DNA of 46,071 nt from Sulfurovum sp. (GTDB lineage Bacteria > Campylobacterota > Campylobacteria > Campylobacterales > Sulfurovaceae): contig JALUXB010000049.1 in assembly GCA_027019175.1 (NCBI GenBank), positions 1 through 46,071 of the forward strand, given 5' to 3'. A program made the position numbers and the translations under genes. This document shows positions 1 through 46,071 of the stretch, in pieces; the first letter of the stretch is position 1, and each line of letters begins with the position of its first letter. The notes under the pieces are model-generated. The model saw only the letters and a program-made list of their open reading frames with translations. It searched no databases and had not been told where the DNA came from.

Positions 1-752
1 TCGGTCAGCTTCTCTTTTGCCTGAGCAACGTCGGTCTGCTTCGCTTTCATACCCAGTGAGGGGTTGTGCTTCATTTTATTCAGGTAGTAGCCAAGTGCAG
101 GGGGCTTGTGCAGGCGCAGGGGCGTGCTGATGTTCGTTACTTTCCGGCCGACGAGATAGGCAAGCTTCTCACGCTGCGCTTTGAGAATGGCACGGTAGCG
201 CTCCATCTGTACTTCAATCTTGTAGAGGGAGAGTTCGGCGGTCACGCTGTCAGCATGGCTCATGCTGTCTGTGGCAATGGTGTCGGTAAAGAGTGTGATG
301 TTGGTACGCGCCAGCTGTATGTATTTGTGCAAAATGGCGATGCGGCGCTCAAGCTCCTTGATGGTGTAGGCACTCTGGCGTATCTGGAGGGCAAGGGCGA
401 CCTTTGCCGCATCGTAACTCTCCAGCAACAGGTGTTTGCGCGCCTCTTCGATGCGCTGTTTCGCATCGGTCTTTCCAAACCATGGAAACTTCTGTTTGAC
501 GTTGAAAGCTTCAAACTGCATCGGTTCGATGGATCGGTTGGAGATGTCGCTGAACTGTATGTCGTTGATGGTTACGGAGAGGTCTGGGTTTTCCCACTTC
601 TTCGACTTTGCGATACGTGCATCCATGGCTGTAAGCCGGTGCTTGATCGCTTCAAGCGAGGGATGGTTCTTGATGGCCTGTGCTATGAGAGTGTCGATAT
701 TTTGTGCATGCAGCATGGAAAAGAGCAGCAGGGCAAGAAAAAGGGTACGCAT
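1..752 (-). CDS. TolC/CusC-like outer-membrane efflux protein (partial)
   Basis: This is the N-terminal 250 residues of an outer-membrane efflux channel; the C-terminus lies beyond the left edge. The reading frame starts at ATG 752 behind an AAGGAG ribosome site and begins with a signal peptide (MRTLFLALLLFSMLHA). The mature protein opens with NIDTLIAQAIKNHPSL, typical of the first helix of the OEP (TolC) fold. A second, similar NPSLGMKAKQTDVAQAKEKL segment near position 1–70 starts the second OEP repeat. TolC-family channels connect inner-membrane RND or ABC pumps to the outside. The CopZ-like gene just upstream and the CopA/CopB genes nearby point to heavy-metal (CusC-type) efflux, which is inference. 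The promoter at 784–815 belongs to the shared five-promoter set. Confidence 0.85.
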   Translation of the reverse strand, partial: MRTLFLALLLFSMLHAQNIDTLIAQAIKNHPSLEAIKHRLTAMDARIAKSKKWENPDLSVTINDIQFSDISNRSIEPMQFEAFNVKQKFPWFGKTDAKQRIEEARKHLLLESYDAAKVALALQIRQSAYTIKELERRIAILHKYIQLARTNITLFTDTIATDSMSHADSVTAELSLYKIEVQMERYRAILKAQREKLAYLVGRKVTNISTPLRLHKPPALGYYLNKMKHNPSLGMKAKQTDVAQAKEKLT

Positions 753-783
753 GTTTATGCTCCTTGGGGCTTTTGAATATGAG

Positions 784-815
784 AGTATACCCTGCAAGTG
801 TGCAGGGTTTGTGCA
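784..815 (-). promoter_or_regulatory. Promoter of efflux gene, direct-repeat type (site A)
   Basis: On the + strand TGTGCA occurs at 799–804 and 810–815 (11-bp period). Nine bases separate it from AGTATA at 784–789, which is TATACT on the minus strand. The -10 lies 32 bp before the ATG at 752. The layout is identical to four other promoters in the first 12 kb. Tandem half-sites one helical turn apart, covering the -35 region, are the usual binding pattern of OmpR-family activators. Confidence 0.7.
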
Positions 816-819
816 TATG

Positions 820-1107
820 TCACGGTTTTTGTGTATCGAACTTGCCGACAGCGCAGGAGATGAAACTTTTGAGTTTCGCTTCGGCATTCTCCATGGTGCC
901 AAGCTCCTCTGTTGCCAGCGGATACCCAAGAGAGCGAAGTGTCTGTACAAGCGCTTCAAGTTGGCCCTTTTCAATATCGAGTGTGATCTTTCGCGGAAAG
1001 CTGCTTAGGTCCACTTCGACCTCTCCAAACTGCAGGTTTAGCTTTTTTTTAAGTGTCGCCGCACATCCTTCGCATTTGACGTTCTGAACTTCGAATGTCT
1101 GTCTCAT
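820..1107 (-). CDS. Heavy-metal-associated (HMA) domain copper chaperone
   Basis: A 95-residue cytoplasmic protein with one HMA fold. Its metal-binding loop is VKCEGCAATLKKKL (residues 9–22), with the CxxC pair as C-E-G-C, the signature of CopZ/Atx1-type copper chaperones and of the N-terminal domains of CopA ATPases. It is longer than a plain CopZ (about 68 aa); the extra 25 residues end with an isolated Cys (FISCAVGKF). ATG 1107 follows a strong AAGGAGG. It sits upstream of the TolC-like gene with its own promoter at 1137–1168. It probably binds Cu(I) and hands it on, but no P-type ATPase is visible in this window. Confidence 0.85.
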   Translation of the reverse strand: MRQTFEVQNVKCEGCAATLKKKLNLQFGEVEVDLSSFPRKITLDIEKGQLEALVQTLRSLGYPLATEELGTMENAEAKLKSFISCAVGKFDTQKP

Positions 1108-1136
1108 CGTGCCCTCCTTTGGTTTTTGTTAAAGTC

Positions 1137-1168
1137 ATTGTACCAATACTGTGTGCAGAGAGCGTGCA
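1137..1168 (-). promoter_or_regulatory. Promoter of HMA gene, direct-repeat type (site B)
   Basis: On the + strand TGTGCA at 1152–1157 is followed by CGTGCA at 1163–1168, an 11-bp period. ATTGTA at 1137–1142 reads TACAAT on the minus strand, and the gap between -10 and repeat is 9 bp. Geometry is the same as at sites A, C, D and E. Confidence 0.7.
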
Positions 1169-1224
1169 GACTTAAAGAAGAAGCGGAATCTTATCTTTCA
1201 GGAAGTAATTGAAGTTATGAACAT

Positions 1225-1608
1225 TTATGGTTGTGAATGAAGGTCATCGATGATTTTATTTACGGTTTTCAACAAGTCATCTATATGATCTTTACAAATT
1301 TCAAAAATCGTACTGGCATCGAGATCGAAATAGTGATGGGATAAAACATCTCTGATGCCCTTAATCTGTTTCCACTCAATATGAGGATATTGCTGCAATA
1401 GCGTCTTGTGTGTAATTTTGTCTATGTTTTTCAGACTTTCTCCCACTGCAATGAGCTTCATGCAGATACCATCCAGTTTATCTTGACCTGTTTCACTATC
1501 TGTAAAATCATCTTCGACTTTTGCATAGGAACACCGCTTTTGTATCACTACAAGCGCATCCGAAATTTGCTGCAGTATCTCTACAACTAATGCCTTATCG
1601 TACTGCAT
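1225..1608 (-). CDS. hepT: HepT-like HEPN RNase toxin (DUF86)
   Basis: A 127-residue DUF86/HepT protein. The HEPN active-site motif Rx4H is visible in GIRDVLSHHYFD, followed by the Tyr that is conserved in HepT (RxxxxHxY-type). HepT proteins are toxins, usually HEPN RNases, neutralised by a partner minimal nucleotidyltransferase (MntA) that AMPylates the Tyr of this motif; that is family knowledge. I chose ATG 1608, which overlaps the upstream mntA stop (1595–1597) by 14 bp; a TTG start at 1623 is possible. The pair sits inside the copper gene group without sharing its promoter type, which suggests a mobile insertion. Confidence 0.88.
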   Translation of the reverse strand: MQYDKALVVEILQQISDALVVIQKRCSYAKVEDDFTDSETGQDKLDGICMKLIAVGESLKNIDKITHKTLLQQYPHIEWKQIKGIRDVLSHHYFDLDASTIFEICKDHIDDLLKTVNKIIDDLHSQP

Positions 1609-1888
1609 AGATGCCGTCTTCAAGGATTCTTTTTTTGAGGTAAGGATTCATTTTTTCTCTCAGTCGGACAATATCGACTTTTTTGTCCAGATCCTCTTCT
1701 ATCTTCTGTTTCACTGCGACCATATTTAAAAGCTTGGGTTTCATTTTGACGAAAATATCTATATCACTGTCTTCTTTTGCTTCATTTCTTGCATAAGATC
1801 CAAAAATGCCAATGGTCTCAACATCATACTTCTCTTTCAGATAGGTATAGTTGTTTTTTAGATAGTCAAGTATCTCAGACTTTGTCAT
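1595..1888 (-). CDS. mntA: MntA-like nucleotidyltransferase antitoxin
   Basis: A 97-residue minimal nucleotidyltransferase. The motif GSYARNEAKEDSDIDIFV contains the GSxxR and DxD signature of the MNT fold (metal-binding D-I-D). In HepT/MntA modules this enzyme transfers AMP to the toxin and blocks its RNase site. ATG 1888 is preferred because GGGAT lies 8 bases ahead; a TTG at 1900 would add four residues. The order antitoxin–toxin with overlap is the usual one. It may also act as a DNA-binding autoregulator, which cannot be judged here. Confidence 0.88.
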   Translation of the reverse strand: MTKSEILDYLKNNYTYLKEKYDVETIGIFGSYARNEAKEDSDIDIFVKMKPKLLNMVAVKQKIEEDLDKKVDIVRLREKMNPYLKKRILEDGIYAVR

Positions 1889-1918
1889 GATCGATCCCAA
1901 TTCAGTTTTATCGATTTA

Positions 1919-1927
1919 ATTATAGCA
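1919..1927 (-). promoter_or_regulatory. Extended -10 promoter of mntA-hepT
   Basis: On the minus strand TGCTATAAT gives a perfect TATAAT (1919–1924) with an upstream TGn extension, 31 bp before the ATG at 1888. No convincing -35 is seen. It differs from the direct-repeat promoters around it. Confidence 0.5.
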
Positions 1928-2029
1928 TATCTCTTGCTTTGTGTATAAAATACTACGATTAAACCGTCCTACAAAAAACTCTCTTAGCAAACTATCTTGA
2001 TACATAGATTTTTTATCTCTCTTTGATAT

Positions 2030-2725
2030 TCAAAACCAGAACCGCACACCGACAAGAAAAGAGGTCTCATCGACCGGGTTGTAGTCACGGGTTGTACCGA
2101 AGGTCTTCTCCCAGGTCACACCGATGTAGGGTGCGAATTCTCTGACAAACTCATACCGAAGTCTCAAACCCGCTTCAAGGTCGGAGAGTCCGGAACCAAT
2201 GCCAAGTTCGGGATCCTCTTTGGTGTAGAAGTCCGCTTCGAGCGAGGGAGTGAGAATGAGTTTCTGTGTCAGCAGTGCCTCATATTCGGCTTCAAGACGC
2301 AGCCCGACATTGCCGTCACTGTTGAGCAGCAAGGCCGCACGCGTTTCGAAAAAGTAGGGTGCCAGTCCGGCAATGGCAAGCTCTGCCCATGTTTTGGAGG
2401 CATCGGCATTTTTGTCGTAGGCGATTCCCGCCTGAATATCCCAAAAGGGTGCAATAGCATGAGAATAGACAAATTCGTTCTGGCTCCACTCCAGACCCTC
2501 AGATGTCGCCGCCCCCTGAGAGTAGACATAGAGTTTGTCAAGGTCGTAGCCCACATAGAAGCTGCCTTCCCACTCCCGGCTCTTCTCACTGTTGTCGAGC
2601 ACTTCGAACTTGTCCATAATGAGTGTCGCGCGCAGCGGATCGTCCGCTCCCGCACTCCAGAGCTGCTGGGTGAGTACCATTCCCGCTGCCAGTACCGGCA
2701 GGGTGCGTTTCAATAATGTTTTCAT
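2030..2725 (-). CDS. copB: CopB-family copper resistance outer-membrane protein
   Basis: A 231-residue protein with a signal peptide (MKTLLKRTLPVLAAGMVLTQ) and a beta-barrel pattern ending in an aromatic residue (FLVGVRFWF), as expected for an outer-membrane protein. The body matches the C-terminal barrel part of CopB/PcoB (for example the segment ETRAALLLNSDGNVGLRLEA). The Met/His-rich N-terminal region found in pseudomonad CopB is missing, so this is the short version. ATG 2725 has AAGGAG 7 bases ahead. It follows copA by 11 bp and is the last gene of the DUF302–copA–copB operon. Role: copper binding or export at the outer membrane, by family knowledge. Confidence 0.88.
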   Translation of the reverse strand: MKTLLKRTLPVLAAGMVLTQQLWSAGADDPLRATLIMDKFEVLDNSEKSREWEGSFYVGYDLDKLYVYSQGAATSEGLEWSQNEFVYSHAIAPFWDIQAGIAYDKNADASKTWAELAIAGLAPYFFETRAALLLNSDGNVGLRLEAEYEALLTQKLILTPSLEADFYTKEDPELGIGSGLSDLEAGLRLRYEFVREFAPYIGVTWEKTFGTTRDYNPVDETSFLVGVRFWF

Positions 2726-2736
2726 GATGTTTCTCC

Positions 2737-4437
2737 TTAGACCACGACGACTTTTCTGAACATGCCGGCCATATGGTAGAGCAGGTGGCAGTGGTAGGCC
2801 CATGCCCCTTTGGCATCGACGGTGACTCGGTAGCTGATCTTCGAGCCCGGCTGAACCAGTACGGTATGCTTTCGTACCAGGTGGCTGTCATCTCCAGTCT
2901 CAAGGTCACTCCACATGCCATGCAGGTGCATCGGGTGGTTCATCATCGTATCATTGATGAAGGTGATGCGCAGACGCTCTCCGTAATGGAAAAGAAGTGG
3001 TTCGGCATCGGCATACTTGATTCCGTTGATCGACCACATATAGCGCTCCATGTTCCCTGTCAGATGCAAAACGATCTCCCTGTCGGGCTTTTTGGCATGG
3101 CGGGTCGTGTAGCGGTTTTTCAAATCGGCATAGGTTAGTACACGTCTGCCGTTGTTTCTCAGCCCCACACCGGGGTCCTCCAGACGGTATTTGGGCGACA
3201 TCGCCTTCATCGTACTCTGCGGACCGGTTGCCATCGGTAGCGGTGTGACAGGGTACTTTTGCGCCTCCATCGCTTTCCATCGGTAGGGTTTCATAGGCAT
3301 CTTCATCCCTTTCGAGCCCGCTTTTGCCATATCCATACCCATGTCCGACATGGTAAGCGGCTGGGGCTTGTCCATTTTTGGCGCTTTGGCGAGTTTGTCT
3401 GCAGAGGGTGTCAAAGAGCCCAGAGCATAGCCGCTGCGTTCGATGCTCTGTGCGAAAATGGCATAGGCTCTTTGGGATTTGGGCTCTACGATGACATCGT
3501 AGGTCTCCGCTACACCGATGCGGAACTCATCGACAGTGACAGGTTTGACATGGTTGCCATCGGCTGCCACCACCGTCATTTTGAGTCCGGGAATGCGTAC
3601 GTCGAAGATGCTCATTGCCGCACCGTTGATGAAGCGCAGGCGTATCTTCTGGCCTCTTTTAAAGAGCGCCTTGAACTGTGTGGCAGGAGTATTGCCGTGC
3701 ATCAGATAGGTATAGGTGTATCCTGTCACATCGCTGAGGTCTCTGTCGCTCATACGCATTGTGTTCCACATCTTCCTGTCACTGAATGCTTTGGTAAAGC
3801 CCTTTTTGCCCACTTCTGAAAAGAAGTCGCCGACGGTGCGCCGGTTGTAGTTGTAGTAGTCGCTGCTGAGTTTGAGTTTGCGGTAGATGGAGGTTGGTTT
3901 CTCATCACTCCAGTCCGAGAGTACAATGGTATAGTCCCTGTCGTAGGCAAACGGCTCTTTGCGTTTGGGTTTGATGACAATGGCACCGTACATACCTGTC
4001 TGCTCCTGGTAGCCTGAGTGGCTGTGGTACCAGAACGTGCCGTGCTGTCTGACCTTGAACTGGTAGGTAAAGGTCTCACCCGGCGCGATGCCATCATAGC
4101 TGATGCCGGGCACGCCATCCATGGGTGCAGGCAGGATGATGCCGTGCCAGTGAATGGAGGAGCTCTTTTTGAGGTGGTTGGTGACATGAATGGTGACGGT
4201 CTCACCCTCCTGCCATACCAGTGTAGGGCCGGGAACCTGTCCGTTTATCGCTGTAGCTACAGCCTCTTTTCCTGTGAAGTTCACAGGGGCATAGTCGATA
4301 TGCAGAAAGAACTCTCTTCCTTCCAGTACGCTTGCGCTGCTTGCCTGTCTGGGGAGCGCTTTGGCTTCACGTCCGCTTGCCGCGACAGCCGCAAGTGAGA
4401 CTGCTGCAGCCCCTTTGACAAATGTTCTTCGTTTCAT
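2737..4437 (-). CDS. copA: Multicopper oxidase CopA (periplasmic copper resistance)
   Basis: A 566-residue multicopper oxidase of the CopA/PcoA type, which oxidises Cu(I) to less toxic Cu(II) in the periplasm. The N-terminus MKRRTFVKGAAAVSLAAVAA is a twin-arginine signal, so the folded enzyme is exported by Tat. Copper ligands are visible in order: HWHG (about residue 96), WYHSHSG, HPMHLHG near the C-terminus, and AWAYHCHLLYHMAGM at the end, which carries the type-1 Cys, its His ligands and an axial Met. A Met-rich linker (MSDMGMDM, MKMPMKP) around residues 370–420 probably binds Cu(I). ATG 4437 follows GGAG; the frame is open further upstream but lacks a signal there. Confidence 0.93.
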   Translation of the reverse strand: MKRRTFVKGAAAVSLAAVAASGREAKALPRQASSASVLEGREFFLHIDYAPVNFTGKEAVATAINGQVPGPTLVWQEGETVTIHVTNHLKKSSSIHWHGIILPAPMDGVPGISYDGIAPGETFTYQFKVRQHGTFWYHSHSGYQEQTGMYGAIVIKPKRKEPFAYDRDYTIVLSDWSDEKPTSIYRKLKLSSDYYNYNRRTVGDFFSEVGKKGFTKAFSDRKMWNTMRMSDRDLSDVTGYTYTYLMHGNTPATQFKALFKRGQKIRLRFINGAAMSIFDVRIPGLKMTVVAADGNHVKPVTVDEFRIGVAETYDVIVEPKSQRAYAIFAQSIERSGYALGSLTPSADKLAKAPKMDKPQPLTMSDMGMDMAKAGSKGMKMPMKPYRWKAMEAQKYPVTPLPMATGPQSTMKAMSPKYRLEDPGVGLRNNGRRVLTYADLKNRYTTRHAKKPDREIVLHLTGNMERYMWSINGIKYADAEPLLFHYGERLRITFINDTMMNHPMHLHGMWSDLETGDDSHLVRKHTVLVQPGSKISYRVTVDAKGAWAYHCHLLYHMAGMFRKVVVV

Positions 4438-4456
4438 ATGTTTTCTCCGTTTATCT

Positions 4457-4843
4457 TCAGTAGTTCCAGCTGTGCATGACCGCTTTGAGGTTGACAAAGA
4501 GGATGCTCATAAAGGTTTTGAAATCCTCTTCGACATCGACTGCGCCGAGTATCTCCTCGAAACCGATAGTAGCAAGCTTTGTGGCGCCATCTTCTTCGTA
4601 GACGGAGATGCGGCATGGCAGATAGACCGAAATAGCGGAGATCTCACTGAGCGCCTGCTGTGCACCCGGAGGGTTGCAGAGTTCAAAGACGGTAATCTCC
4701 TTTTCGATGGGGAAGCCTTTGTCGTGCAGAATTTTTTTAAAATCGTAGGTCTGAAGCACGCCAAATCCGTGTTTTTTGGCGTGTGTCTCCATCTCCTCTT
4801 TGATCTGTGCAGGTGAAATATCGGTGGTGACTGTGTAGATCAT
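4457..4843 (-). CDS. DUF302 domain protein
   Basis: A 128-residue protein consisting of one DUF302 domain. Recognisable family features are F-E-L-C-N-P-P (residues 54–60) and SVYLPCRISVYEEDG, which gives two conserved Cys, one after Leu in the NP loop and one in LPCR. No signal peptide is seen. DUF302 proteins often sit next to metal and sulfur oxidation genes; their biochemical role is not established. Start ATG 4843 is chosen because GGAGCC lies just ahead; TTG 4858 is less likely. It is the first gene of an operon with copA (19 bp gap) and copB, under the promoter at 4874–4905. Confidence 0.85.
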   Translation of the reverse strand: MIYTVTTDISPAQIKEEMETHAKKHGFGVLQTYDFKKILHDKGFPIEKEITVFELCNPPGAQQALSEISAISVYLPCRISVYEEDGATKLATIGFEEILGAVDVEEDFKTFMSILFVNLKAVMHSWNY

Positions 4844-4873
4844 AACCGGCTCCTTCAATGTATTTATAGGAGC

Positions 4874-4905
4874 ATGATAACACGTTTGCGTGCAGGTTAT
4901 GTGCA
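4874..4905 (-). promoter_or_regulatory. Promoter of DUF302-copA-copB operon (site C)
   Basis: On the + strand CGTGCA at 4889–4894 and TGTGCA at 4900–4905 form an 11-bp direct repeat. ATGATA at 4874–4879 is TATCAT on the minus strand, and the gap is again 9 bp. The site lies 46–62 bp upstream of the ATG at 4843. Confidence 0.7.
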
Positions 4906-4958
4906 GATGGATCTTGAAAGTATTTGTGTGCGTAGGCAGAGTTTGTAATAAAAGGGTG

Positions 4959-5573
4959 CTAATCTGTCAGTATATAGCTTGATATGGAACGGTCGTAGTC
5001 GATACTGAAACCAAGTTTGTTCAGTTTTGAAATATAGACTCTCAAAGAGCCGTCACTGTGGCTTTCAAGTGTTTCTGAAATATAGGTTTTGTTGACCGGT
5101 TTATTGCGGTGTGTCAGAAGCAGTTCGAGCAGTTTGAGTTCATTGGGAGAGAGTTTGATCCGTTCTGTTCCTTTGAAAAGCTGACGGGTATTAAGATGGT
5201 AATAAAAATCTTTATAGATGACAATATTGTTTTTATGGTTGTATACTTTTCGGTAATGGTAATCGATTCTGACAGAAAGGTCATCCATATAAAGCGGTTT
5301 GATGAGATAGTCATCACCATGGAGAAACGCAAGTTTCATATGTTCCAGACTGTAATAGTCATCGATATAGATAACCGGTGTGGGATCCTCAGCATCTCTG
5401 AGAGACTGAATGGTCTGCAGGGCACTGAAGTGGATGATGTAAAGATCGTAATGTTTTTCATAGGTGAGAAAGAGGATCTCTTCCTCTGTCCATGCAAGAT
5501 CGACCTCATAGGACGAAAAATGGGTGTCAAGGTAATAGGGAAGGCTCTCTTCAAAGATGAGTATTTTGAACAT
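4959..5573 (-). CDS. OmpR-family response regulator with degenerate receiver
   Basis: A 204-residue two-domain regulator. Residues 1–115 keep the receiver outline (FKILIFEE, then YIIHFSALQ, then YLIKPLYMDD with the conserved Lys), but the phospho-acceptor Asp is replaced: the beta-3 strand reads YDLYIIHF, and the acidic pair after beta-1 is E-E. Residues 116–204 are a winged-helix DNA-binding domain with the OmpR-type LSPNELKLLELLL and SLRVYISKLNKLG helices. It probably binds DNA without classical phosphorylation. It is the last gene of its operon; the ATG overlaps the TPR stop by one base (TAATG), so translation is coupled. It is the best local candidate to bind the five direct-repeat promoters. 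No partner kinase is adjacent. Confidence 0.8.
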   Translation of the reverse strand: MFKILIFEESLPYYLDTHFSSYEVDLAWTEEEILFLTYEKHYDLYIIHFSALQTIQSLRDAEDPTPVIYIDDYYSLEHMKLAFLHGDDYLIKPLYMDDLSVRIDYHYRKVYNHKNNIVIYKDFYYHLNTRQLFKGTERIKLSPNELKLLELLLTHRNKPVNKTYISETLESHSDGSLRVYISKLNKLGFSIDYDRSISSYILTD

Positions 5574-6187
5574 TATTTTACTTTTTGCATACTTCTGACC
5601 ATCACATTGTTCGGATCGAGGATAAGAATATCTTCATACACCTTTTTAAGATAGGTATTGCCGGTTGCTTTGTAGATTCTGGCAAGCTGTTCGAGAAAAG
5701 GTACGGAAGCAGGATAGACTGTAAGCATTTTGTGAACCATTTGCAGTGCTGCATCGTATTTTTTCTCGGCAACAAGTGCTTTGATCATATAGAGATTTGC
5801 ATAGTAGTTGTAATAATCGATCTTAATCAATTCCTGTGCGGCACTTTCTGCCTTTTTGTAGGCTTCCGTCAAAAGGTAGACATGAATGATGCCAAGGCGC
5901 GGATTGATGGCATACGGGTTGATGATGGAGGCTTTCTGATAATACATAAGGCTGTTTTTGTATTTTTTTTCCCGGAAAAAGAGCCATCCGAAACGCAGAT
6001 TCAAGGTATAGCCGTTGGCATATTTTTTATACAGCGGGGTCAGTACTTTGATGGCTTCATCATATTTTCCCATCTGCTCATAGTTATATGACTTGACATA
6101 GAGTTGTTTGACCGAATCAGATTTGGGTTGAGATGCTGCAAGCAGTGTGAGACTTGCAAGCATCCATAGAAGTGGTGTTTTTTTCAT
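5573..6187 (-). CDS. Exported TPR-repeat protein
   Basis: A 204-residue protein with a short signal peptide (MKKTPLLWMLASLTLLAAS) and no lipobox Cys. The rest is four to five tetratricopeptide-like units, for example YEQMGKYDEAIKVLTPLYKK, then FREKKYKNSLMYYQKASIINP, then VAEKKYDAALQMVHKMLTVYP. TPR proteins act as interaction scaffolds; this one should be periplasmic. It starts one base after the stop of the outer-membrane barrel gene and overlaps the regulator by one base. The three genes are a tight unit, so the protein may work with the barrel or with signalling to the regulator, which is inference. Confidence 0.75.
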   Translation of the reverse strand: MKKTPLLWMLASLTLLAASQPKSDSVKQLYVKSYNYEQMGKYDEAIKVLTPLYKKYANGYTLNLRFGWLFFREKKYKNSLMYYQKASIINPYAINPRLGIIHVYLLTEAYKKAESAAQELIKIDYYNYYANLYMIKALVAEKKYDAALQMVHKMLTVYPASVPFLEQLARIYKATGNTYLKKVYEDILILDPNNVMVRSMQKVK

Positions 6188-6188
6188 A

Positions 6189-7088
6189 TCAGAAGGTATA
6201 GCTCACTGCTGCATATACGATGGAGTTACGTCCTTCCGGAAGAAGCTGGAGGGTTGCTGCATTGTATTCTTCATAGTCATTGGCAGTATAGTTTATGCTG
6301 ACATTCAGTTTTGGCGTAAAGTAGTATCCGAGTTTTGCCTGATAGGATCTGTGGTAAAGGTCTTTGGTATTGTATACGGAAAAGCCGTTGTCACGGACGC
6401 CGCTTTTCATGTCACCACCCATATATCCAAGCGTAAGGTAAGCACCTTTGTAGGTGACAGTATCGGAAATTTCATAGGAAAAGTAACTGGAATCGAGGTA
6501 GTCTTTTGCATCGATGAAATTGGCTTTGAGTGTAAAGGTGTTTCCCAGATCGGCAGAGATGGTTTTACCATATTCGAAATAGGGTGTAAACTGCCAAAGA
6601 CTGATAGTTGTGGTGTTGTTGATGTTTGTTTCGTTATGGGCACTGCCATAATGTGAATAGTAGACATCCAATCCGTAAGACATTTTGCTTTTGGCACCGT
6701 AAGTGTAGCCTTGAACTCCAAGAATACCGACAATACCGCTTCCAAGGTCTCGGAAATTTGTATTCTCATTGTTGTTGATGTAGTGAATACCGCCTTTGAA
6801 CATATATTTTGGGTTGTATTTGCTGTAGACCAGTGTCACGTCATGCTGGATAAGGTTTGAAACATTGACATTGTCTTTGTATTGTGTGTCGAGGTAGCTG
6901 TATGAAAACTCAAGCAGATAATCAAGGTTTCCGATGCTGGTATAGACCCCTCCGAATTTTGAACTGTCTTTCAGTGATTTGCCGGTAGAGTTGTCATAGT
7001 TGATCGTACCGAAATAAGGTAGTACAGTAGCCGTGTCTGCACAGGCAATCGCTGAAAGTGCCAGCGTTCCGAGTATAAGTTTTTTCAT
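6189..7088 (-). CDS. Outer-membrane beta-barrel protein, unknown substrate
   Basis: A 299-residue protein with signal peptide MKKLILGTLALSAIACA and repeated amphipathic strands rich in Tyr, ending in IVYAAVSYTF with a terminal Phe, the usual signal for outer-membrane insertion. It is smaller than classical porins and would form about 12–14 strands. The start is ATG 7088; ATG 7094 is only two bases behind the GGAG and is therefore unlikely. It has its own direct-repeat promoter at 7112–7143 although it lies in line with the urea-transporter fusion gene 110 bp upstream. It may let a small product of the upstream biosynthetic genes pass the outer membrane, which is inference from position. Confidence 0.75.
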   Translation of the reverse strand: MKKLILGTLALSAIACADTATVLPYFGTINYDNSTGKSLKDSSKFGGVYTSIGNLDYLLEFSYSYLDTQYKDNVNVSNLIQHDVTLVYSKYNPKYMFKGGIHYINNNENTNFRDLGSGIVGILGVQGYTYGAKSKMSYGLDVYYSHYGSAHNETNINNTTTISLWQFTPYFEYGKTISADLGNTFTLKANFIDAKDYLDSSYFSYEISDTVTYKGAYLTLGYMGGDMKSGVRDNGFSVYNTKDLYHRSYQAKLGYYFTPKLNVSINYTANDYEEYNAATLQLLPEGRNSIVYAAVSYTF

Positions 7089-7111
7089 TGTCATTTCTCC
7101 CAGTTTTTAAA

Positions 7112-7143
7112 ATTATAATGGTTGAATGTGCAGAAAGTGTGCA
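7112..7143 (-). promoter_or_regulatory. Promoter of barrel-TPR-regulator operon (site D)
   Basis: On the + strand TGTGCA occurs exactly at 7127–7132 and 7138–7143 (11-bp period). ATTATA at 7112–7117 gives a perfect TATAAT on the minus strand, and the gap is 9 bp. If the regulator at 4959–5573 binds here, it controls its own operon. Confidence 0.72.
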
Positions 7144-7198
7144 CAAAATTACAGAATTCTATCATATAATGTTTAATTATTTTATTATGTACTCCTTA

Positions 7199-9238
7199 TT
7201 ATATGTTTTCGGTAGAAAGTTTGAGGTGTGTTGTGTCGTATGCAATCGATGCAAACCCCTTGTGTGTTTTTGAGACAGCCACTTCTCCATACCGTGAAGT
7301 GACTGTTTCTCCGTCAAATGTATAGAGAGATGTTTCTCTGTAGATTTCTTTGTGAATGGTGGAAGCCAGTTCAATCAGGGTTCTTTGAATCGGACTTTTT
7401 GTCAAGTATGCGGGAAGGTAGTCCTCGTATGTTACTTTTTGGGACGAGATAAACGGAATACGCGGTGCCAGTATAAAAAGCTGTTTAAGATAGGAATCTG
7501 TGCCTTTATAGTCATAAAAATAGAACTCTTTGAGGGTATTGTAAAAATAGAGTCGGTTGTGCTGTGTATCGGTCAGATAGAATGTCCCTGCCGTATCCAT
7601 TTGAACACGAAAAACCGTTTTTCCGACAAGCACTCCTTTTTCATAGACATTATAGGTAAAAGTATCGTCCAGAATAAACAGAAATCTTGAAGCAATATGT
7701 TTGTTGATGACAGCGGCAGTGACCTCCTCATGAAGCGAAGGTGTGCTGTTGTAGAGGAGTTTCTCTTTGAAAATATACTCACTGAAAAGAAATTTTCTTG
7801 TAAACCCTCCGATTGTGGGGACATCCTGTACCTGAATATGAATATGGGGTTCGGGAGAATATCCGGAATTGCCGCACTTTGCAATGACACTCCCTTCCTG
7901 CACATAGGTTCCGGTTTCATGCGTGACAGAATATTGCATCAGGTGGCTTATCTCGACGTAGAATCCCATATCACTGCGGATAATGATGTAGTTCCCCCAG
8001 TTGTTGATATGGTCGACTTCGCCGATATGGTTGTCACGAAGGTCACTGCGCACATCGACGATGTACCCGCTGACAGGGGCGAGAATTGCTTCCCCGAAAG
8101 CAGCATAGTCTTCAGGCTGTTTTCCATCCCCTCTATAGGTTTTCCCATCAGGATATGTTTTGACAAAATCATAGGCGTAACGGTACTGGCCTTTGTGGGT
8201 CCATGCACCGTCAAATCCCTGATAGACAGACCATGTACCCGAATAGGGAAGGGAGATTTTTGTGGGGATCTCTCCAAAACGGAAGATTTTGCTCAGATAA
8301 TTTGCCAGGGAAGCTTCAGGGGTGGCTTTGATCTCTACGTTGAACTCTTTGTAATAGATAATGGAGAGAATAAAAATGAAGGCAATAACCGTAATGTTGA
8401 ACGGAAGCGTAAATACCGGAATGGCAAAATAGTTGAACAGCATGACAATGGCATCTGTCAGAATGACACTGATGGCAACCCCTATGAGTGCAAGGATGAA
8501 ATTTCGTAGTGTCGGAAGCAGAAAAATACCGCAAAGTGCAATGGCAACAAGAATGTAGTTGAATGCATAAGGGTCGTGCAGCGCCTGGGTATAGGAGTCG
8601 ATGAGCAGGCTGTGCAGCATGACACCAAAATAGAATCCTGTCAGTGCCATGATGAAAATGATCCGTGAAAAATAGAGAATCAGCAGTATGATTGCAGCAC
8701 CGGCGATATTATTTGGCAGAAAAAAGATAGCTCCAAGTGATTTGAGAAACCCGCTTAGCAGTGCGGGCATTTGGATATCGTACATAGTGGCATTGTTCAC
8801 CAGGGTGGAGAGAAGACCTGAATATTGAAGTGATGCAAGATAGACAAAGACTGTCACAATTGAAAAAGGCAGGGAAAGAATGGGGATTTTGTAAACACTG
8901 AACAGACGGTTGAACATGAAAGAAAGCATAAAAGTAAATGCGGAAAGAATGCCGATGAGCATAATGCTGACCATGGAGGGTTCGAAAATATAGCCTACTC
9001 CCATACCTACAAGCAGTGAGTTGTAAATGTAAAATCCCTGTGCAAGATAGGACTCTTTAAACTGCAGGAATTCTGCAAAGAGTATTGTAAAAACCACTGC
9101 TGCCAATCCGCTTAGTGCAACCGAAGGATTGATAAATGTGATCAGCAGCAGCACGATACCTGCTGCCCTGCTATTGAGAAAAAGAATAGCAGAGTAGGGT
9201 TTAATGGCACTAAAAATAAGTGTTTTCAGGTTCTCCAT
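7199..9238 (-). CDS. Urea-transporter-like membrane domain fused to M23 peptidase-like domain
   Basis: A 679-residue fusion. Residues 1–300 are a multi-helix membrane domain of the urea transporter (UT) family, with the duplicated hydrophobic layout and the NSRAAGIVLL / YNSLLVGMGVGY elements typical of UT repeats. Residues 330–480 are an LytM/M23-type domain: APVSGYIVDV, EISHL (His432) and EPHIHIQV (HxH at 465–467). In the first metal motif, expected as HxxxD, the His is Arg353 (RYAYD, Asp357), so the zinc site is incomplete. Residues 500–679 are unassigned. It lies 16 bp after the decarboxylase. The UT part probably moves a small neutral molecule; the M23-like part may bind peptidoglycan rather than cut it. 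Confidence 0.8.
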   Translation of the reverse strand: MENLKTLIFSAIKPYSAILFLNSRAAGIVLLLITFINPSVALSGLAAVVFTILFAEFLQFKESYLAQGFYIYNSLLVGMGVGYIFEPSMVSIMLIGILSAFTFMLSFMFNRLFSVYKIPILSLPFSIVTVFVYLASLQYSGLLSTLVNNATMYDIQMPALLSGFLKSLGAIFFLPNNIAGAAIILLILYFSRIIFIMALTGFYFGVMLHSLLIDSYTQALHDPYAFNYILVAIALCGIFLLPTLRNFILALIGVAISVILTDAIVMLFNYFAIPVFTLPFNITVIAFIFILSIIYYKEFNVEIKATPEASLANYLSKIFRFGEIPTKISLPYSGTWSVYQGFDGAWTHKGQYRYAYDFVKTYPDGKTYRGDGKQPEDYAAFGEAILAPVSGYIVDVRSDLRDNHIGEVDHINNWGNYIIIRSDMGFYVEISHLMQYSVTHETGTYVQEGSVIAKCGNSGYSPEPHIHIQVQDVPTIGGFTRKFLFSEYIFKEKLLYNSTPSLHEEVTAAVINKHIASRFLFILDDTFTYNVYEKGVLVGKTVFRVQMDTAGTFYLTDTQHNRLYFYNTLKEFYFYDYKGTDSYLKQLFILAPRIPFISSQKVTYEDYLPAYLTKSPIQRTLIELASTIHKEIYRETSLYTFDGETVTSRYGEVAVSKTHKGFASIAYDTTHLKLSTENI

Positions 9239-9254
9239 GGACAGACAGCCTTTT

Positions 9255-10583
9255 TTATATCTCTTTGTAGTTTACGGTTTCCAGGTCATCAACAGCTTTG
9301 ATGAGTTTCGGATGTCCCTCTGTGTCTATAAGCACCACTGCCGGCTTGTAGCGGATAAACTGCATCGCCTGCGTATAGTTGTAGGCGCCTACAGGAGAGA
9401 TACTCAAAATACTGCCACGGTCAAGTGCCGGAAGCATGATATGCTCTTCGATCACATCAATATTCATGCAGAGAGGGCCGTTGAGCGTAGAAGGTTCATT
9501 CTCGCCTTCGTAATGTTTGTCAAGCTCAATATTGAAGTTATACCATGTTGAAGTATAAAGCAGGTTGACTCCGGCATCAAGGATATACCCTTTCTTTCCG
9601 TCAGGAAACCGTTTATAGCCGTGGACTGATGTCAGGAGGTATCCTGCTTCATCTATCAGTGCCCGTCCGGTTTCAAGGTAGAGTTTCGGCAACGTATCAC
9701 TTTTATTCATCTCATAGATGGCATTGGTGATCGCTTCGGCATAATCGTCCGGCGTGGGAACGATGACATCAGGAGACTGATAAATGCCCTTGAGATGTGA
9801 TTTGCTGGCAAATCCGCCGCCAAGATCAATATATTCGATAGTAGCACCGAAATCATTCTCAACTGCTTCTTTCAGACGCATGATTTTGATCGTTGCTACT
9901 TTGTAGGCATTGGCATCGAGCATAAAGGTACCAATATGCGAATGAATGCCGTTAAGCTCAAGTTTGCCGCCGTCATACATACGTTTGACCGCTTCATAGG
10001 CTTCACCGCTCTCAAAGTTGAATCCGAAACGGGACCACTGCGGATGGATGCCGGTATCCATATTGATACGAATGGCGACTTTGATTTTGGTACCGAGTTC
10101 ATCGGCGATCTTTTCAAGGTCATTGAGTTCAAAAAGGTTGTCTACATGTATCTTTGCCCCCTCTTTAACGGCAATTTTGAGATCTTCATAAGGTTTGTAC
10201 GGGCCGTTAAAAATAATGTCTTTCCCTTCAACCCCGAGTGCTCTGGCTTTTTGATACTCAAATTCACTGACCACTTCGGCAATAGAACCAAGGTCGTGGA
10301 AAATGTTGCATATGGCATTGAGATAGTTCGTTTTGTAACTCCAGCCAAACTGGACATCCGGATATCTGGAACTGAATGCACTGTAGAGATTGCTGTAGAG
10401 TTCGCGTATTTTTTTCTCGGAAAATACGAAAACAGGGCTGCCAAAAGTATTGACAAGGTCAGCAACTTTGACACCGTCAATTTCAGAACGGATCTTCTGG
10501 GTTTTCATAGGGCTTCCGTATTTGGATGCCATAGCAAATTCGACTTTATTGATGGTTGGTTTGATGTAAGGCTGTTTGCTCAT
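9255..10583 (-). CDS. PLP-dependent amino-acid decarboxylase (fold III, DapDC/ODC-like)
   Basis: A 442-residue fold-type III decarboxylase of the LysA/ornithine-decarboxylase group. Visible signatures: PLP Lys84 in GWSYKTNYL; HSHIGTFM; the phosphate-binding LGGGFA; ETGRALIDEAG; the catalytic Cys in GPLCMNID; and the C-terminal GAYNYTQAMQF. These enzymes decarboxylate D- or L-amino-acid centres such as diaminopimelate. The gene does not look like the housekeeping lysA because it is locked between an ATP-grasp gene (one base gap) and the transporter fusion. It probably acts on a non-standard amino acid or on the product of the ATP-grasp ligase; the substrate cannot be read from sequence. Confidence 0.85.
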   Translation of the reverse strand: MSKQPYIKPTINKVEFAMASKYGSPMKTQKIRSEIDGVKVADLVNTFGSPVFVFSEKKIRELYSNLYSAFSSRYPDVQFGWSYKTNYLNAICNIFHDLGSIAEVVSEFEYQKARALGVEGKDIIFNGPYKPYEDLKIAVKEGAKIHVDNLFELNDLEKIADELGTKIKVAIRINMDTGIHPQWSRFGFNFESGEAYEAVKRMYDGGKLELNGIHSHIGTFMLDANAYKVATIKIMRLKEAVENDFGATIEYIDLGGGFASKSHLKGIYQSPDVIVPTPDDYAEAITNAIYEMNKSDTLPKLYLETGRALIDEAGYLLTSVHGYKRFPDGKKGYILDAGVNLLYTSTWYNFNIELDKHYEGENEPSTLNGPLCMNIDVIEEHIMLPALDRGSILSISPVGAYNYTQAMQFIRYKPAVVLIDTEGHPKLIKAVDDLETVNYKEI

Positions 10584-10584
10584 A

Positions 10585-11604
10585 TTAAAGTTCCTTTGTT
10601 GAAAGTAGTTTTATCAGGTCAGAAAAATCGGTGACCAGTTCGGCGGTATAACGCACATAAAGTTTGTTCTGCGGATACTCAAGCTGTGGCGGTGTATCGA
10701 TTCCCTGCATGATATCAACGACCATTTTGGGAAGGTTGATGCCGATTTCCGTTGCAAAATAGACCCATGCCGGGAAACGGGGGTTGATCTCGATAAGGAA
10801 GATATCACCATTGCCTGCCATAATGCACTCAAGTTCGAAGGGACCGTTCCATCCGGTCTGGGCAACGAAGTCTTTGGCGATATCCATCAGTTTTTGGTTT
10901 TGGAGGGTAACCCCTGTCCATATTTTCCCAATATCAGTCGTGGTCAGCTTTTTGATGGCCACAGCACCTTTGAGTTCCCCTTTGCCGTTGCCGACACCTA
11001 CGAGATTGAGTTCTTCTCCGGATACCACTTCCTGTACGAGTACGGGAAATCCCCATTCATTGGAGATCTTGTAAAAGTGTTCCACAGCACTGTCCAGATT
11101 GTGTGACATATAGGCCTTATAGTAGTTTCCTTTGACCATAAGCGGAAAACCGGTTTCTTCTGCACATTTGGCAAGTTCCTCTATGCTGGAGATCTCAAAG
11201 GTTTTTGGGTGTCTGATGGCAAGTTTTTCAGAAAGCGCATCGAGTTTGTTCTTGTTTCTAAGCTCAAAGTTTTCCAGTGAAGGAAGACACAGTTTAATGC
11301 CCAGTTCTGTTTCCAGCTCTCTTTGGTATTTAATGTAGAGCGGGAGTTCCGCATCGAGATTGGGGATCACAGCATCGATCTGCGATTTCTCTTTGATGTG
11401 TGCAAGCCGTTTCTTGAGTTCGTCAATACCGAGAGAGGGGTAGGGCATCAGGTAGGTTCTTTCACAAAGACCCATGTAGTTGCCCGGTTCGTTCGCATCG
11501 TAAGAGAGCCCTATGAGGGTGTGCTCTGAGCGCAAACTTTTAATCACAGGAATTCCCGGAGCCGGATTGTCTGTATTGTTCAGTCCACTGACAGCTATTT
11601 TCAT
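10585..11604 (-). CDS. ATP-grasp ligase (carbamoyl-phosphate-synthase-like)
   Basis: A 339-residue ATP-grasp enzyme. It has an N-terminal pre-ATP-grasp segment (MKIAVSGLNN), the nucleotide-binding GFPLMVKGNYY and PVLVQEVVSGEELNLVGVG strands, and the metal-binding FLIEINPRFPAWV near residue 275. Such enzymes activate a carboxylate as acyl phosphate and join it to an amine or thiol. Position between a PqqD-like gene (one base gap) and a PLP decarboxylase suggests it builds a peptide or modified amino acid, perhaps on a carrier. No precursor peptide gene was recognised. Confidence 0.85.
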   Translation of the reverse strand: MKIAVSGLNNTDNPAPGIPVIKSLRSEHTLIGLSYDANEPGNYMGLCERTYLMPYPSLGIDELKKRLAHIKEKSQIDAVIPNLDAELPLYIKYQRELETELGIKLCLPSLENFELRNKNKLDALSEKLAIRHPKTFEISSIEELAKCAEETGFPLMVKGNYYKAYMSHNLDSAVEHFYKISNEWGFPVLVQEVVSGEELNLVGVGNGKGELKGAVAIKKLTTTDIGKIWTGVTLQNQKLMDIAKDFVAQTGWNGPFELECIMAGNGDIFLIEINPRFPAWVYFATEIGINLPKMVVDIMQGIDTPPQLEYPQNKLYVRYTAELVTDFSDLIKLLSTKEL

Positions 11605-11605
11605 G

Positions 11606-11842
11606 TTATATCAATCCGTAAATTTTCAGTTTTGACATAAAATCACTGACATCGATAAAGAGATCCTCTTTGCTGACATCATATTTTTCGGAAAGTTCGT
11701 CAATGATCTCATCTTTGCTTTTATGGTGTCTAAGTGAGATGAGTATCTCTTTTGCAATATCGTTTAACTGGTAACTGTTGCCGACGACGGGATTGAATGC
11801 AATGTTGTTCTCGTCGAGTACAAGTTGGTCGATCGTTCTCAT
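11606..11842 (-). CDS. PqqD-like peptide-recognition protein
   Basis: A 78-residue protein of the PqqD (RRE-type winged helix) family. Features are the N-terminal beta strands (NNIAFNPVVGNSYQLNDIA), the I-L-x-x-L helix and the C-terminal helices ending DFMSKLKIYGLI. PqqD-type domains bind peptides and present them to modifying enzymes in RiPP-like pathways; related small proteins occur beside ATP-grasp ligases. It is the first gene of the run of minus-strand genes, one base ahead of the ATP-grasp. A direct-repeat promoter lies at 11873–11904. Confidence 0.8.
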   Translation of the reverse strand: MRTIDQLVLDENNIAFNPVVGNSYQLNDIAKEILISLRHHKSKDEIIDELSEKYDVSKEDLFIDVSDFMSKLKIYGLI

Positions 11843-11872
11843 AATTATGCTCCATGTTGGGATGTAAAACGT

Positions 11873-11904
11873 ATTCTATGCTTCCCGTGTTAATAAAATG
11901 TTAA
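11873..11904 (-). promoter_or_regulatory. Promoter of pqqD-ATP-grasp operon (site E)
   Basis: On the + strand TGTTAA occurs at 11888–11893 and 11899–11904 (11-bp period). ATTCTA at 11873–11878 is TAGAAT on the minus strand, with a 9-bp gap. The geometry equals sites A–D; the half-site differs (TGTTAA instead of TGTGCA), so a related but weaker site, or another OmpR-type regulator, is possible. Confidence 0.55.
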
Positions 11905-11946
11905 GAGAGCAATAGAGGATTAAAATAATAAAATCAATAGATTTAC

Positions 11947-11975
11947 TTGACAATAAAAAACTTTTTAGATAGAAT
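11947..11975 (+). promoter_or_regulatory. Near-consensus sigma70 promoter
   Basis: TTGACA at 11947–11952 and TAGAAT at 11970–11975 are separated by exactly 17 bp. A perfect -35 hexamer is unusual for Campylobacterota, which tend to lack one. Transcription should begin near 11982, 13 bases before the structured leader. Confidence 0.7.
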
Positions 11976-11994
11976 GGCGTCAACAAATGCAAAA

Positions 11995-12130
11995 AGGCAC
12001 TTGTAAAAACCCTGGCAACCCACACGGACAAGGGCATTCGGTTTTAAGATTGTTGTAGTCTCCCCTTTATATTGTTAAATCTTGAAACAAAACCGGATGC
12101 TGTGGGTACCCAGGGTCTTTAGAGGTGCCT
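11995..12130 (+). ncRNA. Structured leader RNA, class unknown (candidate riboswitch)
   Basis: A 136-base stretch folds into one long interrupted hairpin. Pairings read directly: AGGCAC 11995–12000 with GTGCCT 12125–12130; ACCCTGG 12009–12015 with CCAGGGT 12110–12116; CCCACA 12019–12024 with TGTGGG 12101–12106; a 12-bp stem 12034–12045 with 12089–12100 (one G-U); AAGATT 12046–12051 with AATCTT 12078–12083. A nine-base asymmetric bulge (12025–12033) and a small internal loop interrupt it. It lies between a strong promoter and the ribosome site of the sulfur operon, so it is probably a regulatory leader. CCTGGCAACC recalls part of the SAM-I core, but the SAM-I junction is absent. It might instead be an independent small RNA. 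Confidence 0.6.
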
Positions 12131-12154
12131 GCTGTACATATACAAAGGACGTAC

Positions 12155-12610
12155 ATGTCTCCTTCATGTCCTATTTCCCAACGACGCATCGATACCAACC
12201 TTGTTCGAATTGTCTCTTTTGAGGTACTTCTTTTTACACTCTTGTTTGCTGTTACCCGTAACGACTTCTTTATACTTACGGTTCTGTATGATTTTACAGC
12301 AAGGGTATTTCGCAAAGAGAACTACAGTCCTTTTGCACAGATCGCGAAGTTCATATTAAAGCATTGGGATGCTGCACCGGCTTACTCGGACGAATCTCCA
12401 AAACGTTTTGCACTCTATCTTGGTTTTGTAACATCGTTTGCTATTACCCTGTTCGCACTGTCCGGATTTGTAAAAACGGCACTGATCGTGGCAGTTATTC
12501 TCATGATTTGCGCTATTCTTGAAGTTTTATTCGATTTTTGTATAGGATGTAAGTTATACTACGCCTTACAATTAACAAAGGTAATAAAACATGATAGGAA
12601 TTTCAACTAA
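12155..12610 (+). CDS. DUF4395 family membrane protein
   Basis: A 151-residue inner-membrane protein of the DUF4395 family. It begins MSPSCPISQRRIDTN (family-typical Cys-Pro and basic start), has two pairs of hydrophobic helices around residues 20–45 and 85–130, and the conserved FCIGCKLYYAL near the end, a CxxC facing the membrane edge. DUF4395 proteins accompany thioredoxin, rhodanese and sulfur-assimilation genes; the function is unknown. ATG 12155 follows AAAGGAC; the frame is open further upstream into the leader RNA. It overlaps the Rrf2 gene by 20 bp, so they form an operon. Confidence 0.85.
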   Translation: MSPSCPISQRRIDTNLVRIVSFEVLLFTLLFAVTRNDFFILTVLYDFTARVFRKENYSPFAQIAKFILKHWDAAPAYSDESPKRFALYLGFVTSFAITLFALSGFVKTALIVAVILMICAILEVLFDFCIGCKLYYALQLTKVIKHDRNFN

Positions 12611-13004
12611 AACTATTTATGCCGTTGCAGCACTGAATGAAATGGGAACCATCCAGCCCAATGAAGTACTCAAGATCAAAGAGATCGCTGCACGGGCCAA
12701 TATTCCACAGAGTTTTCTGGAGCAGATTTTGCTTGAGTTGAAAAAACAGGGAATTCTTACAAGTGTTAAAGGGGCGCACGGCGGATACCGTCTGGCACGT
12801 GACCTTAAAGATATTTCACTTAAAGAGGTTGTACACATTCTTGAAGCCGATGCCTTCGGTGACATTTGCCGTACAGACAACCCTGGGCTCAGGCTTTTTT
12901 GGCAGGATGTCCAAAAGAGTGTTTCCGAGGCATTCGATATTCCGCTTTCCGAATTGAAAAACTATGAGATGAAAGCGAACCAGACACTCAATTACTCCAT
13001 TTAG
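12591..13004 (+). CDS. Rrf2-family transcription regulator, CymR-like
   Basis: A 137-residue Rrf2 protein with the standard winged helix: KTIYAVAALNEM, then IPQSFLEQILLELKKQGILTSVKGAHGGYRLARD. Fe-S members such as IscR and NsrR carry three Cys in the following loop; here only one Cys (DICRTDN) is present, so an Fe-S cluster is unlikely. This is the state of CymR, the cysteine-metabolism repressor. The location before a MetY-type gene fits control of sulfur amino-acid synthesis. It overlaps the DUF4395 gene and lies 10 bp before metY. Confidence 0.88.
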   Translation: MIGISTKTIYAVAALNEMGTIQPNEVLKIKEIAARANIPQSFLEQILLELKKQGILTSVKGAHGGYRLARDLKDISLKEVVHILEADAFGDICRTDNPGLRLFWQDVQKSVSEAFDIPLSELKNYEMKANQTLNYSI

Positions 13005-13014
13005 AGGAAGAAAA

Positions 13015-14268
13015 ATGACCAAAAATTTTGATTATTACAATACCCTGCTTGTGCAAAGTGTAGGTTCCAAAACAGGCCCTATTGCACCTACTGTTGTCCC
13101 TTCTGCCGCATACGGTTATGCAGATGCCCAGGAAGCAGAAGGAATCTTTGCAGGTGAAGTGAACAAGCCGCTTTACGCACGTGTGGGAAACCCTACCAAC
13201 GGTAAGCTTGAAGGTATTGTTGCCAAGATGGAAGGCGGTTTCGGCGCTATTGCTACCGCTTCGGGGATGGGTGCGCTTGCTATGGTGACGACAGCCATGC
13301 TCAAAGCCGGTGACGAAGTACTCTGTATCGGCGGTTTTTTCGGAGGTACCTACACATTGGTGAACGAAACCCTCAAGCGCTTTGGTATCAGCAACACGTT
13401 TTGTGAAGTCGATGATTTCACGCACATAGAAGCGAAACTCAAAGAGGGTGTGAAGATGGTATTGATGGAGAGTGTGGGCAACCCCAGCCTGCGTCTGCCG
13501 GACATCAAACGTATTGCTGATCTCTGCAACACCTATGAGACTCTTTTGGTTGTGGACAATACCGCCACACCGCTTCTGGTGCGTCCTCTGGAGCTTGGTG
13601 CGGACATCGTGGTACACTCAAGTACCAAGAATATGAGCGGCCACTCTGCGGCACTGGGTGGTATTGCCGTCTTCCGTGCAGTCAAGGCTGAAGGGGACAA
13701 GCTGCACAACGAAAAGTATGCGGACCTGCACAAGATCGTCAACAAGACAGGAGAGAAAGCGTTTATTCCCATCTGTAAAAAGCGTGCCATCCGTGATGTG
13801 GGCATGACCGCCAACGCCTTTGGTTCGTTTTTGACGATGCTGGGGTTGGAGACACTTTCGCTCAGGGTCGAGCGTGTCAACAAGTCGGTTGCACGGGTTG
13901 CACAGATACTCGAAGAGAATCTGCCTGAGGGTATTGAAGTGAATCACCCTTCGCTGTCTAAAAGCGAAGATCATGCACGCTACCTCAGCGATTTTGCAGA
14001 CGGCTGCGGGCCGCTTCTGACGGTTGACTGTGGTACACAGGAACGCGCTTTTACCTTCCTCAATGCATTGAATATGGCGACACTGACAGCCAACATCGGT
14101 GATAACCGTACCCTTGCATTGCATATGCAAAGCACGATCTACAGCGACTTTGACGACAAAACCCGAAAGTTCCTCGGTGTTACAGAAGGGCTAATCCGCG
14201 TTTCCATCGGACTGGAAGACCCCGAAGAGATCGCAAAAGATTTCCTTCAGGCGGCAGAAGCGCTTTAA
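13015..14268 (+). CDS. metY: O-acetylhomoserine sulfhydrylase (Cys/Met PLP enzyme)
   Basis: A 417-residue Cys/Met-metabolism PLP enzyme (fold type I). Visible: GGFGAIATASGMGAL, the aldimine-stabilising VVDNTATPLL, and the PLP Lys in ADIVVHSSTKNMSGH, followed by GGIAVF. The large loop and Y-A-R-V-G-N-P-T segment near the start fit O-acetylhomoserine sulfhydrylase, which makes homocysteine from sulfide. Cystathionine gamma-synthase or MetZ are related alternatives, and the exact acyl donor is not certain. A ribosome site (GAGGAAG) is placed 6 bp ahead. It is the third gene of the DUF4395–Rrf2–metY operon. Confidence 0.87.
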   Translation: MTKNFDYYNTLLVQSVGSKTGPIAPTVVPSAAYGYADAQEAEGIFAGEVNKPLYARVGNPTNGKLEGIVAKMEGGFGAIATASGMGALAMVTTAMLKAGDEVLCIGGFFGGTYTLVNETLKRFGISNTFCEVDDFTHIEAKLKEGVKMVLMESVGNPSLRLPDIKRIADLCNTYETLLVVDNTATPLLVRPLELGADIVVHSSTKNMSGHSAALGGIAVFRAVKAEGDKLHNEKYADLHKIVNKTGEKAFIPICKKRAIRDVGMTANAFGSFLTMLGLETLSLRVERVNKSVARVAQILEENLPEGIEVNHPSLSKSEDHARYLSDFADGCGPLLTVDCGTQERAFTFLNALNMATLTANIGDNRTLALHMQSTIYSDFDDKTRKFLGVTEGLIRVSIGLEDPEEIAKDFLQAAEAL

Positions 14269-14343
14269 GTCTTCTGTACCGGTTCCCCCCTTCGCTAAAA
14301 AACACTTCTATTGTATGCCTGTTATATACCTTGCCAAGAATAT

Positions 14344-14370
14344 GTGTTAGCATTATTTATATATTAACAC
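14344..14370. repeat. Inverted repeat upstream of sensor kinase
   Basis: GTGTTA (14344–14349) and TAACAC (14365–14370) are perfect inverted copies with a 15-base AT-only spacer, about 55–80 bp before the kinase start. The 155-bp gap between metY and the kinase is otherwise strongly AT-rich without an obvious terminator. It is a possible operator. Confidence 0.35.
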
Positions 14371-14423
14371 TATATTTTATTTATTTGATATATAAATAAA
14401 ACAAAAATATGCTATGATTTTAC

Positions 14424-15788
14424 ATGAAGGCACTGATAGATTTTTTTACACCACACGATCAGTTTGAAACACATGAATGGATATTGAAACATCAGATTTT
14501 TGCACTTTTGATGATTTCATTCTTTTTTGGACTGGGTGTACTCTGCTTTGCTCCAGTCAGAATTTTACAAGAAAATCTGATTGTCGGTATCAGTCAGTTG
14601 CTATTGGGACTTTTTATGCTTTCCGGTTTTTTTCTGTTACGGAAGAACAAAAAGTTCTATGCCCACTATGCACTTGTGTTTATGATTCTTTTTTTCCTCT
14701 ATACCTGGCTCATTTTTTTTAAAGTACCGCAGAATCATCTCAATATCCTGTGGGTTATCGCTGCACCTATTTTGATCTTCTTTTTTTTGAACCGTACTGG
14801 CGGCATTGTTATGTTTGTACTGGTGACACTTTTTATTATATACCTTATTTTGAGTGGATATCCCTATACCATGGCAGAGTTCATCACACTTATCGGTGCT
14901 TTTCTCATAACGACATTTGTCATGTATATATATGAAAGGGTAAAAGATGGGGAAAAAGCATTGATGGAAGCATATGCGGCACAACTTTCCCATGAGGTAG
15001 AAGAGAAAACTGCCGAATTGACAATGCTCAACAGCCATTTGCAGCAGCGCATAAACAGGGAAGTAAAGAAGCAGATAGAGCAGGAACAGATGCTTCTGCA
15101 TCAATACAGAATGGCACGTCTTGGCGAAATGACCGATGCCATTGCCCACCAGTGGCGACAGCCCCTGATGCATATCAATGCCCATTTGCTTGATCTTGAA
15201 ACCCAGCTTGACAGGAATGACAGTGTACCTCCAACGACAGTCATGAAAAAAATTGATGACATTGCGTCAATTACGCTGCAAATGTCTGAAACCATTGAAG
15301 ATTTTCGTCATCTTTTCGATACACAGACAGAACCCGAAAATGTGCAGGTTTATGAACTTTTTAAAGAACTTGAAACAATGCTGCATTACCGTTTAAAAGA
15401 GATAGAACTGCTGATTGTCTGTGAAGAGGATGTTTGGGTACGGATTCCCAAAAATATGTTGCTTCAGGTACTTGTTGCCGTTGTGGTCAATGCACTCGAA
15501 GTATTTGTTTTAAGGAAAATTCCATCTCCAAAACTGATACTTGAATGTCGCCAAGAGGGAAGAAGGGCTCTATTTTCAGTAACAGATAATGCCGGAGGTA
15601 TTGAAGCGAAGGCGCTTTCTTCACTGTTTGATCCATACTTTACCACGAAAAAACACGATGGGGGTACGGGATTGGGGCTCTATATTGCAAAAATTATTGT
15701 AGAGCGGCAGCTTGAAGGAAAGATCACAGCAGAAAATGTCGGGAAAGGCGCATCTTTTACAATCTTCCTCCCAATGTCAAAGCAATGA
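14424..15788 (+). CDS. Membrane sensor histidine kinase (complete)
   Basis: A 454-residue kinase. Six hydrophobic helices cover residues 22–170 with short loops, so the sensor is membrane-embedded rather than periplasmic. A coiled coil (175–225) leads to the DHp helix with phospho-His242 in AIAHQWRQPL, an H-box typical of Campylobacterota. The ATPase domain follows: VVNALEVFV (N-box), VTDNAGGIE (G1), and GGTGLGLYIAK (G2). It ends at 454 without receiver. No clear ribosome site precedes ATG 14424. The next gene is a paralogue without ATPase domain, followed by a response regulator, so this kinase probably supplies phosphate to that pair. Confidence 0.88.
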   Translation: MKALIDFFTPHDQFETHEWILKHQIFALLMISFFFGLGVLCFAPVRILQENLIVGISQLLLGLFMLSGFFLLRKNKKFYAHYALVFMILFFLYTWLIFFKVPQNHLNILWVIAAPILIFFFLNRTGGIVMFVLVTLFIIYLILSGYPYTMAEFITLIGAFLITTFVMYIYERVKDGEKALMEAYAAQLSHEVEEKTAELTMLNSHLQQRINREVKKQIEQEQMLLHQYRMARLGEMTDAIAHQWRQPLMHINAHLLDLETQLDRNDSVPPTTVMKKIDDIASITLQMSETIEDFRHLFDTQTEPENVQVYELFKELETMLHYRLKEIELLIVCEEDVWVRIPKNMLLQVLVAVVVNALEVFVLRKIPSPKLILECRQEGRRALFSVTDNAGGIEAKALSSLFDPYFTTKKHDGGTGLGLYIAKIIVERQLEGKITAENVGKGASFTIFLPMSKQ

Positions 15789-15805
15789 TTACACTCTGTT
15801 ACACT
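15789..15805 (+). promoter_or_regulatory. TTACACT direct repeat before truncated kinase
   Basis: TTACACT at 15789–15795 and again at 15799–15805, a 10-bp period, starts right after the stop codon of the first kinase and 32 bp before the GTG start of the second. The same heptamer occurs three times at 17543–17570. It is a likely binding site for the OmpR-type regulator encoded at 16783, giving autoregulation. Confidence 0.6.
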
Positions 15806-15836
15806 TTTATGAAATAGTAAAGATGAAGGAGATCCT

Positions 15837-16790
15837 GTGTATCGATTCTCAAAGCTGAAAACCTGTCTCTTCTCTACTGTACCGCAGCCGGTCATCCGCT
15901 ACAAAGTGATTACATTGCTGATCATTGCTTTGGCAATAGGGATTTATATTTCAATTTTTGGAATTTACCGGATTTCACAGGGACGGGTGATTGTCGGCAG
16001 TTCTGAGCTTAGTCTCGGTATTTTCTTTCTGATAGGCTTTTTTTTCTTACGAAAAGATCAACGCTTTTATTTGCCTATAGCACGGATTTTTTTTGTTTTG
16101 GTGTATATTCTGATGATCATATTGACACTTTATATTCCCGAAGAACGTACCCATATTTTGTGGGTGCCGGCCGTAATGGTGCTGATCTTCTTCTTGCTCG
16201 ATGCCAAAGGAGGACTGCTCTTTTTGGGTGGCTATCTGTTGTTTATTCTCTACCTTATCGTGGCGGGGTATGACTACACTGTAACAGAGTATATCACCTG
16301 GAGTGTCTCGCTTGTTTCCATGGCACTGGTACTTCTGTTTTACGAAAAAGTAAAAGCGGATGAGAGTATTTTATTGCAGGAACAGGCGCAGAAACTCAAG
16401 GCTGAGGTACGAAAAAAGGAAGAAGATATCGATCATTACGAAACTGCGCTGCAGCAGAGCCGGGCAGCCATTGAACAGCTTCAGCATGCAATGGAGAAAC
16501 ACGCCTCGGAAGATGCCGTGATGCGGCAGCAGTGCCGCATCGAAAGTATGCAGCAGATGCTGGATGAGATAGCCCACCGGTGGCGGCAGCCTTTAATGCA
16601 TATTAATGCATTGATCATGAACCTTTCACATACGCTCAATGAACAGAAAAACCTGCATGAAGTTGAAATACAGGTCGATCAGATTGTTGAATTGACTGCC
16701 CAAATGTCAGACACCATTGAAGAGTTTAGAGTACTTTTCGATGATGGCAAGCAGAGTGAAACAAAGGATGCAAGGAGTTCAGATGCTTGA
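15837..16790 (+). CDS. Histidine-kinase paralogue lacking the ATPase domain
   Basis: A 317-residue protein that parallels the upstream kinase: six membrane helices over residues 20–168, a long coiled coil (175–235), and a DHp helix pair with His247 in EIAHRWRQPLMHINAL, up to DTIEEFRVLF. Here it stops after 15 more residues; the whole HATPase domain is missing, although the H-box is intact. It starts at GTG 15837 behind AAGGAGAT. The last 8 bp overlap the response-regulator gene. It could be phosphorylated by the complete kinase as a heterodimer, or act as a membrane phosphotransfer protein. No leftover ATPase sequence follows in any frame, so it is not a fresh frameshift. Confidence 0.8.
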   Translation: MYRFSKLKTCLFSTVPQPVIRYKVITLLIIALAIGIYISIFGIYRISQGRVIVGSSELSLGIFFLIGFFFLRKDQRFYLPIARIFFVLVYILMIILTLYIPEERTHILWVPAVMVLIFFLLDAKGGLLFLGGYLLFILYLIVAGYDYTVTEYITWSVSLVSMALVLLFYEKVKADESILLQEQAQKLKAEVRKKEEDIDHYETALQQSRAAIEQLQHAMEKHASEDAVMRQQCRIESMQQMLDEIAHRWRQPLMHINALIMNLSHTLNEQKNLHEVEIQVDQIVELTAQMSDTIEEFRVLFDDGKQSETKDARSSDA

Positions 16791-17472
16791 AGCACTCAAA
16801 TCGAAAACCATTCTTTATGTAGAAGATGAAATGCAGATACAAAAAAGTGTCGGAGACTATCTGCGTAACTATTTTGACACTGTGTTTGTCGCAGACGATG
16901 GTCAGGAAGCACTGGAGAGTTACCGAAAATACCATCCGGATGTTATTCTGCTTGATATCAATCTGCCAAAACGGGACGGACTTTCTGTCGCCAGGGAGAT
17001 CAGGGAGAAAGACGGAAAAACGAAGATCGTGATGCTAACAGCCCATACAGAGAAAGAGAAGCTGCTTGCTGCAACGGAGCTGAACCTCTGTAAGTATCTT
17101 GTCAAGCCGGTGACACCGAGACACTTTAAAGAGACACTGCTGCTGCTGGCCGAGAAGATTATTTCGGAAAACGAAAACAGTGAAGTTGCCGTACTGGCAC
17201 CCCAATGTTACTGGAATGAAACAACTCAGACACTCTGGCTGGAAGGTTCACCTGTAGAACTGTCGTATAAAGAGCGGAAACTCATATGCCTTTTCCTGGA
17301 AAAGCGCCGGCAGCGAATTGCTTACGAGGATATTATGGTTGCACTATGGGATGATGCACTCGATCGTAAAATCTCTGTTAACTCTGTAAAAAACCAGGTC
17401 AGCGGTCTGCGAAAAAAAGTACCGGTGTTGAATATCGAAAGCGTGTATGGCATTGGCTATATTATGAACTGA
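16783..17472 (+). CDS. OmpR-family response regulator
   Basis: A 229-residue regulator. The receiver is canonical: VEDE acidic pair, phospho-Asp in VILLDINLP, Thr in MLTAH, Lys in YLVKPV. The winged-helix output domain follows (LSYKERKLICLFLEKR and KNQVSGLRKKVP). Start ATG 16783 has AAGGAG 6 bp ahead and overlaps the truncated kinase by 8 bp, so translation is coupled. TTACACT repeats in front of its own operon and of the downstream lipoprotein gene are its likely targets. Confidence 0.9.
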   Translation: MLEALKSKTILYVEDEMQIQKSVGDYLRNYFDTVFVADDGQEALESYRKYHPDVILLDINLPKRDGLSVAREIREKDGKTKIVMLTAHTEKEKLLAATELNLCKYLVKPVTPRHFKETLLLLAEKIISENENSEVAVLAPQCYWNETTQTLWLEGSPVELSYKERKLICLFLEKRRQRIAYEDIMVALWDDALDRKISVNSVKNQVSGLRKKVPVLNIESVYGIGYIMN

Positions 17473-17542
17473 ATTTAAAAAGCGAAAATTGACTCATTAT
17501 TTGCTTCGCATGATTATTAAAACAGTTTAAAACATTGCAAAC

Positions 17543-17570
17543 TTACACTATTATTACACTTCATTACACT
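17543..17570 (+). promoter_or_regulatory. Triple TTACACT direct repeat before lipoprotein gene
   Basis: TTACACT occurs at 17543–17549, 17554–17560 and 17564–17570 (periods 11 and 10 bp). A -10-like CATACT follows at 17578–17583, 30 bp ahead of the lipoprotein ATG. The tandem array matches OmpR-type activator sites and repeats the pair at 15789. Confidence 0.62.
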
Positions 17571-17612
17571 TTTCTTGCATACTGGACATATCAAAATATA
17601 AAAGGATATATC

Positions 17613-18341
17613 ATGAAAAAGACAGTCTTAACGGTTTTATTGGTCTGCGGTACGCTTATATTGAGCGGATGTGGTGAAAAACCTTTTGCGGGAGATGGAG
17701 AATTTACAGTCAATAATGATGACGCAACAGTGGCACAGGGGCAGAGTGTCGTCATCGATATGCTTGCAAACGATACGTACGATCCGGCTCCAGGTGAACA
17801 TAGTATGCAAATTGTTCTTGATGCGATCTCTGACCCGAGTGCGTTGCAAAAGGGCACGGCTGTCATCAACAGTGACAATCGTACCGTTACCTATACTGCG
17901 AATGCGGGTGAGTCAGGTGATGAGACCTTTTTTTACTCTGCACATGCTACAGGACAAAAAGATGACGGCAACGGAGGGTCAAATCCTTTTTTGACAATCT
18001 CAAAGGAGGGTACTGTGACTGTACACATTACCGATGTGCCAAATGGGCAACCTGTAGCAGACTCCCAGACTGTGGAGATAGATTGTAATGTAGCGGCTCA
18101 GCCTACTGTCGATATAGTACTTAGCGGCAGTGATCCCGAAAATGAACCTCTTACATATGAAATTGTCACGAATCCGGTATATGGTACGCTCTCGCCGGTG
18201 AATGGAAATCAGGTTACCTACAGTGCGGATGGGTCGTTGTGTGCATCAGGTACAAATGATCAGTTTACCTTCCGTGTATCTGACGGATTACAGTATTCGG
18301 CAGAGGCCAATGTAACAGTCGTACCTGTCAATGCACCTTGA
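17613..18341 (+). CDS. Lipoprotein with two cadherin/Ig-like domains
   Basis: A 242-residue lipoprotein. Signal MKKTVLTVLLVCGTLILSGC carries the lipobox LSGC, so the mature N-terminal Cys20 is acylated. Two beta-sandwich repeats follow: residues 28–140 (DDATVAQGQSVVIDMLAND, a Big_9/tandem-Ig start) and 145–242 (GQPVADSQTVEIDCN, then SDPENEPLTYEIV). These are extracellular adhesion-type domains with possible Ca2+ sites (D-P-E-N-E-P). ATG 17613 follows AAAGGATAT. Probably the target gene of the adjacent two-component system. Confidence 0.78.
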   Translation: MKKTVLTVLLVCGTLILSGCGEKPFAGDGEFTVNNDDATVAQGQSVVIDMLANDTYDPAPGEHSMQIVLDAISDPSALQKGTAVINSDNRTVTYTANAGESGDETFFYSAHATGQKDDGNGGSNPFLTISKEGTVTVHITDVPNGQPVADSQTVEIDCNVAAQPTVDIVLSGSDPENEPLTYEIVTNPVYGTLSPVNGNQVTYSADGSLCASGTNDQFTFRVSDGLQYSAEANVTVVPVNAP

Positions 18342-18349
18342 GGCAGCAT

Positions 18350-18367
18350 AGGGGGCGTGTGCCCCTG
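18350..18367. repeat. Small GC hairpin, REP-like
   Basis: AGGGGGC-GTGT-GCCCCTG forms a short stem (18352–18356 with 18361–18365) in the 40-bp gap between the convergent lipoprotein and sppA genes. It begins with TAGGG like the hairpins at 22128 and 29525. No T-run follows, so it is not a standard terminator. Confidence 0.45.
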
Positions 18368-18381
18368 AATGTTTTCTTCTC

Positions 18382-19236
18382 TTACAACTCCGCCTTCAAG
18401 CCGTAAAAATAGCTCTGTAGCTGAAAGAGTGCCTTGGAGGTCAGCTTTTCTACGAACGATTCAAGTTTGTCTTTTTTCTTCCAGCGTGGGTGCTTTACAT
18501 GTGCAGCTTTGATGAGAGTACTTTCCGCATCGCTTTTTGTGCCTACCGTATCGATGAGACCGACATTTTTGGCGCGTGAAGCGAGGAAAATGTGGGCATT
18601 GGCGTAGCTGTCTGAAGCATTGATGTCAAGGTGGCGGGCTTTGGCGACATCGCTGACAAAGAGTGTATAGGTGTCTTTGGTCACACGTTCGAGTTCCGCG
18701 CGTTCATAGGGGGTCCATTTGCGTGTGAACGTACCTGCTTCCTTGTATTTACCCTCTTTGACGATCTGCGGTTGGACGCCGATTTTGTCGAGCAGTTGTT
18801 TGATGTCGGCACTCTCCATAATGACACCGATGGAGCCTACGATGGCACCTGGGTTGGCGATGATTTTCTGTGCATAGATGCTGGCGTAGTAGCTGCCGCT
18901 TGCCATGATGCCCGATGCGTAGGCGATGACCGGTTTTTTCTTTTGCAGATTTCTGATGGCATAGCTGATCTCGATGGAAGGCGGTACAGCACCGCCGGGA
19001 GAGTTGACGTTGAACAGTACGCCTTTAATGGCATTGTCTTTGGCTGCCGCATTGATCTGTTTGACGATCTTTTCAGAACTCATAATGGGGCCGAAAAGTT
19101 TGATCTCCTGCAAGTTCGGTTTTTTCAAAGGCGCTTCTGCCGATGGCATGAAGACCAGTATCAAAATAAGCAGAAAAAGCAGCCCTTTAAAGTGATCGCC
19201 GATCCACTTGAGTGTGTCGCTGAATTTTTTAAACAT
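18382..19236 (-). CDS. sppA: Signal peptide peptidase SppA
   Basis: A 284-residue inner-membrane serine protease of the short (67K-independent) SppA type. One N-terminal membrane helix (GLLFLLILILVFMPS) anchors it. The protease fold shows INAAAKDNAIKGVLFNVNSPGG, the nucleophile Ser in GIMASGSYYAS, and the catalytic Lys in GKYKEAGTF. It cleaves leftover signal peptides in the membrane. Start ATG 19236 follows GGAGAG and overlaps the upstream deaminase stop by 8 bp. The pairing with mqnX is conserved in Campylobacter. Confidence 0.93.
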   Translation of the reverse strand: MFKKFSDTLKWIGDHFKGLLFLLILILVFMPSAEAPLKKPNLQEIKLFGPIMSSEKIVKQINAAAKDNAIKGVLFNVNSPGGAVPPSIEISYAIRNLQKKKPVIAYASGIMASGSYYASIYAQKIIANPGAIVGSIGVIMESADIKQLLDKIGVQPQIVKEGKYKEAGTFTRKWTPYERAELERVTKDTYTLFVSDVAKARHLDINASDSYANAHIFLASRAKNVGLIDTVGTKSDAESTLIKAAHVKHPRWKKKDKLESFVEKLTSKALFQLQSYFYGLKAEL

Positions 19237-20452
19237 ACATCTCTCCTTCAATATATACGCTGTCAACCTCTCTGGTGTGCAGAATGGTCCACAGGGCGAT
19301 CTCTTCGGTACGTCTTGGAAGTTCGGGCAGTGTTACCAGTGCGAAGTCGGCGTAGTTCCCGACTTTCAGAGAGCCGCACTCAAGCTGGAGCGCTTCTGCT
19401 GCATCGGAGGTAACGGACTTGATGAGTTTGAGGGCAAACTCCTGTAGAGGTGCTTTATGGTGAAGCATTAGTGCGGCCCGGAACTCATCGAAGATGCTGA
19501 GTGAATCGTTAGAGCTGAGTCCGTCTGTCGCGATGGTATAGGGAATGTCAAGGGCATGTAGCTTCTCGACAGCAAGGCGTCCTACGCCAAGGTAGCGGTT
19601 GGAACGCGGGCAGTGGGCGATGGTGTGTCCTTTTTCTTTGATGTGCGCAAGCTCTTCGTCGTTGGCCTGGACACAGTGGACAAAGTGGGTAGGGTAGGTA
19701 TCGAAAGCATTAAGGAACTCTTCGATGGTCGTTACCGGTGTGGAGGTGTTGAAGAATTTTTCGAAAAAGGCTTTGAACTCCCCGCTGCCCTTTTCCAGCC
19801 ACTCCCGCTCTGCGGCTGACTCGAGAAAGTGTGCGGTAAGCGGCATCTTATGTTGTTTGGCAAGGGTCACTGCACGCTGAAGGATGACCGGATGGACAGA
19901 GTAAGGGGAATGGACGGCAACAGCAGGAATAATGCGGCTATCGGGCTCGCAGCTTTGTGATGCTTTGACACGCTCTAAAAAATCGTTGTAGAGCATGTCT
20001 GCATACTGGGCATTGGATCCGATGAGTTCATTGAAGAAGACCACACGCTGGGCAGCTTCTTCACACACTTCAAGCTCTGTACCGAAACTGGAGATGGCAC
20101 CAAACGTGGTGATGCCCGAGCGCAGCATCTGGTCGCACTCTTTTTGCATCATGGTATTGTCGCATTCCTGAAGCAGATCGTCACGGTGCTCAATGACCGA
20201 GTCAAGCCACGGCATGAAGGAACCGTATTTGAGTGACGTAATGTTCGCGGAGAACTCCAGATGGACATGGGTATTGATGAAACCGGGGTAGAGAACGGTG
20301 TAGGGCTTGGCACGTACAAGCGTTGCCTCGGGGTAGGTTTCAAGCAGTTTTTCAGGCAGGTCGACCGCTTGAATGCGGCTGTCGAACGCGATGGCGAGAT
20401 TTTCAACAAATCGGCCGTCAATATAGAGATAGTCTGCAATGATGATCTTCAT
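19229..20452 (-). CDS. mqnX: Aminofutalosine deaminase, amidohydrolase family
   Basis: A 407-residue amidohydrolase of the chlorohydrolase/SsnA group. Metal ligands are visible: HxH in NTHVHLEF, His in LTAHFLES, and Asp in IATDGLSSND; VAVHSPYSVH is also conserved. In Campylobacter the protein at this locus (Cj0067) deaminates 6-amino-6-deoxyfutalosine in the futalosine route to menaquinone, and the matching neighbours sppA and aroQ support that function here. ATG 20452 has AAGGAA ahead; the open frame continues far upstream but is non-coding there. It is co-transcribed with sppA. Confidence 0.85.
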   Translation of the reverse strand: MKIIIADYLYIDGRFVENLAIAFDSRIQAVDLPEKLLETYPEATLVRAKPYTVLYPGFINTHVHLEFSANITSLKYGSFMPWLDSVIEHRDDLLQECDNTMMQKECDQMLRSGITTFGAISSFGTELEVCEEAAQRVVFFNELIGSNAQYADMLYNDFLERVKASQSCEPDSRIIPAVAVHSPYSVHPVILQRAVTLAKQHKMPLTAHFLESAAEREWLEKGSGEFKAFFEKFFNTSTPVTTIEEFLNAFDTYPTHFVHCVQANDEELAHIKEKGHTIAHCPRSNRYLGVGRLAVEKLHALDIPYTIATDGLSSNDSLSIFDEFRAALMLHHKAPLQEFALKLIKSVTSDAAEALQLECGSLKVGNYADFALVTLPELPRRTEEIALWTILHTREVDSVYIEGEMYV

Positions 20453-20468
20453 GGTGTCACTTTCCTTG

Positions 20469-20478
20469 GGTTTAAACC
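20469..20478. repeat. GGTTTAAACC palindrome between divergent genes
   Basis: A perfect 10-bp palindrome sits in the 75-bp gap between divergent mqnX and aroQ. It could be an operator, but its position close to the mqnX ribosome site is the only support. Confidence 0.25.
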
Positions 20479-20527
20479 TATTTGGATAAAATAATAGCGA
20501 AAATAATACAATAAGAAGGTAGTAATA

Positions 20528-21016
20528 ATGAAAATAGTTGTAATCCAGGGACCAAACCTCAATATGCTCGGTGTCAGAGACCAGAATGTCTATGGACCGA
20601 TGAAACTTGAAGATATTCATGCGCAGATGAAAGGGTTCGCCGAGCAGAACAAAGTTGAGATCGAATTTTTCCAGAGCAACCTCGAAGGTGAAATCGTTGA
20701 CCATATTCAGGAATGTATGGGAGATGCCGACGGTATCATCATCAACCCTGCAGCCTACACACACACTTCTATTGCGATCCGTGATGCGCTTGCGGCAGTG
20801 AAGATCCCGGCGATCGAAGTACACCTGAGCAATATTCATGCAAGAGAAGAGTTCAGACACACTTCCCTCACCGCACCGGTATGTGCAGGACAGATTGTCG
20901 GTATGGGACCGTTCGGATACCACCTTGCGATGATCGGCATGCTGGAGATCTTCAATCAGGTCAATGCAATGCGTCAGGCGCAGCAGCAGGCACAGGAAGC
21001 TGCACAGCAGCAGTAA
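20528..21016 (+). CDS. aroQ: 3-dehydroquinate dehydratase, type II
   Basis: A 162-residue type II dehydroquinase, third step of the shikimate pathway, cytoplasmic dodecamer in known members. Family landmarks: [17 protein letters not shown] at the start with the lid Arg and Tyr, [29 protein letters not shown] with the catalytic His, and [10 protein letters not shown]. The last 14 residues form an Ala/Gln-only tail ([14 protein letters not shown]) beyond the usual end, encoded by a CAG-rich stretch. ATG 20528 follows AAGGTAG. It is divergent from mqnX. Confidence 0.95.
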
Positions 21017-21085
21017 GCATCCTGCTCTTTAAATAACAGGAGGTACGACTGTGCCTCTTGACTCTCCCCCTTTTGAAGGTAACCT

Positions 21086-22105
21086 ATGAACTACATGCTC
21101 AAAGACGAAAATGCCATCTATTATGAATGCGGCTACAGCTGTGACAATGCACTTTACCTGCGTTTGGGAAAAGAGGCATGGTTTCTGACAGACAGCCGCT
21201 ACACACTCGATGCCCAAAGCAATGTACGCGGTGCCAAAGTGGTTATAGTACGCAACCTCTACGAAAAGGCTGCCCATATACTCTCCTCAAGCAGGGTAAA
21301 AAAGGTGCTGTTCGACCCCAAAGAGTGGAGTGTCTACGGTTTTGAGACGATAAAAAGCAAATGCAAAGTGAAGTTCGTTGCCGAGCCGGACTTTTCACAC
21401 AAAAAGCGCATCATCAAAACCGAAGAGGAGCTTGTACTGCTTGCCAAAGCGGCAAAACTGGGTGCCAAGGCGTTCAAAACCTTTGCAAAAGCGGTACAGA
21501 AAGAGGGATTTGGCAAAGATGAGTATGTACTCACCTACATGGCCAAGGGTGCGCTTGGCGGATATGGGAAGTACGACCTCAGTTTCGACCCTATTGTTGC
21601 CATCAATGCCAATGCGGCAAAACCGCATGCCACGCCGACAAAGAAAAAGCTCAAAAAAGGTGACTTGCTGCTGGTTGATGCAGGGCTGAAGTACAAACGC
21701 TACTGCTCCGACCGTACCAGAACGGTTTTTGCTGATGAAAAATTTGCCTTTAAAACCAGGCAGCACTTTTCGAAAAAGAAAATTCAAAAAGCGTACGATA
21801 CAGTCTTGAAAGCGCATGACAATGCCATTGTAAAGGCGCAGAGCGGTATGAAAGCCAAAGAGATCGATGCACTGACACGCACCATCATCGAAAAGGCAGG
21901 TTTCGGGGAGTATTTCGTCCACTCCACCGGACATGGTGTAGGGCTTGACATTCATGAGATGCCCTATATCGCATCCAAGTCCGAAACCGTCATCGAGGAC
22001 GGCATGGTTTTTACCATAGAGCCGGGTATTTACATCCCCGGAGAGTTTGGTATCCGCATTGAAGATATGGTCGCGATAGTCAATGGCAAAGCGAAAGTCC
22101 TTTAA
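21086..22105 (+). CDS. M24 metallopeptidase, Xaa-Pro aminopeptidase type
   Basis: A 339-residue M24B enzyme (PepP/PepQ-like). An N-terminal creatinase-like domain (1–115) is followed by the pita-bread domain with the five metal ligands visible: Asp in LLVDAGL, Asp in YCSDRTRT, His in HSTGHGVGLDIHE, Glu in FTIEPGI and Glu in IRIEDMV. It removes N-terminal residues ahead of proline or cuts dipeptides with C-terminal proline. It lies between aroQ and folK, 69 bp after aroQ. Confidence 0.92.
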   Translation: MNYMLKDENAIYYECGYSCDNALYLRLGKEAWFLTDSRYTLDAQSNVRGAKVVIVRNLYEKAAHILSSSRVKKVLFDPKEWSVYGFETIKSKCKVKFVAEPDFSHKKRIIKTEEELVLLAKAAKLGAKAFKTFAKAVQKEGFGKDEYVLTYMAKGALGGYGKYDLSFDPIVAINANAAKPHATPTKKKLKKGDLLLVDAGLKYKRYCSDRTRTVFADEKFAFKTRQHFSKKKIQKAYDTVLKAHDNAIVKAQSGMKAKEIDALTRTIIEKAGFGEYFVHSTGHGVGLDIHEMPYIASKSETVIEDGMVFTIEPGIYIPGEFGIRIEDMVAIVNGKAKVL

Positions 22106-22127
22106 TCAGGTAATAGGTAGCAGGGAG

Positions 22128-22148
22128 TAGGGTGCGTAACCACGCACC
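22128..22148. repeat. TAGGGTGC hairpin, REP-like
   Basis: TAG then GGTGCGT (22131–22137), loop AACC, ACGCACC (22142–22148): a 7-bp perfect stem after the M24 gene. The same TAGGGTGC…GCACCAA form appears at 29525–29550. There is no T-run, so it is more like a REP/RAYT-type palindromic repeat than a terminator. Confidence 0.55.
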
Positions 22149-22177
22149 AAACAAACAGTAAACAGGCAAAGCAGGAA

Positions 22178-22678
22178 ATGATGGTAAAAAGAAAAAAGCT
22201 CAATGATACACTGACATTGATTTTTACGCCCCATTTTCCCTATAATGCAAAAAGAAAAAGAAAAAAGCGTCACAGGGTACTGCTGGGTATCGGCGGGAAT
22301 GTCGGTGATGTGCTGCGGCGTTTTGAGCATCTTTTTGTCTTTTTTGAACGCAGTCCACTGATAGACATTGTCGAAACAGCGCCCATACTGAAGAATCCTC
22401 CATTTGGCTATTTGGAGCAGGATGATTTTTTAAATACGCTGATCCTGGTCGAAACAGAACTTTCTGCCCAAGCGCTGCTGCGCTATGTATTGCATGCGGA
22501 GAAGCGGTTTGGCAGAAAGCGGCTTTTTAAAGACGGGCCGAGAACACTTGATATCGATATAATATTTTACGACACGGCAAGTGTAGAGAGTGAAAGACTG
22601 ACGCTGCCGCATCCGGGATGGATGCAGCGGCCATCGGTACTGATACCGCTTGCGATGATGAAAAAGGCAGTAGTATGA
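22178..22678 (+). CDS. folK: HPPK, folate biosynthesis
   Basis: A 166-residue 2-amino-4-hydroxy-6-hydroxymethyldihydropteridine pyrophosphokinase. After a basic N-terminal extension of about 35 residues come GIGGNVGD (substrate loop), PILKNPPFGYLEQDDFLNT, and the signature FKDGPRTLDIDIIFYD with the Mg-binding Asp pair, then LPHPGWMQRPSVLIPL. ATG 22178 or 22181 can serve. The stop overlaps flhF (ATGA). The folK–flhF pairing is conserved in Campylobacter. Confidence 0.93.
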   Translation: MMVKRKKLNDTLTLIFTPHFPYNAKRKRKKRHRVLLGIGGNVGDVLRRFEHLFVFFERSPLIDIVETAPILKNPPFGYLEQDDFLNTLILVETELSAQALLRYVLHAEKRFGRKRLFKDGPRTLDIDIIFYDTASVESERLTLPHPGWMQRPSVLIPLAMMKKAVV

Positions 22679-23757
22679 TCAATGAAACATTTGTTGCTTC
22701 GACACCTACAGAGGCGTATGAACAGGCAGAAAAAAAGTATGGTAATACATCGGAACTCACCATTGTTTCTGCAAAGCAGAGCAAAGATGAGAGTGGAGAG
22801 ATCCGTGCCGAAGTGGTCTTTGCCGTACCCAAAGCACTGTTTATGAAGAAGTCTTTTGGCAAGGAAATCTCCTCTGTGCAACATTACAATGAAGAGGAAA
22901 TGATGCTTGATGAAGTGACTTCCATGCGAAAAGAACTTGAAGCGATGCGTTCGGAACTGACAAGAGAGGAAGCCGTACTTCAGAAGGTGAAAGCACTCTT
23001 CCTGAAAAAAGGTATTGCGCCCCAATGGCTTGACAGCGTACTCGATCCGCTGATAGGTACTCCTCTTGCAGAAGATGAAACACTGCTGGTTTCCTATGTG
23101 CTTGAAGAGATCGATGACCGCATCACTGTCAGAGATGAAATGGTTGGCAAACCAAAAGTGATTATGCTGGTAGGTCCTACGGGAGTGGGAAAGACCACGA
23201 CCATTGCAAAACTGGCTGCACGCTATGCCTATCTGCTCGACCGCCCTTACAAAGTAGCGCTGGTCAATCTTGACAGTTATAAAGTGGGAGCTGTCGAACA
23301 GTTGGCGCACTATGCGGATATTATGCAGATTGAGCACGTTTCGGTTTCAGCCCCTGAAGACTTTAAAACCCAGATTGCAGCACTGGAGTCATATGATATT
23401 GTACTGGTCGATACGGCAGGCATGTCTCCGTACGATACCCAGAAGTTCGTCAAGACGATCGAGTTCATCAAGTCTGAAACGGTACGTGATATGGAAGTGC
23501 ACCTTGTGCTGGCAGCGACGGTGAAATATGAAGATATGGAAGATATTTACAAGAACTTCTCTTTTCTCAACCCTGATGCGGTGATTGTCAGCAAATTTGA
23601 TGAAACAAAACATTTTGGAACGCTGTTGAACTTCATGCTGCTTTACGGACTGCCGATGAGCTACTTCTCTGTAGGCCAGGAGGTACCCGACGACCTGCTG
23701 CCTGCAAGTAAGGAGTATCTGCTTGAACGCTTTATCGGGGATGTGCATGAAGGTTGA
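22675..23757 (+). CDS. flhF: Flagellar SRP-type GTPase FlhF
   Basis: A 360-residue SRP-family GTPase. The N-terminal B domain (1–90) is followed by the NG domain: G1 loop GPTGVGKTTTIAKLAARY (from residue 167), NLDSYKVGAVEQL, G3 DTAGMSPYD (246–254) and G4 SKFDE. FlhF places the polar flagellum or, in some species, other polar structures. The start ATG 22675 overlaps the folK stop by 4 bp; the frame runs 57 bp further but only inside folK. The usual next gene flhG is absent here. Confidence 0.93.
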   Translation: MINETFVASTPTEAYEQAEKKYGNTSELTIVSAKQSKDESGEIRAEVVFAVPKALFMKKSFGKEISSVQHYNEEEMMLDEVTSMRKELEAMRSELTREEAVLQKVKALFLKKGIAPQWLDSVLDPLIGTPLAEDETLLVSYVLEEIDDRITVRDEMVGKPKVIMLVGPTGVGKTTTIAKLAARYAYLLDRPYKVALVNLDSYKVGAVEQLAHYADIMQIEHVSVSAPEDFKTQIAALESYDIVLVDTAGMSPYDTQKFVKTIEFIKSETVRDMEVHLVLAATVKYEDMEDIYKNFSFLNPDAVIVSKFDETKHFGTLLNFMLLYGLPMSYFSVGQEVPDDLLPASKEYLLERFIGDVHEG

Positions 23758-24214
23758 AACGCAGGCAAGCCGTCTTGAACGGATGATGCGAAAACACCGG
23801 AATGTTGAAACATACCGTGTAACATTGCCTCCTGTCGCCTTGAAACGCAAAGATATAAAGATGCTGGAACCTGGAGATGTACTCCTTCTGGAGCTTGGAT
23901 ATTTGGTATTGCTGCTGGTACAAAAAGCTGAAGTAAAGGCCTGTCTGGAGCTGTCTGACAATGAAGGGAAATATGTGACACTTTCACCAAAAGAGGAGAA
24001 AAAAGAAATACATACTAAAAAATATGAACTTTTGTATCCCTCCTTTGGGTCAGTGAAAATACCACAACTGACAGAGGGCATGACACTTGAGTTATCCAAG
24101 ATTGATCTCCACAGCGTTATGTTACAGAAAGCTGATGAGATGACCGTAGCAGAAGGGATACTGGTAGAGAGTGAAGGCATGATCGCCTTAGAAATAAAAA
24201 AGGTATATCGATGA
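23747..24214 (+). CDS. Hypothetical protein, possibly SpoA (FliM/FliN)-like
   Basis: A 155-residue protein not firmly recognised. It has two similar halves: [19 protein letters not shown]…[10 protein letters not shown] (about 36–75) and [18 protein letters not shown]…[20 protein letters not shown] (about 112–155). The spacing of a GDVLxLE strand and a final [10 protein letters not shown] strand resembles the SpoA domain of flagellar C-ring proteins FliM/FliN; this is a tentative reading. It overlaps flhF by 11 bp and mnmA by 4 bp, so it is in that operon. ATG 23741 is an alternative start. No signal peptide or clear membrane helix. Confidence 0.5.
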
Positions 24215-25230
24215 AAAAGAAAGTATTGGTTGGCATGAGTGGCGGGGTCGATTCGACAGTGACATCTGTATTGTTACAGAAAGAGGGGTATGACGTTGAA
24301 GGGGTCTACATGAAGCTCCACGACAAACCCGGCTACCATGAAGAGAACTGGCGGAAGGTACAGAAGGTGGCTGACTACCTTGGCATCAAGGCACACTTCT
24401 ATGACTTGAGTGAAGCATTCAATAAAGAAGTCTACAGCTATTTTGTCGAAAGCTATAAAGCAGGATTGACGCCAAACCCCTGTGTCATGTGCAACCGTAC
24501 CATTAAGTTTGGAAAAATGGTGGAGTTTGCCGACAGTATCGGCGCAGACTATGTAGCAACCGGCCACTACATCCAGTGTGACGGTGAATTTATCTATGCT
24601 GCGGACGATCCGAACAAAGACCAGAGCTATTTTCTGAGTGAAGTGAAAAAAGAGGTACTGCCGCGACTCATTTTCCCGCTTGGTACATGGCAGAAACCCG
24701 ATGTCAAAGCGTATGCGGCAAACATTGAAGTGCTTCAGGAGTTCGCCACCCAGGCTGAGAGCAGCGAAATCTGTTTTGTAGAAAACACTTATGATGAGGT
24801 ACTTGCGCGTCATATGAACATTGACCAGCCCGGTGAAACGGTCGACACGGAAGGTAATGTGGTGGGTACCCACAAAGGCTACATGCACTACACCATCGGC
24901 AAACGCCGCGGTTTCTTCGTACACGGTGCACATGATCCGCACTTTGTGGTTGACATCAAACCTGAAGAGAATCAGATTGTTGTCGGGACACGTGAAAAAC
25001 TGGAAGTATTCGACTTTGAAGTCAAGCAGATCAATCTTTTTGAAGACTTGACGGAATTTGACTGTGAAGTGAAGGTACGCTACCGTACCACTGCCGTGCC
25101 GTGTCATGTGAAGATCGAAGGTGAACGTGCCAAAGTTACCCTTAAAGAGCCTGTTTTCGGTCTTGCCAAAGGGCAGGTAGCAGCTTTTTATGACAGACGC
25201 AGACTGCTTGGCGGCGGGGTCATTGTCTAA
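24211..25230 (+). CDS. mnmA: tRNA 2-thiouridylase MnmA
   Basis: A 339-residue enzyme that thiolates U34 of Lys, Glu and Gln tRNAs. Evidence: the PP-loop [13 protein letters not shown] at residues 7–19, the first catalytic Cys in [25 protein letters not shown], and the second Cys in [12 protein letters not shown]; the C-terminal beta-barrel includes [10 protein letters not shown]. It is slightly shorter than E. coli MnmA (368), usual for the phylum. ATGA overlap with the preceding gene. Confidence 0.95.
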
Positions 25231-25260
25231 AACAGCAATACGCGAAAAAGGGGAGGGAAA

Positions 25261-26274
25261 ATGTTAAACAGGGTACTTTCAAGCACGTATGGGATATTGG
25301 CAACGACCGTTGCAGGTTTCGGCGGTTTGTTTGCTGATGCATTTTTTGGAAAATCAGGGTTTATTGTAACCCTTGCTGTAGCACTTCTCCTCCTCCTTAT
25401 AGCGTTTGTCAAAGAGCGAAAAGTACAACAACTCTATGCCAATGAGACCATTCCCATTCCTGTTGTTGTCAGTGTAGACGACAGTACACCGATCGAAATC
25501 CATTTTAAAGCACTTTTAACCCGTATTGCCGAAGAAGACAGCCGTTTTGAAGGGCTTGATAAAAAACTGGAGAGCTATTTCAACATCTCTGAGCAAATGC
25601 TGACGTTCAAATATGACGGTGAGATGTATGACCGTGCCAGGCTGATCAGTTTTCTGCAGATTATTCGGTATGTGCTCAATGATATCCAGCGCAGGCTGGA
25701 CAATAAAGCCTGTTTTCATCTCTTCTTTCTGAGACGCCCCGCTGTCGGTGTGGCACTTGGCGGGATGTTCCGTACAGACGGTATTGTGGTGTATCAGAAC
25801 AACGATTACTCCAATACACTGGACAAAGTGGCAAAAATCGATTCGAGAAAATACAAAGAGAAAGTTTCAGACTTTAAACATTTTAAGATCATGAAAAAAC
25901 TCAAGGATAAAAAGGAAAGAGATCTTTTGGTGGCTGTACAGATATCGAGCCATACAATTTCTCTTGAACACCCCTCTCTGCGTAAATTTAAAAACGTAAT
26001 TGCATTGGAATCGGTACGTAACGGTACACTCCCCACCGACGACGAAAGTTTCAAAAACGACCTCTGGGTAGAACATGCCCAGGAAATTTATAACATTATC
26101 AACCAGTATAAGGGTGAATTCGACACCATTACACTGGTGCACTCTATGCCTGAAGCCATAGGCGTCATACTGGGAATGGCACTGGAAAACTACTGGAATA
26201 TCAATGTCTACCAGTTTGACAGAGGCGAGTACCGCAATGTGATCAATCTTCAGGAAATCAAATATTATTTTTAG
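25261..26274 (+). CDS. Membrane-anchored SAVED-domain protein (CBASS effector-like)
   Basis: A 337-residue protein. Two hydrophobic helices (about 9–28 and 33–50) anchor it; a helical linker runs to residue 145. Residues 150–335 match the two-fold layout of the SAVED domain, the cyclic-oligonucleotide sensor of CBASS and type III CRISPR effectors: HLFFLRRPAVGVALGGMF (153–170), LLVAVQISSHTISLEHP (222–238), then TLVHSMPEAIGVILGMALEN (291–310) and INVYQFDRGEYRNVINL. TM-SAVED proteins (Cap14-like) act by harming the membrane once ligand binds. A strong GGAGGG precedes ATG 25261, 30 bp after mnmA. No cyclase gene is found beside it, so the ligand source is unknown. Confidence 0.75.
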   Translation: MLNRVLSSTYGILATTVAGFGGLFADAFFGKSGFIVTLAVALLLLLIAFVKERKVQQLYANETIPIPVVVSVDDSTPIEIHFKALLTRIAEEDSRFEGLDKKLESYFNISEQMLTFKYDGEMYDRARLISFLQIIRYVLNDIQRRLDNKACFHLFFLRRPAVGVALGGMFRTDGIVVYQNNDYSNTLDKVAKIDSRKYKEKVSDFKHFKIMKKLKDKKERDLLVAVQISSHTISLEHPSLRKFKNVIALESVRNGTLPTDDESFKNDLWVEHAQEIYNIINQYKGEFDTITLVHSMPEAIGVILGMALENYWNINVYQFDRGEYRNVINLQEIKYYF

Positions 26275-26282
26275 GGTGAATC

Positions 26283-26675
26283 ATGTGGTTTGTCAGAATA
26301 CGAAAAGAACGTAGAGCGTTTTACGATGCGGCAGAGGTGGTTCGCCGCACCGCACGTATCGAATCGAAACTTGAAATGCTTGGAGGCACGGGAAGCGGTA
26401 TTTATGACAAATACAAAGTGCTTGAACAGTTTTTTCCGGAAGAGATGGAAACAAAGATCATTGAGCTTGGAACCATACGAAACAGGGTCGTCCACGGCAA
26501 CCCGAAAATAGAAAATCCCAAAGCGGTATTCAAACTCTGTAAAGAGGTTGAAAAGATGATTGATGCGTATCCCCAAAGTAACAAAAAGAAACTTCGTGTT
26601 TTCAGCTTGTTGCTTGTGTTGGTATTGCTGAGTGTTATTGCAATAGGTGTGTGGGAGATAGTAGGACATGCATAA
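26283..26675 (+). CDS. HEPN-like protein with C-terminal membrane helix
   Basis: A 130-residue protein. Residues 12–95 are helical and carry TIRNRVVHGNPK, that is R66-N-x3-H71, the Rx4H motif of HEPN RNases with the usual polar residue after Arg. A DUF4145-like fold is likely. A single membrane helix (about 104–125) closes the protein, so the HEPN part faces the cytoplasm. It begins 8 bp after the SAVED gene and overlaps the next gene by 8 bp. Whether it cuts RNA is not known. Confidence 0.65.
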   Translation: MWFVRIRKERRAFYDAAEVVRRTARIESKLEMLGGTGSGIYDKYKVLEQFFPEEMETKIIELGTIRNRVVHGNPKIENPKAVFKLCKEVEKMIDAYPQSNKKKLRVFSLLLVLVLLSVIAIGVWEIVGHA

Positions 26676-27957
26676 AAAATCATTGGCGGAAGCTATTTTT
26701 CTGTTTAACCGTATTGAAACACTGTTGCGGCAGCGTGGCGGGCAGGGAGAGAGCTTCAGTGACCTTGTGAAAAGTTTTAATGCCTATTTGGACAAAGAGG
26801 CAGAGATCAAAGCGGCAAAACGGCGTGCAGACAGCATGGGATACAAGTTTTACTATGATCGGGCTGAAGGTATGTATCAAATTAAAGACCAGTATCTCAA
26901 AGATCGCGGCATCTTTGATGATCTGAGAACCTATGAGTCATGTCGTCAACAGCATGCTGACTATATTGCCTATAAAAAAGGCCTCATCGGCGGGTTTTAC
27001 AATAATTTGCGTTCGATTGCGTTTGAGAGAAACAATCTGCTGCACCAGGACAACTATACGATCAAAAATTTCCCCCGTTTTAAAAAAGCCTGCTATCAGG
27101 TCATTGATTTTCTGGAAAAAGGCAAACAACCGCGTTTTGGCATTGTCAATCTGCATCACAACGACTCCTTGCGTAACCGGCTGACAACATTTGCATGGGA
27201 CACTCCGTCATTTTGGCTGCGCATACTGATCACGGTGCCGGTCGTATACGGGCTGTTTCACTATTTTAACGTATGTACGGATTGCTCGGAAACAGTCAGG
27301 TATGTGTGGATCGGTATTGTTTCACTTTTTTTCTATTCGATGGTGTTTCTGCTTCTGGACATTCTCCGGTTTACATTTCGTTCGGAAGAGAATATGCAGG
27401 CAGTTGTATTTGGTGCCGGTATCATCTTTTTCGGATCGATGTTTTTGGCACACTCCTGTTCAGGGAACAAAGAGCACATCTCCTCAACGGCTGTACAGGA
27501 TGCAAAAGCGTGTACTTATTATGTTGTCAATGCTGACAGGCTCAATGTACGGGCGTATGCCTCTACCACTGCCGGCCGGGTAGCCCGCCTTTTACGCAAT
27601 ACAAAGGTGTGTGTCACACAAAAAAAAGGCAGGTGGGCTTATGTCAAAGGGAAAGGATGGGTATATGCACGTTACCTTTCGCACCCAAAAACTGCCGTTT
27701 CAAAAAAGCCTTCGACAGCAGTGATATCAAAAAAGACGACAAAAAACAGTACACACAAACATGTTTCAAAACCAAAAAAGTCTGTTGAAAAACACAGACC
27801 GGTGGTTATATGGCACTGTAGTGCGCAGAGCAAACGTGCAAGCGGGTGGGTGGAAAAAACGGGGCTGGAAGCAGCGAAAAAGGGTGCGCTGCATCAGTGT
27901 GAGATCCGCAGACAGACCGAAGTACCGTGCCGCATTGTGACCTGTTACAAAAAGTGA
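26668..27957 (+). CDS. HEPN-like, multi-helix membrane protein with SH3 domain
   Basis: A 429-residue protein. Residues 1–155 are helical and hold AFERNNLLHQDNY, with R121-N-x3-H126, again the HEPN Rx4H motif. Three membrane helices follow (about 183–200, 213–233, 245–262). Residues 283–338 are a bacterial SH3 domain (YYVVNADRLNVRAYAS, then GRWAYVKGKGWVYARYL), next a Lys/Thr/Ser-rich linker (340–378), and a Cys-containing C-terminal module (HCSAQSKRASGWVEKTG to CRIVTCYKK). SH3_3 domains usually bind cell wall, which places the C-terminus in the periplasm. Third gene of the SAVED operon. Confidence 0.68.
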   Translation: MHKKSLAEAIFLFNRIETLLRQRGGQGESFSDLVKSFNAYLDKEAEIKAAKRRADSMGYKFYYDRAEGMYQIKDQYLKDRGIFDDLRTYESCRQQHADYIAYKKGLIGGFYNNLRSIAFERNNLLHQDNYTIKNFPRFKKACYQVIDFLEKGKQPRFGIVNLHHNDSLRNRLTTFAWDTPSFWLRILITVPVVYGLFHYFNVCTDCSETVRYVWIGIVSLFFYSMVFLLLDILRFTFRSEENMQAVVFGAGIIFFGSMFLAHSCSGNKEHISSTAVQDAKACTYYVVNADRLNVRAYASTTAGRVARLLRNTKVCVTQKKGRWAYVKGKGWVYARYLSHPKTAVSKKPSTAVISKKTTKNSTHKHVSKPKKSVEKHRPVVIWHCSAQSKRASGWVEKTGLEAAKKGALHQCEIRRQTEVPCRIVTCYKK

Positions 27958-27967
27958 GTAAAAAACG

Positions 27968-28462
27968 TTACTTCTTGCACTTTCTATCTCGCCATTCTTT
28001 CATGGCTGAGCGTTTCCAGAGCCAGTTGAGCAGCAGATAGATGAGGTAGGCAACAACGGTGGAATAGAAGGCGGTACCGACATAGAGGGGCAGGACAATA
28101 TTGTCCCAGTTGTCTTTGAACCATTGCATAGTAAGCTCGACATGGTGAATGCCTTCGTGTCCCAGAATAAGATTTCCTGTAAGATACTCCAGATACCACA
28201 GCGGCGGATAGGTTACAGGGTTGCTCAGCCACACTGTTGCCAGTGCGATAGGGACATTAAAGCGCATAATGGGGGTGGTGACCATCACGCCTGCCATCTG
28301 CATGGGCATCGGAATGAAGCCCCAAAAGAGGCCGACAAGGACACCTTTGGTAACCATTTTACGGTTGATGTTGAAATATTCACGTGGAATGTGGTACTTA
28401 TCGAGAATATGGTCGAATTTATCTTTGTGTGTAGCGATCTTTCTGAAAAACTGTCGTATCAT
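27968..28462 (-). CDS. DUF2062 membrane protein
   Basis: A 164-residue DUF2062 protein. The family core is visible: GVLVGLFWGFIPMPMQMAGVMV, then FNVPIALATVWLSNPVTYPPLWYLEYLTGN, with the conserved Asn-Pro-x-T-x-x-P. It has about three membrane helices. The function of the family is unknown; some members sit with glycosyltransferases. ATG 28462 has GGAT ahead; a TTG start at 28483 would add seven residues. It converges on the SAVED operon with an 10-bp gap and no terminator visible. Confidence 0.88.
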   Translation of the reverse strand: MIRQFFRKIATHKDKFDHILDKYHIPREYFNINRKMVTKGVLVGLFWGFIPMPMQMAGVMVTTPIMRFNVPIALATVWLSNPVTYPPLWYLEYLTGNLILGHEGIHHVELTMQWFKDNWDNIVLPLYVGTAFYSTVVAYLIYLLLNWLWKRSAMKEWRDRKCKK

Positions 28463-28582
28463 TGTTAATCCGTGCTTATGCAATTGATTTGCATTAGTGT
28501 AGTATCAAAGCCCTTTAAATCCCCTTTTTATCAACTTTGGAGTAAAATACGCATGATTTAAATTCCCCTTAAAGGCTATGAC

Positions 28583-29518
28583 ATGAGCGGATATATGATA
28601 TTTTCAGGTACATCCAACCCACAACTGGCAGAAGAGATTGCGACCTATCTCGAAATGCCTCTTTCAAAAGCGAACATCAATCGTTTCAGTGACGGTGAGA
28701 TCTCCGTACAGATTGCCGAAAGTGTACGGGGGAAAGATGTTTTTATCGTTCAGCCTACCTCCGCACCTGCCAATGCCAACCTGATGGAACTGCTTATTAT
28801 GACCGATGCGCTCAAGCGTTCTTCCGCCAAATCTATTACAGCGGTTGTACCATATTACGGTTATGCAAGACAGGACAGAAAAGCGGCACCGCGTGTACCC
28901 ATCTCTGCAAAGCTTGTCGCAAACCTGATGGAGACGGCCGGCATCACACGTGTGGTAACCGTAGACCTGCACGCTTCACAGATTCAGGGCTTTTTCGATA
29001 TTCCTGTCGATAACCTCTACGGAGCGATCCTCTTTATGGATTACATTAAAGCCAAAAATTTCCCCAATCCTATCATCGCCTCTCCTGATATCGGCGGGGT
29101 GGCACGTGCGCGTTATTTTGCCAACAAGCTGGGACTGGACATGGTCATTGTCGACAAGCGCCGTGAAAAGGCCAATGAGTCGGAAGTGATGAATATTATC
29201 GGCGATGTAGAAGGTAAAGATGTGATTCTCATTGATGATATGGTCGATACGGCAGGAACCATGGTCAAAGCCGCAGCTGCGCTCAAGAAACTCGGTGCTA
29301 CATCGGTCATGGCGTGCTGTACCCACCCGGTACTTTCCGGTCCTGCGTATGAGCGTATTGAAAACGGTGAACTTGACGAACTCGTTGTTGCCAACACCAT
29401 CCCGATGACAAAACCTTCCGAAAAGATCAAAATGCTCTCCACAGCTTCGATGCTCGGAGAGGTAATAAGACGTGTACACAACAATGAGAGCGTCAATTCG
29501 CTCTTTGAAACAAATTAG
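28583..29518 (+). CDS. prs: Ribose-phosphate pyrophosphokinase
   Basis: A 311-residue PRPP synthase (class I). Landmarks: FSDGEISVQIAESVRGKDVF, YYGYARQDRK, VDLHASQIQGFFDIP, and the PRPP-binding loop DVILIDDMVDTAGTMV. It makes PRPP for nucleotides, His, Trp and NAD. The full-length match and ordinary neighbours make this certain. ATG 28583 is preceded by AAAGG 9 bp ahead. Confidence 0.97.
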   Translation: MSGYMIFSGTSNPQLAEEIATYLEMPLSKANINRFSDGEISVQIAESVRGKDVFIVQPTSAPANANLMELLIMTDALKRSSAKSITAVVPYYGYARQDRKAAPRVPISAKLVANLMETAGITRVVTVDLHASQIQGFFDIPVDNLYGAILFMDYIKAKNFPNPIIASPDIGGVARARYFANKLGLDMVIVDKRREKANESEVMNIIGDVEGKDVILIDDMVDTAGTMVKAAAALKKLGATSVMACCTHPVLSGPAYERIENGELDELVVANTIPMTKPSEKIKMLSTASMLGEVIRRVHNNESVNSLFETN

Positions 29519-29524
29519 ACACAG

Positions 29525-29550
29525 TAGGGTGCTGTGTCCCACAGCACCAA
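29525..29550. repeat. TAGGGTGC hairpin, REP-like
   Basis: TAG, then GGTGCTGTG (29528–29536), loop TCC, CACAGCACC (29540–29548): a perfect 9-bp stem followed by AAAATATAATTTTG. It lies between prs and lepA and shares the TAGGGTGC…GCACCAA ends with the hairpin at 22128. A weak terminator function for prs is also possible. Confidence 0.6.
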
Positions 29551-29590
29551 AATATAATTTTGTCTTAAAAAGCAAACAAGAAGGAAACGT

Positions 29591-31402
29591 GTGACAAAAA
29601 AAGTACCGCAGAAGAATATCCGCAACTTCTCCATTATTGCCCATATTGACCACGGAAAATCTACGCTTGCAGATCGTATCATTCAGGAGTGCGGAGCGGT
29701 CAGTGACCGGCAGATGAGCGCGCAGGTGATGGATACGATGGATATTGAAAAAGAGCGTGGCATTACCATTAAAGCCCAATCGGTACGTCTTGACTATGTC
29801 AAAGATGGAGAACACTATATTCTCAACCTTATTGACACTCCGGGTCACGTTGACTTTTCATACGAAGTAAGCCGTTCCCTTGCTTCCTGTGAAGGAGCGC
29901 TGCTTATTGTCGATGCTGCCCAGGGTGTCGAAGCACAGACCATTGCCAATGTTTACATTGCCATCGAGAATGACCTCGAACTCATTCCTGTCGTGAACAA
30001 AATTGACCTGCCTGCTGCCGATCCCGACCGTGTACTGACAGAGCTTGAAGAGGCCATTGGCATTGATGCGACGGAGCATGCGCTGGTTTCGGCAAAAACG
30101 GGGCAGGGGGTACCCGAACTTATTGACATGATCGTTGAAAAGATCCCTGCACCGACAGGTGATGAGGATGCGCCGACCAAAGCGCTCATCTACGACAGCT
30201 GGTTTGACAACTATCTGGGGGCACTGGCACTCGTACGTGTGTTTGAAGGCAAGATCGAAAAGGGGCAGCGTATCAAGATCATGGGTACGAAAGAAGAGCA
30301 TCAGGTACTTGACCTGATGTACCCAAATCCTATCAAGCCTGTTAAAACCCAGAGTCTCGATACGGGTGAGGTAGGCATTGTCGTTACGGGTTTGAAAACG
30401 GTCGAGGGACTTCAGGTGGGAGACACCATTACCGACGCGAAAAACCCGACCCCCGAAGCCATTGGCGGCTTCGAGCCGGCAAAGCCCTTTGTCTTTGCAG
30501 GTATCTATCCCATTGAGACGGACAAGTTCGAAGACCTGCGTGATGCGCTCAACAAGCTCAAACTCAACGACTCCGCGCTCAGTTTTGAGCCGGAAAGCTC
30601 CATGGCACTTGGTTCGGGTTTCCGTGTCGGTTTCCTGGGGATGCTGCATATGGAGGTGGTCAAGGAGCGGCTGGAACGGGAGTTCGACCTTGAACTCATC
30701 GCCACGGCACCGACAGTTGTTTACCGTGTCAAGCTGACCAACGGTGAGGAGATCACGATTCAAAACCCTTCAGAGATGCCAGAAGTACAGAAGATAGATA
30801 CCATTTACGAACCTTATGTCAAGGCAACCATTCTGACACCGCAGGAGTATGTGGGTAACCTTATCAAACTCCTCAACGACCGCCGCGGCATACAGGTGAA
30901 GATGGACTACCTCAATGAGTCGCGTGTACTGATGGAGTATGATATTCCCATGAACGAGATTGTGATGGACTTTTACGATCGGCTCAAAACCGTTACCAAG
31001 GGGTATGCAAGTTTCGACTATGAGCCCATCGGGTTCCGTCCGGGTGATCTGGTCAAACTTGACATCCGTGTAGCAGGAGAAGTGGTGGATTCCCTCTCCA
31101 TCATCGTACCACGGGACAAAGCGCGTCAGCGCGGGCTTGCTTTCGTAGAGAAACTCAAAGAGCTCATTCCAAGACAGCTTTTCGAAGTAGCGATTCAGGC
31201 GAGTATCGGAAACACGGTCATTGCCCGTACCAACGTCAAGTCAATGGGCAAGAATGTGACAGCGAAATGTTACGGCGGTGATATCACCCGTAAGCGTAAA
31301 CTGCTCGAGAAGCAGAAAGAGGGTAAGAAGCGTATGAAGGCTATAGGCAAGGTAAATGTGCCTCAGGAAGCCTTTATGGCAGTATTGAAGCTTGACAGCT
31401 AA
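29591..31402 (+). CDS. lepA: Elongation factor 4 (LepA)
   Basis: A 603-residue translational GTPase that back-translocates stalled ribosomes. G domain: [25 protein letters not shown] and [12 protein letters not shown]. The LepA-specific C-terminal domain is present ([15 protein letters not shown] and [25 protein letters not shown]). Translation begins at GTG 29591 behind AAGGAAA. Normal family length. Confidence 0.98.
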
Positions 31403-31423
31403 AGAGAAAAGGTAAAACCATAT

Positions 31424-31885
31424 ATGTGGGACTGGATTACAAAATGGGCCTTTCACATCCATCTGATCATGGCGATCTCCTGGATTGGTGGATCGGTCTT
31501 TATGTTCATACTCGGCGTTACGCTGAGAGATAAAAAAGCGCAGCAGGAAGTCTACCCGCATATCGGGCCTATCTTTGGATGGTTCGAAGTGGTCTCTTTG
31601 ATTTTGCTGCTTACCACCGGTTTGATTATGGGAGTAGAGTATCATCTTTTTGATATTCTGATGCATCCCAACGGAAGCCCAATCTCCGATGCCCTGCATA
31701 AAAAGATCATTCTTGTGGGCATCCTGACAGTGGCGACTGTTATCCATTTTATTATTGCCTACAAGACCAACGGAAAAGTACGTACGCCGCTGCAGCAGTT
31801 TCTCTCACGCAGTTCCAGTATGCTCATATTTTTCCTGAACCTTTTTGTCATGCACTATGCCATTGTACTGAGAAATATTCTCTAA
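31424..31885 (+). CDS. Small CopD/DUF2269-like membrane protein
   Basis: A 153-residue protein with four hydrophobic helices (about 5–28, 49–70, 93–112, 128–149). The start FHIHLIMAISWIGGSVF resembles the first helix of CopD/DUF2269-type membrane proteins, where the His residues may bind copper or heme. It lies 21 bp after lepA and may be co-transcribed. The exact family is uncertain. Confidence 0.6.
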   Translation: MWDWITKWAFHIHLIMAISWIGGSVFMFILGVTLRDKKAQQEVYPHIGPIFGWFEVVSLILLLTTGLIMGVEYHLFDILMHPNGSPISDALHKKIILVGILTVATVIHFIIAYKTNGKVRTPLQQFLSRSSSMLIFFLNLFVMHYAIVLRNIL

Positions 31886-32057
31886 GCGTTGCAGAAAATA
31901 AAATGACTTGATCGTTTTGTTTTTCTGATTCATTTTCTTTTATCTTCTATAAAATGCAAAAAGAGATGCTTTTTCTCTTCTTTGTAGCCTGCAAAAGTAC
32001 TTTTTTAATCATTGGACTGATAGCATAATATATAACAAGTTCAAGGAGAAGAAAATT

Positions 32058-33401
32058 ATGCATAAAATTATTTTGGCATCTATGGCCGCGGCATCATGTA
32101 TTTACGCAGCCGACAGTTTTTCGGAAATGTTCACTGAGGGGAAAGCATACGGAAATATTAAGTACTACTACATTCAGACAGATAAGCAAAATGACAATCC
32201 TTACAAGGATACGTCGGCACACGCCAACGCCATTGGCGGGCAGCTGAGTTTCGAGACAGCATCACTGATGGGTTTCAAGGCTAAAGCCACTTTCATGACT
32301 ACCAACGGATTCTCTCTTGGAAATCCTGTCGATACGTCTATTCTGGGAAGAGATAACGGCGTACGCCTGGGTGCGCAGTATGCAGATGATTCCTTTACAG
32401 TACTTGGTGAAGCACTTTTGCAGTACAACTATGAAGGCTTCATGGCAAACTACGGACGCCAGGTCATCAAGACACCGCTTATCCATGCCAAAGAGGTGCG
32501 TATGCTGCCTTCTGCTGTTCAGGGGGCGATGCTCTCTTATACGGATAAAACAAACGGATGGAGCATAGGCGGATCATATCTGACACATTTCAAACAGCGT
32601 ACATCTGACAGCTTTGTCAATATTGTCGAGCATGCACTGGGTGCTAATACACGCGCAATTACCGGCAGTGATACAGGAGATGTATGGTATCTCGATGCTG
32701 CGTGGCACAACGATGCAGTTTCGGTTTCTGTCTATGACTATTATGCGAAAGACTTCCTCAATTCACTTTATGCTACTGCTGCCTATCACGGTGAAACAGG
32801 CGGGCATGCATTCGGTCTTGCCATTGAGGGGATAATGCAGCGCAGTGTCGGTAATGCAGACAGCAACCTTGCAAAAGCAGGGTCTGTAACGGGAGGCAAA
32901 GCGATCAATGCCGAATCTATCTCGCTCAAGGGTGACATCCACTTTGGAGAGAGTACCTTTATGGCGGGCTACTCTTACGTAACCAAAGATGACAATGCCC
33001 ATGACAGCCTTGTACTGCCCTGGGACGGTACACCGCTTTATACCAATATGATCACATCGAACGATCTTTTCTCTTCCAATTACGGAAAGGGACTGAAGGC
33101 TGACTCCATTTACATCGGTGGTACCAGTGCATTCAAAATCGCCTATACGCAGACATACGATTTTACCGGCTACACCGGTTTCAAGACAGTGCTTTCTTAC
33201 ATGAATGCAGACAACGACAGGTTTACAAAAGGCAACCAGCAGGACTTCAACGTCGTGCTTGCCTACAACTACGACAAACACCTCTCCATTGCACTTAAAG
33301 GTATCTGGGTCAAAAACAATACCGGTGCAAAAGCCGATGGAACCGTTACACAGCTTGACGACTTCCAGCAGTACCGTGTCATCGCCAACTACAAATTCTA
33401 A
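32058..33401 (+). CDS. OprD-type outer-membrane porin
   Basis: A 447-residue porin with signal peptide MHKIILASMAAASCIYA and an 18-strand-type pattern of alternating residues, closing on FQQYRVIANYKF with terminal Phe. Typical OprD-family parts are GYGRQV-like MANYGRQVIKTPLIHAKEVRMLPS and GWSIGGSYL. It should form a channel for small nutrients. ATG 32058 follows CAAGGAGAAG. The 172-bp gap upstream is AT-rich, holds an AAGAGA…TCTCTT inverted repeat near 31960–31980 and a TAATATA-type -10 near 32025. Confidence 0.85.
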   Translation: MHKIILASMAAASCIYAADSFSEMFTEGKAYGNIKYYYIQTDKQNDNPYKDTSAHANAIGGQLSFETASLMGFKAKATFMTTNGFSLGNPVDTSILGRDNGVRLGAQYADDSFTVLGEALLQYNYEGFMANYGRQVIKTPLIHAKEVRMLPSAVQGAMLSYTDKTNGWSIGGSYLTHFKQRTSDSFVNIVEHALGANTRAITGSDTGDVWYLDAAWHNDAVSVSVYDYYAKDFLNSLYATAAYHGETGGHAFGLAIEGIMQRSVGNADSNLAKAGSVTGGKAINAESISLKGDIHFGESTFMAGYSYVTKDDNAHDSLVLPWDGTPLYTNMITSNDLFSSNYGKGLKADSIYIGGTSAFKIAYTQTYDFTGYTGFKTVLSYMNADNDRFTKGNQQDFNVVLAYNYDKHLSIALKGIWVKNNTGAKADGTVTQLDDFQQYRVIANYKF

Positions 33402-33409
33402 TCTTCTTT

Positions 33410-33445
33410 GAAGCGTTTGGGCTCCCCAAATGCTTCGTCTTTTTT
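33410..33445 (+). terminator. Rho-independent terminator of porin gene
   Basis: GAAGCGTTTGGG (33410–33421) pairs with CCCAAATGCTTC (33425–33436), a 12-bp stem with one G-U, loop CTC, followed by a T-rich run to 33445. It stands between convergent genes; only the + side has the T-run. Confidence 0.85.
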
Positions 33446-35810
33446 ACGTTAACAGTGCTTCTTCATCTACTTCATCGATCTGATCTTGTTTCAAGTAGGC
33501 TTTTGCATATGTTTTGTAAACACCCGAAGTGATGAAAAGCTCGAACAGATCCGCATCGATATGCCGTTCTTCTTTCATCTTGTGCATAATTGCAAGCGCT
33601 TCTGAGAGGGTTTTGCTCTTCTTATAGGGTCTGTCCGAAGCGGTAAGCGCTTCGAAAATGTCTGCAATGGCCAGAATACGGGAGGGGATAGAGAGATCGT
33701 TTTCTGTCAGTGAACGCGGATAGCCTCTGCCGTCAAGTGTCTCGTGATGTTCACCTGCCACGGTGGGTACCTCTTTCATATTTTCGGGAAAAGGAAGGCG
33801 TTCGAGCATTTTGATGGTCATAATGACATGTTCGTTGATCTTGAAGCGCTCCTCATCGGTCAGGGTGCCTTTTTGCACACAGAGATTGTAGAGTTCGCCT
33901 CGGTTGTATAGATATTGCGGTACAGGGAGGGTAAAGCGCTCTTGTTCATACCGTTCTTTGTCAAAGCCGTCTCTTTCAACGAGGTGGTATGGCTTGTCGT
34001 CAAGCAGTCTTTCTGTAGCGGGCAGGGGCATAGGTTCGGTCGTATTGTACCTGGCAATCTCTTCATCGGCCAGTCCAAGCCGGTCGTCGAAGTGGCGTAC
34101 CCAGGTGCGGTTTGCAATTTTTTTAAGTTGTTCAACCTTCTCTTCTTCCATAAATTCCGTACCGATATTGCACTGGGCTACCAGGGAAAACTCTTCTTTG
34201 AGCCGTTGCTGTTCCTGCTCTTTCCATCTCTTCAGTTGTGCCTCACTTTCACCGTTTAAAAGCCGTTCGTAATACTCGATCTCAATGTCGCGCCAGAGTA
34301 CTTCAAAACGCGTGCGTATTTCGTGAATACGGTTGTAAATGGTCTCGAGTTTGGTCGCTTTGTCGACAACATATTCCGGTGTTGTGATCTTGCCGCAGTC
34401 GTGCAGCCACGCCGCACGTTCGAAAGCTCTCTTTTGTTCTTGGGTAACGAATACAAAGTTTTTTAACGCTGCTTTTTGTGATGTGCTTGCAGCCTCCGCC
34501 AGCATAGTGGCTATGACAGGTACCTTTTTACAATGTGTACCGGTATAGGCAGACTTGGCATCGATAGCGTCCGCAATGAGTTTGATGAAAGAATCGAGCA
34601 GTGTTTCAAGCTGTTTCTGGTAGTGTTGTATGCTTTTGGACATTTCAATCTGAGAGTTGGACAGTGCAATGAATTCGACAATATTGCTTTCAATGGGCTT
34701 TACGGCTTCGAACTTGCGCTGCCGTATCAGTTCATTTTCTGCCATCAAAGCTTTGACCGGTTTGACAATGTAGTGGGTCAACAGAAGTGTGAACGGAATA
34801 AAAAGCAACATCAAAAGCAGCGCAATGCCAAATGCATAATAGATCTGCCGTCTGTACGGTGCGATCATGGTTGCATAGTCGACGGCAACACCAACATAGG
34901 TATTTTCTCCCAATTCAACAGAAAGCGGTACGATCATGGCGAAATAGGTCTTATTTCCGATTGTCACTTTATGGATGCTATCGATATCAGCATACTTTAT
35001 GATGGAGGTAAATGCCTGTTGGGCACCTTTCTCTGCCGGGTCTGAACTGGCAATCAATGATCCGTTTCGCCCAAAAAAGCTGATGACCCCTTCTTTGGCA
35101 AAAGGAAGATCTTTCAGTACCTTTTGAAGATTATCCAGTGTAAAATCGAGGGCTAATACGGTGTTGCTTCCTTCAAGACGCTTGGCATAGGTAATTCCTT
35201 TCTCGCCCAGGTTGCTGAAAAGGTAGGGATCACTGCGTACGGCACCGGATGCCCGAATGGCATCTTGATACCAGGGACGTACCGTAACAGTGTAGGAAGA
35301 GGGTTCTTCTCTGCTTTGTAATATTTGAAGGGAACGGTTCATAAAGATAAATTTTCGGACACGTTTCCCGTTGGGCAGGGTATAAATATGGATGATCGTC
35401 CATCTTGTCTCGGCCGGTGCCTTGAATCTGCGTTGGATTGTTTTACTCGATACCATGTTAACCACTTCAAAAAAGTCACCGTTTCCATATCCAAGATACA
35501 TGGCATACATATTCTGATAGCGTTCGAGTATGTGGATGAAAAGATGAACAATCACCTTTGCAGCTTCGCCTGAGGGTTTCCTGGAAAGAGAAGGGTGGCT
35601 TTCAACCTGGTAAAGTACCTCTTTTGCAAGAAGATCTTTTTGCTGCAGTGTCAATGCTGCGGTGTGTGCAGTCTGATGGAACGTTTTGTCAACCGCTTCA
35701 GTGGCGATCTTCTCACTGAAATAATACTGTACACCGAGAAAAGCTGCAGAGAGTATCAGTACAACAAACAGAAAGTGGAGCATAATATTGGTACGGATTT
35801 TTATTTTCAT
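33444..35810 (-). CDS. Membrane sensor HD-GYP phosphodiesterase
   Basis: A 788-residue signalling protein. Membrane helices at about 9–29 and 324–346 flank a periplasmic Cache-type sensor (30–320; VRPWYQDAIRASG and VLALDFTLDNLQKVL are typical). The cytoplasmic half has a short linker and an HD-GYP domain, which hydrolyses c-di-GMP: HD at 470–471 (AAWLHDCGKI), EHH at 687–689 and DGRGYP at 693–698. A roughly 150-residue, charged, coiled-coil-like insertion (about 490–650) separates the HD motif from the GYP half, which is unusual. It converges with the porin. Confidence 0.9.
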   Translation of the reverse strand: MKIKIRTNIMLHFLFVVLILSAAFLGVQYYFSEKIATEAVDKTFHQTAHTAALTLQQKDLLAKEVLYQVESHPSLSRKPSGEAAKVIVHLFIHILERYQNMYAMYLGYGNGDFFEVVNMVSSKTIQRRFKAPAETRWTIIHIYTLPNGKRVRKFIFMNRSLQILQSREEPSSYTVTVRPWYQDAIRASGAVRSDPYLFSNLGEKGITYAKRLEGSNTVLALDFTLDNLQKVLKDLPFAKEGVISFFGRNGSLIASSDPAEKGAQQAFTSIIKYADIDSIHKVTIGNKTYFAMIVPLSVELGENTYVGVAVDYATMIAPYRRQIYYAFGIALLLMLLFIPFTLLLTHYIVKPVKALMAENELIRQRKFEAVKPIESNIVEFIALSNSQIEMSKSIQHYQKQLETLLDSFIKLIADAIDAKSAYTGTHCKKVPVIATMLAEAASTSQKAALKNFVFVTQEQKRAFERAAWLHDCGKITTPEYVVDKATKLETIYNRIHEIRTRFEVLWRDIEIEYYERLLNGESEAQLKRWKEQEQQRLKEEFSLVAQCNIGTEFMEEEKVEQLKKIANRTWVRHFDDRLGLADEEIARYNTTEPMPLPATERLLDDKPYHLVERDGFDKERYEQERFTLPVPQYLYNRGELYNLCVQKGTLTDEERFKINEHVIMTIKMLERLPFPENMKEVPTVAGEHHETLDGRGYPRSLTENDLSIPSRILAIADIFEALTASDRPYKKSKTLSEALAIMHKMKEERHIDADLFELFITSGVYKTYAKAYLKQDQIDEVDEEALLT

Positions 35811-35848
35811 CGCATGCGGCCTTCTACAGATATCTTTGTGACTATTCT

Positions 35849-35892
35849 AACATAATTTGGTTATGTTATAATTCAAAAAAATTATCGATAAT
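35849..35892. promoter_or_regulatory. Promoter with two palindromes (L,D-transpeptidase)
   Basis: AACATAA (35849–35855), 5-base spacer, TTATGTT (35861–35867) is a perfect inverted repeat that runs straight into TATAAT (35867–35872). Twelve-base palindrome ATTATCGATAAT follows at 35881–35892, itself flanked by TTCAAA and TTTGAA. This lies in the 140-bp divergent gap. A repressor covering the -10 is plausible. Confidence 0.5.
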
Positions 35893-35950
35893 TTGAAATA
35901 TGATGGTCGCACATTGGCATCCAAATGTTTTGAATGACTGGAAACCTTTT

Positions 35951-37132
35951 ATGAAAAAACGACTCTCACTCTTTCTGCTTGCCTCCCTTACACTCTCTGC
36001 TGCTGCGGTAGATGAAAGACTGCTGGCATACCAGGAGCGCTATTCTGTATGTCATAAAAAGAATGACTACCAGATTGCAGAATGTCTGCTCAACGGCAAT
36101 TTGAACTTCAGTATGTTCAGAGGGGACAGAAGCGCGTTCCGCTATTTCCCCCCAAAACATATCTATCGTGCACAGCGTGAAGGCAGAGTGTATGAATTTA
36201 CCATGGATCAACTGCCCCACACGGAGCGCTATGAAGGGCTTAGGCAGTACCTCGATTATCTTTACACAATCAAAGAACAGTATGTGATACCGCGTTTCAA
36301 GGGAGATGAGGCTGAAGACACCATCCGTATGAAACGTATTTTCAACCTGCTGTACAATGCCGGGCTCGAGGAGACTCCCGAGCGTGACTATGCTTTTGAA
36401 GAAGCAGTGCTGGAGTTTCAGCGCAGAAACGGTCTTGCTGTAGACGGAGAGATAGGGCCGCAAACGAAGCACGCACTCCAAACTCCTATTGACGCCATTA
36501 TCAAAAAGATCAAAAAAAATCTGACCATAGAGCGTGTCACGCAGCCAAAGCCCGATACGTATGTCATGGTGAACATTCCTGAATACCATATGTATTTCTA
36601 TCGTGATGGCTACCCTGTACTCACTATGAATACGGTGGTAGGAAAACCGAAAATGCGCACCCCTGTTTTCAACCGAAATATGAAGTTCATTGTTGAGAAC
36701 CCTACATGGAATGTTCCACCGTCAATCTATGCCAAAGAGTATGCGCACAAGTCTCCTGAGCAGCTTCAACGACTGGGGCTTCGATATGGCAGTGACGGTA
36801 AACTTTATCAGCCCGCCGGCAGACGTAACGCTCTTGGACGGGTAAAGTTTCTTTTTCCCAACAAGTTCAATGTCTATATGCATGACACACCGGCAAAGTC
36901 GCTCTTTAAGCGTTCACAAAGAGCCTATTCGCATGGTTGTATCCGTCTGGAACGCCCGATGGATCTGCTGCATGAGCTTGGGTATGAGTACCGTCCGGGC
37001 AAGACACGCTGGATCACGCTCGAAGAGCAGATTCCGGTCTTTGTTGAATACCACACCGCCTGGATAGGCGACGATGGCAAGCTGGAGATGCGACCTGACA
37101 TCTACGGGTATGAATGGAAGCTGTTTCGCTAA
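35951..37132 (+). CDS. L,D-transpeptidase, YcbB-like
   Basis: A 393-residue exported murein-modifying enzyme. Signal peptide MKKRLSLFLLASLTLSAAAV; a peptidoglycan-binding helix set at about 147–178 (FQRRNGLAVDGEIGPQTKHAL); YkuD domain from 203 onward with NRNMKFIVENPTWNVPPSI and catalytic Cys330 in AYSHGCIRLERP. It forms 3-3 crosslinks or attaches proteins to peptidoglycan. I use ATG 35951, where the signal peptide begins; the frame is open 51 bp further. The stop overlaps the convergent DUF188 gene by 4 bp. Confidence 0.92.
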   Translation: MKKRLSLFLLASLTLSAAAVDERLLAYQERYSVCHKKNDYQIAECLLNGNLNFSMFRGDRSAFRYFPPKHIYRAQREGRVYEFTMDQLPHTERYEGLRQYLDYLYTIKEQYVIPRFKGDEAEDTIRMKRIFNLLYNAGLEETPERDYAFEEAVLEFQRRNGLAVDGEIGPQTKHALQTPIDAIIKKIKKNLTIERVTQPKPDTYVMVNIPEYHMYFYRDGYPVLTMNTVVGKPKMRTPVFNRNMKFIVENPTWNVPPSIYAKEYAHKSPEQLQRLGLRYGSDGKLYQPAGRRNALGRVKFLFPNKFNVYMHDTPAKSLFKRSQRAYSHGCIRLERPMDLLHELGYEYRPGKTRWITLEEQIPVFVEYHTAWIGDDGKLEMRPDIYGYEWKLFR

Positions 37133-37581
37133 CTGCGGTAATGTTTTGCCAAAAAAGCATTGAACTGGTTGGCAAAGGCGTGGGCGTCTTTGCTGCCGAA
37201 AGCTTTTGGCCCTTTGGTCATCTCCCCACTCTCCCTGATGCTCTCCATCAGGTTGCGTATGGCAAGGTATTGTTTGATGTTCTCCGTTGAGTAGAGCTCT
37301 CCTCTGTGGTCAATGGCATGTGCCCCTTTTGCAATGACCCTGTCTGCAAGCGGAATATCTGCAGTGATGACAAGGTCGCCGCTCTGGCAGCGCTTGACAA
37401 TCTCATGATCAGCCTCATCTGCCCCCTGATCGACAATGACATACTCGATCTCCTTGGTGTTACCGATAGAAACTCTTTTGTTCGCTATGACCGTTGTGGG
37501 TATCTGTAGCCGCTGAATGCTTCGCAGTATAATGGGTTTGAGCAGGTTGGGAAAAGCATCCCCGTCGATAAAGAGTCTCAC
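37129..37581 (-). CDS. DUF188 / YaiI-YqxD family protein
   Basis: A 150-residue protein of the YaiI/YqxD (DUF188) family. Conserved acidic residues of a PIN-like nuclease fold are visible: FIDGDAFPN at the start, VDQGADEADHEIVKR, and VITADIPLADRVIAKGA. C-terminal MTKGPKAFGSKDAHAFANQF is also typical. Biochemical role not established. GTG 37581 overlaps the stop of the preceding ywbE gene (GTGA), so the two are translated together. Confidence 0.9.
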   Translation of the reverse strand: MRLFIDGDAFPNLLKPIILRSIQRLQIPTTVIANKRVSIGNTKEIEYVIVDQGADEADHEIVKRCQSGDLVITADIPLADRVIAKGAHAIDHRGELYSTENIKQYLAIRNLMESIRESGEMTKGPKAFGSKDAHAFANQFNAFLAKHYRS

Positions 37582-37781
37582 AGTATCTCTTTGACGCGTC
37601 CCACCTCTCCTGTATTCAGACGCACTTTGATGCCGTGGGGATGGGTTGGAGCATTGGTGAGAATCTTCTGCACTTTTCCATAGGTGAGCCTGCCTGTAGG
37701 CTGATCTTCTTTGAGCACAACGGCGACATCGAGACCGTATTTGATATTTTGGCGTTTTCTGCCGTCTTTTTGCGGAAGCAT
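37578..37781 (-). CDS. YwbE family protein (DUF2196)
   Basis: A 67-residue protein of the YwbE/DUF2196 family: NIKYGLDVAVVLKEDQPTG, then LTYGKVQKILTNAPTHPHGIKVRL and TGEVGRVKEIL. It is a small basic KOW-like fold of unknown function. Start ATG 37781 has GAGGAAC ahead; the frame is open upstream but antisense to the Sir2 gene. It is divergent from sir2 with an 85-bp gap. Confidence 0.88.
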   Translation of the reverse strand: MLPQKDGRKRQNIKYGLDVAVVLKEDQPTGRLTYGKVQKILTNAPTHPHGIKVRLNTGEVGRVKEIL

Positions 37782-37866
37782 CGTTCTTGTTCCTCTCTTT
37801 TTTGGAAGTATAGCGGCTTTCTGTCGATAGACAAAGTATGCATGCTTTTTTGCTATAATTATTCTT

Positions 37867-38694
37867 ATGAATATGGATATTGCCCTTAAAAAAGCCAAAA
37901 AAGAACTGGAACAAGCTGATGCCCTTCTCATCACTGCAGGAGCAGGCATGGGTGTTGACAGTGGATTGCCTGATTTTCGAGGGGTAGAGGGATTCTGGCA
38001 TGCGTATCCCAAAGCCAAAGCGTTGGGGCTTCGATTTGAAGAGATGGCCAATCCTCAGTGGTTTGCCAAAGATCCTGCATTGGCATGGGCATTTTACGGA
38101 CACAGGCTGCATCTTTATCGTGATACTGTGCCGCACAAAGGTTTTGAAATAGTTAAAGAGTGGGGTGATACTAAAAAATATAAATATTTTGTCTTTACCT
38201 CCAATGTCGACGGACAGTTTCAAAAAGCAGGGTTTGATGAGGCTCGCATTATGGAGTGTCACGGCTCTATCCACCATCTGCAGTGTACCCAAAACTGTCA
38301 GGGCAGGATCTGGTCAGCAGAAGATGTCCAGATAGAGATAGATGAAAACTTCAGGGCACAGGAGCCGCTGCCACGGTGTCCCGACTGCGGTGCCCTGGCA
38401 CGTCCGAACATTTTAATGTTTGGTGACTGGGGTTGGGAGAGCAGCCGTACCGATGCACAGAGCCGCAGACTCCAGGGCTGGCTGGCTATGCTTGAGAAAG
38501 AGCGTGCGAGACTTGCCATCATCGAGATAGGTGCAGGTACGGCAGTACCGACGGTACGTATGACAAGCGAAGATGTTGCACATCACTTCGGAGTACCTCT
38601 CATAAGGATCAACCCGCGTGAGCCTGAAGATGCAGAAATCGGGCTTCCTATGGGTGCACTGGAAGCGCTTGAAAAACTGGAAATGACTGCATAA
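37867..38694 (+). CDS. Sir2-family NAD-dependent deacylase
   Basis: A 275-residue sirtuin. The Rossmann motif LLITAGAGMGVDSGLPDFRG, the TSNVDGQFQKAGF segment and the catalytic His in MECHGSIHHLQC are present. Two Cys pairs (CTQNC-type and CPDC) bind the structural zinc. LMFGDWGWESSRTDAQ is the cofactor loop. Compared with CobB the NVDGLHQRAG motif is altered to QFQKAG. It is followed closely by DUF2905 and comF genes. Confidence 0.92.
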   Translation: MNMDIALKKAKKELEQADALLITAGAGMGVDSGLPDFRGVEGFWHAYPKAKALGLRFEEMANPQWFAKDPALAWAFYGHRLHLYRDTVPHKGFEIVKEWGDTKKYKYFVFTSNVDGQFQKAGFDEARIMECHGSIHHLQCTQNCQGRIWSAEDVQIEIDENFRAQEPLPRCPDCGALARPNILMFGDWGWESSRTDAQSRRLQGWLAMLEKERARLAIIEIGAGTAVPTVRMTSEDVAHHFGVPLIRINPREPEDAEIGLPMGALEALEKLEMTA

Positions 38695-38709
38695 CGAAAG
38701 GAAATATGG

Positions 38710-38913
38710 ATGAACGGAAATCTGTTTATTTATTTGGGCATTGGGCTGATTGTTGCCGGCATAGCCTACAAGTACGGTCTGTTGGACTGGTTTGGCAATC
38801 TCCCGGGAGATATCACCTATAAGGGCGAACATACCTTTGTGTTTATCCCCATTACTTCAATGCTGTTGGTTTCCATACTCTTTTCCATTATCATGTGGCT
38901 GCTGAACCGATAA
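38710..38913 (+). CDS. DUF2905 small membrane protein
   Basis: A 67-residue protein with two membrane helices around the conserved LDWFGNLPGDITYKGEHTFVFIPITSML. This is the DUF2905 family, function unknown. It sits 15 bp after sir2 and 9 bp before comF in one transcription unit. Confidence 0.9.
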   Translation: MNGNLFIYLGIGLIVAGIAYKYGLLDWFGNLPGDITYKGEHTFVFIPITSMLLVSILFSIIMWLLNR

Positions 38914-38922
38914 GAGGGTAGT

Positions 38923-39501
38923 GTGCGTTGTTATAGCTGTGGCAAACTGAGTTTTCATGTCTTGTGTCAAGAATGCAAAGATACCCTTTTTGTTCCGGCT
39001 CCTCAAACCCGCCGTGTCGGTACACTCGATGTGATCTCTTTCTACAACTACAGCACCCTTGAGCCACTGCTCCTAACGAAACATAAACCTGAAGGATGGC
39101 GCATATACCGTGAGCTTGGGAGTATGCTTTTTAAACCTTTCATGCGAGAATTTTTGGAGCATGATGAGGGAAAAGTTTATGTTATAGGTGTTGACGAGAG
39201 TATTCATAGCGGCTATTCGCATGTTGCACAACTGACCCATGCGATGAAAATGCCGGATGTCAAGGTGCAGCATGGTGTCCTTCGGGCTCGAAACAAGGTG
39301 AACTATTCTGGAAAACCGTTACAGTATCGGCTGGAAAATCCACGGGATTTTGTTTATACCGGTAAAACGGGTATTGATGCCATCCTGGTAGATGACATTG
39401 TTACTACCGGTGTTACATTGCAGGAAGCACAGCAGGTACTAAAAGGAAATGGAGTCAATGTGTTGTTTGGACTGACATTGGCAAATGTAAAGGCAGAATA
39501 A
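38923..39501 (+). CDS. ComF-family phosphoribosyltransferase-like protein
   Basis: A 192-residue ComF/ComFC protein. An N-terminal zinc ribbon (MRCYSCGKLSFHVLCQEC, four Cys) leads to a PRTase fold whose PRPP loop is AILVDDIVTTGVTLQEA. ComFC is needed for DNA uptake in competent bacteria; its enzymatic activity is not settled. GTG 38923 is used as the start. It is the last core gene before the tRNA fragment and genomic island. Confidence 0.9.
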   Translation: MRCYSCGKLSFHVLCQECKDTLFVPAPQTRRVGTLDVISFYNYSTLEPLLLTKHKPEGWRIYRELGSMLFKPFMREFLEHDEGKVYVIGVDESIHSGYSHVAQLTHAMKMPDVKVQHGVLRARNKVNYSGKPLQYRLENPRDFVYTGKTGIDAILVDDIVTTGVTLQEAQQVLKGNGVNVLFGLTLANVKAE

Positions 39502-39544
39502 AGTTAGATAGCAGATAAGTATTTTTGTGATGGAAAGTTGTGAT

Positions 39545-39589
39545 TGGTTGCGGGAGGAGGATTTGAACCTCCGACCTTCGGGTTATGAG
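39545..39589 (-). tRNA. 3' half of initiator tRNA-Met gene (attachment site)
   Basis: Read on the minus strand the 45 bases start in the anticodon loop (CTCATAA, anticodon CAT), continue with CCCGAAGGTC and the T-arm GGTTCAAATCC, and end CCGCAACCA with an encoded CCA. This is the 3' part of tRNA-fMet. Upstream on that strand (above 39589) the sequence cannot form the anticodon stem or D-arm, so the gene is cut. Tyrosine integrases often recombine in this position; the fragment is one end (att) of the island, and the complete tRNA should lie beyond the right edge. Confidence 0.85.
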
Positions 39590-39673
39590 AGCCTCTTCAA
39601 AGCCCCCTAGATCGAACGAAATCAAAAAATGTCACCACGAGCCGCAGCATGAAGCTTTTAAAACTTATTTGAT

Positions 39674-40489
39674 TCAATTACTTGTACTAGATTGTGGAAT
39701 ACTATTCTTTTGGCAAACTGTTGTTTTAAAGTATATTTCTTTATTGAAAAAAAGCATATTTTTTATCAAATCAATTGGGGTATAGTTATATACTTCAGTA
39801 GTTTTGATATTAGAATACGAAACTTTACCATTAACTCCAATAAGTTTAATATACATATTTTTTAGTTCTTTATTCTGACAAGTCATATTGGGATAATATG
39901 AAGATAATAGAATTGCTTTTTTATCCAAATTTGTAAAAGCAATTTCTATTTTGTTATAAAATCCTATATAAAGCATTAAAAGAATAAATGAAAGAATAAA
40001 AGAAGGAATAAAGTAACTGATTCCTTTGTCTATAAGCTTTATTTCGAAAAAAGTTCTAAATAGTAAGATAATGATAGAAAAAAATGAAATTAAAATAATT
40101 AATAGCACAATAAATAATAATAAGTTTGGATAAATATGTATTGCATCTAAAAAATTTACAGCTACTGAAAAATTATCTGGATTTTCATGCACATAGCGAT
40201 AAACGGTAAAATGAGATATGCTATCAGTGTATAGTCCTATATAAGCGATAAATATAGCAAATCCAAATTTCACAAATTTATGTGACCATAGTTTATTAAA
40301 AATATCATACAAATGCAGTATGGTTGCCATCAACAATATGGCTATGAATGAGATTGCCAATATCTTTTTTATGAAAATATTCCAATTTAAATAGTCGACA
40401 ACACCAAACAAAATTAAAAGTATGAAGCTGAAAGCATAAAACAATTTATATTTTTTTGTTTTGCTCACTTCTTTTTCTTCTGTATTCAC
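39674..40489 (-). CDS. AT-rich multi-helix membrane protein, unknown
   Basis: A 271-residue protein not recognised. It has about five hydrophobic helices: roughly 16–34, 40–62, 72–92, 120–145 and 160–182, then a C-terminal soluble part of about 80 residues containing NMTCQNKELKNMYIKLIGVN. Base composition is far more AT-rich than any neighbour, which points to recent transfer. It lies 2 bp after the AbiEii-type toxin gene and may belong to that unit, perhaps as a membrane partner, but nothing in it proves this. Confidence 0.65.
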   Translation of the reverse strand: MNTEEKEVSKTKKYKLFYAFSFILLILFGVVDYLNWNIFIKKILAISFIAILLMATILHLYDIFNKLWSHKFVKFGFAIFIAYIGLYTDSISHFTVYRYVHENPDNFSVAVNFLDAIHIYPNLLLFIVLLIILISFFSIIILLFRTFFEIKLIDKGISYFIPSFILSFILLMLYIGFYNKIEIAFTNLDKKAILLSSYYPNMTCQNKELKNMYIKLIGVNGKVSYSNIKTTEVYNYTPIDLIKNMLFFNKEIYFKTTVCQKNSIPQSSTSN

Positions 40490-40491
40490 AA

Positions 40492-41352
40492 CTATCCTCC
40501 TTTGGCTATTAGATTGGATTGAATTTCATTCACCCAAAAAGCATTCTCATCCAGTACATCGATCAGCTCAAGATAGCTTTTCTCGTCAAGATCGTATTTC
40601 ACCGCATTGTTTTGGATCCGCTTTTTGTAGGAAAAATCAAGCAGGCTTTTGCTTTCCAGAGCATCATGGAATGTACGTTGGAAGTTTTCTATCTCCTCTT
40701 TGAGATCATGAGGATGTGCGATATCGGCGATTTCTATATCCCATTTCAAGTTGTGCTCAAGCGCACGCACAAGATGCCCTAGATCATATTGCAAACCGAT
40801 AGCATTTTCAAACTTCTCATTCAGATCCGAAATAAGTTCATCTGTTTCGATGGGCGGTAAATCCCGAAAGATGAAATAGAGATCGAAAAGATCTTTGATG
40901 GTATCGGGACGATCACAGAGGGCTTTGAGCTTGTATAGCAGTATGTTGTATAAGTTCTCCGTTTTGAACGGCTGCGGTATAAAATCGGTATCTTTGAGTC
41001 TGTTGCAGGTGAAATTGAGTAGTTCGATTTTGACCGTTTCATCGTTATCCTCAAATCGGCACCATAGACGAAAGGCATTTTCCTCTTTGACGCGGCGGGT
41101 CTCTTCGACGGTTGCACCGGGAATAGCCCGGATAAGCTCTACCATCCGTTCACCCATCTCAAATACGCGTTTTCTATCCCGGAGTGTCGGAAAGAAAAAA
41201 TCAAGATCTTCGGAATGCCTGTAAGCACGGGGCAAAACAAAACGCTGCAAGCCGGTGCCGCCGGCAAGAAAGATCTTATCTTCAAGGCTTTTGAGTGCAT
41301 GAAGGATACGGTCTTGATTGAGGTAAACCGCCTCCCAATCGTCTCTATGCAT
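40492..41352 (-). CDS. AbiEii-family nucleotidyltransferase toxin
   Basis: A 286-residue protein of the AbiEii/AbiGii toxin family. The nucleotidyltransferase motifs are AGGTGLQRFVL (GG-T) and YRHSEDLDFFFP, with the DxD metal pair. AbiEii-type enzymes transfer nucleotides to tRNA and stop growth; they act in phage abortive infection. The ATG overlaps the antitoxin gene by 8 bp. It belongs to the island. Confidence 0.88.
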   Translation of the reverse strand: MHRDDWEAVYLNQDRILHALKSLEDKIFLAGGTGLQRFVLPRAYRHSEDLDFFFPTLRDRKRVFEMGERMVELIRAIPGATVEETRRVKEENAFRLWCRFEDNDETVKIELLNFTCNRLKDTDFIPQPFKTENLYNILLYKLKALCDRPDTIKDLFDLYFIFRDLPPIETDELISDLNEKFENAIGLQYDLGHLVRALEHNLKWDIEIADIAHPHDLKEEIENFQRTFHDALESKSLLDFSYKKRIQNNAVKYDLDEKSYLELIDVLDENAFWVNEIQSNLIAKGG

Positions 41353-41767
41353 GGCGTTTCACTTGAGCATTTAACGCTTTTTTATGCAACGTTTCGGGCA
41401 GATTCTCTTTGAGCCTTTGCATAAAGCGTTTATCGCCTGTTTTGGCATTTTCGATGATTTCACCGGCAGTGTAGTTGGTGCCCCAAAATGCCGCTTCGAT
41501 ACGTTTTTGTTCGGCTTTATCAAGTCCTATCACCTCGATATTGCCTCGTTTGCTGCGGCGTTGAAGCGCATGGCGCGTTTGTTCATCGAGTCGCATACGA
41601 TACGCCATATCTTTGGCGATCACCATAGCGTATGCCGGCACTTTGCCTTTTTTCTTCCAGCCGGTTACTGTGTCGTAAGGGATCTTGGCGTACTGGGCAA
41701 AAGCTTTTTGACTAATGCCGTGGGCTTTGAGCGTATGGATAAAAAGTTGATGATCGATCTTTTGCAT
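41345..41767 (-). CDS. HTH antitoxin partner of AbiEii
   Basis: A 140-residue protein. Residues 5–50 form a Cro/CI-type helix-turn-helix (AHGISQKAFAQYAKIPYDTVTGWKKKG), and the C-terminal part EAAFWGTNYTAGEIIENAKTGDKRFMQRL resembles C-termini of antitoxins paired with AbiEii-type toxins. It is not the usual AbiEi wing-helix antitoxin. ATG 41767 has AAAGG ahead. It should neutralise the toxin and repress the operon. Confidence 0.75.
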   Translation of the reverse strand: MQKIDHQLFIHTLKAHGISQKAFAQYAKIPYDTVTGWKKKGKVPAYAMVIAKDMAYRMRLDEQTRHALQRRSKRGNIEVIGLDKAEQKRIEAAFWGTNYTAGEIIENAKTGDKRFMQRLKENLPETLHKKALNAQVKRHA

Positions 41768-41857
41768 GACTTTACCTTTTGTCTTTATATATCGTCATTT
41801 TAACGACTTTTTGAAAAATAGTCAAATTGACGACTTAGAATATTTCAAGTCATTATA

Positions 41858-41872
41858 TGTTACAATGTAACA
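41858..41872. promoter_or_regulatory. TGTTACA-A-TGTAACA operator
   Basis: A perfect 7-bp inverted repeat with one central base, 20 bp before the ATG of the ribbon-helix-helix gene at 41892. It is a probable autoregulatory operator. The adjacent 41800–41845 also contains GACGA/AGTC inverted stretches that may serve the divergent antitoxin. Confidence 0.55.
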
Positions 41873-41891
41873 ATTATATCCAGGAGCGACA

Positions 41892-42296
41892 ATGCTGCGA
41901 TCCAATCGGTGGCGAATCAGGGACGAAGAAGAGTACACCATCGCCCTGGCGTATCTGCGTCGCAGTTTTGACAAAAGTCCCTCTTTTTGGCGTGAGTCCA
42001 CAAACAAAGACAAAGCCCTCAAAGCATTACAGCACTTCGACAATACGCTGCCGGTGGATGAGTCGGTGTTTGAGCGGCTTAACGAGTGGATAAGGGAGTA
42101 TCTCAGCGAAGAGCAGCTGGGGAAACTTCGTGTTGCCATGCGGGTAGGCAAATCTCGCAACCGACACAAACGCACCCAAGTGACATTGGATAAAGCAGTG
42201 CATGAGCGGCTATCAAATCAGGCTAAAGCCCTGGGGCTGAATCTTTCGCAAACGATTAGTTTGCTTTTGGATCGATTTCAAGAGAAGGAGCGATGA
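41892..42296 (+). CDS. Ribbon-helix-helix DNA-binding protein, island-borne
   Basis: A 134-residue protein. The last 45 residues (RTQVTLDKAVHERLSNQAK, then LNLSQTISLLLDRF) form a ribbon-helix-helix or MatP-like DNA-binding fold. The first 85 residues are helical and not recognised. ATG 41892 has a CAGGAGCG site. The stop overlaps the next gene (ATGA). It may be a plasmid/island maintenance or transfer regulator. Confidence 0.7.
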   Translation: MLRSNRWRIRDEEEYTIALAYLRRSFDKSPSFWRESTNKDKALKALQHFDNTLPVDESVFERLNEWIREYLSEEQLGKLRVAMRVGKSRNRHKRTQVTLDKAVHERLSNQAKALGLNLSQTISLLLDRFQEKER

Positions 42297-42538
42297 TGGC
42301 AACACCGATGGAATATGACACATTGAGAGAGATATACAGCTCTGCGATGGCAGCACTCACAAGAGTGGAGACACAGCAGGACATCGATGCAGCACAATTC
42401 AAAGATGCCGAAAATAGCTTTGTTCAAGTTTGGCTCAATGAGGTCAAACGAAAGGATCTTGAGGCAATCGACTACCAAACAGCTGCACAAAAGATGAAAG
42501 ATGCAGCCAAGCCCTGGATGATTTTAGTAACCGCTTGA
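42293..42538 (+). CDS. Small hypothetical protein, island-borne
   Basis: An 81-residue acidic, all-helical protein (MAALTRVETQQDIDAAQFKD is typical of its composition) without signal or membrane helix. Not recognised. It overlaps the ribbon-helix-helix gene by 4 bp and may be its partner. The adjacent ATG at 42296 or 42308 could also start it. The IS21 element begins 21 bp downstream. Confidence 0.55.
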   Translation: MMATPMEYDTLREIYSSAMAALTRVETQQDIDAAQFKDAENSFVQVWLNEVKRKDLEAIDYQTAAQKMKDAAKPWMILVTA

Positions 42539-42559
42539 AATTCTGATAGGAGGCACAAA

Positions 42560-42587
42560 TGTCACGCGCGGTGCTAAAATAGGCAGT
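42560..42587 (+). repeat. IS21 left terminal inverted repeat
   Basis: This 28-base end starts TGTCACGCGCGG and ends AGGCAGT. It agrees with the reverse complement of 44684–44711 at 23 of 28 positions. Before it lies AGGAGGCACAAA, so the T and G of TGTCA complete an ATG. Confidence 0.88.
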
Positions 42588-42686
42588 GTAAAAAGCTGCT
42601 AAACGAGTAGTTTTTACAGACCAGATCAATCTAAAAAACAGAGGAATCTGTTAGAGTCTTTTTCCAGTGATTTTGGAAGGAGACCG

Positions 42687-43836
42687 ATGCTTAAAAAAGG
42701 TGAAGTAAAAATGATCCACAAGATAATAAAAGAGGGGCTAAGCAAGAGTGCGATCGCACGCAAACTTGATATCAGCCGCGATACCGTTTCCAAATATGCC
42801 AAACTGCCAGAGGGACATATTCCCGTCATAAAAAGAGCACCTGCCGGCACAACGGTCGATGCTTACCTTCCCCATATTGCCACCATGCTTATAAAGGCAC
42901 ATGAACTGGGGGTGCATATCCCCTCTACTGCGATCTACGAAGAGATCAAGAAGCTTGGATACGGCGGTTCCTTGCGCTGGATGCACCCCAAGGGCACTTC
43001 CTCACTTCGTTCAGGGCGCAGAAGTGATGCAAAAGCACTCCCTGCGAGATCGGGTAAAAGAGGAAGAGCTGCAAATACGCTTCGAGACCGATCCGGGAGC
43101 ACAGATGCAGGTAGACTGGGTAGAGTTCCCCAAAGACGGACTCTCTGCCTTTGTGGCCACTATGGGATACTCCAGGGCATCGTATGTGGAATATGTGAAC
43201 GATGAGAAGGTAGAGACACTCATACAGTGCCATATGAATGCGTTCAGCTACTTCGGCGGTGTACCCAAAGAGGGTCTGTATGACAATATGAAAACCGTCA
43301 TCACTAAGCGCAATGCCTACGGACGTGGCAAGCACAAGTTCAATGAACAGTTCCGTGACTTCGCCAAACACTGTGGCATGGATCTGAAAGTGTGCAAACC
43401 CTACCGTGCACAGACCAAAGGAAAGGTGGAGCGGTTCAACCATTACCTGCGCTATACATTCCATAACGCCTTCAAAGTAAGACTCTCGATGATGGGATAC
43501 AAGATGACAAGGGAGAATGCCAATGCTGAAGTGAGAGACTGGCTGGATTATACCGCCAATGCGAGGATACATCAGACCACGCTGCAAAAGCCGTTCGATC
43601 TGTTGGCACAGGAGCAGTTGCAGCTGCAGCCCGTGCCGAAGCCTTATCTTGGTATCCACCCGTTAAAAGCTTCACATAGAAGTATAACAGATCAGCAAAC
43701 ACAAGCGGCTAAAAAAATGCAGTCAAAGGTGCATATCCCCCAGCGTGATCTGCAAAGCTATGATGTTTTCATCCCCGCAGCAGTAGCTTACCTGCTAACC
43801 TACAGTATGATCACCGGAGGTGTGGCATGGCAGTGA
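42687..43836 (+). pseudogene. istA: istA transposase, frameshifted
   Basis: The IS21 transposase gene is split. The first part (ATG 42687, GGAAGGAG ahead) holds the helix-turn-helix LSKSAIARKLDISRDTVSKYA up to LGYGGSLRWMH. From about 42980–43020 the frame changes by one base; the rve domain continues in the other frame from EVMQKHSLRDRVKEEE through RFETDPGAQMQVDWVEF, GLYDNMKT and AQTKGKVERFNHYLRY (DDE-type Asp, Asp, Glu) to 43836. A C/A/G-run (ACCCCAAGGG, 42984–42993) is at the break. IS21 istA normally is one frame, so it is a disabling indel or a sequencing error. Confidence 0.85.
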
Positions 43837-44627
43837 TCGATACACAGATAGAAACATTCTGCAAAGAGCTCCAGATGCCAACACTCCTGCAGGAGTATCA
43901 CCAGCTTGGCAACCGTGCTGCTAAAGAGAACTGGAAATATACGGAGTACCTCTATGAAGCGCTTAAACTCGAAGCTGAGGGCAAAGCGGCACGCAGCAAG
44001 GCGACACTGACCAAGATGGCAGGCTTTCCCACTATCAAGACACTGGAGCAGTTTGACTTCGACTTTACCGTAGGGGTTAACAGACGACAGATCGAAGAAC
44101 TCTCATCTATGGCATTCGTTAAGCACAATGAGAATATCATCCTACTGGGACAGTCGGGTGTTGGCAAGACCCATCTTGCCATCGCACTGGCGTATGCCGC
44201 TGTACAGAAGCGTATCAAGGCGCGCTTTATGACTGCCAGTGACCTGATCATCCAGATGGCAAGAGCCAAGAAAGAGAAACGCTATGATGCATTCCTCAGA
44301 CAAACGGTAATGGCACCGGCACTGCTGGTTATAGACGAGATAGGCTATTTCCCCATGAGCAAGGAGGATGCCCACCATTTCTTTCAGGTGATATCACGAA
44401 GATATGAGAGAGGCTCGACCATCGTTACCTCCAATCTTGTCTTCTCGCAATGGAGTGGCATATTCGCCAACGACAAAGTTGTCACAACGGCTATTCTTGA
44501 CAGACTGTTACACCATTCTCATGTCATTAATATTCTTGGAGATTCCTATCGAGTAAAAGAGAAAAAGGAGGATCAAAATAACGGGTTGGATCTGTATGAG
44601 TTCGACCCGAAAAAGACACAAAACTAA
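43827..44627 (+). CDS. istB: IS21 helper ATPase IstB
   Basis: A 266-residue AAA+ ATPase that guides IstA to target DNA. Walker A GQSGVGKTHLAIAL, Walker B LLVIDEIGYFPM, and arginine-rich ISRRYERGSTIVTSN are present. Its ATG overlaps the istA end by 10 bp, as in other IS21 elements. The gene seems intact. Confidence 0.95.
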   Translation: MAVIDTQIETFCKELQMPTLLQEYHQLGNRAAKENWKYTEYLYEALKLEAEGKAARSKATLTKMAGFPTIKTLEQFDFDFTVGVNRRQIEELSSMAFVKHNENIILLGQSGVGKTHLAIALAYAAVQKRIKARFMTASDLIIQMARAKKEKRYDAFLRQTVMAPALLVIDEIGYFPMSKEDAHHFFQVISRRYERGSTIVTSNLVFSQWSGIFANDKVVTTAILDRLLHHSHVINILGDSYRVKEKKEDQNNGLDLYEFDPKKTQN

Positions 44628-44683
44628 AGAGACAAAAAACGCTGTTGCTTGAGGTTACATTTCGCCAAAATTTCAGGCGAAAA

Positions 44684-44711
44684 ACTGCCTAATTTAACTC
44701 CGCGGTTGACA
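44684..44711 (-). repeat. IS21 right terminal inverted repeat
   Basis: ACTGCCTAATTT to CGCGGTTGACA; inverted partner of 42560–42587 (23 of 28 match). It ends exactly where the excisionase-like remnant begins. Confidence 0.88.
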
Positions 44712-44850
44712 GGAAGAGGGGAGGCACTATGTCAAAAACCCCTATATCGGGCATATGCTCTTTAACCTCGAAGAGCTGGAAGCGTGGCTGCTGCAAAGCA
44801 GCAAAGAGCACAATCAGGCGATGAGTCTGATGAAGATGAAAGATTGGTAG
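44712..44850 (+). pseudogene. 3' remnant of excisionase-like (HTH_17/AlpA) gene
   Basis: Directly after the IS right end an open frame reads EEGRHYVKNPYIGHMLFNLE, then ELEAWLLQ, and runs on to stop TAG 44848–44850. The strand–turn–helix with Y-x-x-G…L-F…LEELEAWL is the C-terminal half of MerR-type excisionase/AlpA DNA-binding proteins. The N-terminal half is missing: left of the IS only an AGGAGG ribosome site and the A of a start codon remain. The gene was therefore broken by IS insertion with loss of about 100 bp. It lies just before the integrase, where excisionase genes are normal. Confidence 0.65.
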
Positions 44851-44897
44851 GATAAAATGACGATGCGGCTTGTGGTGACTCCCAAGGAGTCCAAATA

Positions 44898-45986
44898 ATG
44901 GCAAGTATCTATGCCCGCAGGGGAATCCTGCAAATCAAATACAAGACCCGTGACGGCTGGAAACAGCGCAGTACCGGTTTACGCGATACGTCGCAAAACC
45001 GCGAACGCGTCAAACGGGAATTTCTGCCGGCACTTGAGCTGCATCTCAAGCAAAAGGAGCAGAAGCAAAAAGAGGAACCGATAGAGAAGTTTGCCGATCT
45101 CTATCTGCTTTCCAAAGAGGATCTGGCGACCTATTGGGAGATCAAAGGGCGTGTCGACAAAATCCTGGCGTTCTTTAAAAATCGGGATATTCGCCAGATC
45201 AAGGTATCCGAGCTTCGCGCGTGGGTGGCTTCGATGAGCGAACTCAAGTCCAAAACGGTCAGTAGCTACATCTCTACATGTCGGGGGATCTTCGAGATCG
45301 CCATCCAGGAAGAGGTGATCGAGAAAAATCCTTTTGTGCATATCTCCAAGCCCAAAAAGAAAAGAGTTGATGAAGAGGATGAGAAGATCGAGCCATTTAC
45401 GCCCCAGGAGGTGGAGCGGATCCTTGCCACCGTGCCGCGTACCTTGCGAAACTTTTTGGCGATCAGTTTCTATACCGGTATGCGCAGCGGCGAGGTGATA
45501 GGGCTTCAGATCGGCGACATCGGGGAGGATGTCATTGAACTTAAAAGAAGTATATCCAAAGGGATCGTAAGCACGCCTAAAACGGCAAGGAGTATCCGCA
45601 GGGTACCGCTTTTTGATGTGCTAAAGCCCTATATCCAGGATCAGATCGATCAGGCAAGGTTGGATAAGAGCATCTGGCTCTTTTCGCGCGACGGAAAGCA
45701 CCTCTACGGCATCGACAATATCCGGGGGCACGCTCCCTACGGTCCGTGGTATCGGCTGCTTCGAGAGCTGGGGATTCGGTATCGCAGGATCTACAATACC
45801 CGGCATACCTTTATCACGGCAATGCTCAAATCGGGTGCGTTGAGTGTGGTGGAGATCGCGCAGATCGTCGGACACACCAATACCAAGATGATCCTTGAAA
45901 AATACGCCCGCTATATCGAGGGGGAGCAGTTGCGTATTTCGCGCAGCTTTGACCCCGCCAATTCCAACAATAAGTGCAATTTCTGA
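44898..45986 (+). CDS. Tyrosine integrase of the genomic island
   Basis: A 362-residue phage-type tyrosine recombinase. The N-terminal arm-binding part (GILQIKYKTRDGWKQRSTGL) and the core-binding domain (about 65–160) precede the catalytic domain: Arg in YTGMRSGEVIGL, Lys near SISKGIVSTPKT, HxxR-type YNTRHTFITAML, GHTNTKMILEKYARYIE with the nucleophile Tyr. ATG 44898 follows AAGGAG; a 13-codon frame (44857–44898) ends in TAATG overlapping this start and might couple translation. It is the enzyme expected to have inserted the island at the tRNA-fMet gene. Confidence 0.93.
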   Translation: MASIYARRGILQIKYKTRDGWKQRSTGLRDTSQNRERVKREFLPALELHLKQKEQKQKEEPIEKFADLYLLSKEDLATYWEIKGRVDKILAFFKNRDIRQIKVSELRAWVASMSELKSKTVSSYISTCRGIFEIAIQEEVIEKNPFVHISKPKKKRVDEEDEKIEPFTPQEVERILATVPRTLRNFLAISFYTGMRSGEVIGLQIGDIGEDVIELKRSISKGIVSTPKTARSIRRVPLFDVLKPYIQDQIDQARLDKSIWLFSRDGKHLYGIDNIRGHAPYGPWYRLLRELGIRYRRIYNTRHTFITAMLKSGALSVVEIAQIVGHTNTKMILEKYARYIEGEQLRISRSFDPANSNNKCNF

Positions 45987-46006
45987 GAAAGTAACGTGAA
46001 AGAGAG

Positions 46007-46035
46007 GGTTAACCGATCATAGGTTATCCTTTTTT
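46007..46035 (+). terminator. Terminator after integrase
   Basis: GGTTAACC (46007–46014) and GGTTATCC (46022–46029) pair over 8 bases with one mismatch, loop GATCATA, followed by six T (46030–46035). It starts 21 bp after the integrase stop. Confidence 0.65.
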
Positions 46036-46058
46036 CACCACAAAACTAGGAATGCACT

Positions 46059-46071
46059 ATGAAATATAAAC
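46059..46071 (+). CDS. Possible start of next gene (partial)
   Basis: ATG at 46059 with TAGGA seven bases ahead opens a frame MKYK that runs off the window. Too short to identify; the start is supported only by its ribosome site. Confidence 0.3.

Follow-up and report, generated by a model that had tools for sequence, protein, structure and literature searches.

A closely spaced group of genes, of which the first six recur together and in the same order in at least four phyla, was found in Sulfurovum sp. and represents a conserved, patchily distributed gene set. Our preferred but tentative reading (probability of about 0.4) is that the proteins of this operon synthesise a small amine-type metabolite in the cytoplasm and export it under metal-linked control. 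The ATP-grasp ligase would couple an amino acid with another carboxylate or amine; the alpha-carboxyl of this conjugate would then be stripped off by the AR-fold PLP decarboxylase, and the PqqD domain would bind or present a partner. The product might leave the cytoplasm via the UT-type channel, where the M23 domain on the cytoplasmic side may trim or release it, and could cross the outer membrane through a 14-strand channel, for which the TPR protein would act as periplasmic partner; OmpR-type regulators would control transcription. The initial annotation knew of no described pathway with such a set, and our literature search for combinations of PqqD, ATP-grasp, urea transporter and decarboxylase also found no relevant description. 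Together with this result, the co-inheritance in vent Campylobacterota, Aquificota, Bacteroidota and Gammaproteobacteria suggests a widespread metabolite with its own trans-envelope route. If true, urea-transporter folds would have a role outside urea, an M23 peptidase might act in the cytoplasm, and the product would perhaps represent a new class of metal-handling compound. It is the parts list, together with the fruitless literature searches, that makes the system appear new, and a siderophore-like product would bring it closer to a known kind.

Gene set and co-inheritance

The window, i.e. the whole analysed stretch of 46,071 nt from the Sulfurovum sp. contig JALUXB010000049.1, contains the operon at positions 4959-11842 (Table 1). 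The seven same-strand, closely spaced ORFs of the initial annotation are real. From the PqqD gene towards the TPR/regulator side the intergenic gaps measure 1, 1, 16, 104 and 1 bp, followed by a one-base overlap between the TPR and regulator genes. The proposed parts list was confirmed by Pfam for the PqqD, ATP-grasp, PLP decarboxylase, TPR and Trans_reg_C domains.

Table 1. Genes of the operon and repeat elements in the window
Feature	Positions	Strand	Remark
PqqD-family protein, 78 aa	11606..11842	-	first operon gene; Pfam PqqD, 48 bits
ATP-grasp ligase, 339 aa	10585..11604	-	Pfam ATPgrasp_Ter
AR-fold PLP decarboxylase, 442 aa	9255..10583	-	Pfam Orn_Arg_deC_N/Orn_DAP_Arg_deC
UT-M23 protein: UT channel domain, Peptidase_M23, C-terminal beta-rich region	7199..9238	-	Pfam UT, 217 bits; Peptidase_M23
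Outer-membrane beta-barrel channel (OMP), 301 aa, predicted 14 strands, signal-like N-terminus	6189..7094	-	AlphaFold2 model
TPR protein, 204 aa, N-terminal signal-like segment	5573..6187	-	Pfam TPR_19/TPR_14
OmpR-type regulator, degenerate receiver	4959..5573	-	Pfam Trans_reg_C
TTAACA-N5-TTAACA direct repeat, -35 position of PqqD promoter	11888..11904	-	1 match in window, 0.01 expected
TGCAC-N6-TGCAC box before OMP-TPR-regulator	7128..7143	-	followed by TATAAT
TGCAC-N6-TGCAC box before DUF302-CopA-CopB copper unit	4890..4905	-	box match
TGCAC-N6-TGCAC box before HMA copper-chaperone-like gene (~820-1107)	1153..1168	-	box match
TGCAC-N6-TGCAC box before outer-membrane efflux (TolC/CusC-type) gene	800..815	-	box match

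The grouping is far beyond chance, because the same genes neighbour each other in four phyla. PqqD is the conserved first gene in all of them, TPR homologues lie inside the cluster at 75 loci, the gammaproteobacterial carriers include a Francisella, and an OMP homologue was mostly not recognised in the Bacteroidota loci. Hence, the co-occurrence of PqqD, ATP-grasp and decarboxylase genes anticipated in the initial annotation was observed, and the genes stay together in relatives instead of being scattered. The same 16 of 298 Campylobacterota genomes carry UT-M23, decarboxylase and ATP-grasp. Among Aquificota with UT-M23 on another contig, all five retain the decarboxylase, in four cases next to PqqD and ATP-grasp, while it occurs in 0/4 genomes without UT-M23; the coupling of the genes thus persists even when they are unlinked. 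The conserved system is smaller than the seven genes first proposed, since the regulator stands outside the six-gene core and is confined to a part of the Campylobacterota loci. The core set includes no TonB receptor, the operon matched no PADLOC defence model, and a plasmid search returned only distant decarboxylase matches with less than 60% identity.

Biosynthetic enzymes and the PqqD protein

The ATP-grasp ligase has CarB-like and PylC relatives in the PDB. The nearest solved structure of the decarboxylase is the N-citrylornithine decarboxylase 7kh2 (FslC/FigC), and BtrK is also among its solved relatives. A role of the locus in the usual metabolism of lysine or polyamines, next to which an unrelated transporter happens to lie, is extremely improbable. 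It is true that lysA is the best NCBIfam match of the decarboxylase, but the score of 228.7 bits does not reach the TIGR01048 cut-off of 297.9; moreover, the set is co-inherited and the same genome holds a separate lysA on contig C6. The DAP-binding Arg of the specificity helix and the Glu after the catalytic Cys, which read R and CE in 1twi, in the own lysA and in a gammaproteobacterial paralogue, are replaced by T and CM in 13/13 decarboxylases of the operon family. Identity with LysA is thereby ruled out, and the enzymes do not match a known housekeeping pathway. An identity as N-citrylornithine decarboxylase was ruled out as well: 224.6 bits were obtained for NF041039 at a cut-off of 500, and the FigC citrate contacts H357 and R387 (PMC7857480) are replaced by I and Q throughout the 13 family members. 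For these comparisons the active-site columns alone were used and not the topology of the small decarboxylase tree, in which the FigC branches are long and two paralogue rows are misassigned, being ORFs of Francisella loci that encode no decarboxylase.

A ligation followed by decarboxylation, as we propose for the operon, has relatives among known pathways. In butirosin biosynthesis, glutamate is loaded on the carrier BtrI by the ATP-grasp enzyme BtrJ and is decarboxylated by the PLP enzyme BtrK, to which the operon decarboxylase is related in sequence, whereas the operon holds no acyl carrier protein and its PqqD protein has no conserved attachment residue. For rhizoferrin, Francisella uses the NIS synthetase FslA/FigA, the decarboxylase FslC/FigC and an MFS exporter: the ligase makes an N-acyl amino acid, from which the AR-fold PLP decarboxylase then removes a carboxylate, and the FslC/FigC decarboxylase clade has been tied to specialised metabolites such as siderophores in a 2020 study (PMC7857480). 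The likeness lies in FigC as nearest solved relative of the window decarboxylase; however, besides the replaced citrate contacts, the operon has an ATP-grasp enzyme in place of the NIS synthetase, UT-M23 in place of the MFS exporter, and PqqD, OMP and TPR proteins in addition. An NIS synthetase partner was found neither in the window operon by Pfam nor among the recurrent neighbour families.

The small first protein could point to another type of biosynthesis, namely a RiPP or carrier-peptide pathway, in which the PqqD RRE holds a small peptide that receives an amino acid from the ATP-grasp and is also the target of the decarboxylase, and a cytoplasmic M23 domain frees the product at the UT mouth, as C39 peptidases do on ABC exporters. 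We regard this as quite unlikely. It is consistent with the nearest solved relatives of the PqqD protein, the lasso-peptide B1 RRE proteins TbiB1 and TfuB1, with the intact M23 site on the predicted cytoplasmic side, and with BtrK, which decarboxylates carrier-bound glutamate. The PqqD/RRE domain known from RiPP systems is present (Pfam PqqD; PDB TbiB1), with scores below the lasso/RRE family cut-offs. However, lasso systems have a cyclase and a precursor peptide; the operon has no cyclase, the C-terminus of the PqqD protein is not conserved, and 605 small ORFs near the 68 loci searched included no precursor-like family common to the lineages. At one locus (L016) only about 69 bp separate PqqD from the upstream gene. 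Of the peptide recognition claimed initially, the domain thus stands, while the conserved short precursor ORF expected beside it was not found at these loci. A TetR-like N-terminal extension of the gammaproteobacterial PqqD proteins (L093 to L096), suspected by eye, was dismissed, as Pfam gave nothing and the PDB only weak RamR matches (E 0.24 or worse).

Putative route across the envelope

The transporter fused to a wall-type domain turned out to be specifically a urea-channel (UT) fold joined to M23, with UT at about residues 1-320 and M23 at about 325-490, followed by the C-terminal beta-rich region. The UT domain reaches 216.8 bits against the PF03253 cut-off of 25, and in structure alignment (VIA-align) the Z value is about 34 for UT structures, compared with about 13 for M23. 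Bacterial urea transporters such as Yut and dvUT have the same channel fold; in contrast to them, UT-M23 scores 103 bits and misses the urea_trans_yut equivalog cut-off (TIGR03441, 274.6), carries the fused M23, is variable at the pore-helix 'GQ/GE' positions (A, T, S, Q or E in most cases), and has no urease in its operon. The M23 zinc and catalytic residues H348, D357, H432, H465 and H467 are invariant in 75/75 homologues. Loop charges of the UT domain, which follow a positive-inside pattern across these 75 homologues, predict that M23 faces the cytoplasm and not the wall, so that the wall-related part of the initial annotation is not supported by this prediction.

This predicted orientation also weighs against a cell-envelope system, in which a periplasmic M23 would act on peptidoglycan, while the DAP-decarboxylase-like and Ddl/CarB-like enzymes would modify wall precursors so that barrel and TPR protein assemble. 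M23 peptidases usually act on the wall, and both enzyme superfamilies include wall or lysine enzymes, but no family member retains either the DAP-binding Arg or the Glu, and we consider such a function highly unlikely.

The outer-membrane barrel of the initial annotation has no Pfam match and was supported by an AlphaFold2 model of a 14-strand barrel (pLDDT 92.4), which resembles CymA/TodX/OmpG/Omp33-like channels (Z of about 20). Signal-like N-termini and the porin-type barrel would provide an exit route. UT channels are passive, bidirectional facilitators of very small neutral solutes; hence, the transport direction is not fixed by sequence and the possible product is limited. It might alternatively be assumed that OMP and UT import a small nitrogen compound or peptide, which is processed by M23, ATP-grasp and decarboxylase. 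Bidirectional UT channels and the resemblance of the OMP to the uptake channels CymA, TodX, FadL and OmpG would fit to such uptake and breakdown, as would TTAACA-type repeats before two TonB-receptor genes, in a number not above the reversed-pattern control. But ATP-grasp ligases build amide bonds and do not break them, the core set contains no catabolic enzyme, urease or amidase, and PqqD is elsewhere a biosynthetic helper, which makes import unlikely.

Within the preferred export reading, UT-M23 recalls peptidase-containing ABC exporters of the C39 or LanT type, where the peptidase is fused to the export channel on the cytoplasmic side (as predicted for UT-M23), with the differences that M23 replaces C39 and a passive UT channel replaces the ABC exporter. 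A bolder and quite improbable version would see UT-M23 as a new exporter type, whose cytoplasmic M23 serves as the gate of the urea-type channel. ATP-grasp and decarboxylase would build a metabolite on a PqqD-held peptide or protein; this metabolite would be cleaved off at the mouth of the channel, leave via the matched outer-membrane channel and represent a new class of metal-handling (copper) metabolites in four phyla.

Promoter boxes and the metal link

The initial annotation stated that the operon promoters match those of copper genes. This applies to the internal OMP promoter, whereas the PqqD promoter carries a different repeat. The TGCAC-N6-TGCAC box has four exact matches in the window (0.14 expected), one before OMP-TPR-regulator and three before copper units; the upstream operon genes are not included in this common operator. 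Hence, this bacterium appears to turn on the outer-membrane part along with its copper-handling genes, and from this co-regulation the metabolite would probably serve metal, here copper, handling. As a family-wide feature the copper box was rejected, since it is restricted to the window and L001, plus one match in L024. Among 22 Campylobacterota lineages, 11 have YTAAC-N6-YTAAC repeats upstream of PqqD, where 0.035 would be expected. The TTAACA-N5-TTAACA form was discarded as a genome-wide regulon marker, with four sites versus three for the reversed pattern; repeats of this type in the own genome include those before the two TonB-receptor genes, again not exceeding that control.

The regulator ends in a winged helix (Trans_reg_C, 26.5 bits at a cut-off of 26.2) and gave weak matches, below cut-off, to copper/heavy-metal response regulators. 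Its phospho-acceptor Asp position is H ('DLYIIHFS'), while adjacent-family regulators read DLYIFDVN.

In seven lineages, genes for copper or heavy-metal efflux adjoin the system: CopA-CopB in window/L001 and L081/L082, CopAB, CusBA and a two-component system in L026, a copper-type P-type ATPase with YHS in L004, CusBA, a P-type ATPase and YHS in L092, and heavy-metal RND genes at the Persephonella-type loci (L021/L023/L186/L187 and L190). Over all loci the enrichment is suggestive only, with metal genes near 21 of 100 non-independent loci versus 3 of 40 background windows placed at fixed round coordinates (Fisher p=0.08), and a metal neighbour is absent from most loci of the Bacteroidota and from many of the Campylobacterota. 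The metal link is supported for a part of the family, through shared box and efflux neighbours. Several relatives belong to cultivable genera, and for one of them RNA-seq data under copper and cadmium may already exist, making the proposal directly testable. The Campylobacterota species of a published metal-stress RNA-seq study (Nitratiruptor SB155-2, copper and cadmium; PMC10092412) presumably carries the operon. As a point against our reading, the main text of this study names by annotation none of the operon genes apart from one ATP-grasp protein (NIS_RS04835), whose assignment to the locus is uncertain.

Conservation of the gene system

All seven ORFs that the initial annotation had placed in the operon were recovered at its coordinates, each encoded on the minus strand; the intergenic gaps measure 1, 1, 16, 104 and 1 bp, and one pair of genes overlaps by 1 bp. 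Their Pfam domains are PqqD; ATPgrasp_Ter; Orn_Arg_deC_N plus Orn_DAP_Arg_deC; UT plus Peptidase_M23; TPR; and Trans_reg_C. None of the operon genes reached an NCBIfam equivalog cut-off, the nearest names (lysA, FslC and urea_trans_yut) all being well under threshold. Furthermore, no published description of the gene system was found in literature searches, and defence-system models gave no match. The gene system is real and widespread, and apparently undescribed. In the most likely reading, a small amine-type metabolite would be synthesised by the operon enzymes and then released through the urea transporter (UT)-type and porin-type channels, and the same reading would include control of the system by OmpR-type regulators and a tie to copper in the lineage of the window; enzyme order, transport direction, product and metal role are what we infer here.

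A decarboxylase query against a single genome from each species gave 28 loci, including ones from Sulfurovum, Sulfurimonas, Sulfuricurvum, Nautiliales, Persephonella, Francisella sp., a gammaproteobacterium and a Bacteroidales bacterium. Contig permitting, almost every locus keeps the order PqqD, ATP-grasp, decarboxylase and UT-M23 (the urea transporter/M23 peptidase fusion), followed by the outer-membrane barrel protein (OMP) and the TPR protein in either order. The UT-M23 profile matched in 16 of 298 Campylobacterota, 21 of 369 gammaproteobacteria, 34 of 296 Bacteroidota and 43 of 136 Aquificota genomes; approximately 16 of the gammaproteobacterial and approximately 26 of the Bacteroidota matches extend across most of the profile. 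Neighbourhoods from these four groups share the same core with the exception of OMP, the profile of which recognises few Bacteroidota loci; where it is unrecognised, the TPR gene is adjoined by a different secreted or TPR-barrel protein. At the Bacteroidota loci L167-L185, the recognised OMP is replaced by other secreted proteins of approximately 280 aa or by a TPR plus barrel-like protein of approximately 440 aa. Separately, 11 Bacteroidota loci share a family of secreted proteins of approximately 280 aa, encoded in most cases immediately ahead of PqqD; its member at L176 carries a type IX secretion tail. The degenerate regulator is confined to part of the Campylobacterota.

The initial annotation had proposed a search for co-occurrence of the PqqD-like, ATP-grasp and decarboxylase genes. 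The UT-M23, decarboxylase and ATP-grasp profiles match the identical 16 Campylobacterota genomes and no others among the 298. Both UT-M23 and decarboxylase are broken in two of these genomes, G053 and G224. In the Aquificota with UT-M23 and decarboxylase on separate contigs, the decarboxylase is present in 5/5 genomes, in four of them beside PqqD and ATP-grasp, and it is absent from 4/4 examined genomes without UT-M23. It is also absent from two draft genomes with UT-M23 (G552, G1074). These co-occurrence data, including the unlinked Aquificota contigs, show that the system consists of sub-modules (enzymes; UT-M23; OMP-TPR) travelling together. As a side observation, the operon is decaying at L089 (G053) and L090 (G224).

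Enzymes and associated small ORFs

The nearest solved structure to the window decarboxylase is the N-citrylornithine decarboxylase FigC/FslC (7kh2, 268 bits), followed by archaeal DAPDC (222 bits); a separate lysA-like gene exists on contig C6 of the same genome. In a 2020 study, FigC shares its clade with SbnH, AcsE, MccE, BtrK and DAPDC, and the members other than DAPDC and D-ornithine decarboxylase are likely for specialised metabolites such as siderophores (PMC7857480). Our decarboxylase tree was set aside because of faulty rows and long branches, while the active-site columns at the positions named in that study were kept for 13 family members. All 13 possess T (T344 in the window), W347, Y or F348, C372-M373-N374-I375-D376, Y401 and Q405. 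DAPDC has R and CES/CET-x-D in place of T and CMNID, whereas T-x-x-Y, CMQHD and R387 are found in FigC. All 13 aligned members therefore lack the Arg and Glu that bind DAP as well as the His and Arg that bind citrate; their pocket is of more neutral character, and a different substrate is expected.

The suggested search for short precursor ORFs beside the locus yielded no precursor peptide family. In some Aquificota operons, small Cys-rich ORFs sit between ATP-grasp and decarboxylase (see table); L201 has an additional Cys/His-rich membrane ORF, and L198 has a CxxCH cytochrome-like ORF whose tail is Cys-rich. An N-terminal extension of approximately 185 residues precedes the PqqD domain in some gammaproteobacteria, for which no Pfam match and only faint RamR/TetR similarity was found (L093-L096).

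Coordinates of the operon and of accessory features
Feature	Locus or contig	Position
Seven-gene operon	window	4959-11842
Likely HepT/MntA-type toxin-antitoxin pair	window	1225-1900
Secreted protein, ~280-aa family	L176	5917-6762
Insert, incl. tiny Cys-rich lipoprotein-like ORFs	L201	9640-9860
Same	L202	7955-8089
Same	L198	8193-8485
Extended PqqD	L093	2505-3272
Extended PqqD	L094	13640-14410
Extended PqqD	L095	7535-8320
Extended PqqD	L096	6787-7608
TTAACA-N5-TTAACA	C14 (L220)	3667
TTAACA-N5-TTAACA	C19 (L221)	38482

A possible route across the envelope

In the predicted UT-M23 model (pLDDT 86.5), residues 1-320 match urea transporters (Z ~34) and residues ~325-490 match M23 peptidases (Z ~13), and the C-terminal third is beta-rich. 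The M23 residues H348, D357, H432, H465 and H467 are invariant across 75 non-redundant homologues, and the loop charges of these proteins alternate strongly. Mean K+R is 1.0 to 2.1 on one membrane side, N-terminus included, versus 0.04 to 0.32 on the opposite side, where the long central loop reaches 1.08 with net negative charge; the 40 residues past the last membrane helix have a mean of 5.9. According to the positive-inside rule, both termini and hence the M23 domain are predicted to face the cytoplasm. Both termini of mammalian UT proteins are cytoplasmic. The UT domain is a passive channel fold; therefore, the transport direction is unreadable from sequence.

OMP was modelled as a 14-strand barrel (pLDDT 92) that aligns with the monomeric channels CymA, TodX, Omp33, FadL and OmpG (Z ~19 to 20), and both OMP and the TPR protein have signal-like N-termini. 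Possibly, UT-M23, OMP and TPR together form a route from the cytoplasm to the outside.

Promoters, regulators and metal genes

The claim that the operon promoters match those of the copper genes held for only one of the two promoters. Exact TGCAC-N6-TGCAC occurs four times in the window versus 0.14 expected, preceding OMP-TPR-regulator, DUF302-CopA-CopB, an HMA copper-chaperone-like gene and an outer-membrane efflux gene, whereas the PqqD promoter contains TTAACA-N5-TTAACA instead. Among the other lineages, the TGCAC box was not found beyond locus L001 save for a single match in L024. Of 22 Campylobacterota lineages, 11 have a YTAAC repeat with an 11-bp period at the equivalent site, versus 0.035 expected; such a layout is typical of OmpR/PhoB-type operators. 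PqqD is immediately preceded by two-component genes at L003, L010, L087 and the gammaproteobacterial L093 and L095. The genome count of TTAACA-N5-TTAACA is not above control. Two copies in the window's own genome stand just before TonB-dependent-receptor-like genes.

On the lower-coordinate side, the operon is neighboured by genes for a DUF302 protein, CopB and a multicopper oxidase of the CopA type. In seven lineages the system has genes for copper or heavy-metal efflux beside it, with CopA-CopB in three. For example, a copper-type P-type ATPase with YHS/HMBD domains lies ~50 bp past the TPR gene at L004, and the UT-M23 gene at L092 comes after genes for CusBA, a YHS protein and a P-type ATPase. 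In Francisella sp. (L018), the genes that follow the system encode a ZIP transporter and a Fur-type regulator. Of 100 loci, 21% had metal genes, compared with 7.5% among 40 background windows (loci not independent, p=0.08); hence, the metal link is only suggestive for the whole family, and it is well supported for the lineage of the window. The operon of G036, which we take to be Nitratiruptor SB155-2, is located near a multicopper oxidase. The transcriptome of Nitratiruptor SB155-2 under copper and cadmium has been reported, with CueO and CopA given as copper-specifically induced, as well as one induced ATP-grasp gene, NIS_RS04835, which could not be matched to the operon locus (PMC10092412). 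Finally, the likely toxin-antitoxin pair, read by eye, is situated within the copper gene cluster of the window between the HMA chaperone and CopB.
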